Below, in pieces: positions 1-64,000 of a stretch of 64,000 bases of DNA. Origin of the DNA: Hoeflea sp. YIM 152468 (GTDB lineage: Bacteria; Pseudomonadota; Alphaproteobacteria; Rhizobiales; Rhizobiaceae); NCBI RefSeq assembly GCF_029210485.1, contig NZ_JARGET010000013.1, positions 62,001-126,000 on the forward strand, read 5' to 3'. Both the position numbers and the translations under genes were made by a program. Position 1 is the first letter of the stretch. Every line of letters starts with the position of its first letter. The notes under the pieces are model-generated. The model saw only the letters and a list, made by a program, of their open reading frames with translations. It ran no database searches and was not told the DNA's origin.

Positions 1-65
1 ACCGAAGGAACGCTCGATGCGGCAAGCACGGCAAAAGCACACGCAGTCAGCGAAAGCCGCGCCAT
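1..65 (-). CDS. Start of a secreted protein, cut by the window edge
   Basis: Reading leftward from an ATG at 63-65, the frame stays open to base 1 and encodes a typical export signal: MARL followed by a run of small and hydrophobic residues (TACAFAVLAASS). It begins 14 bases after the cobT stop on the same strand, so it is probably co-transcribed with cobS-cobT. Only about 21 residues are visible, so the function cannot be read. In other Rhizobiales a secreted phytase/esterase-like protein often follows cobT; that is context only, recalled from memory. Confidence 0.5.
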   Translation of the reverse strand, partial: MARLSLTACAFAVLAASSVPS

Positions 66-79
66 GCGCCCCGATCTGC

Positions 80-1978
80 TCACGCCCGCTTGCGTCCGCG
101 GCGGGATTGCGGCTCGCTGCTTTCATCGGCAAACAGGCCGGCCAATTGCTCGGTCATGGCACCGGCCAGCTCTTCCGCATCGACGATCGTCACCGCGCGG
201 CGATAATAACGGGTGACATCATGGCCAATACCGATTGCCAGCAGTTCCACGGGCGACCGGGTTTCGATTTCCTCAATCACCGCGCGCAGATGCCGCTCAA
301 GATAATTGCCCGGATTGACCGACAGGGTGGAATCGTCCACCGGCGCGCCATCGGAAATCATCATCAGGATGCGGCGCTGCTCAGGCCGCCTCAAAAGCCG
401 CGAATGGGCCCAGATCAGCGCTTCTCCGTCGATGTTTTCCTTGAGCAGGCCTTCGCGCATCATCAGGCCGAGATTGCGCCTGGCACGGCGCCACGGCGCG
501 TCGGCTGACTTGTAGATGATATGGCGCAGGTCATTGAGCCGGCCCGGCGTTGCCGGCTTGCCGCCGGTCAGCCATTTTTCACGGCTCTGGCCGCCCTTCC
601 ATGCCTTGGTGGTGAAGCCCAGCAGTTCGACCTTGACCCCGCAACGCTCCAGCGTGCGCGCCAGAATGTCGGCGCAGGTTGCCGCCACCGTGATCGGCCG
701 GCCACGCATTGAGCCGGAATTGTCGATCAGCAGCGTCACCACGGTATCGCGGAAACTGGTGTCGCGCTCCATCTTGAACGACAGCGGCTGCATCGGATCA
801 ATGATCATCCGCGTCAGCCGTGCGCTATCGAGATAGCCCTCCTCGAGATCGAAGTCCCAGGCCCGGCTCTGCTGTGCCATCAGCCGCCGTTGCAGCCGGT
901 TGGCCAGTCGCCCGACCACGCCCTGCAAATGCGCCAGTTGCTTGTCGAGAAACGCACGCAGCCGATCGAGTTCGGCTTCATCGCACAGTTCTTCCGCGGC
1001 GATTTCCTCATCGAACTCGGTGGTGAAAACCTTGTAATCGATCTTCTCGTTGAGATCGCCGAACGGATCGCTGGACTTGCGTGTCTCCCCTGGCGTGTCG
1101 GCGTCGTCATCGCTGTCGTCGATGGTGTCGTCATCACCGGCTTCCGCGCCGTCCATCTCACCGGCGTCCATCTGCTCGTCGGAGGTTTCGCTTTCCTCGG
1201 CCGGTGCGGCATCGGAGCCAGCCTCTTCCTGGGAGGTCTGCTCGTTGTCTTCCTGGCTTTGCGGCTGGTCGTCGTCGGAAACCTCGTCCTGATCGTCCTG
1301 ATCGTCGTCGTCACCGTAATCTTCAGCCATCTCCATGGCCGAGAGCATTTCGCGCACGACGCGGGCAAAGGCCTGCTGGTCCTCAACCGACCCCGCCAAC
1401 GTATCAAGAACGCCGCCGGCCTTGCTGTCGATGAAATCGCGCCACAGCTCGACCACCTGCCCCGCCGATTGCGGCGGCTTGCGGCCGGTGAGCTTCTCCC
1501 GCACCATCAGCGCCACGGCTTCTTCCAGCGGCGCATCCTCGCGGCTGACGATTCCCTGATAATTGGCCTTGTGATACTTGTCTTCGAGCATCGAGCTGAG
1601 GTTGTCGCCGACGCCTGTCATCCGCAATGCGCCGATAGCCTCGACCCGCGCCTGCTCGACCGCATCATAGACCGCACGTGCATCAACGCCCTCAGGCGCC
1701 ATGCGGAAATGAACCGCATCGTCGTGGCAGGCTTTGCGCAGCGCCATCGAATCTCCAAGCCCGCGCGTGATGGCAAAATCGTTGCGCGTCGGGCGTTTCG
1801 GCAGGTCCGGCAAACGCGCCCGGTCACCGGAAATTCCCGGCCGGTCATTTCCGAAAACCACGTCCAGTTCGTGGTCACCGGCAATGGCCCGAATGCAACC
1901 GGTCAGCGCCCGCCGGAATGGCTCGGCGTCGACGATTCCGCTAGCTTTGGGTCGGGTGTTGTCGCCGCGTCCTGCCAT
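80..1978 (-). CDS. cobT: Cobaltochelatase subunit CobT
   Basis: CobT is the VWA subunit of the ATP-dependent aerobic cobaltochelatase CobNST, which inserts cobalt into hydrogenobyrinic acid a,c-diamide in the cytoplasm during B12 synthesis. The 632-residue product matches the family's length. It shows the expected order: an N-terminal domain, a very acidic Asp/Glu-rich linker at about residues 217-300, and a C-terminal VWA domain whose metal-ion site reads DNSGS near residue 415. It starts with ATG eleven bases after the cobS stop, giving a cobS-cobT operon. CobN is not in the window. The assignment is firm because the AAA+ partner CobS is adjacent. Confidence 0.96.
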
Positions 1979-1989
1979 GGCTTTATCCG

Positions 1990-2985
1990 TCAGGCAGTTG
2001 CGCTGAGAACGATATTGGCGGCGCTTTCCTTCAACTCGACGCCGAACGCCCGTTGATAATGTTCAGCCACCAGCGCCCGCTCCAGCTCGTCGCATTTGTT
2101 GAGGAAGGTCAGGCGGAAGGCAAAGGCCACATCACCGAAGATTTCGGCGTTTTCGGCCCAGGTGATCACCGTCCGCGGACTCATCACGGTCGACAGGTCG
2201 CCATTGATGAACGAAGAGCGGGTCATGTCGGCCACCCGAACCATCTTCGAAATGGCGTCGCGGCCGTCACCCTTGGCAAATTCCTTGACCTTGGAAGCGA
2301 CAATATCGACTTCCTGATCATGCGGCAGATAGTTCAGCGTGGTGACGATCGACCAGCGGTCCATCTGCGCCTGGTTGATCTGCTGCGTGCCGTGATAAAG
2401 CCCGGTGGTGTCGCCCAGGCCAACTGTATTGGCGGTGGCAAACAGCCGGAACGCCGGGTGCGGCCGGATGACACGGCTCTGGTCGAGAAGAGTAAGACGC
2501 CCCGAAGATTCCAGCACCCGCTGGATCACGAACATCACATCCGGACGGCCGGCATCATACTCATCAAACACCAGCGCGACATTGTGCTGATAGGCCCAGG
2601 GCAGGATGCCATCCTTGAATTCGGTAATCTGCATGCCGTCGCGGACAACAATTGCGTCCTTGCCCACCAAATCGATGCGGCTCACGTGGCTGTCGAGGTT
2701 GATGCGCACACAAGGCCAGTTGAGACGCGCCGCGACCTGCTCGATATGGGTCGATTTGCCTGTGCCATGATAGCCCGAAACCATCACGCGACGGTTGTGG
2801 GCGAACCCCGCAAGGATGGCGAGTGTGGTGTCGCGGTCAAACAGATAGTCCGGATCCAGATCGGGAACGTAGGAATCCCGATCCTTGTAGGCCGGCACAG
2901 AGATGTCCGAATCGATACCGAAGACGTCGCGCACTTTGACGGTGGTGTCCGGCAGATTGGTAATATCAAGGTCGATCTTGCTCAT
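1990..2985 (-). CDS. cobS: Cobaltochelatase subunit CobS (AAA+ ATPase)
   Basis: CobS is the MoxR-type AAA+ ATPase that assembles into rings with CobT and drives cobalt insertion by CobN. The 331-residue protein has a Walker A motif GYHGTGKST near residue 75 and a Walker B motif LVFDEYD near residue 140. The N-terminal segment ([13 protein letters not shown]) is typical of CobS. The ATG at 2985 is the only reasonable start; the GGAGACATAATG context gives a purine-rich ribosome site. It lies upstream of cobT and downstream of a J-domain gene on the same strand, the order seen in many Rhizobiales. Confidence 0.96.
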
Positions 2986-3057
2986 TATGTCTCCAAGGCC
3001 TGGCTGAAAAAAGCCCGCGGGCCGTCTCTCCTGTCCGATCCTGCTTAGACTGTTCGC

Positions 3058-3675
3058 TTAACAGAAACCAGACTGCTTTAACAATTGGTAGGCCTGGATG
3101 ACAGCGCGAAAGCGATCTTCGGAACCGCGGTCGCCGCCATTGGCGTCAGGGTGGTGTTGCTTGACCAAATCCTTGTAACGGGTCTTGATTTCCGCCGATG
3201 TCGCATTTGCGGCGAGGCCCAGCGTATCGAACGCCTTTGACTCCAGTGTTTTGACCTTGCGCGCGCGAACCGGGCGGTTCGCCCGGGGCTCATTGAAGAA
3301 GCCGTGCGGGTCGCGCATCCGTGCCTGGGTCGCAGCCGAGCCGGATCTTGCGGTTGACTGCGTCGGCCCGCTTGCCGCGGACCTGTCGACACCCATCTTC
3401 CAGGTCGGGCGGTTGCCGGTCAGAGCCTCTTTTTGATAGCGCGCAATCTCCCCGTCGGAGAGTCCCGAAAAGTAGTTGTAGCCTTTGTTGTACTGCCGGG
3501 CATGGTCGACGCAGAACATGAAATACTGCCCTTCGGCATCACGGCCGACAGGCGCCCGGTGATTGCCCGGCTTTGCGCACCCGTCCCATTGACATACCGG
3601 TGTCGCAGGCTCTTCCGGGCGCGCGCCTTTGCGGCGGACCCGAATGCGGTCAAAATATTTGGAATCCAGTTTCAT
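3058..3675 (-). CDS. J-domain protein with N-terminal Cys/His segment
   Basis: This 205-residue protein has a J domain at its C terminus (about residues 147-200) with the HPD tripeptide in QHHPDANGGDRGSEDRF, so it should stimulate a DnaK-type Hsp70. It lacks the Gly/Phe-rich and zinc-finger domains of true DnaJ. The N-terminal third carries a Cys/His pattern, VCQWDGCAKPGNHRAP followed by FCVDHARQYN, that could bind a metal; this is inference. It is divergent from bolA and precedes cobS, a conserved rhizobial arrangement. The client is unknown. Confidence 0.88.
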   Translation of the reverse strand: MKLDSKYFDRIRVRRKGARPEEPATPVCQWDGCAKPGNHRAPVGRDAEGQYFMFCVDHARQYNKGYNYFSGLSDGEIARYQKEALTGNRPTWKMGVDRSAASGPTQSTARSGSAATQARMRDPHGFFNEPRANRPVRARKVKTLESKAFDTLGLAANATSAEIKTRYKDLVKQHHPDANGGDRGSEDRFRAVIQAYQLLKQSGFC

Positions 3676-3820
3676 ATCAACGACTATGACGCTCTACAGG
3701 TTTGCGAACAAGGATTGACAAGGGTGATTCAAGCTGCGTACCCCGTCTCGACTTCGAATGCCACCACCCAAATCGCAACAGGCGGTTTTTGTGGTGGTGA
3801 CAAACACTCAGGAACTATAC

Positions 3821-4123
3821 ATGTCCCGCCAGAATCGCATTGAAGCAGCCCTGACAGAACGCTTTCAGCCCGAACGGCTGATGGTGATCAACGAAAGCCA
3901 CCTCCATGCTGGCCATCACAATTCCGATAGCGGCGATGATGGGTCTTTTGATGGCACCGGCGAAACTCATTTTCGCATCCGCATCATCGCTGCAGCCTTC
4001 GCCGGCATGAACCGCCTCGAACGCCACCGGGCAGTCAACGCGCTTCTCAAGGACGAACTCGAGAGCGGGCTTCATGCCATGGCAGTGGAAGCCTCGGCCC
4101 CGGGCGAAGCCACCCGTTGGTAG
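3821..4123 (+). CDS. bolA: BolA family protein
   Basis: BolA proteins pair with monothiol glutaredoxins to bind [2Fe-2S] clusters and take part in iron signalling and cluster delivery. The 100-residue product has the family core: LMVINESHLHAGH, then GTGETHFRIRI and the helix RLERHRAVNALLKDEL, ending with HAMAVEASAPGEATRW. The conserved histidine of the ESHxHAGH segment is present. I place the start at the ATG at 3821 because BolA homology begins immediately there; an upstream in-frame extension to 3758 has no family resemblance. No strong Shine-Dalgarno site is visible. Divergent from the J-domain gene. Confidence 0.93.
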   Translation: MSRQNRIEAALTERFQPERLMVINESHLHAGHHNSDSGDDGSFDGTGETHFRIRIIAAAFAGMNRLERHRAVNALLKDELESGLHAMAVEASAPGEATRW

Positions 4124-4174
4124 GCCGTCAGGCCTGCTACCGCAAGCTTCAGGAGTAGCGTGAGGCTTCCGCCA

Positions 4175-5470
4175 TCAGGCTTTGTCCATCGGCCGTATTC
4201 TCAGCCGGGTGATTCTGTTGCGGTCGCGCTTCATTACGATGAAGCGTTTGCCGTGAAAAGTGAACGCCTGCTTTTCCTCGGGGATCGTCTGGGATTCGTG
4301 AATCACCAGACCTGCAACAGTCGTTGCCTCATCATCAGGCAGCGACCAGTCGAGCGCCCGGTTGAGGTCGCGAATTGGCACTGACCCGTCAACGACGATC
4401 GAACCGTCCGCTTCCTGCCTGACACCCTGGACCTCGGTGTCGTGCTCGTCGGTAATGTCGCCGACGATCTCTTCGAGAATGTCCTCCAGCGTCACCAGCC
4501 CTTCCACCTCACCATACTCGTCCACCACGATGGCAATATGGGCCTTGCGCCGCAGGAACGCATTGAGCTGGTCGGGAACACTGGTGGTATCGGGCACAAA
4601 CCACGGCTTCTGGGCAATCTTGACAACATCCATACGTTGCGGGTCGTTCGAAACCTCGGCAAGTCCCCGCAACACGTCCTTGGCATGAACGATGCCGATG
4701 ATGTTGTCGGTCGAGCCGCGCCAGATCGGCATCCGGGTAAACGAGCTCTCAAGCACCGCCCGGACGTTGACCTCGGGTGTCTCGTCGGCATTGAGCATCC
4801 GCATCGAGGTGCGGTGGATCATCACATCCGAGACTTCCAGCTCGCCCAGATCAAGAACACCTCCGAGCCGGTCACGGTCGGCCTTGATCACCGATCCTTC
4901 CCGGTGCAGCAGATCGACTGCGCCGCGGATTTCCTCGTGCGCTGACAGCATCGAGGTTTCCGAGGCGAATGTGACGCCGAAGATCGACATGATGTTGCGC
5001 ACGATCCAGTTTATCAGACTCGACAGTGGTCCGACAATGACGACAAAGAACCTGACCGTGGGCGCGACCACCATGGCGAAACGGTCGGGCGCCGAAATCG
5101 CCCAGCTTTTGGGCAGCACTTCGGCGAAGATCACCAGCAGCAGCGTCATGGTCAGTGTCGCCAGCGCCACCCCGGAATCGCCGAAGATCGACAGCAATAC
5201 GCTTGTGGCCAGCGCGGACGCCAGGATATTGACCAGATTGTTGCCGATCAACAGTGCCCCGATCAGCCGGTCCTTGCGCTCGATCAGCGTGTTCACCGTA
5301 GCCGCCCGGGCATCTCCGCTCGTTTCCATCGAGTGCATGCGGGCGCGTGAGGCCGCCGTCAGAGCCGTCTCGGAGCCGGAGAAAAATCCCGACAGGCCGA
5401 TCAGGACCAGAATCGCCAGGACGGTCAGGCCATGGTCAGCCAGGATTGAGCCTATGGTTTCCAGCATCAT
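4175..5470 (-). CDS. CNNM/CorC-type membrane protein with CBS domains
   Basis: This 431-residue inner-membrane protein belongs to the HlyC/CorC (CNNM, DUF21) family implicated in magnesium or other divalent-cation efflux. An N-terminal DUF21 domain with about four membrane segments spans residues 15-190 (it includes GLSGFFSGSETAL), a pair of CBS domains follows at about 210-335 (VDEYGEVEGLVTLEDILEEI), and a C-terminal CorC/HlyC domain covers about 350-425. It starts with two adjacent ATG codons overlapping the aroB stop by four bases, so translation is coupled to aroB. A role in haemolysis is unlikely despite the family's old name. Confidence 0.9.
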   Translation of the reverse strand: MMLETIGSILADHGLTVLAILVLIGLSGFFSGSETALTAASRARMHSMETSGDARAATVNTLIERKDRLIGALLIGNNLVNILASALATSVLLSIFGDSGVALATLTMTLLLVIFAEVLPKSWAISAPDRFAMVVAPTVRFFVVIVGPLSSLINWIVRNIMSIFGVTFASETSMLSAHEEIRGAVDLLHREGSVIKADRDRLGGVLDLGELEVSDVMIHRTSMRMLNADETPEVNVRAVLESSFTRMPIWRGSTDNIIGIVHAKDVLRGLAEVSNDPQRMDVVKIAQKPWFVPDTTSVPDQLNAFLRRKAHIAIVVDEYGEVEGLVTLEDILEEIVGDITDEHDTEVQGVRQEADGSIVVDGSVPIRDLNRALDWSLPDDEATTVAGLVIHESQTIPEEKQAFTFHGKRFIVMKRDRNRITRLRIRPMDKA

Positions 5471-6591
5471 GATGTCCGCTTGTCATCCAGGAATCGAAAC
5501 ACTTCATCTTGCGGCACGTCACCAGCCACAAAGGACTGGCCGATGCCGCGCGTCAGAATAAAGGTCAGCGCGCCGCGCCGGACTTTCTTGTCCTGCGCAA
5601 TGTGTGTCATCAGTATATCGGTCTTCGGCAGCTCACCTTCAATATCCGACATACGGGTTGGCAGGCCAACCTGGCTGAGATGGTGCCTGACGCGCGCCGC
5701 GTCGTCGGGACTCGCCAGGTTCATCCGCGCCGAAAATTCATACGCCAGAACCATGCCGATAGCCACGCCCTCGCCATGCACCAGGCGCTGTCCATCATAG
5801 CCGGTCGCCGCCTCCAGCGCATGGCCGAAGGTATGACCGAGGTTAAGCAGCGCCCGCGCGCCCGATTCCCGTTCGTCCGCTGCCACCACATCGGCCTTTG
5901 CCTGGCATCCCGTAGCGATGGCATGAATCCGCGCCGCCCCGCCGGCAAACACGTCACGCCAGTTCGCCTCAAGCCAGGCAAAAAACTCCGGCCGGTCGAT
6001 CAGGCCGTATTTCGCCAGTTCGGCATAACCGGCGCGAAATTCGCGGATCGGTAGCGTGTCCAGCACATCGGTGTCCGCCAGAACCAGGTCCGGTTGATGG
6101 AACACGCCGATCAGGTTCTTGCCATGGGCGGAATTGATTCCGGTCTTGCCGCCGACGGAAGAATCGACCTGGGCCAGAAGGCTGGTCGGCAGCTGGACAA
6201 ATCCCATGCCACGCCGCACGATCCCGGCCGCAAACCCCGACAGATCGCCAATCACGCCGCCGCCCAGCGCCAGCACCAAGTCACCCCGCTCCAGCCGGGC
6301 CCCCAGGACATGGTCGCAGACCCCGATCAGCTGGTCGAAACGCTTGGTTTTCTCACCGGGCTCCAGCACCAGAGGCGCAGCCTCGATCCCGCCTGCAGCC
6401 AGGCTTTCAAGAAGCGTGTCCAGATGCGCCGCGGCAACATTGCTGTCGGTGACAACCGCGCATCGTACACCCGGTTTGCGCGCGGCAATCTCCGCTCCGG
6501 CCTGGGCGATCAATCCCGGGCCGATGACAATATCGTAACTGCGCGCACCAAGATCAACGCGGACAATTTCACGCGGGAGGGTTAGGGTCAT
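5467..6591 (-). CDS. aroB: 3-dehydroquinate synthase
   Basis: AroB converts 3-deoxy-D-arabino-heptulosonate 7-phosphate to 3-dehydroquinate, the second step of the shikimate pathway, using NAD and a divalent metal. The 374-residue protein shows the NAD-binding segment ALGGGVIGDLSGF, the KTGINSAHGKNLIG substrate loop and the metal-binding LNLGHTFGHALE motif. Length matches the family. Its start overlaps the aroK stop by four bases (6588-6591), and its stop overlaps the CNNM/CorC gene, so aroK-aroB-corC reads as one translationally coupled operon. Confidence 0.97.
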   Translation of the reverse strand: MTLTLPREIVRVDLGARSYDIVIGPGLIAQAGAEIAARKPGVRCAVVTDSNVAAAHLDTLLESLAAGGIEAAPLVLEPGEKTKRFDQLIGVCDHVLGARLERGDLVLALGGGVIGDLSGFAAGIVRRGMGFVQLPTSLLAQVDSSVGGKTGINSAHGKNLIGVFHQPDLVLADTDVLDTLPIREFRAGYAELAKYGLIDRPEFFAWLEANWRDVFAGGAARIHAIATGCQAKADVVAADERESGARALLNLGHTFGHALEAATGYDGQRLVHGEGVAIGMVLAYEFSARMNLASPDDAARVRHHLSQVGLPTRMSDIEGELPKTDILMTHIAQDKKVRRGALTFILTRGIGQSFVAGDVPQDEVFRFLDDKRTS

Positions 6592-7187
6592 GAGGTCGGC
6601 ACCGTTTCCTGGCCTTGATCCAGTTGCGCCAGCGCGGCAACCGTTTCCAAAGCGATAATTTCCTTGGCCTCGTCCCGCGACTGCACCGTCACATCGGCCA
6701 TTTGATAGATCGGATACCGCTGATCAAGCAGATCCGACAGGGTCCGCTTGGGATCGGCGGTTCTCAACAGCGGTCTGGTGTCCCGCTTGGAGACCCGCGA
6801 CCACAAGACTTCGAGATCGGCCTCCAGCCACACGGACAAACCGTTGGCCAGCACCATTTTGCGGATGGCGTCATTCACGAACGCGCCGCCGCCGGTTGAC
6901 AACACCCGCGGCCCGGTTCTGAGCAGCCGCCTGATCACCCGTGTTTCCAGCGCGCGGAATTCAGGCTCTCCATACGCCGCGAACAATTCGGGGATGGTCA
7001 TGCGCGACACCCGCTCGATCTCGTGATCGGAATCAACGAAAGGGATCCCGAGCATCTGCGCGACAAGCCTGCCGATAACCGATTTGCCCGCCCCCATAAG
7101 GCCGACGAACACCAGATTGCGTTGGCCCAGCACACGCCGCGCCCTGTTGATTTCGTCTTCCGGCGCGCTTGCCTGCGGTTCCGTCAA
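6588..7187 (-). CDS. aroK: Shikimate kinase
   Basis: AroK phosphorylates shikimate at O3 with ATP. The 199-residue product contains the P-loop GLMGAGKSVIGR, the DSDHEIE magnesium/substrate motif, STGGGAFV and the lid arginine region SKRDTRPLL. The start is a TTG at 7185-7187 preceded by a GGGGA ribosome site; the ATG just upstream on this strand runs into a stop after two codons and an in-frame TGA lies further upstream, so TTG is the only sensible choice. First gene of the aroK-aroB-corC operon. Confidence 0.95.
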   Translation of the reverse strand: MTEPQASAPEDEINRARRVLGQRNLVFVGLMGAGKSVIGRLVAQMLGIPFVDSDHEIERVSRMTIPELFAAYGEPEFRALETRVIRRLLRTGPRVLSTGGGAFVNDAIRKMVLANGLSVWLEADLEVLWSRVSKRDTRPLLRTADPKRTLSDLLDQRYPIYQMADVTVQSRDEAKEIIALETVAALAQLDQGQETVPTS

Positions 7188-7335
7188 CTCATTTCCCCGC
7201 GCTCAGGCCATTGATCCCGGCCTTCTATTGGCCATGTCCGGCGGCGCGTCAAGCAGGTGCTGTTTTCCCTATTCACCTTGAATCAACCTGCGCCCTGCCG
7301 CATAACAGCTACAATATTCGTTCGCCGGAGTAGCC

Positions 7336-7479
7336 ATGCCATCCTTGTTTCGGTTCCTTTTCCTGTGCGCAGTGCTTTTCGGCATCGTCTATGGCGCCAT
7401 GTTTGCTCTGGTGTTCTATGTCGAACCGGTCGACCGTGAAGTAACAGTGCGCGTCCCGACCGAAAAACTCAACAACTGA
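7336..7479 (+). CDS. Small single-pass membrane protein upstream of xerD
   Basis: A 47-residue protein starts at an ATG at 7336. It has one predicted membrane span ([20 protein letters not shown]) followed by a short hydrophilic tail ending VPTEKLNN. It stops 17 bases before the xerD start on the same strand, so the two are probably co-transcribed. I recall small conserved membrane proteins at this place in other rhizobia but cannot name a function. The composition and the clean inside-out topology (Arg near the N terminus) support a real gene. Confidence 0.6.
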
Positions 7480-7496
7480 CAGGATGGCGTCGACAC

Positions 7497-8438
7497 ATGC
7501 GCGATCTGAGCGCCGCCAATGCAGAGGCCTTCCTTGAGATGATGAGCGCCGAACGCGGCGCGGCCGGCAACACGCTTGAGGCTTATCGCCGTGATCTTGA
7601 TGACGCTTCGGCGGTGCTGGCTTCACTTGGAACCACGTTGCTCAAGGCGCAGGCCAGCGATATCCGTGCAGTCATCGGCGATCTCGCCGCGCGCGGATTT
7701 TCTCCGGCATCGCAGGCCAGGCACCTTTCCGCACTGCGTCAATTCTACAAGTTTCTGCATGCGGAGGGCCTGAGAAACGATGATCCGACCGGCGTCGTCG
7801 ATTCGCCGCGCAAATCCCGGTCCCTGCCCAAAGTGCTCAGCATCAACGACGTCACGCGATTGCTGGCCCAGGCGGAAACCGACATCGCCCTGGCCCAAGA
7901 CAGGGAAGAAGCCCTGCGGCGTATCCGCTTTCGTGCGCTTTTGGAGCTGCTGTACGCCACCGGCATGCGGGTCAGCGAATTGGTCAGCCTGCCCTATCGG
8001 GTGCTTGCCGAGGGTGGCCGTTTCCTGATTATACGTGGCAAGGGGGCCAAGGAGCGTATGGTTCCAATGTCGCGTCCCTCGCGCGCCGCACTTGAGGCCT
8101 GGCTGGATCTGATCGGGGATGCCGCGGAGCAGGCGGGGTATCTGTTTCCGGCCAATTCGGCGGAAGGCCATCTCTCCCGCCAGGTCTTCGCACGTGAACT
8201 CAAGGATGTCGCCGCGCGCACAGGCATTCCCCCGGCTGAAGTCTCGCCGCATGTGCTGCGCCACGCCTTCGCCAGCCACTTGTTGGCCGGCGGCGCCGAT
8301 TTGCGCGCGGTTCAGGAATTGCTCGGCCACGCCGACATTTCCACCACCCAAATCTACACCCATGTGCTCGACGAACGGTTACGCCAGCTGGTCAATGAGC
8401 ACCACCCCCTTGCAAAAGCCACAAAAAGTCGCGATTAA
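7497..8438 (+). CDS. xerD: Tyrosine recombinase XerD
   Basis: XerD with XerC resolves chromosome dimers at dif during division. The 313-residue protein has the SAM-like N-terminal DNA-binding domain (about residues 5-95) and the catalytic domain with all the expected residues: Arg158 in [10 protein letters not shown], Lys182, the His252-x-x-Arg255 box in [10 protein letters not shown], His278 in [11 protein letters not shown], and the nucleophile Tyr287. Housekeeping neighbours, full length and the absence of any attachment-site-like repeat argue that this is the cellular recombinase and not a phage integrase. Confidence 0.95.
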
Positions 8439-8540
8439 GCCGTCTCGCACCACGCCAAACTAAAGCGTGACACAACAGTCAGTTTGCGTTTGACTGGTCC
8501 CAGCGACCGGAAAAGCGATTGTCCGCGCGGAAAAAGCTCG

Positions 8541-9497
8541 ATGCACACTTATCTTGATTTCGAAAAACCGATCGCCGACCTGGAGGGCAAGATCCTTGAG
8601 TTGAGGAAACTTGCCAGCGAGGACGAGAGTATCGATACCGGCGATGAAATTGCCCGGCTCGAAACCAGGGCCCGCGATGCCACGATCGACATCTACAACA
8701 AGCTCAACCCATGGCAGAAAACACAAGTCGCCAGACATCCTGACCGGCCGCATTTCAATGACTATGCCAAGACCTTGTTCGATGAATTCACACCGTTGGC
8801 CGGAGACCGCAAGTTCGCCGAGGACGCCGCCATTCAGGCCGGCTTCGCCCGCTTTCGCGGTCAGCCGGTCGTTGTCATCGGTCAGGAGAAAGGCCACGAC
8901 ACCAAATCCCGTATCCATCACAATTTCGGTTCCGCTCGTCCGGAGGGCTACCGCAAGGCCATTCGCGTGATGGAACTGGCCGACAGGTTCGGGATCCCGG
9001 TGATCACGCTGGTCGACACGGCCGGCGCCTATCCAGGTGTCGGAGCGGAAGAGCGCGGCCAGGCCGAAGCCATCGCCCGGTCAACCGAGATCTGTCTCAA
9101 CCTGCGCGCCCCTTTGATCTCGATGATCATTGGCGAAGGCGGCTCCGGCGGCGCCATCGCCATCGCGGTCGGAAATCGGGTCTACATGCTCGAACATTCA
9201 ATCTACTCGGTGATTTCACCGGAAGGCGCCGCCTCGATTCTGTGGCGCGATCCGACCCGGGCGCGGGATGCCGCGACGGCGATGAAGATCACCGCAGAAG
9301 ATTTGCGCGGTCTGGGCATCATCGACGGCATCATTCGTGAACCGGCGGGCGGTGCACATCGCGATCACGAAAGCGTGATCTCCACTGCCGGCGACACCAT
9401 CGCAAAGGCCCTTGAAGAGCTGTCGGGCCGCTCCGGCGATGAGTTGCGCGCTGAGCGCCGCAAGAAATTCCTCGATATCGGCCGCCGTATCGGCTGA
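8541..9497 (+). CDS. accA: Acetyl-CoA carboxylase carboxyltransferase subunit alpha
   Basis: AccA and AccD form the carboxyltransferase that moves the carboxyl group from biotinyl-BCCP to acetyl-CoA, the first committed step of fatty-acid synthesis. The 318-residue protein begins [18 protein letters not shown], the usual AccA start, so I place the start at the ATG at 8541 rather than an upstream extension at 8484. The crotonase-fold core shows [20 protein letters not shown] and [12 protein letters not shown], the CoA and carboxybiotin sites. It follows xerD on the same strand, an order common in Rhizobiales. Confidence 0.97.
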
Positions 9498-9545
9498 CGA
9501 CTGCCCAATTCGGGCCACATTTACGCCGCCAATAGTGTGGACCTG

Positions 9546-9568
9546 CCCCACCGCCTTGCGCGGCGGGG
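9546..9568 (+). terminator. GC hairpin after accA
   Basis: About 50 bases past the accA stop, CCCC-A-CCGCC and GGCGG-GG can pair around a short loop. There is no uridine tract after it, so it may be a processing or pause hairpin and not a true intrinsic terminator. Confidence 0.35.
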
Positions 9569-9735
9569 CGTGGAGACGAGTGCGACAATCAGGGCCAATC
9601 GGCACGAGCCTGCATTTTGGTAAGGCTTCATTGACCATATTGGCAGTAATGTCGCATCGATATTCCGGGCCTCAAATCGGCTTGCAAGCATTGAACCAGT
9701 CGTGAAACTGGCAACTGTGAAGTCCAAGAGACACC

Positions 9736-10980
9736 ATGACCCCGATCCGAACGCTGCGATTTCTCCCTGTCCTGCTGCTTGGCCTGAGCGGCTGTCAGGA
9801 TGCGCTGGATTCCGTTTCCAACAAGGTCGAACACCCGCTGCCCGCCAAGCTCGTCAACAAGATGAAGGCGCACGACATGAGCACGCGGTCGCCGATCATG
9901 ATGCGGATTTTCAAGGAAGAAGGCGTTCTTGAAGTCTGGAAGCAGAAAGGCAATGGCCGCTACGATATCATCGCGTCCTACGAAATTTGCAAATGGTCCG
10001 GCAAGCTCGGCCCCAAATTTGCCGAAGGCGACCGGCAGGCGCCCGAGGGTTATTACCGCATCTACCCGGCACAGATGAACCCGAAATCGAGCTATTATCT
10101 GTCGTTCAACATGGGATATCCGAACAGCTATGACCGGTCTTACGGCCGTACCGGATCAAACCTGATGGTTCATGGCGCGTGCTCTTCGGCGGGGTGCTAT
10201 TCGATGACAGACGAGCAAGTGCTGGAGATTTATGGCTTCGCCCGCGACGCTTTCAAGGGTGGTCAGGAATTCTTCATGGTGGAAGCGCTGCCTTTCCGCA
10301 TGACACCTGAAAACATGGCGCGGCACCGCGACAGCGAGCATTTCGAGTTCTGGAAAATGCTCAAGGTCGGCTACGATCATTTCGAACTGACCAAACGCCC
10401 GCCGCAGGTTGAAGTCTGTGAACGGCAATACGTTTTCAATCAGGTTCCCGAGGTCGAGAACGCCTCCTTCCGGGCCACTGCCGCCTGCCCGCCGGCAAGT
10501 GTTCCGGCCACGCTGGCGTCTGCACATTTCGCTTATGAAAAAAACTGGAACCAGTCCTTCAGCGAGGCAGTCGCCAAACTCGAACGCAATGAGGCTGTTC
10601 AGATCGCAGCCAGCAAAGCCAAGGCGGAAGCCGAAGCCCAGCGTGCCAATCGCGAGGCAGCAAAGGCTGCCCAGATTGCGGCCAATGACGGAAAGGCGCC
10701 GGCTTCACCTGTCCTCAGCCTGTTTTCCACCGGGAATCCGCTCAAGGCGCTCACACCCAATATTGGCGCCGTCGCACCGCTCGGAGTGCCCGAAGCTTCG
10801 GCGACGGTGCAATCGCAGTCGCCAGCAGTGCAGGAAACGCCGGCGGCGGCTTCGACATCGGGTGATGTGCCGGTGCCCACGCCAAACCCCGCCGCGTCGC
10901 CACAGCTTGCCACTTCAGGCCAGCCGGTACCGGCAGACCAATCCCGTAAACCATTCTGGAAAATCTGGAGCAGCAATTGA
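9736..10980 (+). CDS. YkuD-domain lipoprotein (YafK-type L,D-transpeptidase)
   Basis: A 414-residue exported lipoprotein. A signal peptide ends in the lipobox LSGC with Cys20. A YkuD catalytic domain covers about residues 50-180, with the active-site motif HGACSSAGC (His146, Cys154). The C-terminal 150 residues are rich in Ala, Pro, Glu and Lys, first a charged Ala-rich helix (about 280-325) and then a Pro/Ser/Thr-rich linker. The YafK/DpaA branch either attaches or removes proteins at meso-diaminopimelate in peptidoglycan; in Alphaproteobacteria L,D-transpeptidases also anchor outer-membrane proteins. Which reaction this one catalyses cannot be told. Its last codon overlaps the tusA-like start. 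Confidence 0.87.
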   Translation: MTPIRTLRFLPVLLLGLSGCQDALDSVSNKVEHPLPAKLVNKMKAHDMSTRSPIMMRIFKEEGVLEVWKQKGNGRYDIIASYEICKWSGKLGPKFAEGDRQAPEGYYRIYPAQMNPKSSYYLSFNMGYPNSYDRSYGRTGSNLMVHGACSSAGCYSMTDEQVLEIYGFARDAFKGGQEFFMVEALPFRMTPENMARHRDSEHFEFWKMLKVGYDHFELTKRPPQVEVCERQYVFNQVPEVENASFRATAACPPASVPATLASAHFAYEKNWNQSFSEAVAKLERNEAVQIAASKAKAEAEAQRANREAAKAAQIAANDGKAPASPVLSLFSTGNPLKALTPNIGAVAPLGVPEASATVQSQSPAVQETPAAASTSGDVPVPTPNPAASPQLATSGQPVPADQSRKPFWKIWSSN

Positions 10981-11210
10981 GCCGCAAGGATGGTGACGCC
11001 CTGGATCTGCGCGGGCTGAAATGCCCGCTTCCGGTGCTCAAGACCCGCAAGCACATGCGCGACCTGGCTTCGGGCTCGCGCATCGTCATCGCCACCACCG
11101 ATCCGCTGGCGGTGATCGACATCCCGCATTTCTGCCGGGAAAACGGGCATCGACTGCTCAGCAGCGCCACCGTCGATGGCGGCCACAGCTTCGTCATTGA
11201 AAAGGGCTGA
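10977..11210 (+). CDS. tusA: TusA-family sulfurtransferase
   Basis: A 77-residue protein with the SirA/TusA fold and the sulfur-accepting cysteine in LRGLKCPLPVLK (Cys16). TusA-like proteins relay persulfide sulfur for tRNA thiolation, molybdenum cofactor or other sulfur needs. The only usable start is a TTG whose last two bases overlap the TGA of the upstream lipoprotein gene (TTGA at 10977-10980), so translation should be coupled. No in-frame ATG occurs before the CPxP motif, which supports the TTG. The sulfur donor and acceptor are not shown by the context. Confidence 0.88.
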   Translation: MSRKDGDALDLRGLKCPLPVLKTRKHMRDLASGSRIVIATTDPLAVIDIPHFCRENGHRLLSSATVDGGHSFVIEKG

Positions 11211-11256
11211 TGCGTGTCGCGGTCAATATCTTCGTTTGAACGATAGATGACACGCA
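11211..11256. terminator. Inverted repeat between convergent tusA and COG0523 genes
   Basis: TGCGTGTC at 11211-11218 pairs with GACACGCA at 11249-11256, and an inner ATCTTCGT/ACGA-AGAT stem can extend the hairpin. It lies directly after the tusA stop and before the end of the oppositely oriented cobW-like gene. No clear uridine tract follows on either strand. Confidence 0.35.
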
Positions 11257-11322
11257 TTGAATCGACCAGATCCGGCGCCCACGTCCGGGTCTGTCGACCT
11301 CCCTCATCCAGCCATGATCTGA

Positions 11323-12477
11323 TCAGCGCCGTGACGGCATGCCCGGAATCGCCAGCGGATTGTCTGTCAGGGCGTCCCGGTCCGGACGTCCGATCCCGGG
11401 TTCGTTGGCAAAGGCCGAAAACAGCTCTGTGATGAACCCTTCAGGCATGTCCCGGCTGATCACCACCAGCCGTGTCTCCTGCCGGGCCCCCTCGGGCCAG
11501 GCGGAAAGCCGCACCGGCTCGGACATCAGGCTTTGCACGGCGTGCAACACCAGCGGGCGTGACGGATCGTCCGTCAGTCGGATGATGCCCTTCATCCGCA
11601 AGAGATTTGGCCCGTGCGCCGAGCGCAACAGGTCAATGAACATCGCCAGCGCTTCCGGCGAGATCGGCGTGTCCAAGACAATCGAATCTGCCCTGATATG
11701 CGCGTCGTGACGGTTCACGTCATGGCGATGCGCTCGCCCCTTGCCTTGATGATGATGGGCGTGGTCATGAGCGTGAGTGTCGTGAGCTGAGTTCAGCCAG
11801 CGCGCCACATCGAGACTGCGGGCGACCGGATCATAGGCACCGGTGTCAAACAGGCCTTGGGCCGTGATATCCGGGGCGTCCGCTTTGACCACCCGCGCCA
11901 ACGGATTGAGCGCTTCGAGCCGCAATCGAAGGTCATCACAATCGTCGACGAGCGCCGTCTTCGAAAGCACCAGCGTATCGGCCACCGCCACCTGCCGGCG
12001 TGCTTCCTCATGGTCACCGAGTGCGGCAAGGCCATGCACCGCATCGACCACGGTTACCAGCCCCTCGAGCCGGTAGGATTGCCCAAGTGCGGGATGGCCG
12101 ATGACCGATTGCATCACCGGCACCGGGTCGGCCAGACCCGTGGTTTCGATCACCACCCGCGAGAACGGCCTGATGCGCCCCGACTGCATGCGGTCCATCA
12201 GATCGGCCAGCGTGTCGACCAGTTCGCCGCGCACCGTGCAGCACAGGCACCCGTCGGACAATTCGATCACGCCATCGCTGGAACTCTCGACCAGCAGATG
12301 ATCGATACCGATATCGCCAAACTCGTTGATGATCAGCGCTGCATCGCTCAGCCACGGATCGCCAATCAGCCGGTTGAGCAATGTGGTTTTCCCTGCCCCC
12401 AGAAAGCCTGTCAGAATCGAAACCGGAACGCCACGCGGGGCGCTCCAGACACGTGCTGGGGAACTGTTGTCAGTCAT
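11323..12477 (-). CDS. COG0523 (CobW-like) metal-chaperone GTPase
   Basis: A G3E GTPase of the COG0523 family, which deliver or insert metals, often zinc. The 384-residue protein has the P-loop GFLGAGKTTLLNRL near residue 25, the family-defining CxCC motif in GCLCCTV, and a CobW C-terminal domain. Between the domains, at about residues 230-262, lies a His-rich stretch (THAHDHAHHHQGKGRAHRH), as in zinc-trafficking members. I start at the ATG at 12477; a GTG one codon earlier is possible. It sits 21 bases after the D,D-carboxypeptidase gene on the same strand. It is not near cobN, so a direct B12 role is not implied. No Zur-box-like site was noticed. Confidence 0.88.
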   Translation of the reverse strand: MTDNSSPARVWSAPRGVPVSILTGFLGAGKTTLLNRLIGDPWLSDAALIINEFGDIGIDHLLVESSSDGVIELSDGCLCCTVRGELVDTLADLMDRMQSGRIRPFSRVVIETTGLADPVPVMQSVIGHPALGQSYRLEGLVTVVDAVHGLAALGDHEEARRQVAVADTLVLSKTALVDDCDDLRLRLEALNPLARVVKADAPDITAQGLFDTGAYDPVARSLDVARWLNSAHDTHAHDHAHHHQGKGRAHRHDVNRHDAHIRADSIVLDTPISPEALAMFIDLLRSAHGPNLLRMKGIIRLTDDPSRPLVLHAVQSLMSEPVRLSAWPEGARQETRLVVISRDMPEGFITELFSAFANEPGIGRPDRDALTDNPLAIPGMPSRR

Positions 12478-12498
12478 CACTTGGTCAATCTCTACAAG

Positions 12499-13692
12499 TC
12501 AGGTTTCAGGCCGCGGAACCGGCACCGGCACACTCGGCCGCAGCGGGATCATTTCAGCCGCTGGATCCGGCGCCGTGAAGGCCGATGCGGCGACTGGTTC
12601 GATGTAACCAGAAACCGTGCTGCCTGGCCGGGGAACCGGGATCGGGATACGCGACAGGGCAATGTCGACACTTGCGCGCGGCAATCCTGCGGGAGCCTGC
12701 ACCAGCCGTGGTTCGCGTGTCATCTCGACGAGATAGGGCGAATTGAGGACCATCTTGCCTTCGACATCCCTCCCTTCGTAACGCGCAGCGCGAGCTTTGG
12801 CCGAGCAGATGTTGCCCGAGATGTCCGCCACCTGGTTGCGGCCGTCCCCATAGGGCGCGATGCCCTGGAGGGTGTCGCCGCCCGCGGCCGGACTGGTCAG
12901 GGCCTTTTGCAAAAGCCGTGCGGAGTCCTCGGCCCGCGATTCCTGAGACGGTGCGCCAAGCACAACACTGACCACCGTCTTGCCATTGCGGGTCGCCGAC
13001 GAGATCTGATTGAATCCGGAGGCGCAGATAAACCCGGTTTTCATGCCGTCGGCACCGGCAAACCGGCCAATCAGCAGATTGTAGTTGATATAGGCCTTCG
13101 TGCCGGTGGCGAAGCCCTCATAGCTGAAATAATGCGCAAATTGCGGAAACTCGCGTCGCACCGCAACTGCCAGCAGCGCCATGTCCCTGGCGGTGGTATA
13201 CTGGCCTTTACCCGGCAACCCATTCGGGTTGACAAAGCGGGTGGAGGTCATGCCCAGCCGCACCGCTGTGGCATTCATCTCTTCGATAAAAGCCTCCTCG
13301 GTGCCGGATACCGCTTCGGCAATTGCCACAGCGACATCGTTGGCGGATTTGACCATCAGATATTTGAGCGCCGAATCCAGCGGAAACCGCTCGCCGGGCT
13401 TGAAGTACATCTTGCTCGGCGGCTCCTTGGCGGCATGGACCGACATGGTTACCGGCGTTTCCAGGGTCATCTGACCCGATTGAATTGCCTTGAACACCAC
13501 ATAGCCTGTCATCACCTTGGTCAGCGACGCCGGATACCAGCGCTGGAAAGCCTGCTCATGTTCGACGATACGGCCCGACCTGACATCGACGGCAATTTTC
13601 GGATTGGCGTGCGCCATGGCCGGTGGCAGCAGTGCCAGCACCACCGCGGCCACCCCTGCGCCGAACCGGCGCGACTGCAAAAATAAGCTCAT
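12499..13692 (-). CDS. D-alanyl-D-alanine carboxypeptidase (PBP5/6 type)
   Basis: A 397-residue serine peptidase that trims the terminal D-Ala from peptidoglycan pentapeptides in the periplasm. A signal peptide ends at about AMAHA (residue 29). The three penicillin-binding motifs are present: Ser56-Leu-Thr-Lys59 in ASLTKVM, Ser116-Ala-Asn118 in KSANDV, and Lys218-Thr-Gly in GMKTG. The C-terminal 100 residues after the catalytic domain are Pro/Val/Arg-rich (VPRPGS, VPVPRPET) and do not look like the amphipathic PBP5 anchor. It is the first gene of a two-gene unit with the COG0523 GTPase. Confidence 0.93.
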   Translation of the reverse strand: MSLFLQSRRFGAGVAAVVLALLPPAMAHANPKIAVDVRSGRIVEHEQAFQRWYPASLTKVMTGYVVFKAIQSGQMTLETPVTMSVHAAKEPPSKMYFKPGERFPLDSALKYLMVKSANDVAVAIAEAVSGTEEAFIEEMNATAVRLGMTSTRFVNPNGLPGKGQYTTARDMALLAVAVRREFPQFAHYFSYEGFATGTKAYINYNLLIGRFAGADGMKTGFICASGFNQISSATRNGKTVVSVVLGAPSQESRAEDSARLLQKALTSPAAGGDTLQGIAPYGDGRNQVADISGNICSAKARAARYEGRDVEGKMVLNSPYLVEMTREPRLVQAPAGLPRASVDIALSRIPIPVPRPGSTVSGYIEPVAASAFTAPDPAAEMIPLRPSVPVPVPRPET

Positions 13693-13891
13693 TCGATGCG
13701 CCCGACTTTCCAGTGTTTCAAACCGTTCCTGCTGCAGCTTCGGCGTTCAGCGGCCTGCGCGAAGCCGTAAGGATGCAGCTTTTCGCTCGTCATGCTTCAC
13801 TACTTAGCCTATATGGCAGACAGATGGCAAAAGGCGAGAGCATATTCTTGCGGTGCCCGGCATTGCTATCATGAAGCCATAGAGGTGAAAA

Positions 13892-15058
13892 ATGCAGCTT
13901 GTTGATGATGTTGTTTCCATGAAGGACGAAGTCGCCACCTGGCGCCGCACACTTCATGCCGCCCCCGAATTGCTGTATGACGTGCACAACACGGCCGCTT
14001 TCGTCGCCGAGAAGCTCAAATCATTCGGCTGCGACGAGGTCGTCACAGGCATTGGCCGGACTGGCGTTGTCGGACTCATTCACGGCCGCCCGGGTGGCAA
14101 CGGTCCCGCCATCGGTTTGCGCGCCGACATGGATGCGCTGCCGATCGATGAAATCAGCGGCGTGCCCTGGGCCTCGCGCACGCCCGGCAAGATGCATGCC
14201 TGCGGTCACGATGGCCACACCGCCATGCTGCTCGGCGCTGCGCGCCATCTTGCAGCAACCCGCAACTTCACCGGCTCCGTCGCCGTCATTTTCCAGCCCG
14301 CCGAAGAAGGCGGCGCCGGCGGCCGCGAAATGGTCAAGGACGGCATGATGGAGCGGTTCGGTATCGCCAAGGTGTTCGGCATGCACAATCTGCCGGGCCT
14401 TCCGGTCGGACAATTCGCCATCCGCAAGGGAGCGATCATGGCGGCAACGGATATATTCGACATCACCATCAAGGGCCGTGGCGGCCATGCCGCCATGCCC
14501 TACCAGACTGTCGATCCGATTGTCGCTGCTGCGGCCGTCGTCTCGTCGCTGCAATCGATTGCCTCGCGCAATGCCAATCCGCTGGAGCCCCTGGTTGTGT
14601 CCGTGACCAAATTCATCGGCGGCTCGGCCTACAACATCATTCCCGAAACCGTTGAACTGGCGGGCACCGTCCGTACACTCTCGGCCGGCATGCGCGACAT
14701 GGCCGAAACCCGGATCGGCGAGATAGTGCGCGATGTTGCCGCCGCTCACGGCGCCGAAGGGTCGCTGAATTATCTCAGAAACTATCCGCTCACCTTCAAC
14801 CATTCCGACGAAACCGACTTTGCCGCCGACATCGCCGAAGCTGTTGCAGGCGAGGGAATGGTCGAACGCAACCAGCCGCCGACCATGGGCGGCGAGGATT
14901 TCTCTTTCATGCTCGAAGCCCGCCCCGGCGCGTTCATCTTCATGGGCAATGGCGACACCGCCGGCCTGCACCACCCGGCCTACGACTTCAACGATGACGC
15001 AATTCCGGTGGGCATATCCTATTGGGTCAAGCTCGCCGAAAAGGCGCTCGCTGCCTGA
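13892..15058 (+). CDS. M20 family amidohydrolase (hippurate-hydrolase type)
   Basis: A 388-residue metallopeptidase-fold amidohydrolase of the AbgB/HipO/IAA-amino-acid hydrolase branch. Visible landmarks are the metal-binding MHACGHDGHTAMLLG, LRADMDALPIDE, the EEGGAGG segment and the C-terminal MGGEDFSFMLEARPGAF. No signal peptide is present, so it is cytoplasmic. These enzymes cleave N-acyl or aromatic-acyl amino acids; the natural substrate cannot be read from the sequence. It stands alone on this strand, is followed by a strong terminator, and has a GAGGTGAAA ribosome site before the ATG. Confidence 0.9.
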   Translation: MQLVDDVVSMKDEVATWRRTLHAAPELLYDVHNTAAFVAEKLKSFGCDEVVTGIGRTGVVGLIHGRPGGNGPAIGLRADMDALPIDEISGVPWASRTPGKMHACGHDGHTAMLLGAARHLAATRNFTGSVAVIFQPAEEGGAGGREMVKDGMMERFGIAKVFGMHNLPGLPVGQFAIRKGAIMAATDIFDITIKGRGGHAAMPYQTVDPIVAAAAVVSSLQSIASRNANPLEPLVVSVTKFIGGSAYNIIPETVELAGTVRTLSAGMRDMAETRIGEIVRDVAAAHGAEGSLNYLRNYPLTFNHSDETDFAADIAEAVAGEGMVERNQPPTMGGEDFSFMLEARPGAFIFMGNGDTAGLHHPAYDFNDDAIPVGISYWVKLAEKALAA

Positions 15059-15090
15059 TTCAGAGCGCGTCCATCACCGCCAGATCTGAC

Positions 15091-15131
15091 GCCGCCGCGC
15101 ATTCAATTGGATGCGCGGCGGCGTCGCTTTT
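15091..15131 (+). terminator. Intrinsic terminator of the M20 amidohydrolase gene
   Basis: A perfect 12-bp stem (15091-15102 with 15111-15122, GCCGCCGCGCAT and its complement) with an 8-base loop is followed by GTCGCTTTT. It lies 32 bases after the stop codon. Confidence 0.85.
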
Positions 15132-15211
15132 GCCCGAGTGTCATTCGATCTCGACCCGAGGGTTGTTCTTGTTGAACAACAGGCCGCTTTTCTGTATGCA
15201 CTCTTTCTCGT

Positions 15212-15287
15212 GGTCCCGTAGCTCAGGGGATAGAGCACAGGATTCCTAATCCTGGGGTCGAAGGTTCGAATCCTTCCGGGATCACCA
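15212..15287 (+). tRNA. tRNA-Arg (anticodon CCU)
   Basis: A complete 76-base cloverleaf. The acceptor stem GGTCCCG pairs with CGGGATC (one G-U pair), followed by the discriminator A and an encoded CCA. The D arm contains TAGCTCAGGGGATAGAGC. The anticodon stem CAGGA/TCCTG holds the loop TTCCTAA, giving anticodon CCT, which reads AGG (Arg). The T arm contains GGTTCGAATCC. No intron or adjacent integrated element is seen. Confidence 0.97.
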
Positions 15288-15338
15288 TCATTCTTCGGGT
15301 CCATACCGGACACATGGGTTGCGGCTTATACCGAAGAC

Positions 15339-16421
15339 CTATGCGTCCGATCCAGCAAGCTCCGGCAGACGCGGGTCCTCGCTCGAACCGCCCTGTGGAA
15401 CCAGCGCACGCACCAGCGTTCGCATATCCAGCACGCCCACCTGAACGCCATCCCTAGTTACCCGGTAGCGCTTCGTCGTGTCGCCCTCCGATAGCGCGAT
15501 CACCGTTTCAAGCGTGTCCTCATGGTCGACATCACCGGCCACATTGCCGGGCGCGCCCACGGTTTTTTCCATCACCGAACGGACGCGCAGCACCCGGGCG
15601 CGATTGATGTCAGCGACGAAATCCTCGATGTAGGGATCATTGGGACGCAGCAGAATCTCCTGCGGCTCCCCTTGCTGGACAACACATCCGTCCTTCAGCA
15701 TCACCAGATGGTCCGCCAGCTTCAGCGCCTCGTCCAGATCGTGGGTGATGAAGATCACGGTTTTCTGCAATTCGTTCTGCAGGTCGATCAGCAGATTCTG
15801 CATATCCGTGCGGATCAGCGGGTCAAGCGCGGAGAAGGCTTCGTCCATGAGCATGATGTCGCTGTTCGACGTGAGCGCCCGCGCGATGCCGACGCGCTGC
15901 TGCATGCCGCCCGAAAGCTGCACGGGATACTGGTTGCCCTGACCTTCCAGCCCGACCCGATCGAGCCATTTGGTGGCTTCGTCCTTGTATTGCTTGCGGC
16001 TTTCACCGCTGATCGAGGGCGCAAGGCCTGCATTCTCCAGAACGGTGCGATGCGGCAGAAGGGCAAATTTCTGGAACACCATCGACATCCGGTGCTGGCG
16101 CAGACTGCGCAATTGTTTCTCGTTGTACTCGAGAATGTTTTCGTCATCGATCCACACCTCACCGGCGGTTGGCTCAATCAGACGGTTGAGGTGGCGGATC
16201 AGGGTGGATTTGCCCGATCCCGAGAGACCCATGATCACGGTGGTCTTGCCGGTGGGCATGTCCACATTGATGTCATTGAGGCCCAGAACATGGTTGGTTT
16301 CGGTTAAAAGGTCGGCCTTGCTGATGCCTTCCTTGACGCGCTCCAACGCTGCCTGCGGATTGTCTCCGAAGATCTTGTACAGATTGCGAACCGAGATTTT
16401 GGGATTGTTGTCAATACTCAT
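15339..16421 (-). CDS. choV: Betaine/choline ABC transporter ATP-binding protein
   Basis: A 360-residue ATPase of the ProV/OpuAA family that energises uptake of quaternary amines. It has the Walker A GLSGSGKSTLIRHLNRL, the signature LSGGMQQRVGIARAL, the Walker B MLMDEAFSALDP and a C-terminal CBS-type regulatory region (about 280-345). The long N-terminal extension before the ABC core (KISVRNLYKIFGDNP) is typical of ProV. It follows the permease gene by 12 bases and is the last gene of the X-W-V operon. Whether the ligand is choline (Cho) or glycine betaine/proline betaine (Pro) is not settled; the gene order matches rhizobial choXWV. Confidence 0.9.
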   Translation of the reverse strand: MSIDNNPKISVRNLYKIFGDNPQAALERVKEGISKADLLTETNHVLGLNDINVDMPTGKTTVIMGLSGSGKSTLIRHLNRLIEPTAGEVWIDDENILEYNEKQLRSLRQHRMSMVFQKFALLPHRTVLENAGLAPSISGESRKQYKDEATKWLDRVGLEGQGNQYPVQLSGGMQQRVGIARALTSNSDIMLMDEAFSALDPLIRTDMQNLLIDLQNELQKTVIFITHDLDEALKLADHLVMLKDGCVVQQGEPQEILLRPNDPYIEDFVADINRARVLRVRSVMEKTVGAPGNVAGDVDHEDTLETVIALSEGDTTKRYRVTRDGVQVGVLDMRTLVRALVPQGGSSEDPRLPELAGSDA

Positions 16422-16433
16422 GTGTTGTCCTCC

Positions 16434-17462
16434 TCAACCCGGCTGTTGCGAGTTGATGCGTTCCAGCGCTGCTTTGGTCACGCGGTCGAGAATGACCGCA
16501 AGAAGCACGATGCCGAGACCGGAAAGCAGCCCGACGCCCAATTCAAGATTGCGAATGCCGCGCAGCACCAGCACGCCCAGTCCGGGAGCTGATACCAGGG
16601 AGGCGATGACGACCATTGCGAGGCTCATCATGATGGTCTGGTTCACGCCGGCCATGATGTTGGGCAGGGCCAGCGGGATCTGGACGCCGAAGAGCTTCTG
16701 CCGTTTGGTCATGCCATAGGCATCGGCGGCCTCGATCACATCCTTGTCGACCAGGCGGATGCCCAGATCGGTCAGACGCACAACGGGAACAATTGCATAA
16801 AGGATGATGGCAATCCCGTAGAGCTTGGGTTCGGTCACGCTGAAGAGAAAGATCAGCGGGATCAGATAGACGAAGGGCGGCAACGTCTGCAGCATGTCCA
16901 GAATGGGGATCATCGTGCGCTGCACTCTGTCGCTGCGCGACATGGCGATGCCGATTGGCACCCCGAACAGCACACAAATGAAGGCGCAAACGAATATGAT
17001 CGCCAGTGTCTGCATCGTGTAATCATAATAATCGACAAAGGCGAGCAGGCAGAAGACAGCCGCGACCAGGCCGACCAGCTTGATCGAGCGGCCAACCACC
17101 CAGGCGATCAGCATCAGCACCGGAATCATGATCCACCACGGCACCGCCTGCATCACCCACAAGGCATCGTTCAACGCCCAGCTGAGCGGCTGCGTCAGCG
17201 GATCGACAACGACCTTGAGGCTGTCCTTGATGTCGAGGAATCCACGCTCCAGCCCCAAAGTGAGCGCACGCGATTGCGGGATTGCGGAGCAAGCGTCATG
17301 CAGCGCATCGAGCGATGGGAAAGGTGTGTCCCATGCGGAGATGTCTGCATCTTGCCCCGATGTCTCGCCCAACAGGTCAGCCATCGAAGACAGCCCGCCC
17401 TGGTCGTCGCCACACCAGCCGCGCAGACCGAGACTGTCGAACAGAAAATCGTAGGTTGCCAT
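16434..17462 (-). CDS. choW: Betaine/choline ABC transporter permease
   Basis: A 342-residue inner-membrane permease of the ProW/OpuAB family. After an unusually hydrophilic N-terminal stretch of about 100 residues, several membrane segments follow (VLMLIAWVVGRSIKLVG, LAIIFVCAFICVLFG, LLSGLGIVLLAVIL), with the EAA-type coupling loop AADAYGMTKRQKLFGVQIPLALP at about 245-267. It forms the channel for the adjacent ATPase and binding protein. It is separated from the binding-protein gene by 190 bases that contain a transcription-attenuating hairpin. Confidence 0.92.
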   Translation of the reverse strand: MATYDFLFDSLGLRGWCGDDQGGLSSMADLLGETSGQDADISAWDTPFPSLDALHDACSAIPQSRALTLGLERGFLDIKDSLKVVVDPLTQPLSWALNDALWVMQAVPWWIMIPVLMLIAWVVGRSIKLVGLVAAVFCLLAFVDYYDYTMQTLAIIFVCAFICVLFGVPIGIAMSRSDRVQRTMIPILDMLQTLPPFVYLIPLIFLFSVTEPKLYGIAIILYAIVPVVRLTDLGIRLVDKDVIEAADAYGMTKRQKLFGVQIPLALPNIMAGVNQTIMMSLAMVVIASLVSAPGLGVLVLRGIRNLELGVGLLSGLGIVLLAVILDRVTKAALERINSQQPG

Positions 17463-17599
17463 TATATCCTCTCCGGTTTTTTCCGGGAATTGTCCATATC
17501 GGGAGCGTTACGCTATCGCCGCTACCGACAAGCTGTGCCGACAACCACGCAAAGGTTTCATCCGGGAACGTTCCTCGAAACGTTTGCGTGACTATCGGT

Positions 17600-17637
17600 A
17601 AAAAATCAGAAAGGGCAGCGCCGGAATGGCGCCGCCC
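17600..17637 (-). terminator. Attenuating hairpin between choX and choW
   Basis: On the minus strand, bases 17637-17628 pair with 17622-17613 (a 10-bp GC stem with one G-U pair) around a 5-base loop, then comes a U-rich stretch (TTTCTGATTTTTT). It sits 16 bases after the choX stop and before choW, so partial termination would leave more binding protein than permease and ATPase. Confidence 0.75.
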
Positions 17638-17652
17638 CGTTGTGCAGAGATG

Positions 17653-18636
17653 CTACTTGAGCAATTTCGCCAGCTTTTCCTTGGCGTCATCGTTCAGCCA
17701 ACCGGCCCAAACGTCCTTGTTGTTCTGCAGGAAATACACCGCCGCCTCTTCCGAGGTGGCGTTGTTTTCATCCTGCCAGGCCAGAAGGCTGCTCATCGTT
17801 TCGGTCTTGAAAGACACGTTGGACAACAACTCGGCCTCCTTGGGATGAGACTCGTTGAAATCCTTGGTCACGATGGTCAGGATCGGTGCAGTCGGAAACG
17901 CCGACGGCTTCGGATCGGGCGTATCGGGGTTCTGGTTGGCCTCGTGGGCCGCCTGGTCATATTCACCCAGGTCTACGCTGACCATGTCGTATTTGCCGAG
18001 CGGCGTCGTCGGGGCCCAGTAGTAGCCGAACCATGGTTCCTTGCTTTCAAAAGCCGAAGCCATCGAGGTGGCAAGCGTCTCGCCCGAACCATGGTTGAAG
18101 ACCTTGATGCCATTTCCTTCGAGATCGAAGGCGCGAGCCAGGTTATCGCTGACGGTGCGACAGCCCCAGCCATCGGGACAGTTGTTGAACATGCTGCCAA
18201 CCAGGTCGGGGTTCGCAAGAATGCCGTCGATGGTCTTCAGTTCGGGGTGTGCTTCAGCCAGATAGGACGGAATCCACCAGCCTTCGACGCCACCGGGATC
18301 AAGAACGCTGGTCAACTCAACGATCTTGCCGCCCTCTTTCAGCTTGTCATAGACATCGCCGGCGGAATTGGGCCAGAGTTCCGGCACGATGTCGGGCTCG
18401 TTGTTTTCGGCCAATGAGGTGACGGCGGGCGTCGTGTCCGACGGCACGACCGCGACATCGCAGCCATAGCCCTGCTCCAGCAGGAATTTCGAGGTCGCGA
18501 CCACGATCTTGGCCGAGGACCAGTTCATCTCGGCCATCGTGATTTCACCGCATTGGTCTGCAGCCATGGCAGCACTGGGGATAGCGGCGCCGGGAATGGC
18601 GAGTGCAAGGACAGTGCCCAATAGATACTTCTTCAT
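17653..18636 (-). CDS. choX: Betaine/choline-binding periplasmic protein
   Basis: A 327-residue periplasmic solute-binding protein of the OpuAC/ProX family. The signal peptide MKKYLLGTVLALAIPGAA ends at about SAAMAADQ. The OpuAC domain fills the rest, with aromatic residues suited to cation-pi binding of a quaternary amine (for example Trp in GGVEGWWIPSY and EPWFGYYWAPTT). I choose the ATG at 18636 because the signal peptide begins there; an upstream in-frame extension has no such character. First gene of the operon, with its own terminator-like hairpin downstream. Confidence 0.92.
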   Translation of the reverse strand: MKKYLLGTVLALAIPGAAIPSAAMAADQCGEITMAEMNWSSAKIVVATSKFLLEQGYGCDVAVVPSDTTPAVTSLAENNEPDIVPELWPNSAGDVYDKLKEGGKIVELTSVLDPGGVEGWWIPSYLAEAHPELKTIDGILANPDLVGSMFNNCPDGWGCRTVSDNLARAFDLEGNGIKVFNHGSGETLATSMASAFESKEPWFGYYWAPTTPLGKYDMVSVDLGEYDQAAHEANQNPDTPDPKPSAFPTAPILTIVTKDFNESHPKEAELLSNVSFKTETMSSLLAWQDENNATSEEAAVYFLQNNKDVWAGWLNDDAKEKLAKLLK

Positions 18637-19309
18637 GTCGGCGTCTCCTATTCGTCGTATTTCCGCCCCGGCAAACGAGCGAGGCTCATGTGCACGTGGG
18701 AGAAATCCGAGCTTGGTGTAATTTGCAGGCGCGTTGAACGCTTTGGTCCAACATCGGCACCACGCGGCGCAAACAACCAAATTCCGCTCCGGAGTTCAAC
18801 CCCTCGACGAAAAATTGAGAGGATATTATTTTTTTTGCCAATATCGAATTATGTTTGGAGAGATCAGGCCGCCTGCAGGCCACCAGTATTTGAAATATAG
18901 ATTTTTGCCCGTCACTTGCAGATTACAATTTGCCGCAATATAATATTTACACCGACATTTATTACATGAGCTTATTATAGCGATACGTCAATTTAACTTG
19001 CATCCATCCGCGTTAAATCAAAAACCCCGGAACGACAACCCTTGAATTTCTTGGAGACCGAATTCGGGGCTCGTTCATGCGCGCCAGGAGGATAGCACCA
19101 TGAGTCGTTCGAACGTGCTTCCGGACAGGCAAATCAAGCGGATAAAACCGGGTTTTCCGCTGCCCCATGAAGGCTGCGCGCGCCGACGCCCCACGGGTGT
19201 TCGGCGGGTCAGGTTTGTGGTCCGCATCGGCCAGGACTGGCGTGGCGCGGCGCGCCACCAGACTGCGGTCCGGGATCACCACCCTGCGCACCACCGCCCG
19301 CTGGCATCA
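18637..19309. other. Gene-free stretch with an AT-rich core upstream of choX
   Basis: No convincing gene lies in these 673 bases. Bases 18830-19015 are markedly AT-rich for this genome (for example GCAATATAATATTTACACC and GAGCTTATTATAGCG), which suits a promoter/regulatory region for choX on the minus strand. I could not assign exact -35/-10 boxes. Around 19087-19102 there is a good AGGAGG ribosome site before an ATG, but the frame it opens soon runs antisense into the MFS gene and looks non-coding. Confidence 0.5.
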
Positions 19310-20530
19310 TCATGCAGGCACTGCCTCGCCGCGTCTTGCCCGGGACTTGAACAGCAGCAGCGCCATGATGCCGATATTGAGGAAGTTCCAGGCGATCCCG
19401 TTGAGGAAGGCGACCTGGTAGGAGCCGGTGAGATCATAGATCCAGCCGGACATCCAGCCACCCAAGGCCATGCCGATGATGGTCGCCATGATCACAAAAC
19501 CGACCCTCGCGCCGGCTTCCCGTGCCGGCAGATATTCCCGCACGATCAGCGCGTAGCTCGGCACGATTCCGCCCTGTGACAGGCCGAAGATCAGGCTGAC
19601 GACATAGAGCGGCACCATCGCATCGAACGGCAGGTATAAAAACAGCGCAATACATTGCAATGTCGAGCCGATCAGCAACGTCTTGACCCCGCCCAGCCGG
19701 TCGGCGATCAACCCCGAAACCAGCCGCGAGACGACACCGCCCATCAGCATCAACGACAACATTTCAGCGCCAACGGTAGGTCCATAGCCGAGATCGGTGC
19801 AATAGGAGACGATATGGACCTGTGGCATCGACATCGCCACGCAGCAGCCGATCCCGGCCAGTCCCAGCAACCATTGCAGCGTGGTTGGCGAAAAATTCAC
19901 CGACCGAGCATTCGACAGCGACAACCTGTTGGCATGCGCTGTCGCGTCCTCAGGCACCCGGCGCCTGAGCAGCAGCGACAGCGGGATGATCAACGCAACC
20001 GGCACGACGGCGAGCACGACATAGACGCTCCGCCAGCCAAACTCGCTCAGCACGCCGCTCAGCAGCAACGGCCATATCGCACCTGACAGGTAGTTTCCGC
20101 TTGCCGCGATTGCCACAGCAATGCCGCGCCGGCGAAAAAACCAGTGCGAGATATCGGCAATCAGCGGCCCGAAGCCGGCAGCCGTGCCAAACCCGATGAT
20201 GAACTGCATGGTCGCCAGCATCACGACCGAGTTGCTCACGGCTGCGAGGCCAAAGCCCGCCGCCATGATCACCGCCGACCCTGTCAGGGCAACGGTCACC
20301 CCGAACCGGTCGACAGCCCGGCCGATCACCAGGCTACCCAGTGCAAAGCCGATCATCGTCAAGGTATAGGGAATTGAAGCGTCAGCCCGGGCGACCGCGA
20401 ACTCGCCCTGCACCGCCGGCATGATGACGATGATCGCCCACATCCCGACATTGCCGAGAACGGCAATCGCCAGGGTCACACCCAGCCGCAACCACGAATA
20501 CCGACTGTCAAGGATTTGCGACTCACTCAT
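19310..20530 (-). CDS. MFS transporter
   Basis: A 406-residue major facilitator with about twelve membrane segments in two halves. The loop 2-3 signature region reads GSLVIGRAVDRFGVTV and its second-half counterpart VSRLVSGLIADRLGGVKTLL. It resembles the monocarboxylate/oxalate-formate antiporter-like group (FxxGFGTAAGFGPLIADISHWFFRRRG), but substrate and direction cannot be inferred. It is a single gene, divergent from the SapC-like gene, with no enzyme partner. Confidence 0.85.
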   Translation of the reverse strand: MSESQILDSRYSWLRLGVTLAIAVLGNVGMWAIIVIMPAVQGEFAVARADASIPYTLTMIGFALGSLVIGRAVDRFGVTVALTGSAVIMAAGFGLAAVSNSVVMLATMQFIIGFGTAAGFGPLIADISHWFFRRRGIAVAIAASGNYLSGAIWPLLLSGVLSEFGWRSVYVVLAVVPVALIIPLSLLLRRRVPEDATAHANRLSLSNARSVNFSPTTLQWLLGLAGIGCCVAMSMPQVHIVSYCTDLGYGPTVGAEMLSLMLMGGVVSRLVSGLIADRLGGVKTLLIGSTLQCIALFLYLPFDAMVPLYVVSLIFGLSQGGIVPSYALIVREYLPAREAGARVGFVIMATIIGMALGGWMSGWIYDLTGSYQVAFLNGIAWNFLNIGIMALLLFKSRARRGEAVPA

Positions 20531-20684
20531 GCGGCCACGTTAGGAGCGGCGATCTCGCTTGTACAGATGACCGGGGCGCGCAAAAGCCATCCAAGTTGCA
20601 GCAGCTGTTAACAACAACAAAAGATTGGTGTTAAATTGCATTGCAGCCCGCACCAAAACGGAGAAACCGGCGTGGCTGGGCCAA

Positions 20685-21461
20685 ATGGGGGGACGACCAT
20701 TGCCTGACAGGACACTTGAAAAACCAGACACATTTCCACTTTTTTACACCGCACCCGAAGCTGTCAGCCCGGAGCAGCATGGCAACAAGGGGCTGGCGCA
20801 AAGTACGAATTTCAGCTTTGCCGCCTCGGCCATTGTCATACCGCTGATGGCCGCCGAGATGCCGGCGGCAATGCGCTCCTATCCCATCATCTTTTCCGGC
20901 CCGGATTTCATGCCGATGATGATCACCGGGATCAAGGAGGGCGAAAACCTGTTCATAGATGCTAACGGCAAGTGGGCCGAGCCGCATTATGTGCCCGCCT
21001 ATATAAGGCGCTATCCCTTTATTCTGGCCGGGAACGAGACCGATGACCGTCTCACCCTGTGCATCGAGAATGATCCCGCACGGCTCAAGACCATCGGCGC
21101 CAAGCCGAAAAAGGACATCAATCCCCTGTTCGAAAATGGAAAGCAGGCTGAAGCCATCACCAGCGCCTTGGCGTTTTGCGAGCAGTACCAGGCAATGGTC
21201 GTCAAGACCCGCCAGATCATGAAGCTGATCGCCGGCAGCGGGCTGCTGGCAAAACGCACCAGCAAGATCACCCTGGCGGATGGCAAAAGCTTCAACATCA
21301 CCGGATTTCATCTGGTCGACGAGGCCAGGCTCCGGGCGCTGGGTGACGAGGAGTTTCTCACTTTGCGCAAGTCCGATGCCCTTGCGACAATCTATTGCCA
21401 CCTGGCGTCAATGAACAGCTGGACTTCACTTTTACATCAGGCCAGCCTGCGCAGTCACTGA
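20685..21461 (+). CDS. SapC family protein
   Basis: This protein of about 258 residues matches the SapC family found in many Proteobacteria (not the Sap peptide transporter permease). Family features are the opening PLFYTAPEAVSPEQHG, then YPIIFSG, the central YVPAYIRRYPFIL, and a closing region with GFHLVDEARLRALGDEEFLTL. Function is unknown; a link to the Campylobacter S-layer name SapC is only historical. No signal peptide. The start is uncertain: the ATG at 20685 is chosen, but a TTG at 20700 behind a GGGGGGA run is also plausible. Confidence 0.75.
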   Translation: MGGRPLPDRTLEKPDTFPLFYTAPEAVSPEQHGNKGLAQSTNFSFAASAIVIPLMAAEMPAAMRSYPIIFSGPDFMPMMITGIKEGENLFIDANGKWAEPHYVPAYIRRYPFILAGNETDDRLTLCIENDPARLKTIGAKPKKDINPLFENGKQAEAITSALAFCEQYQAMVVKTRQIMKLIAGSGLLAKRTSKITLADGKSFNITGFHLVDEARLRALGDEEFLTLRKSDALATIYCHLASMNSWTSLLHQASLRSH

Positions 21462-21578
21462 TCAACCATCGCCGCCGTAACCGATCAGGAAATGATGACA
21501 TCCCCGGAATTAATTGCCGTTTGCCTCAGGCTTCTGTAGATCATTCCGGACATTGATACGCATTGCGGGAAACCAGAT

Positions 21579-22472
21579 ATGAAAACGAAAATTGCATTGC
21601 TCGGCACCGGTTTGATGGGGGCACCGATGGCGCGTCGATTGCTCGGCGCCGGCTTTGAACTGACCGTCTGGAACCGCGATCAGGCCAAAGCCGTGCCTTT
21701 GATCGCTGACGGCGCCCGAGTGGCTGCCAGCGCCGCGGACGCGGTGAAGGAGGCGAGCCATGTCATCACCATGCTGACCGATGGTGCCGTTGTCGAGAGC
21801 GTCCTGTTCGAGTCCGGCGCCGCAGAGGCAATGTCGAGGGGCGCCACGCTTGTCGACATGAGTTCAATCCGCCCGTCGCAGGCTCGTGATCACGCCGTCC
21901 GGCTGGCAAAATATGGCATTGCCCATTTGGATGCACCGGTCAGCGGCGGCACCAAAGGCGCCGAACAGGCAACACTGGCAATCATGGCGGGAGGCGACCA
22001 GCCGGTCTTCGATGCGGCGAAAGATCTGTTCAAGGCCATGGGGCGGGCCACAAGGGTCGGTCCTTCGGGAGCCGGGCAGCTTGCGAAGCTCGCCAACCAG
22101 GCGATTGTCGCCATCACCATCGGCGCTGTGGCCGAGGCGACATTGCTGGTCTCCGAAGGCGGCGGCGATCTGGCTGCGTTTCGCAGCGCCCTCGCCGGCG
22201 GTTTCGCCGATTCGACAATTCTGCAGCTGCATGGCGCGCGGATGCAAACCCATGAGTACGAACCGGGCGGGCGGGTTTCGGTGCAGATCAAGGATCTCGA
22301 CAATGTGCTGGCCGAGGCGGCTGAACTGGATATCAGCTTGCCGCTGGTTGAGGCTCTTCGGGACCGCTTCCTGCGCCTGGCGACCGATCTCGGCGGCGGC
22401 AATTTGGATCATTCGGCTCTGTTCATCGAACTGCTTGAACTCAATGGCCGTCCCGCAACTCCGCGGGTTTAG
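21579..22472 (+). CDS. NAD(P)-dependent beta-hydroxyacid dehydrogenase
   Basis: A 297-residue enzyme of the 3-hydroxyisobutyrate / tartronate-semialdehyde / 6-phosphogluconate dehydrogenase superfamily. It has the Rossmann motif GTGLMGAPMARRLL, the substrate motif DAPVSGGTKGAEQATLAIMAGG and the catalytic lysine in GAGQLAKLANQ. Members oxidise or reduce short beta-hydroxyacids or semialdehydes; the exact substrate is not determinable. It is 72 bases upstream of dxr on the same strand, but no pathway link is evident. Confidence 0.85.
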   Translation: MKTKIALLGTGLMGAPMARRLLGAGFELTVWNRDQAKAVPLIADGARVAASAADAVKEASHVITMLTDGAVVESVLFESGAAEAMSRGATLVDMSSIRPSQARDHAVRLAKYGIAHLDAPVSGGTKGAEQATLAIMAGGDQPVFDAAKDLFKAMGRATRVGPSGAGQLAKLANQAIVAITIGAVAEATLLVSEGGGDLAAFRSALAGGFADSTILQLHGARMQTHEYEPGGRVSVQIKDLDNVLAEAAELDISLPLVEALRDRFLRLATDLGGGNLDHSALFIELLELNGRPATPRV

Positions 22473-22544
22473 CCAAAGACGCAACGGTCAGCCTGCACCC
22501 GAAGCCGGCTTGACCGCATACCCCAAGTCCACAATGGTGTTTTC

Positions 22545-23732
22545 ATGAGCAATGCTCCGACAACAAACCGGCGCCGTATCTCCATACTCGGCGCCACAGG
22601 CTCGATCGGATGCAACACTCTTGATGTCATGGCCCATCTCGGTGGCCGGGAGGTCTTCGAGGTGCCCGCCATTACCGGGAAGGGCAACATCAAGCGTCTG
22701 GTCGAGCAGGCAAAGCAGACCGGCGCGGCTTTCGCTGTCACGGCGGATCCGGATCGTTACGCCGAGCTCAAATCGGCGCTTGCGGGAACGGGCATCGAGG
22801 CCGGCGCCGGACCCACGGCGCTGATCGAGGCCGGCGCCCGCGACACCGATCTGCTGATTGCCGGCATTGTCGGTATCGCCGGACTGGAGCCGACGCTGGC
22901 AGCCGTGGCCGGCGGTGCGGACATCGGGCTTGCCAACAAGGAATGCCTGGTCTCCGCCGGCGACCTGTTTACTGCGGCCATCACCCGAGGCGGCGGCAAA
23001 CTGCTGCCGGTAGACAGCGAGCACAACGCCATTTTCCAGGTGCTGGAGGAAAACCAGCACCACGCTGTTGATCGAATCATCCTGACCGCGTCCGGCGGTC
23101 CGTTCCGCGATTTCACCCGCGCCCGGATGGCTGCGGTTACACCGGAAACGGCGGCGGCGCACCCGAATTACTCCATGGGCCTCAAGATCTCCATCGACAG
23201 CGCATCGATGTTCAACAAGGCTCTCGAGATGATCGAGGCCCGCCACCTGTTCGGCATCAGGCCGGACCAGATCGAGGTTGTCATCCATCCGCAATCGGTC
23301 ATCCATTCCATGGTCGGCTATTGCGACGGCTCGGTTCTTGCCCAGCTCGGCGTTCCGGACATGCGCCATGCGATCGGCTATGCGATCTCCCATCCCCGCC
23401 GCGCGAGCCTGCCGGTCGAGCGGCTTGATTTCGCCAAGCTGGCACGGCTCGATTTCTTCGCCCCCGACGAGGAGCGGTTCCCCGCCCTGACGCTCGCCCG
23501 CATCGCCATGCAGCGCGGTGGCCTGCAAGGCGCCATTCTCAATGGCGCCAAGGAAATCGCACTCGAAGCCTTTATCGCCGGCCGGATCGGCTTCCTCGTC
23601 ATGGCCGATATTGTTGCCGCGGTGATGGACAGGCTCGACGATGGCCGCGTTGCCCGGTCAATCGACGATGTCTACGCGACGGATCGGGACGCGCGGGCCG
23701 TCGCGGCGTCGCTGCTGCGCAAATCTGCTTGA
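22545..23732 (+). CDS. dxr: 1-deoxy-D-xylulose 5-phosphate reductoisomerase
   Basis: Dxr converts DXP to 2-C-methyl-D-erythritol 4-phosphate with NADPH, the committed step of the MEP isoprenoid pathway. The 395-residue protein has GATGSIGCNTLDVM (NADPH site), ANKECLVSAG, the metal/substrate motif DSEHNAIFQ, TASGGPFRDF and the lid and substrate region HPNYSMGLKISIDSASMFNK. All key residues are present, so it should be active. It stands outside the frr-uppS-cdsA-dxr-rseP-bamA cluster where this gene is usual in Rhizobiales, and is followed by a very strong terminator. Confidence 0.95.
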   Translation: MSNAPTTNRRRISILGATGSIGCNTLDVMAHLGGREVFEVPAITGKGNIKRLVEQAKQTGAAFAVTADPDRYAELKSALAGTGIEAGAGPTALIEAGARDTDLLIAGIVGIAGLEPTLAAVAGGADIGLANKECLVSAGDLFTAAITRGGGKLLPVDSEHNAIFQVLEENQHHAVDRIILTASGGPFRDFTRARMAAVTPETAAAHPNYSMGLKISIDSASMFNKALEMIEARHLFGIRPDQIEVVIHPQSVIHSMVGYCDGSVLAQLGVPDMRHAIGYAISHPRRASLPVERLDFAKLARLDFFAPDEERFPALTLARIAMQRGGLQGAILNGAKEIALEAFIAGRIGFLVMADIVAAVMDRLDDGRVARSIDDVYATDRDARAVAASLLRKSA

Positions 23733-23790
23733 TCGTTTCCCTTGGGCCTGAACCAGACCGGCCCGCAGAATGGTTTTAGTCAACCATGCA

Positions 23791-23828
23791 GCACCCTCGG
23801 GCGGATCGAAAGATCCGCCCGAGGGTGC
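23791..23828. terminator. Perfect bidirectional hairpin between dxr and coxM-like gene
   Basis: A perfect 17-bp stem (23791-23807 with 23812-23828) with a GAAA tetraloop lies between convergent genes, 59 bases after dxr and 23 bases beyond the coxM-like stop. The stem begins GCACCCTCGGGCGGATC. It can serve transcription from both sides. No long uridine tract follows, but the stem is very stable. Confidence 0.8.
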
Positions 23829-23850
23829 ATTGGTGATGCCTTGAGCCGGA

Positions 23851-24651
23851 TCAGCCCGCGGCGGTGACCGCCCGCTTGGCCATGACCTTGACCAGATTGG
23901 CGCGATAGGCCGACGAAGCATGAATGTCCGCCATCAGATCGGAATCGTCGACGGCGACGCCGCTCAGCGCCTCGGCCGAGAAGTTCTGAGCCAAGGCCTG
24001 CTCCATGGCTTGATGCCGGAACACACCATCCGAGCCCGCTCCGGTGACCGCGACGCGGACCGAACCGTCCCCGTGTTTGGCGACAAACACCCCTGTCATG
24101 GCATAGCGCGAGGCCGGGTTTGGAAACTTGGCATAGCCGCATTTCGCCGGCGCCGTGATTTCCACGGCCACCACCAGCTCTCCGTCGTCAAGCGCGGTTT
24201 CGAACATGCCGGTGAAAAAATCGTCGGCGCTGATCGAGCGCGTGTTGGTAACGATCGTGGCATTGAGCGCCATCAGGCCAGCGGGATAATCCGCCGCCGG
24301 GTCATTGTTGGCGATCGAGCCGCCAATGGTGCCCATGTGCCGCACATGCGGGTCGCCGATATGGGCGGCAAGATGCGCCAGCCCCGGACAGGCCTTTGCA
24401 ATCTCCGAAGAGCCCGCCACTTCCGCATGCGTCGTCGCAGCACCGATGCGGATCGAGCCGTCGCTCACCGAAATGCCTTTCATCGCGGCGACATGGCGAA
24501 GGTCGACGAGATCAGAAGGAGCAGCCAGCCGCTGCTTCATGGTCGGCAGCAGTGTCTGCCCGCCGGAGAGGAACCTGGCTTCATCCGAAGTCGAGACCAG
24601 ATTGACGGCGTCCTCGACCGAGGAGGCGCGGTGATAATTGGTTGCATACAT
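23851..24651 (-). CDS. Molybdenum hydroxylase FAD-binding subunit (CoxM-like)
   Basis: The 266-residue FAD subunit of a xanthine-dehydrogenase-family enzyme; it passes electrons from the iron-sulfur subunit to an acceptor. The FAD-binding motifs are LSGGQTLLPTMKQRL near residue 33 and HMGTIGGSIANNDPAADYP near residue 110, and a CO-dehydrogenase-flavoprotein C-terminal domain follows. It starts 18 bases after the large subunit on the same strand. Together with the large and small subunits it makes an S-L-M operon. The substrate is not known. Confidence 0.88.
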   Translation of the reverse strand: MYATNYHRASSVEDAVNLVSTSDEARFLSGGQTLLPTMKQRLAAPSDLVDLRHVAAMKGISVSDGSIRIGAATTHAEVAGSSEIAKACPGLAHLAAHIGDPHVRHMGTIGGSIANNDPAADYPAGLMALNATIVTNTRSISADDFFTGMFETALDDGELVVAVEITAPAKCGYAKFPNPASRYAMTGVFVAKHGDGSVRVAVTGAGSDGVFRHQAMEQALAQNFSAEALSGVAVDDSDLMADIHASSAYRANLVKVMAKRAVTAAG

Positions 24652-24669
24652 GATGTCTGCCTCCCTTTT

Positions 24670-27018
24670 CTATTGTGCTGACCGGAGCGCTGCCCAGACC
24701 CTTTGCGGGGTCGCAGGCATTGCCAGGTCGTTGTTGCCGATTGCGTCTGTAATGGCGTTGATGACCGCCGGAGGAGCGCCAATGGCGCCAGCCTCGCCGC
24801 AGCCCTTGATCCCGAGCGGATTTGTCGTCGCCGGTGTCACCGTATTGGACACAGTGTAGCCCGGCAGATCGTCGGCTCGCGGCATGGTGTAATCCATGTA
24901 GCTTGCCGTCAGCAGTTGCCCGGTCTCCGGATCATAATGCGTGCCCTCCAGCAACGCCTGGCCAATGCCTTGCGCGACGCCGCCATGCACCTGCCCCTCG
25001 ACAACCATCGGGTTGATGATGTTGCCGAAATCGTCGGCAGCCACGAACTGGACGATTTCGGTCTTGCCGGTTTCCGGATCAACCTCGACCTCGCAGATGT
25101 GACAACCGGCCGGGAAGGAGAAGTTGGTCGGATCAAAGAAAGCCCCCTCTTTCAGCCCCGGCTCCATACCGTCCGGCAGGTTGTGAGCGGTGTAGGCGTT
25201 GAGCGACACTTCGTGCCATCCGAGCGCCTTGTCGGTGCCCGCAACCTTGACCTGCCCACCCTCGATGACGATGTCGGCTTCATCGGCCTCCATCAGATGG
25301 GCAGCGATCTTCTTGGCCTTGGCCTCGACTTTGTCGAGCGCCTTGACCACTGCCGACATGCCGACTGCCCCCGAGCGCGAGCCGTAGGTGCCCATGCCCA
25401 TCTGCACCTTGTCGGTGTCGCCATGAACAATGGAAACACTGTCGATCCCGACGCCGAACCGCTGCGCCACAAGCTGGGCGAAGGTGGTTTCGTGCCCCTG
25501 TCCATGACTGTGCGATCCGGTCAGCACTTCGATCGTACCAACCGCATTGACCCGGACCTCCGCCGATTCCCACAGCCCCACGCCAGCGCCAAGCGATCCC
25601 ACTGCCGCCGATGGAGCGATACCGCAGGCCTCGATGTAACTGCTCATGCCGATGCCGCGTTTCATCCCGCGGGCTTCGGCTTCCGCCTTGCGGCCGGGAA
25701 AGCCATTGTAATCGGCAGCAGTCATTGCCGCGTCCAGCGAGGCTTCGTAGTTGCCGGAATCGTAACAAAGGATAACCGGCGTCTGGTAGGGAAACTCGCG
25801 GATATAGTTCTTGCGGCGCAATTCGGCCGGTGAGATGCCGAGCTCGCGCGCTGCCGTCTCGACCACCCGTTCCAGAGCAAAGGTCGTTTCCGGCCGCCCG
25901 GCGCCACGATAGGCGTCGACGGGCGCGGTGTTGGTGTAAACCGTGCGCATGTTGCAGTGGATCGCCGGAATGACATATTGCCCCGAATACAGGATCGCGT
26001 GCAGAAAGGTCGGCACCACGGAGGAAAACAGCGACATATAGGCGCCCAGATTGGCGATCGTGTCGGCTTTCACCGCCAGCATCTTGTTGTCAGCATCGAA
26101 TGCCATCTGGATCGTCGTCACATGGTCACGGCCATGCGCGTCGGTCAGGAAACTTTCCGTGCGGTCGGCAACCCATTTGACCGGAACGCCGGTCTTCTTT
26201 GACGCCCACAGACAGACGATTTCTTCCGGATAGATGTAGATCTTCGAGCCGAAGCCGCCGCCGACATCGGGTGCGATCACCCGCAGCTTGTTTTCGGGGG
26301 CAACATTGTAAAAAGCGCTCATCACCAGCCGCGCCACATGCGGGTTCTGCGAGGTGGTCCAGCAGGTGTAGTGATCTTCGCCTTCGTCATAATGGCCGAG
26401 CGCAGCCCGCGGCTCCATGGCGTTGGGCACAAGCCGGTTGTTGACCAGGTCGAGCCGGGTGACGTGAGCGGCGCCGGCAATCGCAGCATCGACCGCGGCA
26501 CTGTCGCCGATCTCCCAGTCGTAGATCAGATTTCCGGGCGCATTGTCATGGATCAGCGGCGCGCCATCCTTCAACGCGTCGACGGCTTCGGTAACCGCTG
26601 GCAATACATCGTAATCGACGATGACTGCCTCGGCAGCATCGCGTGCCTGGGCCTTGGTGTCTGCGACAACAACCGCGACCGCGTCTCCGACATAGCGGAC
26701 TTTGGTCTGCGCCAAAGGACGCCAGTCGCCCATGTTCATCGGCGAACCGTCCTTGGAGTGGATCATCCAGCCGCAGATCAGCGAGCCGATTCCGTCACTG
26801 GCCAGTTCGTCTCCGGCCAGAACCCCGATCACACCCGGCATTTTCATCGCCGTCGATGTGTCAATATTCCTGATGCTCGCATGCGCATGCGGCGAACGAA
26901 CGAAATGGGCATGCTTCATGCCCGGAACCACCATGTCGTCGGTGTATCGTCCCTTGCCGGTGATGAAACGTTTGTCTTCCTTGCGCTCCACGCGGGCGCC
27001 GATGCCTTCCATTCCCAT
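24670..27018 (-). CDS. Molybdenum hydroxylase large subunit (form II CoxL type)
   Basis: The 782-residue molybdopterin-cytosine-dinucleotide subunit carrying the active site. It has the N-terminal aldehyde oxidase/xanthine dehydrogenase hammerhead domain (GKGRYTDDM onward) and the Mo-binding domains (GGGFGSKIYIYPEE; GSHSHGQGHETTFAQL; the late GCGEAGAIGAPPAV with the catalytic Glu). The active-site loop reads AYRGAGRPE, the form II type, not the AYXCSFR of genuine aerobic CO dehydrogenase. So it should hydroxylate an organic substrate such as an N-heterocycle, aldehyde or acyl-CoA. The neighbouring flavin monooxygenase and TRAP transporter may act in the same route. Confidence 0.9.
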   Translation of the reverse strand: MGMEGIGARVERKEDKRFITGKGRYTDDMVVPGMKHAHFVRSPHAHASIRNIDTSTAMKMPGVIGVLAGDELASDGIGSLICGWMIHSKDGSPMNMGDWRPLAQTKVRYVGDAVAVVVADTKAQARDAAEAVIVDYDVLPAVTEAVDALKDGAPLIHDNAPGNLIYDWEIGDSAAVDAAIAGAAHVTRLDLVNNRLVPNAMEPRAALGHYDEGEDHYTCWTTSQNPHVARLVMSAFYNVAPENKLRVIAPDVGGGFGSKIYIYPEEIVCLWASKKTGVPVKWVADRTESFLTDAHGRDHVTTIQMAFDADNKMLAVKADTIANLGAYMSLFSSVVPTFLHAILYSGQYVIPAIHCNMRTVYTNTAPVDAYRGAGRPETTFALERVVETAARELGISPAELRRKNYIREFPYQTPVILCYDSGNYEASLDAAMTAADYNGFPGRKAEAEARGMKRGIGMSSYIEACGIAPSAAVGSLGAGVGLWESAEVRVNAVGTIEVLTGSHSHGQGHETTFAQLVAQRFGVGIDSVSIVHGDTDKVQMGMGTYGSRSGAVGMSAVVKALDKVEAKAKKIAAHLMEADEADIVIEGGQVKVAGTDKALGWHEVSLNAYTAHNLPDGMEPGLKEGAFFDPTNFSFPAGCHICEVEVDPETGKTEIVQFVAADDFGNIINPMVVEGQVHGGVAQGIGQALLEGTHYDPETGQLLTASYMDYTMPRADDLPGYTVSNTVTPATTNPLGIKGCGEAGAIGAPPAVINAITDAIGNNDLAMPATPQRVWAALRSAQ

Positions 27019-27200
27019 GTCTCAAACTCCTCCGGTTGAGTGCTGGAGAAAAGCCGTTGCGGGGTGTTTCGGCAGGATCGCCGGAGTCGGAAACAGTGTT
27101 CAAGCCGGTTTGCCTATCCCGCTTGCTCATTTCAGATCACTGGCACCAATCCCGTCTGCTCAAAGTCCGCCGCCTTTCGCCATTGCCTGTTCAGGCCTGT

Positions 27201-27692
27201 CTATTCAGCGGCAACTCTCGCCCCGTCGCCCATTTTGGACGCGGCGTCGAGAATGGCCTTGACGATATTGTGGTAGCCGGTGCAGCGGCAGATATTGCCT
27301 TCCAGCTCCGCGCGAACGGTCTTTTCGTCGAGCTGCCCGCCATAACGGTTGATCATGTCGACAGCCGACATGATCATGCCGGGTGTGCAAAAACCGCACT
27401 GCAGACCGTGATGTTCACGAAACGCCGCCTGAACCGGGTGCAGGTCTCCGCCGGAAGCCAGGCCTTCTATGGTCATGACCTCCGAGCCGTTGGCTTGTGC
27501 AGCCAACATCGTGCAGGATTTGACCGCCTTGCCGTCCACATGCACGACACAAGCGCCGCACTGGGACGTGTCGCAACCGACATGAGTTCCGGTCAGGCCG
27601 AGATTTTCCCGGATGAACTGAACCAGAAGTGTCCGGTCCTCGCATTGGCCGGAAACGGTTCGCCCGTTCACCGTCATTGATACAGTCGTCAT
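27201..27692 (-). CDS. Molybdenum hydroxylase [2Fe-2S] subunit (CoxS-like)
   Basis: The 163-residue iron-sulfur subunit with two [2Fe-2S] domains. The plant-type ferredoxin cluster ligands are in [16 protein letters not shown] followed by KSC, and the C-terminal helical cluster in [10 protein letters not shown] and CRCTGY. I start at the ATG at 27692 because homology begins there ([15 protein letters not shown]). First gene of the operon; a 182-base spacer separates it from the large subunit. It is divergent from the TRAP operon across a 537-base gap. No maturation genes (XdhC/CoxD/CoxF type) accompany it. Confidence 0.92.
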
Positions 27693-28229
27693 CTCATTCC
27701 TCCCTTGCGTGTCAGGCCTCCACCTACCTTCATCCATCATTTCCGATTTTGCAAAAGGATCAACTGCCAAATCTGGAATAATGCGCCGCTTCGGCACAAA
27801 CAGCGGTCAAAGCCGGTCACCCGGCTTGTCTGCATTGGGCCGAAGCCAGGCCGCCGCACGGGTGACACGGAAGCTTTCTGTCACGCGGCGCAGCAAACTG
27901 GGGGTCCCGGCGGGGTCGGCTTCACCGCTCGATCGACGCGCAAGGCTACAACAAACTGGTTGTCAGCTCGCGGGTTTGCTTTTATAGATTGACCAATCGG
28001 TCGGTTAATTCGATAGGAAGTCCGCTGACAGGGGTGTGAGGGCGGCCCGTCCGCGAACCTTGTTCAACCCATCGTGTATCGGCTTTCAACATGATCGATC
28101 CTGCCAAGTCCGGGTTTCGTGGCGATCAAGTGCGAGATATGCAAGTGGCACTAGGCAGTTACAAATTAATCCCCTAGTTTTCGGGGAAGTCGCGGCTTAG
28201 AATCCGCAAAATTAATCTGGGAGGGTCCA
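27693..28229. other. Divergent regulatory gap between coxS-like and TRAP genes
   Basis: These 537 bases between two divergent operons contain no convincing gene. They hold a GACC-N4-GGTC inverted repeat (see 27988-28009), a CCCC-N8-GGGG hairpin near 28172 and a GGGAGG ribosome site at 28219 just before the TRAP binding-protein gene. Exact promoters were not assigned. Confidence 0.55.
27988..28009. promoter_or_regulatory. Possible TetR-type operator
   Basis: ATTGACCAATCGGTCGGTTA contains the inverted repeat GACC-AATC-GGTC and a second overlapping GGTC/GGTT arm. Such GACC/GGTC palindromes are common TetR-family operators. It lies midway between the divergent molybdenum-hydroxylase and TRAP operons, so it could control either. 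No TetR gene is in the window. Confidence 0.35.
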
Positions 28230-29279
28230 ATGTTAAAACGTAATTTCTTGAAATCCGCAGCGATTGCTGCACTCGCAGTTTCCGCCTTTGGCGCATCGTC
28301 GGTCAGCGCTCTTGCTCAGGAAGTCACACTGCGCATGCACCAGTTTCTGCCTGCGCAGGCCAGTGTGCCGGCTGGCATTCTCATTCCGTGGGCTGAAAAG
28401 ATTGGCACCGACTCGGGCGGACGCATCAAGGTCGAGGTGTTCTCCTCAATGTCGCTCGGCGGCACGCCGCCGCAGCTGATGGACCAGGCACGCGATGGCG
28501 TGGTCGACATTGTCTGGACTCTTCCCGGTTATACGCCTGGCCGTTTCCCCAGTGTCGAAGTGTTTGAACTTCCTTTCATGATGACCAACGCGGAAGCCAC
28601 GTCGCGCGCCTATTGGGAATTGTTCAAGTCCGACATGGAAACCACCGAATTCAAAGGCGTCAAGATTCTCGGCACCTGGGTTCATGGTCCCGGCGTCATT
28701 CATGCCAAGGGCGACGGTGTGCGCAAGCTGGAGGACATGGAAGGCAAGAAGATGCGCGGCCCAACCCGCGTGATCAACAGCTTGCTTGCTGAACTCGGCG
28801 CCGAGCCGGTTGGCATGCCGGTGCCGGCAATTCCGGAAGCCCTCTCCAAGGGCGTCATTGACGGCACCGTGATCCCGTGGGAAGTTACCCCGGCACTCAG
28901 AATTGCGGAACTTGTCGATACGCACACCGAATTCTCGGGTGACCACGCGCTTTACACCGCAGCCTTCGTTCTGGCCATGAACCAGGCCAAGTATGACAGC
29001 CTGCCCGACGACCTCAAGAAGGTCATCGACGACAACTCCGGTCTGGAATTCTCCGGCTATGCAGGCCTGACCCAGGCCGGCTTCGACGCACCAAGCCGCA
29101 AGATTGCCGAGGCCACGGACAACGTCTTCTTGGAGCTTGATGCAACAGAAGTGGCACGCTGGAAAGATGTCGCCGAGAAGGTCCGCGATGACTGGTTCGA
29201 GGAAATGGAATCAAAGGGTATCGACGGTGAGGCACTCTTCGCCAAGGCGCAGGAACTGATCACCAAGCATACCAAATAA
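28230..29279 (+). CDS. TRAP transporter solute-binding protein (DctP type)
   Basis: A 349-residue periplasmic binding protein of the DctP family. The signal peptide MLKRNFLKSAAIAALAVSAF ends at about SALAQE. The conserved carboxylate-binding arginine region is GKKMRGPTRVINSLLAELGA at about residues 172-191. TRAP ligands are mostly carboxylates or sulfonates. The next genes encode a flavin monooxygenase and the two TRAP membrane subunits; the sulfolactate operon is nearby but convergent. The ligand could be sulfolactate or the substrate of the monooxygenase/molybdenum hydroxylase; the sequence does not decide. Confidence 0.9.
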   Translation: MLKRNFLKSAAIAALAVSAFGASSVSALAQEVTLRMHQFLPAQASVPAGILIPWAEKIGTDSGGRIKVEVFSSMSLGGTPPQLMDQARDGVVDIVWTLPGYTPGRFPSVEVFELPFMMTNAEATSRAYWELFKSDMETTEFKGVKILGTWVHGPGVIHAKGDGVRKLEDMEGKKMRGPTRVINSLLAELGAEPVGMPVPAIPEALSKGVIDGTVIPWEVTPALRIAELVDTHTEFSGDHALYTAAFVLAMNQAKYDSLPDDLKKVIDDNSGLEFSGYAGLTQAGFDAPSRKIAEATDNVFLELDATEVARWKDVAEKVRDDWFEEMESKGIDGEALFAKAQELITKHTK

Positions 29280-29298
29280 GTCGACAGCTTTTAGAATG

Positions 29299-29334
29299 CC
29301 GGCGGGGATAGCCGGTTCCAGCTAACCCTGCCGG
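29299..29334 (+). other. Intercistronic hairpin after the TRAP binding-protein gene
   Basis: CCGGC-g-GGG-a-TAGC (29299-29312) pairs with GCTA-a-CCC-t-GCCGG (29321-29334): twelve base pairs with two symmetric single mismatches and an 8-base loop. No uridine tract follows. A stem here could protect the upstream message or reduce read-through so that the binding protein outnumbers the downstream products. Confidence 0.65.
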
Positions 29335-29356
29335 AACCATATTGCGGGTTTCGACC

Positions 29357-30652
29357 ATGACCTTACTTGTTGCAGGCGCCGGCATTGCCGGGCTGACCTT
29401 TGCACTCACCTGCCATCAGATTGGCCTTCGGGTTAAGCTGTTCGAGCAGGTCGATGAAATCCGCCCGCTCGGAGTCGGCATCAACCTTCAGCCACATGCG
29501 ATCCGCGAGTTGACCGAGCTTGGCCTGGAAGGCGAACTCGAAGCCATCGGCATCCGCACCCGCGAAGTTGCCTATTTTTCCAAGCATGGCCGGCCGATCT
29601 GGTCCGAGGCGCGCGGGCTCGAGGCGGGCTATGACTGGCCGCAATGGTCGGTCCACCGCGGCAAGCTGCAACTCATGCTGATGCAGGCCGTGCGCGCCAG
29701 GCTTGGTCCTGGCGCTATCGAAACCGGCTGGAAGGCCACCGGCTATTCGCAGGACGCCGAAGGGCCAACCCTGCATCTTGAAAATCGCAAGGGTCAGACC
29801 AGAACGGAACGCGGCCATGTGCTGGTCGCAGCCGACGGAATTCATTCGGCAATCCGCGCACAGATGAACCCCGAAGAAGGCTCGCCCATCTGGGGCGGGG
29901 CCGTGCTGTGGCGCGCAACCAGCCGTGCCAAGCCGTTCCTGACCGGCGCCACCATGGCCATGGTCGGCCATGAATGGCAAAAGTTCGTGACCTATCCGAT
30001 CTCGGAAGCAGATCCCGGATCAGGCCTCGCCGACATCAACTGGGTGGCCGAAATCAAGAAGGCGCCCGATGCAGCCTGGAACCGCGAGGACTGGAACCGC
30101 CCTGGCGATGTGGCCGATTTTCTTCCCGCGTTCAAAAACTGGAAGTTTGACTGGCTCGACATTCCCGCGCTGATCGGAACTGCCGAACAGATTTATGAGT
30201 ATCCCATGGTCGACCGAAATCCGCTCGACAGCTGGACGGACGGAGCCGTCACGCTGATGGGCGACGCGGCCCATCCAATGTACCCGATCGGCTCAAACGG
30301 AGCGTCCCAGGCAATCCTTGATGCGCGCATTCTGGGCCGGAATCTGGTCAGATCAGGGCTGTCCCCGGCTGCTCTAATCGCCTATGAAGACGAACGTCGG
30401 CCGGCGACCAGCAAGATCGTCGTCGCCAACCGAGGAAACGGACCGGACCAGATCATGCAAGTTGTCGAAGACAAATGCCAGGGGATGTTTGACGCCATCA
30501 CCGATATTATGAGCGCTGAGGACCTCGCCGATCATGCCGCCCGTTACAAGGCTCTGGCCGGGTTCGATCTCCAAACACTCAACGCGCGTCCGCCGTTGAT
30601 CTCGCAAAATGATCGTGTTGGCGGTGGCATCGGGAATGCAGCTCATGTTTGA
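29357..30652 (+). CDS. FAD-dependent monooxygenase (group A, PHBH fold)
   Basis: A 431-residue flavoprotein hydroxylase. It has the dinucleotide-binding motif GAGIAGLTFAL at the N terminus, the DG motif VLVAADGIHSAIR near residue 160, and the GD motif LMGDAAHPMYPIGSNG near residue 297. These three motifs define single-component aromatic hydroxylases (p-hydroxybenzoate, salicylate, 6-hydroxynicotinate and PhzS-like enzymes). I use the ATG at 29357, since the preceding TTG adds only five residues. It lies inside a TRAP operon, and its last 8 bases overlap the small permease subunit. The substrate is unknown; a ring hydroxylation after the nearby molybdenum hydroxylase is a reasonable inference. 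Confidence 0.85.
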   Translation: MTLLVAGAGIAGLTFALTCHQIGLRVKLFEQVDEIRPLGVGINLQPHAIRELTELGLEGELEAIGIRTREVAYFSKHGRPIWSEARGLEAGYDWPQWSVHRGKLQLMLMQAVRARLGPGAIETGWKATGYSQDAEGPTLHLENRKGQTRTERGHVLVAADGIHSAIRAQMNPEEGSPIWGGAVLWRATSRAKPFLTGATMAMVGHEWQKFVTYPISEADPGSGLADINWVAEIKKAPDAAWNREDWNRPGDVADFLPAFKNWKFDWLDIPALIGTAEQIYEYPMVDRNPLDSWTDGAVTLMGDAAHPMYPIGSNGASQAILDARILGRNLVRSGLSPAALIAYEDERRPATSKIVVANRGNGPDQIMQVVEDKCQGMFDAITDIMSAEDLADHAARYKALAGFDLQTLNARPPLISQNDRVGGGIGNAAHV

Positions 30653-31175
30653 GCGCACAGACCGTCTGATGCGGTCGTTTGCCGCCCTGCTGGCCATTCT
30701 GGGCGGGCTGGCGCTGATCGCGGTCATACTGGCCACCGTGACCTCGATCACCGGACGTGCACTGCTCTGGATCGGGCTGGGTCCGATCCGCGGGGATTTC
30801 GAGCTTGTCGAACTGGGCACCGGCTTTGCCGTCTTCTCGTTTCTGCCCTGGGTACAGATAAACCGCCAACACGCCTCCGTGGAAATCATCACCATGCATA
30901 TGAGTGACGGCATCAACCGGCTTATCGATCTGGTTGCCGATCTGCTGATGGTTGCCATTGCGCTTCTGCTGACCTGGAAGCATTGGCAAGGGACCCTCGA
31001 CAAATTCGCCTATGGCGAAACCACATTCATCATCCAGTATCCGCTCTGGTGGGCCTATGCATCCGGCCTGGTCGGCGCGATCGGTTTTGTCGTCATCAGT
31101 TTTTGGTGTCTGGTTCTGAGCGTAAAAGCGCTTGTCACAGGCCGTGATCAGGCCCAAGGAGAGATAGTCCGTTGA
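30645..31175 (+). CDS. TRAP transporter small membrane subunit (DctQ type)
   Basis: This four-span membrane protein of about 176 residues (for example LLAILGGLALIAVILATVTSI, LLMVAIALLLTW and WWAYASGLVGAIGFVVISFW) is the DctQ family member that pairs with the large subunit. The start is ambiguous: ATG codons at 30609, 30636 and 30645 are all in frame. I prefer 30645 because GGGA lies ten bases before it and the product then begins MFERTDRLMRSF, a normal DctQ N terminus. It overlaps both the monooxygenase (8 bases) and the large subunit (4 bases). Confidence 0.85.
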   Translation: MFERTDRLMRSFAALLAILGGLALIAVILATVTSITGRALLWIGLGPIRGDFELVELGTGFAVFSFLPWVQINRQHASVEIITMHMSDGINRLIDLVADLLMVAIALLLTWKHWQGTLDKFAYGETTFIIQYPLWWAYASGLVGAIGFVVISFWCLVLSVKALVTGRDQAQGEIVR

Positions 31176-32494
31176 GCAATATAGACATTGCACTTCTCTC
31201 CTTTCCGGTTCTGCTGCTGTTGATTTTCCTGCGCATTCCGATCGGACTTGCCATGCTGATCACCGGCATTGGCGGCAGCTATTTCATCAACGGCTCGTTC
31301 CTGATGATTTTCGCCCAGCTCAAGAACCTGACCTGGGGCACGTTTTCCAGCTACTCTCTGTCCATCATTCCGTTGTTTTTGCTGATGGGCCAGTTCGCCA
31401 CCCTGGGTGGCATGTCCCAGGCCCTGTTCAAGGCGGCCGAGACCTGGATGGGGCACAAGAAGGGTGGCGTCGCCATGGCGGCGGTTGGTGCCTGCGCCGG
31501 CTTTGGCGCTATCTGCGGCTCATCACTGGCCACCGCCGCGACCATGGGCCAGGTCGCCCTGCCCGAACTCAAGCGTTACGGCTATTCCGGTGAGCTCGCC
31601 ACCGGCGCACTGGCCGCCGGCGGCACGCTCGGCATTCTGATTCCGCCGTCGGTGATCCTCGTCATCTATGCCATTCTGACCGAACAGAACATCGCCAAAC
31701 TGTTTGTTGCCGCCTTCATCCCGGGCATTCTGGCGGCGATCGGCTATATGATCGCCATTGCCATCTATGTCCGGCTGAAGCCGGGCTCTGCCGGAAGCCG
31801 GCAACGCGCGTCCTATTCCGAGCGGTTCCGCAGCCTGATCGCGGTCGGGCCGGTTCTCATCGTCTTCATCGCCGTCGTCGGTGGCATCTACGGCGGCATT
31901 TTCACCCCGACCGAAGCCGCCGCCATCGGCGCGTTCGGCACCGGCGTCATTGCACTGTTCAATCGCGGGCTGAACCGGTCGACCTTGGTGACCTCCATTC
32001 TCGCCACTGCCAGCGCCACCGGCATGATCTTTCTCATCGTCTTTGGCGCCGGGGTCTACAATGCATTTCTGGCGCTGAGCCAATTGCCCCAGACCGCTGC
32101 CGCCTATGTCGGCAACCAGGACTTCAATCCTTGGCTGATCATGGTTGTGGTGCTGCTGCTCTATCTCGTCTTCGGCTGCATCATGGACTCGCTCTCGATG
32201 ATCCTGCTCACCGTGCCGATTTTCTTCCCGATCATGGCGGCGCTGGATTTCGGCCTGACGCCCGAGGAATTCGCGCTCTGGTTCGGCATCATCGTTCTGA
32301 TCGTGGTCGAGGTCGGGTTGATAACACCACCGGTGGGCATGAATCTGTTTGTCATCAATTCCATGGCAAAGGACACGCCTCTCTCAGCCACCTATCGAGG
32401 CGTGTTTCCGTTCGTGCTCACTGACATCGTCCGCGTCGCCATCCTGACCATGTTCCCGGCCATCACGCTTGTTGCTGTCAGGTTGCTTTACTGA
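31172..32494 (+). CDS. TRAP transporter large membrane subunit (DctM type)
   Basis: A 440-residue protein with about twelve membrane spans, the transport subunit driven by a sodium or proton gradient. Family landmarks are LLMGQFATLGGMSQALF, GAICGSSLATAATMGQVALPELKRYGY, LAAGGTLGILIPPSVILVIYA and the late ITPPVGMNLFVINSM. The start is a TTG overlapping the TGA of the small subunit (TTGA at 31172-31175) with an AAGGAGAG ribosome site upstream, so translation is coupled. Confidence 0.92.
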   Translation: MSNIDIALLSFPVLLLLIFLRIPIGLAMLITGIGGSYFINGSFLMIFAQLKNLTWGTFSSYSLSIIPLFLLMGQFATLGGMSQALFKAAETWMGHKKGGVAMAAVGACAGFGAICGSSLATAATMGQVALPELKRYGYSGELATGALAAGGTLGILIPPSVILVIYAILTEQNIAKLFVAAFIPGILAAIGYMIAIAIYVRLKPGSAGSRQRASYSERFRSLIAVGPVLIVFIAVVGGIYGGIFTPTEAAAIGAFGTGVIALFNRGLNRSTLVTSILATASATGMIFLIVFGAGVYNAFLALSQLPQTAAAYVGNQDFNPWLIMVVVLLLYLVFGCIMDSLSMILLTVPIFFPIMAALDFGLTPEEFALWFGIIVLIVVEVGLITPPVGMNLFVINSMAKDTPLSATYRGVFPFVLTDIVRVAILTMFPAITLVAVRLLY

Positions 32495-32520
32495 ACCCGC
32501 CGCAACGAAATTCGGGCCCT

Positions 32521-32632
32521 CATGCGCATGCATGTCACGCAAAACTGTGCAGCGGTTTTGCGGCAACGACATGCGTAAACAAGGAGCCTAAGGCGCGTCA
32601 CCCGGAACCGGTTTGATGCGGCGCGTTTTAGC
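32521..32632. repeat. Rhizobial-type intergenic palindromic element
   Basis: Between the convergent TRAP and sulfolactate operons. Two nested stems are seen: an outer GCATGTC (32530-32536)/GACATGC (32568-32574) and an inner perfect CGCAAAAC (32538-32545)/GTTTTGCG (32555-32562) around TGTGCAGCG. The right-hand part continues AAGGAGCCTAAGGCGCGTC. From memory, this closely resembles a dispersed palindromic repeat common in intergenic regions of Rhizobiales (GTTTTGCGACAACGACATGC type). It may act as a bidirectional terminator here. Confidence 0.6.
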
Positions 32633-32636
32633 GGTC

Positions 32637-33641
32637 TCAGAGACCGATGCCGCGAATGGACTCTGCCAGGTCTGCCTCCACCGGGATCCCGTTCTCGACA
32701 TAACCGGCGCGGATCTGCTGCCGACGGCGGCCTGGCAGCCGCGCGCCTTCGGTGCCTGCCACCATCCCGGCCATCAACGCCATTCGCTCAGCCCCCCCTG
32801 GCCCGAAGGCATCGGGATCGATGGCGATGATCGCCTGACCGGTCCCCGGAGGGTCGCCCTTGTCATCGAAATAGGATGTGGCCTGCCAGGCGTAATTGGC
32901 GCCCGTCAGCCCCGCACACAGCAGCTCCACCATCAGCGCCAGAGCTGTGCCTTTGGCATCTCCCAGCGGGATCATCGTACCGGCAAGCGCTGCCTTGGCA
33001 TCGGTCGTCGGGTTGCCGTCAAGATCCAGCGCCCAACCTTCCGGAATTGCCTCGTTCTTCTGTGCCGCAGCCATGATCTTGCCGCGCGCCACCTTCGACA
33101 GCGAAATGTCGATCACCACCGGGGCGCCATCAGACAGCGGCGCCGCAAAGGCAATCGGATCGGTCCCGAACAGCGCCCGGTTGCCGCCCCATGGCGCCAT
33201 CGCCGCCGGTGCATTGGCGACCATCAGCGCGGCAATACCACGCTCGGCCAGCGCCTCGACAATCACTCCCGCCACACCACAATGATGCGACCGGCGGATA
33301 CCGGCGATGGCAATCCCTTGCGCTTTTGCGGCATCGGGCAGCCAGTCGAGTGCCAGATCGAGTGCCGGATAGGCAAAGCCATTGCCGGCATCGATTGCCA
33401 GCGCGCCCGGCCGCAGGGTCTCACCCGTGGGTATGGCCATACCGTCGACCTTTCCCGCCTTTGCCTGCGCCGAATAGGCCGCAACCCGCCTGAGCCCGTG
33501 GCCACTCTGCCCGGCCAGTTCGGCCGCCAGCAGCGCCCGCGCCACCGAAGCCGCATTGGCCTCAGACGTGCCGCTACGCCTGAGCGCTGCAACTATCAAC
33601 GCGGTGACGGCATCGGGCGTCATTGTCACCATGTCGCTCAT
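32637..33641 (-). CDS. comC: Ldh2-family dehydrogenase, probable (R)-sulfolactate dehydrogenase
   Basis: A 334-residue enzyme of the Ldh2/malate dehydrogenase family, which uses NAD(P)H to interconvert 2-hydroxy and 2-keto acids. Family marks are the catalytic RRSHHCGVAGVIVEALAERG near residue 115, the MAPWGGNRALFGTDPIAFAAP segment and DGNPTTDAKAAL. In sulfolactate degraders ComC reduces sulfopyruvate to (R)-sulfolactate. The specific assignment rests on context: it is the last gene of the suyA-suyB-slcC-comC operon and overlaps the preceding gene by four bases. Malate or ureidoglycolate dehydrogenase activity is the alternative. Confidence 0.75.
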   Translation of the reverse strand: MSDMVTMTPDAVTALIVAALRRSGTSEANAASVARALLAAELAGQSGHGLRRVAAYSAQAKAGKVDGMAIPTGETLRPGALAIDAGNGFAYPALDLALDWLPDAAKAQGIAIAGIRRSHHCGVAGVIVEALAERGIAALMVANAPAAMAPWGGNRALFGTDPIAFAAPLSDGAPVVIDISLSKVARGKIMAAAQKNEAIPEGWALDLDGNPTTDAKAALAGTMIPLGDAKGTALALMVELLCAGLTGANYAWQATSYFDDKGDPPGTGQAIIAIDPDAFGPGGAERMALMAGMVAGTEGARLPGRRRQQIRAGYVENGIPVEADLAESIRGIGL

Positions 33642-34570
33642 GTCTTGCTCCCCAGCGCTTCCAGCACTTTCTCGGCGATCAGATGACTGACCCGCAGATT
33701 GGATTCGTCGGTAACGCCGGCGATATGCGGTGTCAGCACCAGATTGCCGAGACCCTTGAACTTTGCGCCGGCTTCCTTGGTCAGCGGCTCGGCTTCGAAC
33801 ACGTCGAGCGCGGCTCCACCCAGCGCGCCCGCCTTCAACGCGTCTGCGAGCGCCGGTTCATCGACGAGACCGCCCCGCGCTGCATTGATGAGGATTGCAT
33901 CCGACTTCATGCTCGACAACGCCCTGGCGTCAATCATGTACCGGGTCGCTTCCGTCAGCGGCGTATGCAGCGAGACCACATCACCAAGTTCCAGCACTGC
34001 ATCGAGCGAGACATTGCGGGCGATCTGCCAGCCAGGATGATCGGCCAACAGATAGGGATCGCAGGCGACAACGTGCATGCCCAACATATGCGCCCGCCAG
34101 GCGACTTCGCGTGCAATCGAGCCATAGCCGACAAGACCGATGGTCTTGCCGGCGAGTTCGCGCCCCATCAGCGACTGGCGCGGCCAGCCACCCGCCGCGA
34201 CCTCGGCCGAACGCAGAAACGCACCGCGCAACAGCATCGACGCGGTGGTGATGACATATTCGGCGACCGACAAATCATTGGCTCCGGTGGCCGGAATCAC
34301 CGGGATCGATCTCGCCCTGCAGGCCGCGACATCGATATTGTCGAGCCCGACGCCCAGCCGTCCCACGACACGCAGTTTCGGCCCCATGCTCAAAACAGAT
34401 TCGCCCACCTGGGTGCGATTGCGCACGATCAGGGCCCGCGCTGATGTCAGCAGAGAATGCAGTGCCGCCGGATCGTCGACCAGTTCCGGATCATAATGTG
34501 TCTCGTAAAGCTGAGCGAGGCGGGCAACCGCCGCCTCGTCCATGAATTCAGTGATGACGATATCAGCCAT
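33638..34570 (-). CDS. slcC: D-2-hydroxyacid dehydrogenase, probable (S)-sulfolactate dehydrogenase
   Basis: A 310-residue NAD-dependent dehydrogenase of the D-isomer-specific 2-hydroxyacid family, related to phosphoglycerate dehydrogenase without its regulatory domain. It has the Rossmann motif GLVGYGSIAREVAWRAHML, the catalytic Arg in NAARGGLVDEPAL, the Glu in VFEAEPL and the His in LTPHIAGVTDESN. In known sulfolactate pathways SlcC oxidises (S)-sulfolactate to sulfopyruvate, which ComC then reduces to the R form. It starts 20 bases after suyB and overlaps comC by four bases. The specific substrate is inferred from this operon. Confidence 0.78.
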   Translation of the reverse strand: MADIVITEFMDEAAVARLAQLYETHYDPELVDDPAALHSLLTSARALIVRNRTQVGESVLSMGPKLRVVGRLGVGLDNIDVAACRARSIPVIPATGANDLSVAEYVITTASMLLRGAFLRSAEVAAGGWPRQSLMGRELAGKTIGLVGYGSIAREVAWRAHMLGMHVVACDPYLLADHPGWQIARNVSLDAVLELGDVVSLHTPLTEATRYMIDARALSSMKSDAILINAARGGLVDEPALADALKAGALGGAALDVFEAEPLTKEAGAKFKGLGNLVLTPHIAGVTDESNLRVSHLIAEKVLEALGSKT

Positions 34571-34589
34571 GATGAACTCGGTCTGTTGG

Positions 34590-35771
34590 TCAGGCGCTGC
34601 GATAGAGTTTCGTCATGGAGAATTCGCGGTGCCCGAGCGCTTCGGCTGCGGTGGCGCGACCGTTGGACGTGCGGATGATCATCTCGATCAGCGCGTCCCC
34701 GGCCTCGTCGATGGTCATGTCCCGGCGCAGAATGCCCGAGACGTCGACATCGACATGCTCGCTCATGGTCCTGACCGTGCGCGGGTTGGCGCTGATCTTG
34801 ATCACCGGCACGATCGGATTGCCGACCACATTTCCCTGACCTGTGGGGAAGGTGTGCACCACATAGCCGCCCGCCGCCATCAGGGTCACGCATTCCGCCG
34901 CCGCTGAGGAAGAGTCCATGAAATACAGCCCCTTGCCCGATTGAGGCGCTTCCGCCGGCTCAAGGATGTCGATATATTTCGACGTCCGGCCAATCTTTTC
35001 GAGATTGCCCAGCGCCTTTTCCTCGATCGTGGTCAGGCCGCCCTCGATATTGCCCTTGGTCGGCTGGCTGTCGGAGAGATCGTCGGTCTGGTGAGCGAAG
35101 ATGACGTCGTCCTGATAGGCCTTCCACATCGCATACCAGCGGTCGCCGACCTCATCACTGATGGCGCGGGCCTTGCAGATGTGCTCCGCCCCGGTGATTT
35201 CCGAGGTTTCGCCAAAGCAGCCATAGATACCTTCAGGCAGCAGCTTGTCATACATATTGCCCACAGTCGGACAGGAGCCGAGCCCGGTCGTGGTGTCACT
35301 CTCGCCGCATTTGGTTGAAATCCACAAGTCCGAGATCGGACATTCCTCGCGCTGCAACTCGGAGGCAAAATGCACGTACTCCTTGGCCACGCGCGAAGCG
35401 TCCATGATGGTCTTGAGATCACCATTCTGCTCGATCGAGAAACCGCTCACCGGCTTGCCGGTGGCAGCAATGCCATCGACAATCTTCTTGGTCCAGCCCG
35501 GCTCGATGCCGATCACCACCACCGCGGCGACATTCGGGTTGGCGCCGGTGCCGATCATGGTGCGGAAATGCAGATCCAGATCCTCGCCGAACTGCAGCCG
35601 GCCATAGGCATGCGGCAAGGCCAGCGTGCCCTTGATGTTGTTGGCGACAGCTTCGCAGGCCGCATTGGAGATATCATCCACCGGCAGGATGATGACGTGA
35701 TTGCGAACCCCCACCCGGCCGTTTTCGCGACGGTAGCCCTGAAACGTCATGTTGGAATAACTCGTTGCCAT
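34590..35771 (-). CDS. suyB: (R)-sulfolactate sulfo-lyase, large subunit
   Basis: SuyB with SuyA cleaves (R)-3-sulfolactate to pyruvate and sulfite in the cytoplasm. The 393-residue protein belongs to the UxaA large-subunit family (altronate/galactarate dehydratases). Visible marks are the opening [49 protein letters not shown] and [31 protein letters not shown] start at the ATG at 35771, where homology begins, ten bases after suyA. The call of SuyB over altronate dehydratase rests on the separate small subunit, the two flanking hydroxyacid dehydrogenases and overall resemblance to recalled SuyB proteins. Confidence 0.82.
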
Positions 35772-35781
35772 GATCGGCCTC

Positions 35782-36069
35782 CTACCAGCGCTTGGTTTTG
35801 AGATTGTGGGTGTGGACATGGGCGCCCTTCTCCACGTCGGCGACGAACTTGCCGATGTCCTCACCGTATTTGATCGCCGTGTCGCCCGAGCCAATGTCCT
35901 TGAGCGCGATCTTGTGGCCGATCGGCACATCTGACTTCGACACCAGCTCGAAGCTCGAATTGTCATGCGTGATCACGCACAGCATCTTGGTGCCCGCGGC
36001 CAGGCCTTCAACAACAACAACGCCGACATTGTCCGCGTGATCATGAACCAACAAATGAGGGGTGCTCAC
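35782..36069 (-). CDS. suyA: (R)-sulfolactate sulfo-lyase, small subunit
   Basis: A 95-residue SAF-domain protein, the small subunit paired with SuyB. It has the SAF core [26 protein letters not shown] and a C terminus [12 protein letters not shown] that I recall as typical of SuyA. The start is a GTG at 36067-36069 behind a strong AGGAGGACACTC ribosome site; no in-frame ATG precedes it. First gene of the suyA-suyB-slcC-comC operon, divergent from the GntR regulator, with an AT-rich palindrome between them. Confidence 0.85.
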
Positions 36070-36115
36070 GAGTGTCCTCCTGGGTAGATAATGTGGACGC
36101 TGTCACCTTTTGATG

Positions 36116-36146
36116 GACAGGTCTTATATAAGATATAAGATATAGC
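36116..36146. promoter_or_regulatory. Operator/promoter candidate between suyA and its regulator
   Basis: In the 105-base divergent gap, TCTTATATAAGA (36122-36133) is a perfect 12-base palindrome, followed by a direct repeat of ATATAAGAT (three TATAAGA-like units through 36145). The AT-rich block stands out against its surroundings. It is well placed to be the binding site of the GntR/UTRA protein and to overlap both promoters. Confidence 0.65.
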
Positions 36147-36174
36147 GGACGCAGAATGTCAACCGGGGTTGGAC

Positions 36175-36936
36175 ATGGAAAAGAAATTATCAGGGCCGCA
36201 AGACGCCGAAAGCCACACCGGAGAGCCGATCGGCTTCAAGCCGCTCTATGCTCAGGTGCGAGAAAGGCTGGTGCGCCGCCTGGTCGACGGCGAATGGTCG
36301 CCAGGCATGCTTCTCCCCAGCGAAACGGAACTGGCGCGACAGCTCAAAGTCAGTCAGGGAACGGTGCGCAAGGCGCTCGATTCGATGACCGCGGACAATT
36401 TGCTGCTGCGCCGCCAAGGCCGCGGCACCTATGTCGCCGAGCCTGAGGAAAGCCGTATCTTGTTTCAGTTCTTCCGGCTGTCGCCGGACCAGGGCAACCC
36501 CAGCTTCCCCGATTCCCGTGTTCTGAGCACCGGACACGCCAAGCCGACCAAGGCCGAGACCGATGCGCTTGATCTGGAGAAAGGCGATAAAGTCTTTCGC
36601 ATCGAACGTATCCGTTCGCTCTCCGGTCAGCCTATCCTGGTTGAGACCATCACGCTGCCTATCAGCCGCTTTCCCGATTTCGATCACCTGACGATCATCC
36701 CCAACAATCTCTACCGGCTCTATTCGGAGCGCTGGGGAATTACCATCGCCAGTGCCGAGGAGCGCCTCAAGGCCATTGCGGCCAGCACCCGCGATGCTGC
36801 CAAACTCGGCTGCGATCAGGGCGAGCCGCTGCTGCTCATCAGCCGGCTGGCGCGCGATCTGGAAAAACGCCCAGTCGAACTCAGATGGTCACGCTGCATT
36901 TCCCGCGACATTCATTATGCGGTCAATCTGCGCTGA
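36175..36936 (+). CDS. suyR: GntR-family regulator (HutC/UTRA type) of the sulfolactate operon
   Basis: A 253-residue transcription factor. The N-terminal winged helix covers about residues 20-88 (PLYAQVRERLVRRLVDGEWSPG, LLPSETELARQLKVSQGTVRKAL, LLRRQGRGTYVAEPE), and a C-terminal UTRA ligand-binding domain spans about 105-240 (VFRIERIRSLSGQPILVETITLP). It is divergent from suyA and most likely represses the operon until sulfolactate or a related metabolite binds. I use the ATG at 36175; a TTG two codons upstream is possible. The ligand is inferred from position only. Confidence 0.85.
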   Translation: MEKKLSGPQDAESHTGEPIGFKPLYAQVRERLVRRLVDGEWSPGMLLPSETELARQLKVSQGTVRKALDSMTADNLLLRRQGRGTYVAEPEESRILFQFFRLSPDQGNPSFPDSRVLSTGHAKPTKAETDALDLEKGDKVFRIERIRSLSGQPILVETITLPISRFPDFDHLTIIPNNLYRLYSERWGITIASAEERLKAIAASTRDAAKLGCDQGEPLLLISRLARDLEKRPVELRWSRCISRDIHYAVNLR

Positions 36937-37141
36937 TAGCGGCAAGAAAGACCGCCTCGCCGGTTGTGCTGATCGCTCCGCCGATGACGCCAATTCCGCA
37001 TCCCTGCATCCACCCGCAAAACCATCGGACAAAGCCACTTTGAAGGCCTGGCATGCGGGCGGCGGCGCCGCGATCATCAGAGTTTCACCAGACTTCAACA
37101 TGCCCCCTTACATCACCCGGTAAAAGCATTAGATTACAGGG

Positions 37142-37732
37142 ATGAGATTGATGTTGAGACGTTGGCCTGCGGCCTTGATTCTTGCGATGGCCATCGTCGC
37201 CACTGCCCAGCCCACCAAAGGCTTTGCAACCGAAGCCGCCTGGGCGCGATTGGCGCAAGGCGGTTACACAATACTGCTTGGATACTCGCGCACCCCGGGC
37301 GGCGGCGAGCCGCTGAGGCCGGATCTCGGTGATTGCGAAAGCCGAAAAAGCCTGACCGATCGGGGCATCCAGGAATCCCGCCGCATCGGCATGCGCTTTG
37401 CCGCCCGCGCGGTGTCGATCAACGCGATCTATGCCGGCGAATTCTGCCGCGCCGTGGAGACGGCTGAACTCGCGTTTGGCCGCAGCAATGTGGAAACCAA
37501 GGCCTATCTCAATTCAATTGTCGGCGGCGCCGACCCTGATGAGATCCCGGCCGAGCTGATCACGGCCGTTGAAGAATTCTATGGCGCCGGCAACCTGTTG
37601 ATGGTCACCCATCCGTTGTTGATCAAGGCCATCGCCGGAACAACGCCGCGCCAGGGTGAAGCCATCATCATCGCGCCGGGAGAAAATCCGGGCGACAAGC
37701 CACGTGTTGTCAATCGCCTGCTGCTCGACTGA
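37142..37732 (+). CDS. Exported histidine-phosphatase-fold protein lacking the RHG motif
   Basis: A 196-residue protein with an N-terminal signal peptide (hydrophobic stretch WPAALILAMAIVATAQP, residues 8-24). The rest matches the histidine phosphatase (phosphoglycerate mutase-like/SixA) family: TPGGGEPLRPDLGDCESRKSLTDRG, YAGEFCRAVETAELAFG with Cys102-Arg103 and Glu106, and MVTHPLLIKAIAG with His157. The catalytic RH(G/A) expected just after the first strand is replaced by Gly47-Tyr48-Ser49-Arg50 in ILLGYSRTPGGG, so the phosphate-accepting histidine is missing. It may be a non-catalytic or altered-function member. A single gene between suyR and the PfkB kinase. Confidence 0.75.
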   Translation: MRLMLRRWPAALILAMAIVATAQPTKGFATEAAWARLAQGGYTILLGYSRTPGGGEPLRPDLGDCESRKSLTDRGIQESRRIGMRFAARAVSINAIYAGEFCRAVETAELAFGRSNVETKAYLNSIVGGADPDEIPAELITAVEEFYGAGNLLMVTHPLLIKAIAGTTPRQGEAIIIAPGENPGDKPRVVNRLLLD

Positions 37733-37864
37733 GCCAGCGCCCGCATCCAGCCAGGATAACAACAGCTCGGGCGCGATCGGGGCCCACGGCGAGAATCGGC
37801 CATCGTCATCCTGAGCAATCCGGCCCCATCCGGCAGACAATGTGGGCTCTGGAAGCAGCTCGGC

Positions 37865-38770
37865 TCAGGCGAACCTGGGAGCCTCTTTCATGAAAGCTTC
37901 GGTTTCCGCTGCCGTGGGGTAGCCGTCACGGCCATTGGCCCGCGTGCATTTGATCGCCGCCACCGCATTGGCGAACCGGATTGCGGCGGGCGGCTGCGCT
38001 CCCTTGCCCAGCTGGAGCGCAAAGGCGCCATGCCAGACATCACCCGCACCCAGCGTGTCGATCGGGCTGATTGCATACGCAGGCTCGAACCCGGATTGAG
38101 TTCCGTGCCGCCAGGTCACCCCCTTTGCGCCATCGGTGACACAGACGAAGGCGCCGGTCTGCGCTGCGACATCGTTGAGCGCCGCGCCAAGATCGTCATG
38201 CCCGCCCCAGTCGCGCAGCCCCTGCGCGGAGAAGGCGATATGGCTGGCCAGATGGAGCGCCGCTTCCGCCTCCCGGATTGGCGCCTCTCCATCGAGCACC
38301 GCTGGCAGTCCGCGCTCACGTGCCCTTCGCATCAGCACTTCGGCGCCATCCGGCCAGCGCGTATCGGCAAGCGCAGCGTCAAAATCATCCGGCAGGGCTG
38401 ACGTCAGCCAGCCCGCATCCATCGGCAGCTCGGGATCACGAAAATTGACGATCTGGCGCTCGCCGCACTGATCGATGAAGACCGAAGAAAAGGAAGACCG
38501 CCGCCCCTCAAACCGGCGAAGCAAGGCGCAGTCGACACCAGCGGCTTCAAGCCCCGCGGCAATGATGTCGGCCACCTGATCCGAGCCGAGCCGAGTGGCC
38601 AGCATCGCATGCCCACCCAGCCGGGCAATGGCCGCAGCGGCATTCGCTGCCCCTCCGCCGCCCGTGATCTCGGCAGCCCGCGCCCGGTATTTCTCCGCCT
38701 GTCGCGGCATCTCATCCAGAAAGAAGACAAAATCCACAACAGCGACCCCGGTGGTCACGATCTTGGTCAT
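37865..38770 (-). CDS. PfkB-family sugar kinase resembling sulfofructose kinase (YihV)
   Basis: A 301-residue ribokinase-fold kinase. The N-terminal GGGGAANAAAAIARLGG motif near residue 37 and the catalytic GAGDVWHG (residues 241-248, Asp244) are intact. As I recall the E. coli sulfofructose kinase YihV, the match runs along the whole protein (EKYRAR, LADTRWPDGA, VLDG, VAAIKCTRANGR). Lys27, Asn109 and Arg138, which I recall as sulfonate-contacting in YihV, fall at the same positions here. Related rhizobial kinases are usually annotated only as sugar kinases. It follows a mutarotase gene by 137 bases on the same strand. Fructokinase or ketohexokinase-like activity is the alternative. Confidence 0.7.
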   Translation of the reverse strand: MTKIVTTGVAVVDFVFFLDEMPRQAEKYRARAAEITGGGGAANAAAAIARLGGHAMLATRLGSDQVADIIAAGLEAAGVDCALLRRFEGRRSSFSSVFIDQCGERQIVNFRDPELPMDAGWLTSALPDDFDAALADTRWPDGAEVLMRRARERGLPAVLDGEAPIREAEAALHLASHIAFSAQGLRDWGGHDDLGAALNDVAAQTGAFVCVTDGAKGVTWRHGTQSGFEPAYAISPIDTLGAGDVWHGAFALQLGKGAQPPAAIRFANAVAAIKCTRANGRDGYPTAAETEAFMKEAPRFA

Positions 38771-38907
38771 TGCAAAAACTGATCCCTGACACCGTCCGAC
38801 CGCGGAATGCCCCCGCCTGCGGTCGACTTTACCAAGCCTGATCCGAGACACAAGACCGATGCGTTACCCCGTAACGGACCTGCGGACCCTATTCGCCGGC
38901 CACATCC

Positions 38908-39918
38908 TCAATTGCGAATGAACACATGCTCGGTGTGCTGGACCCGCTTTTCCCCAGGCAGCAACACGGCGCCCGCAAACCCGGGATGATTGGGACTGTC
39001 TGGCCAGCTCTGGGTTTCAAGACAGAACCCGGCACAAGCCGAATAGGGCTTGCCGGCCAGCCCAGGCACCGACGGCATGATCTTGAAGCCGGTGTAGAAC
39101 TGCAACCCCGCCTCGCTCGAGCGCAGCTCCATGGCGATGCCGGAGTCAATCGAATGCGCAAGGGCAATGGTGCGCACGCCGACACGTTCCGATGACAGGC
39201 AGAAATTGTGATCGTAAGCCACCTGACCCTCCGCGCCCGATCGACGGATCGGCCGCATCTCGCGAAAATCGAAATCGCTGCCCTCCACCGCCCTGATCTC
39301 GCCGGTCGGTATTTGATGGTCGTTGACCGGAAGATAATGATCGGCGGCAATCATCAGCTCATGATCGAGCACAGTGTCCGAGCCATCAAGGTTGAAATAG
39401 CTGTGATGGGCGATGTTGGCCAGGGTCGGCCGGTCCGTGACGCTGGTATAGGTGATCGCCATGCAGCCGCCAGGTCGCAGCTCGTACCGGGCCTCGACTT
39501 TCAGGGTTCCCGGATAGCCCGACTGCCCGTCCGGATCGATAATCGAAAACACCGCATGATCGACGCCGTGGCTGTCCAGCGTCCACAATCGCTTGGCTAT
39601 CCCGGCACTGCCGCCATGCAGGTGGTTGATGCCGTTCTCGTTGAGCTCGAGCTGGTAATCCACGCCATCCAGGCTGAACCGGCCACCGGCAATCCGGTTG
39701 GCATGCCGGCCCGGGGTTCCCCCGAAATAGGGGGAATGCGCCGGATAGCTGGCAAAATCGGGAAACCCCAGTGTCAGCGGCGCGTCATGCCCCTCCAGCC
39801 TCAGATCCTGCAAGGTCGCCCCCCAGGTCATGATCCTGGCCGTCAGGCCGCCGCCTTCCAGCCGGATCCGGTGCACGGTCTGCCCGTCTGCTGTCTGGCC
39901 AAAAGCTTCAATCGCCAT
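38908..39918 (-). CDS. Aldose 1-epimerase (GalM-type mutarotase)
   Basis: A 336-residue galactose-mutarotase-fold enzyme that interconverts alpha and beta anomers of free aldoses. It shows the substrate-binding GRHANRIAGGRFSLDG near residue 70, the catalytic His in NIAHHSYFNLDG near 175, and the catalytic Glu in FCLETQSWPDSPNH near 306. Length matches GalM. It lies upstream of the YihV-like kinase on the same strand, so a shared sugar (glucose-type or sulfoquinovose) is possible but not shown. Confidence 0.9.
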   Translation of the reverse strand: MAIEAFGQTADGQTVHRIRLEGGGLTARIMTWGATLQDLRLEGHDAPLTLGFPDFASYPAHSPYFGGTPGRHANRIAGGRFSLDGVDYQLELNENGINHLHGGSAGIAKRLWTLDSHGVDHAVFSIIDPDGQSGYPGTLKVEARYELRPGGCMAITYTSVTDRPTLANIAHHSYFNLDGSDTVLDHELMIAADHYLPVNDHQIPTGEIRAVEGSDFDFREMRPIRRSGAEGQVAYDHNFCLSSERVGVRTIALAHSIDSGIAMELRSSEAGLQFYTGFKIMPSVPGLAGKPYSACAGFCLETQSWPDSPNHPGFAGAVLLPGEKRVQHTEHVFIRN

Positions 39919-40003
39919 GCCGCGTCTCCCGTTGATTCGGTTTCGGATAGTATCGGATCGAGCCTGACAAGATTACAATGCGGCGCAAAATCGCGACAGC
40001 GCC

Positions 40004-40023
40004 GCGCATCCGATCGGATGCGC
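40004..40023. promoter_or_regulatory. 20-bp perfect palindrome upstream of galM-like gene
   Basis: GCGCATCCGATCGGATGCGC is its own reverse complement. It lies 86 bases upstream of the mutarotase start and 75 bases after the end of the VWA gene (both minus strand). It could be a repressor operator for the mutarotase-kinase pair or part of the VWA gene's terminator; no uridine tract is seen. Confidence 0.45.
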
Positions 40024-40097
40024 CAAGGATGCTGTATTTCATTGAATCACGGCATGTGCGGTACCGTCCAACTCAACAGGTTTGAACGCAACCTGCA

Positions 40098-41279
40098 TTA
40101 GCGCGTCAGCTGCCGCGTCGCCGCTTCCAGCCCGGACAGCGTCATCGGAAACATCCGGTCGGAAAACAGCTGCCTGATCATCCCGGTGGAGTGGGTATGG
40201 GTCCAATACGCCTCCGGTGTCGGATTGAGCCAGGCAACCTTGTGGAAATGATCGAGCACCCGCGTGAGCCAGACCTGCCCCGGCTCCTCGTTCCAGTGCT
40301 CCACCGAGCCGCCGCGACTGACGATCTCGTAAGGACTCATCGCCGCATCGCCAACAAAAATCACCCGGTAGTCCGATCCATAGGTGCGCAGCAGCTCTTC
40401 CGTCGGCAGCACCTGCTGCCGCCTGTCGTTGTCCCGCCAGACACCTTCATAGAGGCAATTGTGGAAGTAGAAATAATCCATGTGCCGGAATTCCGAACGG
40501 GCTGCCGAAAACAGCTCTTCGACCACCTTGACATGATCATCCATCGATCCACCGACATCAAAAAACATCAGCAGCTTGACGGCATTGCGCCGTTCAGGGC
40601 GGGTCTTCACATCCAGCCAGCCATGCTCGGCGGTCGCCTGAATGGTGCCCGCCAGGTCGAACTCCTCGGCTGCCCCCTGACGCACCCAGCGCCTGAGCCG
40701 TCTCAGCGCAACCTTGATGTTGCGGGTGCCAAGTTCCACTGTGTCATCAAGGTTCTTGAATTCGCGCCTGTCCCAGACCTTGACCGCCCGGCGATGACGG
40801 CTGCGATCCTGGCCGATACGAACGCCTTCCGGGTTGTAGCCATAGGCGCCGAACGGCGACGTGCCCGCCGTGCCGATCCATTTTGATCCGCCTTGATGCC
40901 GTTCTTGCTGCTCTTCCAGCCGTTGTTTGAGCGTCTCCATCAGCCTGTCAAATCCACCCAGGGATTCAATCAGCTTCTTTTCTTCTCCGGTCAGATGTTT
41001 TTCCGCCATCCGCCGCAGCCAATCCTCGGGAAGGTTGCGCGCATCCACCCCGCTTTCCCCGGCCACCGCCGCGACGCCGCGGAAATAGTGCGAGAACACC
41101 TTGTCGAAGCGATCGATATGGCGCTCATCCTTCACCAGTGCGGCACGGGCCAGATAATAGAACCCCTCGACATCATAACGGGCCAGACCGGCCTCAAGAC
41201 CTTGCATCAGGGTGAGGTATTCGCGCAGCGAGACGGGAACCTTGGCTGCTTTGAGCTCTAGAAAAAATGGCAGGAACAT
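40098..41279 (-). CDS. CoxE-type VWA domain protein
   Basis: A 393-residue cytoplasmic protein of the VWA_CoxE family. The metal-ion-dependent adhesion motif is LLMFFDVGGSMDDH (DxGxS) near residue 240. The N-terminal half is helical (FFLELKAAKVPVSLREYLTLMQGLE), as in the family. Such proteins work with MoxR-type AAA+ ATPases to remodel or metallate a partner; a MoxR gene lies 3.6 kb away on the same strand. The family name comes from the CO dehydrogenase cluster, but its link to the molybdenum hydroxylase here is not supported by position. Confidence 0.88.
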   Translation of the reverse strand: MFLPFFLELKAAKVPVSLREYLTLMQGLEAGLARYDVEGFYYLARAALVKDERHIDRFDKVFSHYFRGVAAVAGESGVDARNLPEDWLRRMAEKHLTGEEKKLIESLGGFDRLMETLKQRLEEQQERHQGGSKWIGTAGTSPFGAYGYNPEGVRIGQDRSRHRRAVKVWDRREFKNLDDTVELGTRNIKVALRRLRRWVRQGAAEEFDLAGTIQATAEHGWLDVKTRPERRNAVKLLMFFDVGGSMDDHVKVVEELFSAARSEFRHMDYFYFHNCLYEGVWRDNDRRQQVLPTEELLRTYGSDYRVIFVGDAAMSPYEIVSRGGSVEHWNEEPGQVWLTRVLDHFHKVAWLNPTPEAYWTHTHSTGMIRQLFSDRMFPMTLSGLEAATRQLTR

Positions 41280-41321
41280 GCGCGCGACCTTAGCCGCAAC
41301 ACCGGTCTGTTGCCAACCGGT

Positions 41322-41825
41322 TTAGCCGCCGGTCAGCTCCGGATTGGGGAAATAGCCAGGACCGATGGTCAGCGGCCTGTCGGGGACGACCGTATCGTCA
41401 ATCAGGCTGGCAAAGACCTTCTGTCCGGACCAGATCAGGTCGGTGCGGGTATAATCGTAAAGCCGGACCGAGACCCGGTATGGCTTTCCGGCTTTCACCC
41501 CTCGCAGGCTTGGTGAGCGCACACCGTAACGGCTGCTGCGCGCATGAAGCCGGGTTTCGACCACCAGCGCCGGCCCGCCGCCGGGGTCCTCGAACTCGGC
41601 AATCAGCCAGCACCCGATCGGCAGCGGCTTGAGCACCTGCGCGGTAAAACCGTAAAAAACATCTGCTTCACGGTAATTGTAGATGAAGCCACCACCGGCG
41701 ATCGCGATGGGCGGCTTCTCCGCCGGGTCGTCACGAAATGCCAGCCCGATCGCGAGCAGAACCAGCACAAGCGCGATGGCTCCCGCAACGATTTTTTCAA
41801 ATGTCCTGTCTTCGCGTACAGTCAT
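41322..41825 (-). CDS. Conserved membrane-anchored protein, function unknown
   Basis: A 167-residue protein with one N-terminal membrane segment (IVAGAIALVLVLLAIGLAF, about residues 10-28) and a periplasmic remainder containing FIYNYREADVFYGFTAQVLKPLP and YRVSVRLYDYTRTDLIWSG, which suggests a beta-rich domain. The start is the ATG at 41825 (MTVREDRTFEK); an upstream extension is Cys/Ala-rich and unlikely. I recognise no named family. It lies just upstream of the VWA gene on the same strand. Confidence 0.65.
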   Translation of the reverse strand: MTVREDRTFEKIVAGAIALVLVLLAIGLAFRDDPAEKPPIAIAGGGFIYNYREADVFYGFTAQVLKPLPIGCWLIAEFEDPGGGPALVVETRLHARSSRYGVRSPSLRGVKAGKPYRVSVRLYDYTRTDLIWSGQKVFASLIDDTVVPDRPLTIGPGYFPNPELTGG

Positions 41826-42011
41826 CTCACACGCCGGCGCCGAGGCAATTTCGCATGCAGAACGGCAGTGTGCCACACATTACAGGCTCGCGGAAGCCAG
41901 CCGCTCAGCGCGCGTGTTCAGATCATCTCAGGCAGACGCAGCCTGCGCGCGGAGGAGGCCTGCCGCATTCCTTCAAAGCGCTCCACCGCCGCTGTCTGAC
42001 CTTGTTTGGCC

Positions 42012-42476
42012 TCAACGGCTGTATTTGACGAAGGGCGTCAGCGTGGCGATCCGGTCATAAAGCTTGCGCGCTTGTGCGTTGAACTCCTGCGTCATCCAGT
42101 AGACAGCCGGACAGCCATCCGCATCGGCGCGCGCATAGACCGCTTCAATCAGCGCCCGGCCAAGCCCGGTGCCGCGCACCTCTTCGGCTGCATAGAGATC
42201 CTGCAGATAGCAGACATGCTCCACTTTCCAGCCGTGCCGGTGATAGAAATAATGCACCAGACCGACCGGCTTGCCGTCCAGCAGCGCCAGCAATCCGCGT
42301 GGCTCGTAAAACGACGCTGCGCCAACGACATGCTCGCCGGTCAGTCGCGCAAACGTTGTCCGGTACACCTCTTCCGGCACGCGCGTTTCATAAAACTCCA
42401 GATAATGCGTCCACACCCTGCGCCATTCCGGCTCATCCGCCACGCTGATCGGCCGTATGTCGAATTTTCCGGTCAT
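42012..42476 (-). CDS. GNAT family N-acetyltransferase
   Basis: A 154-residue acetyltransferase of the GNAT fold. The acetyl-CoA pyrophosphate loop is [20 protein letters not shown] near residue 105, with the preceding strand [11 protein letters not shown]. It starts at an ATG overlapping the metA stop by four bases (42473-42476), so it is translationally coupled to metA and should fall under the same SAM-II riboswitch. The acceptor substrate is unknown; co-regulation hints at sulfur amino-acid metabolism or detoxification. Confidence 0.85.
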
Positions 42477-43420
42477 CCATCTACTCCCCTTGCCGGCCTG
42501 GATGCTCGATCCTCACCAACCTCCTCGATGTTGAATGGCGTGGTCTGATAGACCTGATTGATCCAGTTGCCGAACAGGAGAAAGGCATGGCTGCGCCACC
42601 GATTTGACGGCTTGTTGTCGGGATTGTCATCGGGGAAATAATTGTGGGGCGGCTTGATCGACATGCCTGCCTTCACGTCGCGGAAGTACTCCTCCGCCAG
42701 CGTCCCGGAGTCGTACTCGATGTGATTGAAGATATAGAGCCGGTTGGCGAAAGCCTCATGCAACAGGCACAAGCCGGTCTGGTCGCTTTCCATAAGCACC
42801 TCAAAATCCGGCGTCAGGTCTTCGCGACGAACCTCCGTCCAACGCGACACCGACACCTGGAAATCGTCCGAGAACCCCATCAAATATGGCGAGGCCGGAT
42901 TAAGATTGCGGTGGCGATAGACACCGAAGGCTTTCTCCGGCAGAGCGCGCTTCTGCACGCGGTGGAAATGCCATGCTGCAGCCATCGCGCCCCAACAGAC
43001 AAAAAAGCTGGAATGGACATGCGTGGTGGTCCAGTCGAGGATATCCTCAAGCTCGCGCCAATAGGTCACGTCCTCAAACGGCAAGGTTTCAATCGGTGCA
43101 CCGGTGATGATGAACCCGTCAAACTTGCGGTGCTTCACCTCGTCCCAGGTATGGTAGAAATTGATCAGATGCTCTTCGGATGTGTTCTTGGCAGTGTGCG
43201 ACCCGATCCGCACCAGCGTCAATTCCACCTGGAGCGGGGACGCCCCGATAAGCCGCGCAATCTGTGTTTCCGTGGCGATCTTGTTGGGCATGAGATTGAG
43301 AAGGCCGATGTGCAAAGGCCGGATATCCTGCCGCACGGCAACGGATTCATCCAGGATCTGCACACCCTCACGCACCAGCACATTGCGGGCGGGAAGTCCG
43401 TCTGGGATTCGGATTGGCAT
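42473..43420 (-). CDS. metA: Homoserine O-acyltransferase MetA (acetyl-type by residue 111)
   Basis: MetA acylates homoserine as the first committed step of methionine synthesis. The 315-residue protein has the class I glutamine-amidotransferase-like fold with the nucleophile Cys142 ([11 protein letters not shown]) and the His233/Glu235 pair (FNHIEYD). Residue 111, which separates acetyl from succinyl enzymes in this family, is Glu ([12 protein letters not shown]), the acetyl-CoA type; E. coli has Gly. So homoserine O-acetyltransferase activity is predicted despite the usual succinyltransferase name. The start is the ATG at 43420. A SAM-II riboswitch lies about 75 bases upstream. Confidence 0.94.
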
Positions 43421-43494
43421 GAGGCTCTGAGCTCCAACAAGAAAACCGGCCGCGAAGACAACACTGCCGGTCCGTTGGGAACACGCCCCGTCGG

Positions 43495-43550
43495 CCATTT
43501 AGCAAGTTGTTTAACGTGGCTGCAAGCCGGCCGGCCAAATCACCACGGCC
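43495..43550 (-). promoter_or_regulatory. SAM-II riboswitch upstream of metA
   Basis: The minus strand from 43550 carries the SAM-II (metA) aptamer signature in order: CGTGGTGATTTGGCC, CGGCTTGCAGCCACG, then TTAAACAACTTGCTAAA. The CGTGG/CCACG pairing forms P1, and the 3' TTAAACAA and GCTAAA segments are the conserved pseudoknot-forming parts. It lies about 75 bases before the metA ATG, the standard position in Rhizobiales, and should shut off metA (and the coupled GNAT gene) when S-adenosylmethionine is abundant. Confidence 0.93.
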
Positions 43551-43665
43551 CCAATTTAGGATCGCAAGGCCATTTGGTCAATCAGTCTAAAGCACGCCGA
43601 TTTTGCACCACACTGACAACCTCTTCCCCTGCTTGAACGACGGATCATCAGGGTCGGCCGCCAGC

Positions 43666-44847
43666 CTAGACGATGTGCACCAGGCCGGAATTGCCGGCAG
43701 ACGGCGCCGCCTCCCGCACCTGATTGCGACCATCGCTCTTTGCCTTGTAAACGGCTGCGTCGACACTTGCCATCGCCGCCTGCAGGTCATCACCCGGATC
43801 CAGCCTGCAATAGCCAAAACTCGCCGTTAGCCCGAGACGTCCAGTACTGGTGGGAATTTGCAGCCATTCGACCGCGCTGCGAAGATGTGTCGCCTGAAGC
43901 CGGATCGTCTCGTCATTGACACCAGCGACAAGAACGCAGAATTCCTCTCCGCCGAGCCGCGCGCATATCGCGGTATCCGGCGTCTCACGCTCCAGCTGCC
44001 TGGCGAATGCGATGAGGGCCCGGTCTCCCATCTCATGCCCGTGGCTGTCATTGACACGTTTGAAGTGATCGATATCGCAAAAGATCAGGCCGGTGGGCAG
44101 CGGTGCTGCTGCTGAGCGCAACGCCTGGGCCCTGGCTTCGAATGCACGGCGGTTGAGAAGTCCTGTCAGCGGATCGGTTTCCGCAAGGTGCTTGAGCTTC
44201 ATCACCAGGGTCACCGAATTGCGGGCAAACAATGCAAGGCCGATCACAATCGCAAATATTGCATTCTCGGTCTGCATTGACGGCGCAAAGTGGGAGTTCT
44301 TGAAAACGCTGTGCGCTGTCAGGTCAATCTCAGACAACTGGACCTGAACGATCCTGTTTACCGTCAGCACCGCCTGGATCAGAAAGACCGAAGCGACAAT
44401 CATGTCGACCCGGTGGCTTCTTGCCTTCCAGACCAGCGCACAGCAGATGAGGTTGACCACAACAGTGAACCCGCTGACAGCCGCAAACCGGAGCCAGAAC
44501 AGCGGCCCACTGACACTGGCGTAGAGGATGAGGATCCCGGCCAACAGGACCGCAAACCCGAAGCGCCATCGGGGAAAATCCCTTCCGAAAAGCGAGCTTA
44601 CACCCCAGACCAACAGAAAGTGCCCGCAAAAAAGCGAGGCCAGAATAACCGCCAGCGTTGCGGGCTGAGGCTCGCCGTCGACCTGCATGACCGCGAGATA
44701 GCCGGCGAGCGACAGAAAATAGGCTCCAGACAATCTCAGGGCAGGCAGTTGCTTGCGATCATGCAGAAACAGCAACAGAAACGCACTGCCAGCCGCCACG
44801 AGGATCACGGGCCCAAGCAATTCATAGGACAGGGTGGCATTCAGCAA
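43666..44847 (-). CDS. Membrane-bound diguanylate cyclase (GGDEF)
   Basis: A 393-residue protein. About six or seven membrane spans fill residues 10-210 with no recognised sensor name, followed by a GGDEF domain at about 220-385. The catalytic signature is Gly299-Gly-Glu-Glu-Phe303 in RLGGEEFCVLV, with the metal Asp in CDIDHFKRVND, so cyclic di-GMP synthesis is expected. The product-inhibition RxxD site five residues upstream is absent (ETPD). The start is a TTG at 44847 behind an AGAGG site; no nearby in-frame ATG fits the first membrane span. Confidence 0.88.
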   Translation of the reverse strand: MLNATLSYELLGPVILVAAGSAFLLLFLHDRKQLPALRLSGAYFLSLAGYLAVMQVDGEPQPATLAVILASLFCGHFLLVWGVSSLFGRDFPRWRFGFAVLLAGILILYASVSGPLFWLRFAAVSGFTVVVNLICCALVWKARSHRVDMIVASVFLIQAVLTVNRIVQVQLSEIDLTAHSVFKNSHFAPSMQTENAIFAIVIGLALFARNSVTLVMKLKHLAETDPLTGLLNRRAFEARAQALRSAAAPLPTGLIFCDIDHFKRVNDSHGHEMGDRALIAFARQLERETPDTAICARLGGEEFCVLVAGVNDETIRLQATHLRSAVEWLQIPTSTGRLGLTASFGYCRLDPGDDLQAAMASVDAAVYKAKSDGRNQVREAAPSAGNSGLVHIV

Positions 44848-44922
44848 TAAAATTGCCTCTCGCGATGTTCAGGACAAGCTCACGCTATCAGCCAAACATC
44901 GCCAATTGATTACCAGCCCGGA

Positions 44923-45765
44923 CTAACCGCCGCGCTGCCGCGCCAAGAATGCCAGCCTTTCAAACAAATGCACGTCCTGCTCGTTTTTCAGAAGAGCCCC
45001 GTGCAGTTTCGGCAATGCATTCCTGGCATCTCCACGCAAAGTTTCCGGCTCCACATCATCGGACACCAGAAGCCGGATCCAGTCGAGCGCCTCGGAAGTC
45101 GATGGCTTCTTCTTCAGCCCCGGGGTCTCACGGATCTCGTAGAACTGGTTGAGCGCCTCGCGCACCAGAGCCTGCTTGATGCCAGGATAATGCACATCGA
45201 CGATTCGCTGCAGGGTTTCCATGTCGGGGAACCGAATGTAGTGAAAGAAACACCGGCGCAAAAACGCATCCGGCAGTTCCTTCTCATTGTTCGAAGTGAT
45301 GATGACGATCGGCCGCTGCCGGGCCCGGATGGTTTGACCGGTCTCGTAGACAAAGAACTCCATGCGGTCGAGTTCCTGCAGCAAATCATTGGGGAATTCG
45401 ATGTCTGCCTTGTCGATTTCATCAATCAGCAGCACTGTTTTCCTGTCCGCGTCAAACGCGTCCCAGAGCTTGCCGCGCCGGATGTAGTTGGCGACATCAT
45501 TGACCCGCTCGTCGCCAAGCTGGCTGTCGCGCAACCGGCTGACTGCGTCATATTCGTAAAGCCCCTGCTGTGCCTTGGTGGTGGATTTGACCGACCACTC
45601 GATCAGCTCAAGGCCAAGCGCCTGGGCAATCTGGATGGCAAGCTCGGTTTTTCCTGTGCCGGGCTCGCCTTTGACCAGAAGCGGCCGCTCGAGTCGAATG
45701 GCTGCATTCACTGCTACCGTGAGATCCTTTTCCGCCACATAGGCGGATGTGCCTTCAAACTGCAT
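44923..45765 (-). CDS. MoxR-type AAA+ ATPase
   Basis: A 280-residue AAA+ protein with Walker A GEPGTGKTELAIQIA near residue 35, Walker B TVLLIDEIDKAD near 105 and sensor 1 in IIITSNNEKELPDAFLRRC near 150, followed by a helical lid. MoxR ATPases act with VWA proteins as chaperones for enzyme assembly. The start is the ATG at 45765 with a GAGGAAGT ribosome site directly before it; a long upstream in-frame extension lacks family character. The CoxE-type VWA protein at 40.1-41.3 kb is the likely partner. Confidence 0.9.
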   Translation of the reverse strand: MQFEGTSAYVAEKDLTVAVNAAIRLERPLLVKGEPGTGKTELAIQIAQALGLELIEWSVKSTTKAQQGLYEYDAVSRLRDSQLGDERVNDVANYIRRGKLWDAFDADRKTVLLIDEIDKADIEFPNDLLQELDRMEFFVYETGQTIRARQRPIVIITSNNEKELPDAFLRRCFFHYIRFPDMETLQRIVDVHYPGIKQALVREALNQFYEIRETPGLKKKPSTSEALDWIRLLVSDDVEPETLRGDARNALPKLHGALLKNEQDVHLFERLAFLARQRGG

Positions 45766-45931
45766 ACTTCCTCCATGCGCCACACTCCCGGCGGCTTGGT
45801 TTGTTCCTGGTCTCAACATCATACTCGCCCCTCCAACGCAACCCGCGACACTGGTTTGCGCCAGATCAAGGCGGCGCGCCGGCCTGGACCACAGGATGGA
45901 ATTCCAGCCATCGCATGAATTGGAGAATGAC

Positions 45932-46306
45932 ATGACGCTTCACCACATCCACCTGGTCATGGCCCGCAACAAGGAATTTCCCGAAGGCAATCTTCACCGC
46001 GGTTATGACATCCATGCGCCGCTGGATGCAGATGGTCATCTCGACAAGCAGGCTTGGGAGAGATCGCCCTCCGCTTCAACTGTCGTGCGCTTCTGGGATG
46101 GCGAACGCTCAGAACTGGGTCATCTCGTCCATCAGCCGAAAGGAGGCTGGATTTTCGATTACAATCCCGACGACGACGATGACGACGAAACCGGTTTCCG
46201 TCTGTCCAACCACACTTTCAAGACCGGCGAATACATCTCGATTCGCGATCATGGCGAGGATGAACTGCACACCTTCGTCATCGCTTCCGTCACGAAGATC
46301 GACTGA
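45932..46306 (+). CDS. Conserved hypothetical protein, acidic
   Basis: A 124-residue protein beginning MTLHHIHLVMARNKEFPEGN, from an ATG at 45932 that follows a TGGAGAATGAC ribosome site. It contains a very acidic run (YNPDDDDDDETGF, about residues 76-88) and a C-terminal half with SNHTFKTGEYISIRDHGEDELHTFVIASV. No signal peptide or membrane span. I recognise no named family, though similar short proteins occur in rhizobia. It is divergent from the MoxR gene and convergent with the ABC-F gene. Confidence 0.65.
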   Translation: MTLHHIHLVMARNKEFPEGNLHRGYDIHAPLDADGHLDKQAWERSPSASTVVRFWDGERSELGHLVHQPKGGWIFDYNPDDDDDDETGFRLSNHTFKTGEYISIRDHGEDELHTFVIASVTKID

Positions 46307-46307
46307 G

Positions 46308-48140
46308 TCAGGCTCCTTCGATTTCCTCGCGCAGCATCTCAAGCTCCAGCCATTCGCCCTCCATCCTCTCGATATCCGATCGAAGCGCATCGTGGGCTTT
46401 GGCTCGGGCGGTAAATCCGTCCGGGTCGTTTGAGAACAGCGCCGGGTCCGCCATTTCGGATTCGATTCGGGCCAGCTTGGCCTGTGCTTCCCTGATCTTG
46501 CCGGGAAGCGATTCGAGCGCGAATTTCTGCTTGTAGGAGATCTTGCGCGCGGGATCGCGGACAGGTGACCTGGCGCTTGGTGCAGATGCAGCGCGGGCGG
46601 TGGCCTCCTGGGCGGAACGCGCCTTTTTCTCCCGCGCCTCGGTGCCACGCTGCGCCATCATGTCGGTGTAGCCGCCGGCATAGGCGATCCAGCGGCCATC
46701 GGGAGCCGACGGGTTGGCCGGTGCCAGAGTCGAGGTGACCGTACGATCCAGGAAATCGCGATCATGGCTGACCAGGATCACCGTGCCGGGATAGGAGGCC
46801 ACGACTTCCTGCAACAGATCCAGGGTTTCCATGTCGAGATCATTTGTCGGCTCGTCCAGGATCAGCAGGTTGGTCGGTCGTGCCAGAATGCGCGCCAGCA
46901 CCAGCCGCGCCTTCTCACCGCCGGAGAGATTGCGAATCGGCGTCCGGGCCTGCTCGGGCTGGAACAGAAAGTCCTTCATATAGCCGGTGACGTGCTTGGC
47001 TTCGCCATTGACAATCAGGCTGTCGCCGCGCCCGTCGGTCAAGTAGTGCGCCAGCGTTTCCTCGGGATTGAGCACTTCCCGGCGCTGGTCCAGCACCGCG
47101 ATGTCGAGCTTCGAGCCGTGCCGGACAAAACCTGTGTCAGGCTCGAGTTCGCCGATCAGCATCTTGAGAAGCGTCGTCTTGCCGGCGCCATTTGGGCCGA
47201 TGATGCCGATGCAGTCGCCACGATTGATGCGCATGGAGAAATCCCGCACCACCGGCTCGCTGCCATAACTTTTGCCAATACCTTCGGCTTCGATCACCAG
47301 CTTGCCTGATTCACGCCCCTCGGCAACTTGCGCGTTGATCCGTCCCTGGGGTCCCTTGTGACCGCGGTGGTCGGCACGCAGGGTCTTGAGATCGGACAAC
47401 CGCCGCATGTTGCGCTTGCGCCGGGCGGTCACGCCATAGCGCAGCCAATGCTCTTCGCGTTCGATCTGCCGGCCCAGCTTGTGCTGCTCCAGCTCTTCAG
47501 CTTCGAGCACGCTGTCGCGCCAGGCCTCGAAATGGCCAAAGCCGCGATCGAGCCGCAACGACCGGCCACGGTCGAGCCAGATTGTCACCCGGCTGATCCG
47601 CTCAAGAAAGCGGCGGTCATGCGAGATCACCAGAATCGCGCTGCGGCTGCGCAGCAACTCCTCTTCCAGCCATTCAATCGTCGGAAGATCGAGATGGTTG
47701 GTCGGCTCGTCCAGAAGCAGGATATCCGGTTCCGGCGCCAGCACCCGCGCCAGCCCCGCCCGTCGCGCTTCTCCGCCCGAAAGCGTCTGCGGATCGGCTT
47801 CGCCATCCAGTCCCAGATGTTCGAGAAGGTAGGTGACGCGGTGCACATCGTCATTGGGGCCCAGACCGGCTTCGGCATAGGCCTGAACCGTTTCGAAGCC
47901 TTCAAAGTCGGGCGCCTGCGGCAAATAGCGGATGGTCGACGACGGATGCCGGAACACCTCGCCCGATTGCGGCTCAACCTGGCCGGAGGCAATCTTCAGC
48001 AGCGTCGACTTGCCCGATCCGTTGCGGCCGACAAGACAAATCCGGTCGCCCGGCTCCACCTGCAGTTCAGCGCCGTCGAGCAGCGGCGCGCCGCCAAACG
48101 AAAGCAGGATGTCGTCAAGTTTCAAAATGGGGGGTGCCAT
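46308..48140 (-). CDS. ABC-F family ATPase (Uup-like)
   Basis: A 610-residue soluble protein with two ABC domains and no membrane spans. Domain 1 has Walker A GRNGSGKSTLLKIA near residue 38 and signature LSGGEARRAGLARVL; domain 2 has GPNGAGKTTLLKML near residue 320, LSGGEKARLVLARIL and the Walker B LLILDEPTNDLD. A C-terminal coiled coil (about 530-605) rich in Glu/Ala/Leu is typical of Uup-type members. ABC-F proteins bind ribosomes or branched nucleic acids; which role applies here is not shown. Its stop abuts the acidic hypothetical gene on the other strand. Confidence 0.92.
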   Translation of the reverse strand: MAPPILKLDDILLSFGGAPLLDGAELQVEPGDRICLVGRNGSGKSTLLKIASGQVEPQSGEVFRHPSSTIRYLPQAPDFEGFETVQAYAEAGLGPNDDVHRVTYLLEHLGLDGEADPQTLSGGEARRAGLARVLAPEPDILLLDEPTNHLDLPTIEWLEEELLRSRSAILVISHDRRFLERISRVTIWLDRGRSLRLDRGFGHFEAWRDSVLEAEELEQHKLGRQIEREEHWLRYGVTARRKRNMRRLSDLKTLRADHRGHKGPQGRINAQVAEGRESGKLVIEAEGIGKSYGSEPVVRDFSMRINRGDCIGIIGPNGAGKTTLLKMLIGELEPDTGFVRHGSKLDIAVLDQRREVLNPEETLAHYLTDGRGDSLIVNGEAKHVTGYMKDFLFQPEQARTPIRNLSGGEKARLVLARILARPTNLLILDEPTNDLDMETLDLLQEVVASYPGTVILVSHDRDFLDRTVTSTLAPANPSAPDGRWIAYAGGYTDMMAQRGTEAREKKARSAQEATARAASAPSARSPVRDPARKISYKQKFALESLPGKIREAQAKLARIESEMADPALFSNDPDGFTARAKAHDALRSDIERMEGEWLELEMLREEIEGA

Positions 48141-48142
48141 GT

Positions 48143-48796
48143 TCAGGCTCCGGAATAATCATGAGGGCGGGCGACAATCAGGGCGCGTCCGCAAATCAGG
48201 CTGGCCGACAGCCGACCGCCGGCGACATTCGATATGGTGCGAGATGCCCCAAATGCAATGTCAGCCTTGTCGAGCGGATACTTGACCCCTGACAGGCTGA
48301 GCCCGGTCAGGGGTGTAAATGCGATCACGGAAAACAGTGATCCGGCGGGAAGGTCGATCTCCCGCGATCCCGGCAGCAACGGAAATGCTTCCTCGACCCC
48401 CGATGTCAGCACAACATCCAGACCGCGCTCGGCCAGGGTGAGAGCCTGCAGCAGATGCGACACGGCATGGTCGGTGCGCTCGCCGCCAAACGCGCCCACA
48501 AGCACCAGGCGCTTGGCGCCGCGCTCGATCGCCTGCTCAATGGCAAGTTCACCATCCGTGAGATTCTTCTCGGCAGGAAACGACAGGCGCTCCGTTTGGG
48601 CATGCTTTTCCATGAGCGTCGACGACGTGGAATCGAAATCGCCAACCCAGAGTTCAGGGGTCATCCCCAGAGCTTCGGCATAGACCATACCGCCATCCGC
48701 GGCGATGGCGCGTGCACCCTGTGTGAGCGCGCGGACACGATCATCGATCTCGAGCGCGCCGCCGAGCAGGATTGCAAATGTTGAATGAGTTGTCAT
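48143..48796 (-). CDS. Thiamine pyrophosphokinase
   Basis: A 217-residue enzyme that converts thiamine plus ATP to thiamine pyrophosphate. It shows the family motifs ADGGMVYAEALG, the metal-binding GDFDSTSS, the EKNLTDGELAIEQAI segment and FGGERTDHAVSHLL. I use the ATG at 48796 (MTTHSTFAILLGG); an ATG four codons upstream is also possible. It is divergent from thiBPQ, so imported thiamine can be pyrophosphorylated at once. Only the thiBPQ side carries the TPP riboswitch. Confidence 0.9.
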   Translation of the reverse strand: MTTHSTFAILLGGALEIDDRVRALTQGARAIAADGGMVYAEALGMTPELWVGDFDSTSSTLMEKHAQTERLSFPAEKNLTDGELAIEQAIERGAKRLVLVGAFGGERTDHAVSHLLQALTLAERGLDVVLTSGVEEAFPLLPGSREIDLPAGSLFSVIAFTPLTGLSLSGVKYPLDKADIAFGASRTISNVAGGRLSASLICGRALIVARPHDYSGA

Positions 48797-48860
48797 GGGC
48801 AAGCCCATAGCAGCTTTGGCCGGACTTGCCAGCGTCTGGCAGACATTCTATGTGTGACCT

Positions 48861-48960
48861 TGCTCTAACGGGGTGTCCGGCGTTCTGCCGCACTGAGAGA
48901 CCAGATGGTCAACCCGAAGAACCTGATCCGGTTTGTACCGGCGGAGGGATTAGACGTGCT
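48861..48960 (+). promoter_or_regulatory. TPP riboswitch (THI box) upstream of thiB
   Basis: Conserved THI-element parts occur in order: ACGGGGTGTC (48869), CACTGAGAGA (48891), ACCCGAAGAACCTGATCCGG (48912-48931), and CGGCGGAGGGATTAGA. The P1-P5 arms can be drawn from these, with the pyrimidine-sensing CUGAGA and the pyrophosphate-sensing loop both intact. It ends about 45 bases before the thiB ATG and its ribosome site AAGGAGG, so it should repress thiBPQ at high TPP. Confidence 0.96.
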
Positions 48961-49005
48961 CCATGCGCCTATTCCTATCCAGTCATGCTCAAGGAGGCGC
49001 CAACA

Positions 49006-50016
49006 ATGCGTATATCTCATGTTCTACCTGTTGCTCTGACAACCATGCTGGCGTTCAGCAGCTCTCCGGCCGCAAGCGCCGAAAAGACGCTGACCGTCTA
49101 CACCTATGAAAGCTTCGTCTCCGACTGGGGACCCGGTCCCAAGATCGAAGCAGCCTTTGAAGCCGAATGCAATTGCGACCTGAAATGGGTTGGTGTCGCT
49201 GACGGCGTGGCCCTTCTCAACCGCCTCAAGCTCGAGGGCGAGAAAGCCAGGGCGGGAGTGGTTTTGGGACTTGACACCAATCTTGTCACCGAAGCCAAAA
49301 ACACCGGATTGTTCGAGCCGCATGGGCTTGAAACCAAATCGGTTTCCGTTCCCGGCGGCTTCAGCGACACTGTCTTCATCCCATACGATTACAGCCATTT
49401 TGCCGTGGTGTATGACAGCGAGGCAATCTCTGCACCGCCTGCCAGCCTCAAGGATCTGGTCGAGGGCGATCCCCGCGACAAGATCGTGATCCAGGATCCG
49501 CGCACGTCAACACCGGGCCTTGGGTTGCTGCTCTGGATGAAGTCGGTCTATGGCGACGATGCAAAAGCTGCCTGGGAGAAGCTCTCCAAGCGCGTGCTGA
49601 CAGTCACCCCGGGCTGGTCGGAAGCCTATGGCCTGTTCACCTCTGGCGAAGCCCCGATGGTTCTGTCCTACACCACCTCGCCCGCCTACCACATGGTGGC
49701 CGAGGAGACAGACCGCTATCAGGCCGCCGAATTTGCCGAGGGGCATTATCTGCAGATCGAAGTGGCGGGCTTGCTGGCCCATGCGCCCGAGAAGGAACTG
49801 GCCCGTCAGTTCCTGTCCTTCATGATGACGCCGGGTTTCCAGAACGAGATCCCCACCAACAACTGGATGATGCCCGTCGCGGCCACCAGTATCGATCTGC
49901 CCGAGGCCTTCTCAACCCTCGTGTCTCCGCAAAAGAGCTTCCTCTATTCGCCTGAGGACGCGGCTGAAAACCGCGCCGCCTGGATTGATGAATGGCTCGA
50001 CGCCATGAGCCGTTGA
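49006..50016 (+). CDS. thiB: Thiamine ABC transporter substrate-binding protein
   Basis: A 336-residue periplasmic protein that captures thiamine and its phosphates. The signal peptide runs [20 protein letters not shown] to about ASAEKT. The mature part opens [24 protein letters not shown] and includes the Trp/Tyr-rich ligand region ([29 protein letters not shown]). The start is the ATG at 49006 behind AAGGAGG; upstream frame extensions run through the riboswitch. First gene of the thiBPQ operon. Confidence 0.95.
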
Positions 50017-50026
50017 TCCCGCGGCC

Positions 50027-51649
50027 ATGCTGACCCGGACCGAGCATCGCGCAGCACGGGCGGCCGGACTTGCCGCCCTGCTGTGCATCGGCCTGGCCCT
50101 GGCGGTGCCGGTGCTGGTGCTGGTCGCTCAAGGCGCGGGCACCGGCCTGTCAGCCAGCCAGGGCGAGTACCTGTTGCGGATCACCCGGTTCACGCTGATG
50201 CAGGCCGGGTTATCGACGATTCTCAGCCTCGCCACGGCCGTTCCTCTGGCCCGCGCTCTGGCCCGCCGTCCCGCTTTCCCGGGGCGGCGCTGGCTGATCA
50301 ACCTGTTTGCCGTGCCCCTCGGCCTGCCGCCACTGGTCGCAGCTCTCGGTCTGATCGAGGTCTGGGGCCGCAATGGGATCGCCAACAAGGGGCTCGGCCT
50401 TCTCGGCGTCGAGACTCCATTCTCGATCTATGGCCTGAGCGGCATTCTCATCGCTCATGTCTTTTTCAACCTGCCGCTGGCTGTGCGTTTCATTCTTCCC
50501 GGCCTCGAGCGGTTGCCACCAGAATACTGGAAGACCGCGGCCAACCTCGGCATGGGTGGGTTAAGCCTGTTCCGGCTGATCGAGTGGCCGGCCATGCGCC
50601 AATCCGCCGCCGGCGCGGCTGGTCTTGTGTTCATGCTGTGCGCCACATCCTTCACGCTTGTCCTCGTCCTGGGCGGTGGCCCGGCAGCCACCACACTGGA
50701 AGTCGCAATCTACCAGGCGCTGCGGTTTGATTTCGATCCCGGCCGGGCGTTGATGCTGGCTGCCATTCAGGTGGGGCTGACTTTGGCGGTGATGTTGGGC
50801 CTCAAGCTCATCTCGGCGCCGTCCAAACCCGGCGACACCAAGGGCGGAAGCACAAGCCGTCCCGATGCGCCGCACGGTCTGCACGCGCTGCCGGACGCCG
50901 TTCTCATCGGTGTGGCCGGGGTCTTCGTCGGTGCCCCGATGGTGGCTGTGATCATCTCCGGGTTGCAGGCGGATCTGAGCCGGCTGCTCGCTGATCCGCA
51001 GTTCTGGCGGGCTGCCACGACCAGTCTGTCGATAGGCGTTGCCGCAGCATTGCTGTCGGTGCTGCTCGCCGGTCTGCTGGTCCGGGCCCGCTATTCCGCC
51101 GCCGACCGATCAGCTTCGCCAGCGCTCGGCCTGTTGTCAGCTCTGTCCGGCGCAGCATCATCGCTGACGCTTCTTGTGCCGCCCGTTGTGCTTGGCGCCG
51201 GCTGGTTCCTGATGCTCGGCGGTGGCGTCGGGCAAATGCTGGCGCCCTTGGCGGTCATTGTCACGGTCAACGCGCTGATGGCGCTGCCTTTCGTCATGCG
51301 GGTGATCGAACCGGCCCATCTCAGCGCGATGCAGCGCAACGGCCGCCTGTCGCTGTCGCTGGGCATCACCGGGTTCTCCCGCCTCTGGCAGATCGACATC
51401 CCCGCCTTGCGGCTGCCGCTGGTCACCGGCTTCGTCTTTGCCGTTGCCCTGTCTCTCGGTGACCTCGGCGCCATTGCATTGTTTGGCAGCGATCGCATCG
51501 TCACCCTGCCGTGGCTTCTCTACCAGAAACTGGGAAGCTACCGCACCAGCGACGCCGCCGGTCTGGCGCTGCTTCTGGGGGGGCTTACAATGGGCTTGAT
51601 GCTCGCGGCCGACCGGCTCGGCAATCGCAACGGAACCACCGGACAATGA
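50027..51649 (+). CDS. thiP: Thiamine ABC transporter permease
   Basis: A 540-residue inner-membrane permease made of two fused BPD_transp_1 halves, as is usual for ThiP. Each half has about six spans and an EAA loop: YWKTAANLGMGGLSLFRLIEWPAM in the first and LSLSLGITGFSRLWQIDIPALRLPL in the second. It begins ten bases after thiB and its stop overlaps the thiQ start (ATGA), so the three genes are coupled. Confidence 0.95.
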   Translation: MLTRTEHRAARAAGLAALLCIGLALAVPVLVLVAQGAGTGLSASQGEYLLRITRFTLMQAGLSTILSLATAVPLARALARRPAFPGRRWLINLFAVPLGLPPLVAALGLIEVWGRNGIANKGLGLLGVETPFSIYGLSGILIAHVFFNLPLAVRFILPGLERLPPEYWKTAANLGMGGLSLFRLIEWPAMRQSAAGAAGLVFMLCATSFTLVLVLGGGPAATTLEVAIYQALRFDFDPGRALMLAAIQVGLTLAVMLGLKLISAPSKPGDTKGGSTSRPDAPHGLHALPDAVLIGVAGVFVGAPMVAVIISGLQADLSRLLADPQFWRAATTSLSIGVAAALLSVLLAGLLVRARYSAADRSASPALGLLSALSGAASSLTLLVPPVVLGAGWFLMLGGGVGQMLAPLAVIVTVNALMALPFVMRVIEPAHLSAMQRNGRLSLSLGITGFSRLWQIDIPALRLPLVTGFVFAVALSLGDLGAIALFGSDRIVTLPWLLYQKLGSYRTSDAAGLALLLGGLTMGLMLAADRLGNRNGTTGQ

Positions 51650-52371
51650 CCCAACCCCCTGCCATCATGTTTGACCGGGTTGTCTACGGGATCGGAGACC
51701 TCAGGGCGGAATTCTCCTTCCAGCGGCATCCAGGCAGCGTGACCGCCATTCTGGGGCCCTCGGGCGCCGGCAAATCGACGCTGCTCAATCTGGCTGCCGG
51801 GTTTCTGGTCCCTGATTCAGGCGTAATCTGCATGGATGGCCGGTCGATCAACGGCCTGCCGCCATCCGGGCGTGGCGTCTCCATCGTGTTCCAGGATAAC
51901 AATCTGTTTGCCCATCTCGATATCCGGACCAACATCGGCCTTGGACTCGATCCGGCTTTGCGGCTCGATCAGCCGGCCTGGTCGACTGTCGACAAAGCAC
52001 TCGAGCGCGTTGGCCTCGCCGGTTTCGGTCGCCGCATGCCGGGCACGTTGTCTGGAGGCGAACGTCAACGGGTTGCCCTTGCCCGCGCCTTCGCCCGCCG
52101 GCGTCCGCTGCTGCTGCTCGACGAACCTTTTGACGGTCTCGGCCCCGGCCTCGCCGCAGACATGCTCGGGCTGATGCTGGAAATCCGGGCCGAGGTCGGA
52201 GCAACCGTGCTGATGGTCACCCATGACCCGGATGAAGCGCGTGCCGCAGCGGATCAAATCCTTTTCATAGCCAAAGGCCGGATCGCGGCTGATGCGCCCT
52301 CAGACGGATTCTTCGAGCGTCGTGACCTGCCCGAACTTGACGCTTATCTAGGCAGCACGGGCGAAACCTGA
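51646..52371 (+). CDS. thiQ: Thiamine ABC transporter ATP-binding protein
   Basis: A 241-residue ATPase with Walker A GPSGAGKSTLLNLAAG near residue 35, signature LSGGERQRVALARAF near 133 and Walker B LLLLDEPFDGLGPGL. The start is the ATG at 51646 overlapping the thiP stop by four bases; a longer upstream frame is antisense-like and lacks family character. Last gene of the riboswitch-controlled thiBPQ operon. Confidence 0.95.
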   Translation: MTQPPAIMFDRVVYGIGDLRAEFSFQRHPGSVTAILGPSGAGKSTLLNLAAGFLVPDSGVICMDGRSINGLPPSGRGVSIVFQDNNLFAHLDIRTNIGLGLDPALRLDQPAWSTVDKALERVGLAGFGRRMPGTLSGGERQRVALARAFARRRPLLLLDEPFDGLGPGLAADMLGLMLEIRAEVGATVLMVTHDPDEARAAADQILFIAKGRIAADAPSDGFFERRDLPELDAYLGSTGET

Positions 52372-52514
52372 AATTCCGCCATATTTTGGACGTAAGCGTT
52401 TGCCAGTGGAGAACAGGCGCTTTTTGGGGTAGACACGGAGACGCTAGTTCCTGGTTTGGGTAAAGCCTCGAGCCTCCGTCCCGGCATCAATAAGATAAAC
52501 CAACACTCCGGACC

Positions 52515-54026
52515 ATGGCAGACATTACAGCGCCCCACCCAAAGATGAAACCATCGTCCGGAAACAAACTCCGCATCGCACTGGCGATGCTAGGTGGCGT
52601 TTTGCTGTTGTCCGGCTGCGAAACACTCGGGGTTGATGTTTATCAACCGACGATCAAGCCATCCACTACCCCGCAAACTGCTGAAAATTCCGCCGCCTCC
52701 GATCCCCGTACCCGGATTGGGGCGAGCGAACATCCGCGCATCATCGCAAGCTATGGCGGCGAATACCGCGACGCCAAGACGGAACGCCTGGTTGCGCGGA
52801 TCGTCGGCGCTTTGACGTTGGTATCGGAGAATCCGAGCCAAGCCTACCGCATCTCGGTGCTGAACTCCCCCGCTGTCAACGCCTTCGCCCTGCCGGGCGG
52901 TTACCTCTACGTGACCCGCGGGCTCTTGTCGCTGGCCAATGACGCCTCTGAGGTCGCCGCAGTGCTCTCGCATGAGATGGCGCATGTGACCGCCAACCAC
53001 GGGCTGGAACGCCAGCGCCGTGAGAAGGAAGTTGAGATCGCCGGCCAGGTGGCGCAGGAACTGTTCTCCAATTCGATTGCAGGACGCCAGGTGGTCGCGC
53101 GCGGCAAGTTGTCCCTTGCCGCCTTTTCCCGCAATCAGGAACTTCAGGCCGACGTGATCGGGGTCAGGATGCTGGGGCAAGCGGGCTATGATCCTTACGC
53201 CGCCCCAAGATTTCTCGAATCGATGAATGCCAATCAGCGTTTCAGTGCGGTCGATCCTGACGCTGACGCCAGCCTCGATTTCCTCGCCAGCCATCCCAAT
53301 GCACCACAGCGCGTCGAACTGGCGAAAAACCACGCTCGCGCCTTCGGCCCCGAAGGCGTGGGTGATCGCGGCCGCGACTATTATCTCGACGGCATTGACG
53401 GCTTGCTGTTCGGCGACAGCCCCAATGAAGGCTATGTGCGCGGCACCGAGTTCCTGCATCCTGTTCTGGGCATAAAGTTCAGGGTTCCTGATGGCTTTCG
53501 TATCGACAACAATGCCGACGCCGTTCTTGCCACCGGCCCGCGCGATCTGGCGATTCGTTTTGATGGCGTGACCGATGATGGACGGCAGTCGTTGACAGAT
53601 TATATCGCCAGCGGGTGGGTCACCGGCCTCGATGCCAGCACCATACGCCAAACCCGCCTCAACGGGCTCCCGGCCGTCATCGCCCGTGCCAGTGCTGATC
53701 AGTGGGATTTTGACATTACGATCATCAGGCTAAAGGACCGCATTTACCGGTTCCTCACTGCCGCCCAGCGCGGAAGCAGCGATCTCGACGCCACGGCGTC
53801 GGTGGTCCGCGCCGGATTCAAGAAGATGTCCTCCCGCGAGATCAAGGCCCTGCAACCCTTGCGCATTCGCATTGTCACCGTTGGCTCCGGAGACACTGTG
53901 GCATCGCTTGCGGCCAGGATGGTCGGTGTCGAGCGCAAAGTCGAATTGTTCCGGTTGCTCAATGCGATTGCGCCCGGCGCCACGCCGGTACCGGGGCAAA
54001 GGGTCAAGATCGTCAGCGACCGTTAA
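52515..54026 (+). CDS. M48 family metalloprotease lipoprotein with C-terminal LysM
   Basis: A 503-residue exported zinc peptidase. An N-terminal basic stretch is followed by a lipoprotein signal with lipobox LLSGC (Cys35). The M48 catalytic domain contains His153-Glu154-Met-Ala-His157 in VLSHEMAHVTANHG, and a downstream Glu in NQELQADVIGVRML as third ligand. The last 55 residues (IVTVGSGDTVASLAARMVG to GQRVKIVSD) form a LysM-like peptidoglycan-binding domain. The layout resembles BepA/YfgC-like quality-control proteases of the envelope, though with LysM in place of TPR repeats. Single gene. Confidence 0.9.
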   Translation: MADITAPHPKMKPSSGNKLRIALAMLGGVLLLSGCETLGVDVYQPTIKPSTTPQTAENSAASDPRTRIGASEHPRIIASYGGEYRDAKTERLVARIVGALTLVSENPSQAYRISVLNSPAVNAFALPGGYLYVTRGLLSLANDASEVAAVLSHEMAHVTANHGLERQRREKEVEIAGQVAQELFSNSIAGRQVVARGKLSLAAFSRNQELQADVIGVRMLGQAGYDPYAAPRFLESMNANQRFSAVDPDADASLDFLASHPNAPQRVELAKNHARAFGPEGVGDRGRDYYLDGIDGLLFGDSPNEGYVRGTEFLHPVLGIKFRVPDGFRIDNNADAVLATGPRDLAIRFDGVTDDGRQSLTDYIASGWVTGLDASTIRQTRLNGLPAVIARASADQWDFDITIIRLKDRIYRFLTAAQRGSSDLDATASVVRAGFKKMSSREIKALQPLRIRIVTVGSGDTVASLAARMVGVERKVELFRLLNAIAPGATPVPGQRVKIVSDR

Positions 54027-54059
54027 AACCAGCCCGTGATCGGCGCGATCGGCTGTCCG

Positions 54060-54923
54060 TCAGAGACTGGCGATTTCCGGCGCGTCAGCCGTCATCACCG
54101 CGCGGAGTTTCTCAATCGCGCGGCTTTCAATCTGTCGCACACGTTCCTTGGAGATGCCAAGCGCCGACCCGAGCGATTCCAGCGTTGCACCATCTTCCGC
54201 CAGACGCCGTTCCCGAATGATGCGCAGTTCGCGCGCATTGAGGGTGTTGAGCGCGTCGCCCAGCCAGCTATGGCGGCGCTCCTCGTCGATGATCATCGAC
54301 ACTTGCTCGTCGGGCAAAGGTTCATCGCTCTTGAGAAACTCGATCCGGTCAGACGAAGCCCCAGATTCTCCATCCGACATCGGCGCATTCAACGACGGAT
54401 CCGAACCGGACAATCGTGCATCCATAACGGCAACATCCTTGGCATGAACGCCCAGGGTGCTGGCGATTTGCAGGTGGATTGCGCTTTTGCTCAGAGAGGG
54501 ATCATCCTGGGCCAGCCGGGCCCGCAATCGCCGCAAGTTGAAGAACAACGATTTCTGCGCCGAGCTGGTGCCGCCGCGAACGATGGACCAGTTTCGCAGA
54601 ATGTAATCCTGTATCGAGGCCCTGATCCACCAGGTGGCGTAGGTCGAGAAGCGCACGTCCCGGTCCGGATCAAATCTCGCCGCCGCCTCCAGCAAGCCAA
54701 CATGGCCTTCCTGGACCAGATCGCTCATCAGCAGCCCGTAGTTGCGAAACTTCGATGCCATCGAAATAACCAGCCGCATATGCGCCATGGTTATCCGGTG
54801 CAAAGCCTCCTGGTCCTTGTTGTCTTTCCAGCGAACAGCCAGATCGTGCTCTTCGTCGCGTTCGAGATAGGGGGCCGCCATAGCGGCTCTCACCATTTGC
54901 CTGTTTGCGCTCAACGCTTTCAT
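54060..54923 (-). CDS. rpoH: RpoH-type sigma-32 factor
   Basis: A 287-residue sigma factor of the heat-shock class. Region 2 reads DLVQEGHVGLLEAAARFDPDR and RFSTYATWWIRASIQDYILRNW; the RpoH box (QKSLFFNLRRLRARL) identifies it as sigma-32, not RpoD; region 4 ends with LGISKERVRQIESRAIEKLR. Rhizobia usually have two rpoH genes; this one, next to the carD block, looks like the rpoH2 type, whose role includes oxidative stress, but paralogue identity is inference. A GGAAC-N17-CTTT element upstream may be an ECF sigma promoter. Confidence 0.9.
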   Translation of the reverse strand: MKALSANRQMVRAAMAAPYLERDEEHDLAVRWKDNKDQEALHRITMAHMRLVISMASKFRNYGLLMSDLVQEGHVGLLEAAARFDPDRDVRFSTYATWWIRASIQDYILRNWSIVRGGTSSAQKSLFFNLRRLRARLAQDDPSLSKSAIHLQIASTLGVHAKDVAVMDARLSGSDPSLNAPMSDGESGASSDRIEFLKSDEPLPDEQVSMIIDEERRHSWLGDALNTLNARELRIIRERRLAEDGATLESLGSALGISKERVRQIESRAIEKLRAVMTADAPEIASL

Positions 54924-55213
54924 GACACTCTCCCGTCTTGTCGACTGATCATCCTACCTTACGCCCGCAAGTCCGAAACGGATCATCACGCCGGTTGAAT
55001 TCGCCGTGATCTGCCCTCCAAAGTGCTCCAGCAAACCAAACACTGTTTGTTAAAGCCGTTCACACGCCAAAGGTTCCGATGAAAATCCGACCAATCCAGC
55101 TGGATTCGTTGTTTCAGAGTAGCGGACAACGGCACTGCAACCCTGCCCCACCGATTGCGCGCCGCGCCGCTTCGGATCAGGCAGTTTCTCTCGCCGCAGG
55201 GCGCCAGAAACAG
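54924..55213. other. Gap upstream of rpoH
   Basis: No gene is visible. On the minus strand it should hold the rpoH promoter. The candidate ECF element is listed separately, and the carD terminator lies at its far edge. Nothing else stands out. Confidence 0.5.
55052..55077 (-). promoter_or_regulatory. Candidate ECF (EcfG/RpoE4-type) promoter of rpoH
   Basis: On the minus strand, GGAAC (55077-55073), 17 bases, then CTTT (55055-55052). The alphaproteobacterial general-stress promoter is GGAAC-N16-18-CGTT, so the -35 is exact and the -10 has one mismatch. It lies about 130 bases before the rpoH ATG. In Rhizobium, rpoH2 is known to be driven by such an ECF sigma. Confidence 0.35.
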
Positions 55214-55245
55214 AAAAAGCCCGGGACACGCTGCGCGACCCGGGC
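55214..55245 (-). terminator. Intrinsic terminator of carD
   Basis: On the minus strand GCCCGGG (55245-55239) pairs with CCCGGGC (55225-55219) around a 13-base loop that can itself fold, followed by TTTTT (55218-55214). It lies 27 bases after the carD stop. Confidence 0.85.
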
Positions 55246-55271
55246 CTGGTACTGAAAATACGGCTGGAAGA

Positions 55272-55844
55272 TTATGCGGCTGCTTCTTCCTGCGCGCCCT
55301 CTTCATCATTGGCCTTGCCGCGCTTCGGACCCTTGTTGAGATTGACCTCGATCAGACGCACAGCTTCGGTGTCCGACATCTTGTTGACGGCGCCGAGTTC
55401 GCGCGCCATCCGGTCCAGCGCAGCTTCATAAAGCTGGCGTTCCGAATAGGACTGCTCAGGCTGGTTTTCTGCGCGGTACAAATCGCGGACCACTTCCGCG
55501 ATCAAAATCAAATCGCCGGAGTTGATCTTCGCATCATATTCCTGCGCACGGCGCGACCACATGGTCCGCTTGACCCGGGCCCGGCCCTGAACAACCTTCA
55601 ATGCGCGCTCGACGAAATCGGTTTCCGACAGTTTGCGCATGCCGATTGTCGACGCCTTGGCGACGGGCACCTTGAGCCGCATCTTGTCTTTGTCAAAGTC
55701 GATCACAAACAACTCAAGCTTGTGGCCGGCGACTTCCTGCTCTTCAATTGCAACAATCTGTCCAACGCCATGGGCGGGATAGACAATCGATTCACCGATC
55801 TTGAAACCCTGTCTCTGTGAAGGCTTTTTTTGCTGGATTGTCAT
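55272..55844 (-). CDS. carD: CarD family transcription regulator
   Basis: A 190-residue protein of the CarD/CdnL family, which binds RNA polymerase beta and stabilises open complexes at rRNA and other promoters. The N-terminal RNA-polymerase-interacting domain reads FKIGESIVYPAHGVGQIVAIEEQEVAGHKLELFVIDFDKDKMRLKV in segments, and the C-terminal helical DNA-binding domain follows (about 75-165). The tail is charged. Start at the ATG at 55844; a TTG three codons earlier is possible. It forms the end of a same-strand block with fdxA, the S4 protein and the helicase. Confidence 0.92.
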   Translation of the reverse strand: MTIQQKKPSQRQGFKIGESIVYPAHGVGQIVAIEEQEVAGHKLELFVIDFDKDKMRLKVPVAKASTIGMRKLSETDFVERALKVVQGRARVKRTMWSRRAQEYDAKINSGDLILIAEVVRDLYRAENQPEQSYSERQLYEAALDRMARELGAVNKMSDTEAVRLIEVNLNKGPKRGKANDEEGAQEEAAA

Positions 55845-56259
55845 ACGTTTCAAAACTCCCTGTTACGGAAACGGACACTGGGAGCCGAGCATGGGTTGCC
55901 CGGGCCGGTCCTGCGACGGCCGGCAGGCCCATCGCACTGACAACGCCAATCAAAAGCTGGACAAGGCAAGAACTGCAGACGACACCGCGCGGAATATGGC
56001 ATCCCGCCAGCATCGCGCTGCAAGGAAAAGGCCACCACTGTAAGGGACGTTTGCTTCCGTTTTTGCTTCTTGTTTCGCCCGGGCGGCGCCTTGAAGATGT
56101 CAGTAATACACTATGTATCACAAAAATTGGTGTAATTCAATGATTTGCGCAGGCAAACGAGCAGGCTGCGACGAAACATCCCGTGATTTGAGTCCCCATC
56201 CCGCAGCGCACTGGAAGAAACGATGCGCCGCAACAAGGGATCACCCGTATAAAGAGCGA
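55845..56259. other. Gap between carD and fdxA
   Basis: No supported gene in these 415 bases. The part near 56100-56140 is AT-rich (ATACACTATGTATCACAAAA on the plus strand) and is the likely carD promoter region on the minus strand, but boxes could not be fixed. A hydrophobic minus-strand frame near 55900-56020 was considered and not accepted. Confidence 0.4.
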
Positions 56260-56598
56260 TCAGTCGCCCTCACCCGGCTCCGCTGAGAAGTACTTTTCAA
56301 ACTTGCCTTCCTCGCCGTCAAACGCCTTGGCGTCACCAGGCGCATCACGCTTGATGGTGATGTTCGGCCATTTATCGGCATACTCGGTGTTGACCTCAAG
56401 CCATTTTTCCAGCCCCGGTTCGGTATCAGGCTTGATTGCTTCGGCCGGGCATTCAGGTTCGCACACCCCGCAATCGATGCATTCGTCAGGATGGATGACC
56501 AGCATGTTTTCCCCCTCGTAGAAGCAATCCACCGGGCATACCTCGACGCAGTCCATGTATTTGCAGCGAATGCAATTGTCGGTCACCACATAGGTCAT
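56260..56598 (-). CDS. fdxA: 7Fe ferredoxin FdxA
   Basis: A 112-residue ferredoxin of the Azotobacter FdI type, with one [3Fe-4S] and one [4Fe-4S] cluster. Cluster ligands sit in [18 protein letters not shown] near residues 8-25 and [17 protein letters not shown] near 39-55; a longer C-terminal tail follows. The start is the ATG at 56598 (MTYVVTDNC); an upstream frame extension lacks homology. It carries electrons in the cytoplasm; the partner enzyme is not shown here. Confidence 0.95.
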
Positions 56599-56869
56599 AC
56601 GTCTCTCCTGAGGCTCCATGCATGTCGCGATCGGGTAGTCTGAGTCGGCAATACATGCATTATTTCAGAGCGTTACAGCAACCCACGCGATCGAGTGGCG
56701 ATCAAGGCGCTGTAGCGAACAACGGCGGTGAGGTACCGGCTTTAAAGGCGTATTGCAAGACTTCAGATTCTGCAAAATCGCCGCAGGGATTTGGCGAAGG
56801 GCAAACCTCGCTCCCGCAGCGCGGCTTTTTAAAATGAACGTCTCCAATCGCGCCCCAGTCAAGACAGAT

Positions 56870-57259
56870 TCATGCGCCGGCATCGGAATTGCGGAACTGA
56901 TCCATTTTTCGTCTGTCCCGCTTGGTCGGCCGGCCAGCGCCCGGCTCACGCTGTGCGGCGCCGGCCTCCGCTGCAGCGGCTTCAACAGGCTTGGGCGTGA
57001 TGTCATCGTAGAGCAATTGCGCTTCAGGCGCCGGGCCACGGCGATGGCCGGTTCCAAGCACCCTGAGCACGACAACACGCCGCTCCTGTTTGATCGTCAA
57101 CGTGTCTCCCGGCTTGATCGGAAACCGCGCCTGATCGATTTTCTCGCCATTGACCCTGACATTGCCTGCGGCGGCAAATTTGCCAGCCAGTGTCCGGGAC
57201 TTGATGATGCGCGCGAAAAACAGCCACTTGTCGATACGCTGTCGTTCCGGTTGGCTCAC
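56870..57259 (-). CDS. S4-domain RNA-binding protein (Hsp15-like)
   Basis: A 129-residue protein with an S4 RNA-binding domain at residues 4-70 (RIDKWLFFARIIKSRTLAGKFAAAGNVRVNGEKI), like Hsp15, which in E. coli rescues stalled 50S subunits. The C-terminal tail is Ala/Glu/Gly/Arg-rich and poorly conserved in type. The start is a GTG at 57257-57259 with a GGATCAGG site before it; no in-frame ATG is near. It begins eleven bases after the helicase stop, so the two are one transcription unit. Confidence 0.85.
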   Translation of the reverse strand: MSQPERQRIDKWLFFARIIKSRTLAGKFAAAGNVRVNGEKIDQARFPIKPGDTLTIKQERRVVVLRVLGTGHRRGPAPEAQLLYDDITPKPVEAAAAEAGAAQREPGAGRPTKRDRRKMDQFRNSDAGA

Positions 57260-57270
57260 CTGATCCAGTC

Positions 57271-60200
57271 CTATTTCTTCAGCTTGTCGCGCAAGGCCGC
57301 CAAGGCCGCGAAAGGAGAATCGGGATCAATCGGCCGCTCCTTGCGTTGAGCCCGCTCATTGCGATTTGTATCGCCGCCGCCCTTGGCCGGAGCATTTCTG
57401 GCCGGTCCACCCTTGCCGAAACCACCCCTGCCGGCCCCAGCCTTGCCGTGGTGGGCGGACTTTCCGCGATGCCCCTTGTGCGGACGGCCTGCACCATCGG
57501 TTCCGGCGGCTCCGGCTTCCCCTGCGGACTGGTCGCCCGCCGGTGCATTGCGATTGCGGCCGTCCCGCCGACCCCGGCCCTCGCCAGGCGCCTGTCTCGC
57601 ACCGCGTTGCCCATCCTGACGACCGCCAGGTCTCCACAACAGCATCGGCCGTGGCGTCTCCACCACTTCTGGCTCGGCAGATGCTTCCGCAACGACATCC
57701 GCTTCAGGCGCGGCAGAAACCGGCGCTTCCCCGGCGGCCGCAAGCGCAGGCTGCTCCGCCTTTTCTGACGGATCCGCCACAGGCGCAGACGCGTCAACAT
57801 GGCTCTCAGCCGTCGCCTCACCGGAGGTTTCGCCGAGAATTTGACGGGGTGTCGCATCGGCTACACTGTCGGCTGCAGCCGTGTCCGACACAGCGGTTTC
57901 GGCCTCTGCCGGGCCCTGCGCGATCACTGCGTCCGGCTTGTGAGGGCGATCGGCTGCTGTTCGCGAAACCACCACTTCGACCACGGGCCCCGCACTGTCG
58001 GGTGCGGAACTTCCGGCCAGCGCCGCGTCAAGACTTGCCAGATGGCTTTGCGCCTCGTCAGCAGCGACTGCGTCCGCGCGATAGCCAAGTCCCTTGAGAA
58101 TCTCCTCGATGTCGTCCTGCGTCGCGCCGAGAATAGACAGCATCCCGGTCGTGGTGATGAACCGGCGACCATCATAGGCTGCCTCCGGGCGCGCGCCAGG
58201 AGCGCCGGGCTTCCACTGCAGTGCCGGGCGGATCAGATCGGCCAGCCGCTCGAGAATGTCTATACGCACCGCGCGCTTGCCGAGAAACCGGAAGCCCGCC
58301 AGACGATAGAATTCCCGATCGATCCCAGGATCGGTCGCCACCGAAGTGCGGCCCGCCGCCAGCAGCGGTGTCACGTCGCCATAACCGGGCCTGGTGAACC
58401 CGTCATTGGCGAGCGCCCACAGCAGCGTCACCAGCTCGGCTGGGGCCGGCTTGAGCAGCGCCGGCATGAAGACGTGATAGGCGCCGAAGCGGATGCCGTA
58501 TTTGCGCAGGCTTGCCCGCGCCGACTGATCGAGATCCTTGATCATTTCCGACACATCGCGGCGGAACAGCACACCAAGGCTCTCCGCCAGACGGAACGCC
58601 AGACCACGCGCCAGGCCATCGATATCCTCGGCCCGTGTCAGATCGTCCAGCGGCTTGAGCACGGTGGCGATGTGATGATTGACGTAGCGGTCGATCCGCG
58701 CCGCGACCAAATCGCGGGCGCCGCCACTCAGTTGATCGTCGGCCAGCAGGATGGTGCGCGGCTTGAGGATGTGGTCCCCCGTCGCCAACTTGGCAACCGG
58801 ATCGCCCAGCCAGCGCACTGTGCCGTCCGCGCCGATGGCAAAATCGGAATTGCCCGAGGCGTGCAGACGCGCCGCCCGCGCTTCGAATTCGAGCCCCAGC
58901 GCTTTCTGCGCTGCCGCCAGAACCGCCTTGGCGTCCGGTCCGTCTGCCGACGTATCCGGCATAAAGCGGAATCCGGCTAATTGTCCAATATGATGACCTT
59001 CAACAAAGACATCACCGTTTACACTGATTTCAGCTTCGAGCATCACGTTCTCTCTCAGGCGCCTCATGAGCACAGATGTCCTGCGGTCAACAAAGCGTTT
59101 CGTCAACCTTTCATGCAACGCATCGGACAATCGGTCCTCGATTTCGCGCGTCTTTTCCTGCCAGTGTGTCGGATCGGCAAGCCATTCAGGTCTGTTGGAA
59201 ATGTAAGTCCATGTCCGGATCTGTGATATCCGGGCCGACAATGTGTCGATTTCTCCATCGGTAGAATCGGTTCTGCGGACCTGTTCGGCCAAAAAGTCTT
59301 CATTAACCGTACCAGCATGAATCAGATCCCGATAGATCGTGGCGATCAGATCGGAATGCTGCGCCGGCGCGATACGACGATAATCCGGCAGCGAGCACAC
59401 GTCCCACAGCGTGGCAATATTCTGCGGTGTGCTCGCCAGGTCCCGCACTTCGAAATCATTGACCAGGTGCTCAAGGGCGCGCTGGTCCACCGCCGGCACG
59501 GCGCGGGTCAGGCCGGGAACTCCGGGCGTTTGTTCCAGACTGTCCTGCAGCGCACCGAGACTGGAAAAATCGAGCTGCTTGGAGCGCCATTGCAGGATCT
59601 TGACTGGCTCGAAAACATGACTTTCAAGCCGCTGCACCAGATCATCCGGCAGCGGCTGCACCTGACCGGTGACTCCGAACGTGCCGTCCCGCAAATGGCG
59701 TCCGGCACGCCCGGCGATCTGGCCAAACTCGGAGGCCGTCAGCTGCCGGTAGGAAAAGCCGTCGAATTTCCGGTCCTGGGCAAAGGCCACGTGATCAACA
59801 TCGAGATTGAGCCCCATACCGATGGCGTCGGTCGCCACCAGATAATCGACATCACCGTTCTGATAGAGCTCGACCTGCGCATTGCGCGTCCGCGGGCTCA
59901 AGGCCCCCAGCACCACCGCGGCGCCTCCGCGCTGACGCCGCACCAGCTCGGCAATGGCATAAACCTCCTCCGCCGAGAAGGCCACAATCGCCGAGCGCCG
60001 CGGCAGCCGGGTGATTTTCTTCGAACCCGCATGATGCAGTTCCGACAAGCGCGGCCGTTCCACAACGCTGATCCCGGGCAGCAGTTGCTCGAGAATACCG
60101 CGCACCGTTGCTGAGCCCAGCAGCAGGGTTTCATCCCGGCCGCGCAACGACAGGATCCGGTCGGTGAACACATGCCCGCGCTCAAGATCGCCGGCGATCT

Positions 60201-60525
60201 GCACTTCATCTATGGCGACGAAGGCGGCGTTGGTTTCCTGCGGCATCGCCTCGACGGTGCAGACGGAATAGCGGGCACCCGGTGGCGAGATCTTTTCCTC
60301 CCCTGTGACGAGAGAGACCTGGCTGGCGCCGACCTTTTCGACCATGCGGCCATAGACTTCGCGCGCCAGCAACCGGAGCGGCAACCCGATCACGCCTGAC
60401 CCGTGCGCTGCCATTCGCTCGATGGCAAAATGGGTCTTGCCGGTATTGGTCGGGCCGAGGACGGCGGTCACACCGCGTCCGGACAAGATCAGGGGTTTGG
60501 AAGGATGGCTGCGCAAAGCGGGCAT
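57271..60525 (-). CDS. Suv3-like superfamily 2 helicase with long low-complexity tail
   Basis: A 1084-residue protein. The N-terminal 350 residues form an SF2 helicase core: Walker A GPTNTGKTHFAIERM (residues 24-38), the Asp-Glu-Val-Gln box at 106-109 as in mitochondrial Suv3, GSATVR at 138-143, and motif VI QIAGRAGRHLRDG (269-281). A conserved middle region follows to about 830. The last 200-250 residues are low-complexity: first Ala/Glu/Val-rich, then Arg/Gly-rich (RPGGRQDGQRGARQAPGEGR). Suv3 relatives unwind RNA in degradosome-type complexes; that role is inferred. It precedes the S4 protein gene by eleven bases. Confidence 0.85.
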   Translation of the reverse strand: MPALRSHPSKPLILSGRGVTAVLGPTNTGKTHFAIERMAAHGSGVIGLPLRLLAREVYGRMVEKVGASQVSLVTGEEKISPPGARYSVCTVEAMPQETNAAFVAIDEVQIAGDLERGHVFTDRILSLRGRDETLLLGSATVRGILEQLLPGISVVERPRLSELHHAGSKKITRLPRRSAIVAFSAEEVYAIAELVRRQRGGAAVVLGALSPRTRNAQVELYQNGDVDYLVATDAIGMGLNLDVDHVAFAQDRKFDGFSYRQLTASEFGQIAGRAGRHLRDGTFGVTGQVQPLPDDLVQRLESHVFEPVKILQWRSKQLDFSSLGALQDSLEQTPGVPGLTRAVPAVDQRALEHLVNDFEVRDLASTPQNIATLWDVCSLPDYRRIAPAQHSDLIATIYRDLIHAGTVNEDFLAEQVRRTDSTDGEIDTLSARISQIRTWTYISNRPEWLADPTHWQEKTREIEDRLSDALHERLTKRFVDRRTSVLMRRLRENVMLEAEISVNGDVFVEGHHIGQLAGFRFMPDTSADGPDAKAVLAAAQKALGLEFEARAARLHASGNSDFAIGADGTVRWLGDPVAKLATGDHILKPRTILLADDQLSGGARDLVAARIDRYVNHHIATVLKPLDDLTRAEDIDGLARGLAFRLAESLGVLFRRDVSEMIKDLDQSARASLRKYGIRFGAYHVFMPALLKPAPAELVTLLWALANDGFTRPGYGDVTPLLAAGRTSVATDPGIDREFYRLAGFRFLGKRAVRIDILERLADLIRPALQWKPGAPGARPEAAYDGRRFITTTGMLSILGATQDDIEEILKGLGYRADAVAADEAQSHLASLDAALAGSSAPDSAGPVVEVVVSRTAADRPHKPDAVIAQGPAEAETAVSDTAAADSVADATPRQILGETSGEATAESHVDASAPVADPSEKAEQPALAAAGEAPVSAAPEADVVAEASAEPEVVETPRPMLLWRPGGRQDGQRGARQAPGEGRGRRDGRNRNAPAGDQSAGEAGAAGTDGAGRPHKGHRGKSAHHGKAGAGRGGFGKGGPARNAPAKGGGDTNRNERAQRKERPIDPDSPFAALAALRDKLKK

Positions 60526-60616
60526 TAACGTCCGTATCTAGCTCAAGACGGCTGTTGTCTACCACATCAAGACAGGCGAAACAGGGGCAAATATCAAACA
60601 GGCCGGTTACCCGGTG

Positions 60617-60786
60617 TTTAACCATTGGAACAGTGACGGAACGAATCGGCGACGAATCAATGACTCACCGTGATTCAGGTTTTGTTCACCCCAAGATATG
60701 GGGTTTTGCCGGACCGGCGCCACCAGATACTGAATCCCGATCCCGATACTCGTCGCCAAATCGCCGATTGCCGTTAACCTTTGCCG
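60617..60786. repeat. Intergenic module copy 1
   Basis: Box A: TTAACC (60619), then GGAACAGTGACGGAACGAAT from 60627, then CGGCGACGAATCA, and TTGTTCAC ending at 60689. Box B: CCGTTAACCTTTGCCGG from 60771. The GAAC-AGTGACG-GAAC core has the spacing of alphaproteobacterial LexA boxes. Box B GTTAACC begins 146 bases after the first GGAAC. This copy is the closest to the helicase start (about 100 bases upstream of it). Confidence 0.75.
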
Positions 60787-60897
60787 GGGCATGGCTGCAA
60801 ACCGGGTCGACGTCGCCTCGTCACGTCGATAGGTTTATGATTTGTTAATCATTCCAAAGGGTTCCTTAATCTTTTGCAGGAGAGTCCAGAGGCCGCA

Positions 60898-61066
60898 TTA
60901 ACTTCCGGAACAGCCACGGAACGAATCAGCGACGAATCACTGACCTTGCTCTGTTTTCTGTTTGTTCACGGCTATATCTTCCGTCCGGCGCCTTTCGTGT
61001 CACCACATACGGTATCGACAGTCTGCCACACATCGACAATGCGGCCTCGACCGTTAACCATTCCCG
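60898..61066. repeat. Intergenic module copy 2
   Basis: Box A: TTAACTTCC then GGAACAGCCACGGAACGAAT from 60907, CAGCGACGAATCA, and TTGTTCAC ending at 60969. Box B: CCGTTAACCATTCCCGG from 61051, again 146 bases after the first GGAAC. Core GAAC-AGCCACG-GAAC. It is 280 bases after copy 1. Confidence 0.75.
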
Positions 61067-61170
61067 GCCATTTCATGACTTGACATCCAGGCGGAAACGG
61101 AAGCGCCTTTCCTCCAGGATGCATTCGCATATCCATTCCTGCTCGACGGTTGCATCGCATTTGAACGATT

Positions 61171-61341
61171 CCGTTAACCTTTGGAACAGCCAAGGAACGA
61201 ACCGGCGACGAATCACAGATCTGCCCATGTTGGCCGTATGTTCACCGCAACATCTCGCGATTCTGGCGGTAGACCACACCATATTTGCCGCTAGCCTGCT
61301 GGTCCGGCAACCAGGCCTGGAGCAGAAATTAACCTTTGCCG
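61171..61341. repeat. Intergenic module copy 3
   Basis: Box A: GTTAACCTTT then GGAACAGCCAAGGAACGAAC from 61183, CGGCGACGAATCA, and ATGTTCAC ending at 61245. Box B: AATTAACCTTTGCCGCC from 61327, 145 bases after the first GGAAC. Core GAAC-AGCCAAG-GAAC. It is 276 bases after copy 2. Confidence 0.75.
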
Positions 61342-61370
61342 CCGTCTGATGCAGTCCTGCAGCCCCCAGC

Positions 61371-61398
61371 AAAAAGGCAGCCCCGAGCGAGCCGCCTT
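61371..61398 (-). terminator. Intrinsic terminator of phaA-phaB
   Basis: On the minus strand AAGGCGGCTC (61398-61389) pairs with GGGCTGCCTT (61383-61374), two G-U pairs included, around a 5-base loop, followed by TTT within a TTTTT run (61375-61371). It lies 26 bases after the phaB stop. Confidence 0.75.
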
Positions 61399-61424
61399 GA
61401 TGGGTCGCTGGTCATTGGTTGCGC

Positions 61425-62150
61425 TCAGCTGAAGTACTGGCCGCCATTGGCTGAAATCGTTGATCCGGTGATGAAGCCGGCGTCATCGGCCGCCAGAAAC
61501 ACCACAGCCCGCGCGATCTCCTCCGGCTCTCCCAGACGACCGACCGGGATCTGCGGGATGATGCGCTCGTTGAGCACCTTTTCATCGATGGCGCGAACCA
61601 TATCGGTACCAATATACCCCGGACAGATGGCGTTGACGGTGATGCCGGCGCGGGCGCCTTCCTGGGCGAGCGCCCGGGTAAAGCCGATATCGCCAGCCTT
61701 GGCCGCGGAGTAGTTGACCTGACCCGCCTGGCCTTTCTGACCATTGATCGAGGAAATGTTGATCACCCGGCCGAACTTGCGTGTCCGCATGCCGCTCCAG
61801 ACCGGATTGGTCATGTTGAACAAGCCGGTAAGGTTGGTGTTGATCACTTCGCTCCACATTTGCGGCGTCATCTTGTGAAACATCCCGTCACGGGTAATGC
61901 CGGCATTGTTGACCAGCACCGCCACCGGACCCAGGTCAGCCTCGACCTGAGCAAGACCGGCAACGCAAGAATCGTAGTCAGCGACCGACCATTTGTAAGC
62001 TTTGATTCCGGTCTCGGCGGTGAATTTCGCCGCCGCCTCGTCATTGCCTGCATAGTTGGCCGCTACCGTATATCCGGCGTCCTTCAATGCGATCGAAATC
62101 GCCGCGCCGATACCACGCGTTCCCCCCGTCACAATTGCCACTTTGCTCAT
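61425..62150 (-). CDS. phaB: Acetoacetyl-CoA reductase
   Basis: PhaB reduces acetoacetyl-CoA to (R)-3-hydroxybutyryl-CoA with NADPH for polyhydroxybutyrate synthesis. The 241-residue short-chain dehydrogenase has the cofactor motif GGTRGIGAAIS near residue 10, NNAGI, the catalytic Ser in INISSINGQKGQAGQ and the Tyr-x-x-x-Lys in YSAAKAG, then CPGYIGTDM. The start is the ATG at 62150 behind GGAGGACAAT. It follows phaA with a 197-base spacer. Confidence 0.95.
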   Translation of the reverse strand: MSKVAIVTGGTRGIGAAISIALKDAGYTVAANYAGNDEAAAKFTAETGIKAYKWSVADYDSCVAGLAQVEADLGPVAVLVNNAGITRDGMFHKMTPQMWSEVINTNLTGLFNMTNPVWSGMRTRKFGRVINISSINGQKGQAGQVNYSAAKAGDIGFTRALAQEGARAGITVNAICPGYIGTDMVRAIDEKVLNERIIPQIPVGRLGEPEEIARAVVFLAADDAGFITGSTISANGGQYFS

Positions 62151-62347
62151 ATTGTCCTCCTCCAAGGTACTTTTCTTATTTCGTTGCAGACCCATGAACG
62201 CCGCTTCAGCAAAACCGTTCGGGATGTGCGCGCCGGCTCCTCTGGATGCCGGCCCGCAACGACAGGATTGCCATCAGACATGGTGTGACAGGCAGCGAAG
62301 GTTTCAGACTGATTTTCCAGCACCCTCGCCACGCGCTTCATGGCAGG

Positions 62348-63523
62348 TCAGCCGCGCTCGACGCAGAGCGCCACTCCCATGCCGCCGCCGATGCACAGTG
62401 TCGCAAGTCCCTTTTTCGCATCACGGCGAACCATCTCGAACAGCAGCGTGTTGAGAATGCGCGCGCCCGATGCGCCGACCGGATGGCCGATTGCGATGGC
62501 GCCGCCGTTGACGTTGACGATCGCGGGATCCCAGCCCATGTCCTTGTTGACGGCGCAGGCCTGTGCCGCGAACGCCTCGTTGGCTTCCACCAGGTCGAGA
62601 TCGCCGACGCTCCAGCCGGCTTTCTCCAGCGCCTTGCGCGACGCCGGGATCGGGCCGGTGCCCATGATCTGCGGATCGACGCCGGCAGTGGCCCAGGAGA
62701 CAATCCGCGCCATCGGTGTGATGCCGCGCTTGGCGGCTTCGGCTTCGCTCATCAGCACGGCGACGGCAGCGCCATCATTGATGCCGGACGCATTGGCGGC
62801 GGTCACGGTGCCCTCCTTGTCAAAGGCCGGACGCAGCTTGGAAATGCCCTCGATGGTCACGCCGTGCTTGATGTACTCGTCGTCCTCGACGACCGTATCG
62901 CCCTTGCGGCCCTTGATTGTCACCGCCGCGATCTCGTCCTTGAACTTGCCGGCCTTCTGCGCAGCTTCCGCCTTGTTCTGCGAATTTACCGCAAAATTAT
63001 CCTGCTCTTCGCGCGTCAATTGCCATTGCTTGGCAACATTCTCTGCGGTGGTGCCCATCAGGTAGTTGTAGAACGCATCGGTCAGCGCGTCATGCATCAT
63101 AGTGTCGACCATGCCGGCGCCGCCCATCTTGACGCCATTGCGCAAATGCATCGCATGCGGCGCCAGCGACATTGATTCCTGGCCGCCGGCAACAATGATG
63201 CTGGCGTCACCGCTAGCGATCTGCTGCATGCCAAGGGCGACGGCGCGCAGACCCGAACCGCAGAGCTGATTGAGGCCCCAGGCCGTGGCTTCCGGCGGAA
63301 TGCCGGCCGCCATTGCCGCCTGACGTGCCGGGTTCTGGCCCTGGCCCGCCGACAGGATCTGGCCCAGAATGACCTCGTCGACATCTGCCGGCGCAACACC
63401 GGCGCGCTCAAGCGCAGCCTTGATGGCGATGGCGCCCAGATCGTGGGCCGGAACGGAGGACAGGGCGCCGTTGAAGGATCCGACGGGCGTGCGGGCAGCG
63501 CTGGCGATAATGATGGAGCTCAT
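62348..63523 (-). CDS. phaA: Acetyl-CoA acetyltransferase (beta-ketothiolase)
   Basis: PhaA condenses two acetyl-CoA to acetoacetyl-CoA. The 391-residue thiolase shows the acyl-binding cysteine in [15 protein letters not shown] near residue 88, the His in [17 protein letters not shown] near 348, and the C-terminal catalytic Cys in [14 protein letters not shown]. The start is the ATG at 63523 ([15 protein letters not shown]). First gene of phaA-phaB, divergent from phaR, the usual rhizobial arrangement. Confidence 0.95.
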
Positions 63524-63764
63524 GATGGATTTCCCTGTCATGTTATGGTGAGAACTTGCTCAGAACGTGCCGGAGCTTGGTGCCACTGTCAAATGCCTGA
63601 CAGCCGAAATCACCATGCAATCGGGCGAATCAGGACCATAGTCTGAGGATTTGCCGCCTCTTTCACCGCAATGCACAAAGGAATTGTGTTTGCCGGTCAT
63701 TTTCGCCTACAGTCTTGTCAACATGACGAAGTTCAGGTCCGGGGAAACTCTGAGGAGAGCGAAT

Positions 63765-64000
63765 ATGGCGAAAGACAGCGGCACTGTAACAATCAAGAAA
63801 TATGCCAATCGCCGTCTCTACAACACGGGAACCAGCACCTATGTGACGCTTGATGATCTGGCGGTCATGGTCAAGAAGGGCGAGGACTTCGTGGTACTGG
63901 ACGCCAAGAGCGGCAGCGACATCACCCATTCGGTTCTGACCCAGATCATTTTCGAACAGGAATCCAAGACAGGCAACACCTTGCTGCCCGTGTCCTTCCT
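63765..64000 (+). CDS. phaR: PHA synthesis repressor PhaR, 5' part
   Basis: The frame from the ATG at 63765, behind TGAGGAGAGC, is open to the window end (about 78 residues). It shows the PHB/PHA accumulation regulator DNA-binding domain: TVTIKKYANRRLYNTGTSTYVTLDDLAVMVKKGEDF and DITHSVLTQIIFEQESK in segments. PhaR binds PHB granules and DNA and represses phasin and related genes. Divergent from phaAB across 241 bases. Confidence 0.93.
   Translation, partial: MAKDSGTVTIKKYANRRLYNTGTSTYVTLDDLAVMVKKGEDFVVLDAKSGSDITHSVLTQIIFEQESKTGNTLLPVSF

Follow-up and report, generated by a model that had tools for sequence, protein, structure and literature searches.

Upstream of one gene, that of a Suv3-like helicase, Hoeflea sp. 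YIM 152468 carries a conserved DNA element that is repeated here as three tandem modules. Judged from its sequence, the array is probably a composite operator that would couple the helicase operon to dNTP and replication status through NrdR-type box pairs. The three modules are real and are found within the genome at this array alone. Beyond the preliminary description of this DNA, each copy carries a pair of palindromes, and conservation extends far outside the genus. The window referred to below is the whole 64,000-nucleotide (64-kb) stretch analyzed, and positions are numbered from its first letter (Table 1).

The array lies in the gap between two minus-strand genes, that of the helicase and phaB; the gap, previously put at some 900 bases, spans 60526 to 61424. 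The module pattern GGAACAG-N2-A-N-GGAACGAA begins at 60627, 60907, and 61183, at intervals of 280 and 276 bp, and in all three modules TGTTCAC ends at base 63, the first G included in the count. These positions and this distance had been described before and were all reproduced. A later TTAACC box had been placed at 146, 146, and 145 bases; it is indeed present in each copy, but its starts lie one base further, 147, 147, and 146 bases past the first G in modules 1, 2, and 3. A repeat finder grouped the modules into one 82-nt family, with identities of 68% and 77% to the middle copy. With up to 3 mismatches allowed, the compound pattern had 3 matches in the window versus 0.37 expected, and none of 100 shuffles reached 3. 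A search for the box patterns elsewhere in the genome, as suggested earlier, returned the three modules as the sole exact matches and 8 further places with 2 mismatches each; the reversed pattern gave 13 matches genome-wide versus 11 for the true one. Compared with its own genome, the 841-bp array region matched itself alone.

Table 1. Features of the array and of the genes flanking it in the window
Feature	Positions	Strand	Basis
Suv3-like helicase gene, presumed controlled gene	57271..60525	minus	PF22527 E 2.7e-26, PF00271 E 7e-9
Module 1 (helicase-proximal)	60618..60735	+	pattern, repeat finder, model E 1.2e-20
GAAC-N7-GAAC, LexA-type, module 1	60628..60642	+	site scan; predicted
Conserved core GGAACGAATCGGCGACGAATC, module 1	60638..60658	+	11-bp direct repeats; alignment
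NrdR-type box 1, module 1	60689..60704	.	matrix 12.5 bits
NrdR-type box 2, module 1	60720..60735	.	matrix 9.7 bits; 31 bp from box 1
Module 2	60898..61015	+	pattern, repeat finder, model
GAAC-N7-GAAC, module 2	60908..60922	+	site scan
Conserved core, module 2	60918..60938	+	site scan
NrdR-type box 1, module 2	60969..60984	.	matrix 8.1 bits
NrdR-type box 2, module 2	61000..61015	.	matrix 7.7 bits; 31 bp from box 1
Module 3 (phaB-proximal)	61173..61291	+	pattern, repeat finder, model
GAAC-N7-GAAC, module 3	61184..61198	+	site scan
Conserved core, module 3	61194..61214	+	site scan
NrdR-type box 1, module 3	61245..61260	.	matrix 7.2 bits
NrdR-type box 2, module 3	61276..61291	.	matrix 7.8 bits; 31 bp from box 1
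Span of eleven GANTC sites in gap	60643..61263	.	site scan
phaB	61425..62195	minus	gene bordering array gap

Eleven GANTC sites start in the gap (60643, 60654, 60662, 60672, 60732, 60882, 60923, 60934, 61167, 61210, and 61259). No 899-bp stretch of the window, taken in 50-base steps, exceeds this count, and 0.4% of the stretches, those covering the array included, equal it. The clustering of these sites, pointed out earlier, is conserved: modules of the family hold 24 GANTC per kb, two of the sites sitting within the module-finding pattern, versus 1.3 per kb in the helicase coding sequence. At least four GANTC are present in 109 of 122 proximal modules versus 4 of 132 distal ones. GANTC is carried by CcrM/GcrA-type promoters, as known from Caulobacter work. 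Conserved GANTC is what the modules share with such promoters; they differ in that the module GANTC stands outside any recognizable promoter.

DNA matching the array region was found in 31 of 61 genomes, its own included. With at most 3 mismatches allowed, a 32-base pattern was present in 195 of 297 genomes of the family, and its reversed control gave zero matches among those listed. From 36 modules, a sequence-only model with 85 positions was derived; it matched in 302 of 397 order genomes and in 36 of the 385 genomes sampled from the class, 32 of these outside the order; the filters of the model drop weak matches, and absences in the order and class are soft. Among the matches listed, the named module-bearing genera are Hoeflea, Mesorhizobium, Rhizobium, Ensifer, Brucella, Bartonella, Chelativorans, and Nitratireductor. 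Both the boxes and their spacing are conserved at the syntenic locus in relatives, which supports the preliminary description on a point where the lack of such conservation would have counted against it. Arrays comprise 1 to 5 modules, with up to five in Hoeflea. Read by eye, the class-wide consensus is GGAACA-N5-GRRACRAA-N5-CCGAATCRCTGAC-N11-TTC-N5-TTYGTTCAC-N2-3-palindrome. All members of the 36-sequence alignment share GAACGAA and CGAATC unchanged, an invariance that is partly built in because the core had served to find the family modules. The letters TTAAC stand ahead of many family modules.

The helicase gene accompanies the module nearly throughout. It adjoins the module in 57 of 60 family loci (L009 to L068); the exceptions are a contig end (L022) and two likely chance matches with 3 mismatches and no helicase (L065 and L066). 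Among the matches listed, it does so in 107 of 117 named stretches, some contigs being represented more than once and three helicase starts (L086, L178, and L181) having been recognized by a search with the N-terminal part. Eight of the ten remaining stretches end less than 200 bases from the module. The same N-terminal search of 14 further loci found the helicase in L301 alone, which had been counted already. The helicase also stands beside the module in 30 of 30 order loci, the window's own included, and in 27 of 29 class loci. In L118 and L172, the module has no helicase within the next 645 and 1045 bases, where other open frames lie. A second, weaker module match (E 4.8e-6) was seen in an 8.0-Mb genome (G343:C1:2910782-2910863), 1.5 Mb off the helicase copy.

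On the same strand past the helicase (54060 to 57259) lie genes for an Hsp15-like S4 protein (below the family cut-off), a FdxA ferredoxin, a CarD-like protein, and an RpoH-like sigma factor, the last two assigned by eye. Judged by strand and order, the helicase operon would consist of the helicase, Hsp15-like, and fdxA genes and perhaps the CarD-like and RpoH-like genes. The window's helicase probably has its Sinorhizobium meliloti ortholog in SMc03877 (mgpS), and we take Suv3-like helicases to be the bacterial counterpart of mitochondrial SUPV3L1. The name mgpS for SMc03877 comes from the available text of PMC4941405. Among the top papers listed by a search of the open-access literature, none dealt with the element or with NrdR control of the helicase; the helicase array may be among the 186 NrdR regulons that PMC5343134 reports.

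The palindromes at the module end resemble the published NrdR consensus, and a matrix from reductase promoters was therefore tried. Large reductase genes were taken from 21 genomes, and NrdR-like pairs were read upstream of a class II-sized gene (called nrdJ here) in 12; the boxes from these 12 genomes made up the matrix, which contains no module letters. Six of the 12 regions supplied a poor or mis-assigned box (a strong-weak pair taken first in L310, L321, and L328; a poor extra box in L315, L316, and L320), and this imperfect automatic choice makes the matrix noisier, not nearer to the modules. For the matrix, box-retention, spacing, and LexA counts, duplicate modules or loci were collapsed to one. 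On 278 unique modules, the matrix peaked at a single position with a mean of 7.3 bits, versus −15.5 bits for shuffled modules, 99.9% of which scored below 7.1. At the peak position, 65% of the modules exceed the 0.1% null, and within a 12-base range 76% do. A second peak lies exactly 31 bp beyond the first. Among the matches listed, 112 of 149 box pairs are spaced exactly 31 bp, and where both boxes reach at least 3 bits, 100 modules have the 31-bp spacing versus 0 to 5 for any of the other spacings between 26 and 36 bp.

All three modules of the window carry two 16-bp palindromes with this separation (Table 1), and no other box pair of that strength occurs in the window. Single matches of 7 to 8 bits, the range of the boxes in modules 2 and 3, were found at 22 places elsewhere in it. 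In 800 sampled kb of another genome (G256), no box pair was detected; this genome's own module, inside the sample, is too weak to score as a pair. Searched alone in 12 genomes, the box 1 motif fell within the array by position at 23 of 24 places, the other being in G204, and its reversed control gave 1 match; no second target emerged from this search. Box 1 scored above threshold in 68 of 122 proximal family modules, while in the distal ones the first box is kept in 121 of 132 and box 2 reaches at least 0 bits in 29 of 132. In 43 loci (L262 to L304), all but one from other families, a box lies above threshold in 39, the module outscores its 1.2-kb flank in 41, with the flank itself reaching threshold in 18, and a partner of 5 bits stands at 30 to 32 bp in 8. 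Many modules have one strong box; the partner scores low or escapes detection in many modules that are distal or come from outside the family.

The nrdR gene was present in all 19 module-bearing genomes tested, that of the window included. Among genomes in which no module was detected, 24 of 34 have nrdR and 10 lack it (P of about 0.007, calculated by hand, for cases that are not independent because seven of the ten genomes lacking nrdR are small genomes from the window's family). Nine small-genome family members in this comparison were scored as module-negative by the 32-base pattern.

According to the accessible parts of two papers (PMC12051234 and PMC9110341), NrdR is a repressor of reductase genes with boxes usually at the reductase promoter; it requires dATP plus ATP for binding and a pair of 16-bp palindromes separated by whole helix turns, of which there are usually three, with four tolerated. 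The box type and spacing predicted for the window modules are those of NrdR operators. As in the Listeria nrdAB operator, with its proximal and distal pair (so far as those texts describe it), and in the nrdJ regions collected here, 16-bp palindromes form pairs three turns apart, with more than one box set per gene. The window modules differ from NrdR operators in place, having neither a reductase promoter nor an overlap with a visible polymerase site: the module 1 boxes lie 164 to 210 bp upstream of the helicase start, and the next gene is not a reductase gene. Unlike known NrdR operators, moreover, each module is fused to a GAAC/GANTC core and is kept across the order. A −10-like hexamer was seen inside the first box in 40 of the 278 modules.

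The distances between modules were also compared. In 105 distinct loci, the distance between modules 1 and 2 is 269 to 277 bp (48 loci), 280 to 285 bp (45), or elsewhere (12), with clusters at 272 and 283 bp, and helical phasing is therefore suggested. On a helicase tree (FastTree, parsimony), the two spacing classes require at least 13 switches, 4 of them forced by well-supported branches. The data suggest that whole helix turns may have been gained or lost between modules, as for proteins on one face of the DNA. The phasing signal comes from the recurrence of two lengths: the distinct lengths taken alone are not periodic (P = 0.31 for modules 1 and 2; P = 0.99 for all), later spacings in Hoeflea are scattered (mostly 276 to 282, 287 to 288, and 299 to 301 bp, with one of 268), and the window's own spacings fit phasing less well. 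In Mesorhizobium and Rhizobium relatives, visual inspection places a helicase promoter in the stretch from module 1 to the start codon. The distance from the module to the presumed promoter varies from 52 to 133 bp, with clusters at 57 to 62 and 99 to 102 bp; since a promoter word was found in 77 of 125 upstream sequences and the words were chosen by eye, a phasing of module 1 to the promoter was not adopted.

What reads the modules can be explained in several ways. We tentatively attribute the palindromes to NrdR because a matrix made from reductase promoters alone peaks in the modules, the partner box lies at 31 bp, which is NrdR geometry, and nrdR accompanies the module in 19 of 19 genomes tested. 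The first two of these findings make it rather unlikely that the pair is read by another regulator with an NrdR-box-like site, an explanation that would accommodate the many modules with a single strong box and under which the reader of the core could own the palindrome too. The preliminary description had instead offered, as one reading, GAAC-N7-GAAC as a LexA operator in every module, and part of this reading survives, for the site is kept in the helicase-proximal module. It occurs in all three window modules and, among the matches listed for L069 to L185, in 82 of 82 proximal modules, compared with 10 of 86 modules in distal position and 3 of 21 among first modules more than 250 bp from the gene. 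This count uses L069 to L185 because L039 to L068 had been chosen with a pattern that included the first GGAAC. Upstream of recA in 14 genomes, the same spacing recurs, exactly in 7 and with at most one mismatch in all 14, where chance would give about 0.3 one-mismatch sites per region by a hand estimate; an exact site is absent from the recA upstream region of this genome. The modules thus have GAAC-N7-GAAC in the gene-proximal copy in common with alphaproteobacterial LexA operators such as that of recA. They differ from these in that the site is mostly lost distally, where the first NrdR-type box is kept, in that it lies inside a larger invariant core, and in that its spacer is G-rich, those of the recA sites being mostly A-rich, with half-sites and spacing alike. 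By eye, the second half-site has drifted to GGAC or GAAAC at several loci from other orders. Moreover, the second GAAC belongs to the search core, and the first half alone is therefore an independent test. Altogether, LexA as the main regulator, with the array serving as LexA operators for damage-induced expression of the helicase, appears unlikely, and a damage input through the LexA-type site of the proximal module is plausible.

Two other explanations fit the data less well. Vibrio crtS and E. coli datA are known non-coding elements related to replication, and the array could be a comparable DnaA-titrating or replication-timing site near the origin; it resembles them as a conserved non-coding element of multiple boxes and, in the family, by its position near hemE, which we take to be a neighbor of oriC. 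GC skew, tried for placing the origin of G256 on 40 stretches (800 kb), was too noisy, and hemE was used instead. The array lies 57 to 483 kb from hemE in those 19 of 24 family genomes that have the two on a single contig and the module next to the helicase (G240 was left out of the count together with L065 and L066), and in 22 other genomes with a known place the distance is 37 to 742 kb, worked out by hand with rounded genome sizes. The GANTC cluster would fit such a role, as would TCCACAG-like runs, similar to DnaA boxes, that in several genera immediately follow the distal module (L039, L041, L042, L043, and L056 to L059) and are missing from the window. However, in five genomes of one family (f35) the array is 1.1 to 2.3 Mb from hemE and stands beside the helicase in all five, so that it follows the helicase, not the origin, and unlike crtS and datA it is tied to one gene rather than to origin distance. 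Furthermore, none of 20 hemE regions contains a module, although 19 of them have a DnaA box within one mismatch, and the window array lacks a DnaA box at this stringency. A role set by chromosome position is accordingly very unlikely, and the module as a mark of the origin itself was rejected, since the hemE regions lack it. Small RNAs transcribed from the modules, also proposed earlier, would suit a tandem, conserved, intergenic array; the searches for them gave no support, and tandem small-RNA genes seem highly improbable. Rfam had no family match at the array (59000 to 63000, E up to 1), its one match being a sub-threshold RNase MRP match within the helicase gene (59795 to 59856; 17.7 of 50 bits), taken as chance. 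The consensus fold of the modules has 5 pairs, none compensatory (−0.95 kcal/mol), fold z-scores of six strands range from −1.82 to +0.63, no excess of folding, and the array contains no promoter-like site and one terminator-like site, the level of shuffled sequence. By eye, no promoter was consistent within the modules. The lack of covariation, the fixed spacings, and the clusters of module spacing argue that the module acts as DNA rather than RNA.

For the array as a composite operator read by NrdR, the following mechanism can be envisaged. When dNTPs are plentiful, NrdR bound to dATP and ATP would occupy each box pair as a tetramer; neighboring modules, separated by near-integral helix turns, would cooperate, probably via looping, and the NrdR-bound array would hold down the helicase promoter. 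Falling dNTPs would then release NrdR from the array. The LexA-type site may contribute a signal from DNA damage, the GANTC cluster one from methylation or replication timing, and a further protein would read the invariant core.

The array suggests a tie between the helicase and DNA replication. A wider proposal, which we consider possible but doubtful, is that of an ancient alphaproteobacterial switch through which dNTP level (NrdR), damage (LexA-type site), replication timing (GANTC methylation), and a core factor would all bear on the Suv3-like helicase. If it is true, the helicase would have begun as a replication-stress enzyme, not merely as an enzyme of RNA decay. If an NrdR-type array serves a helicase across the order and into other orders, NrdR would have a wider role in DNA metabolism, and a Suv3-like helicase under dNTP control would inform on the role of the ancestor of mitochondrial Suv3. 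With its 11-bp repeats, the invariant core suggests an additional regulator.

Some further boxes were seen outside the modules. Single NrdR-like boxes without a partner stand at 5499 and 56118 in the window (12.2 and 12.8 bits), the latter upstream of the CarD-like gene. In the nrdJ regions (L310 to L328; for example, L312), a further NrdR-type box lies 243 to 253 bp from the pair in 9 of 12. Ten of the 12 nrdJ regions retain a CTTGAC box with GANTC shortly after it, which points to control of the reductase by methylation.
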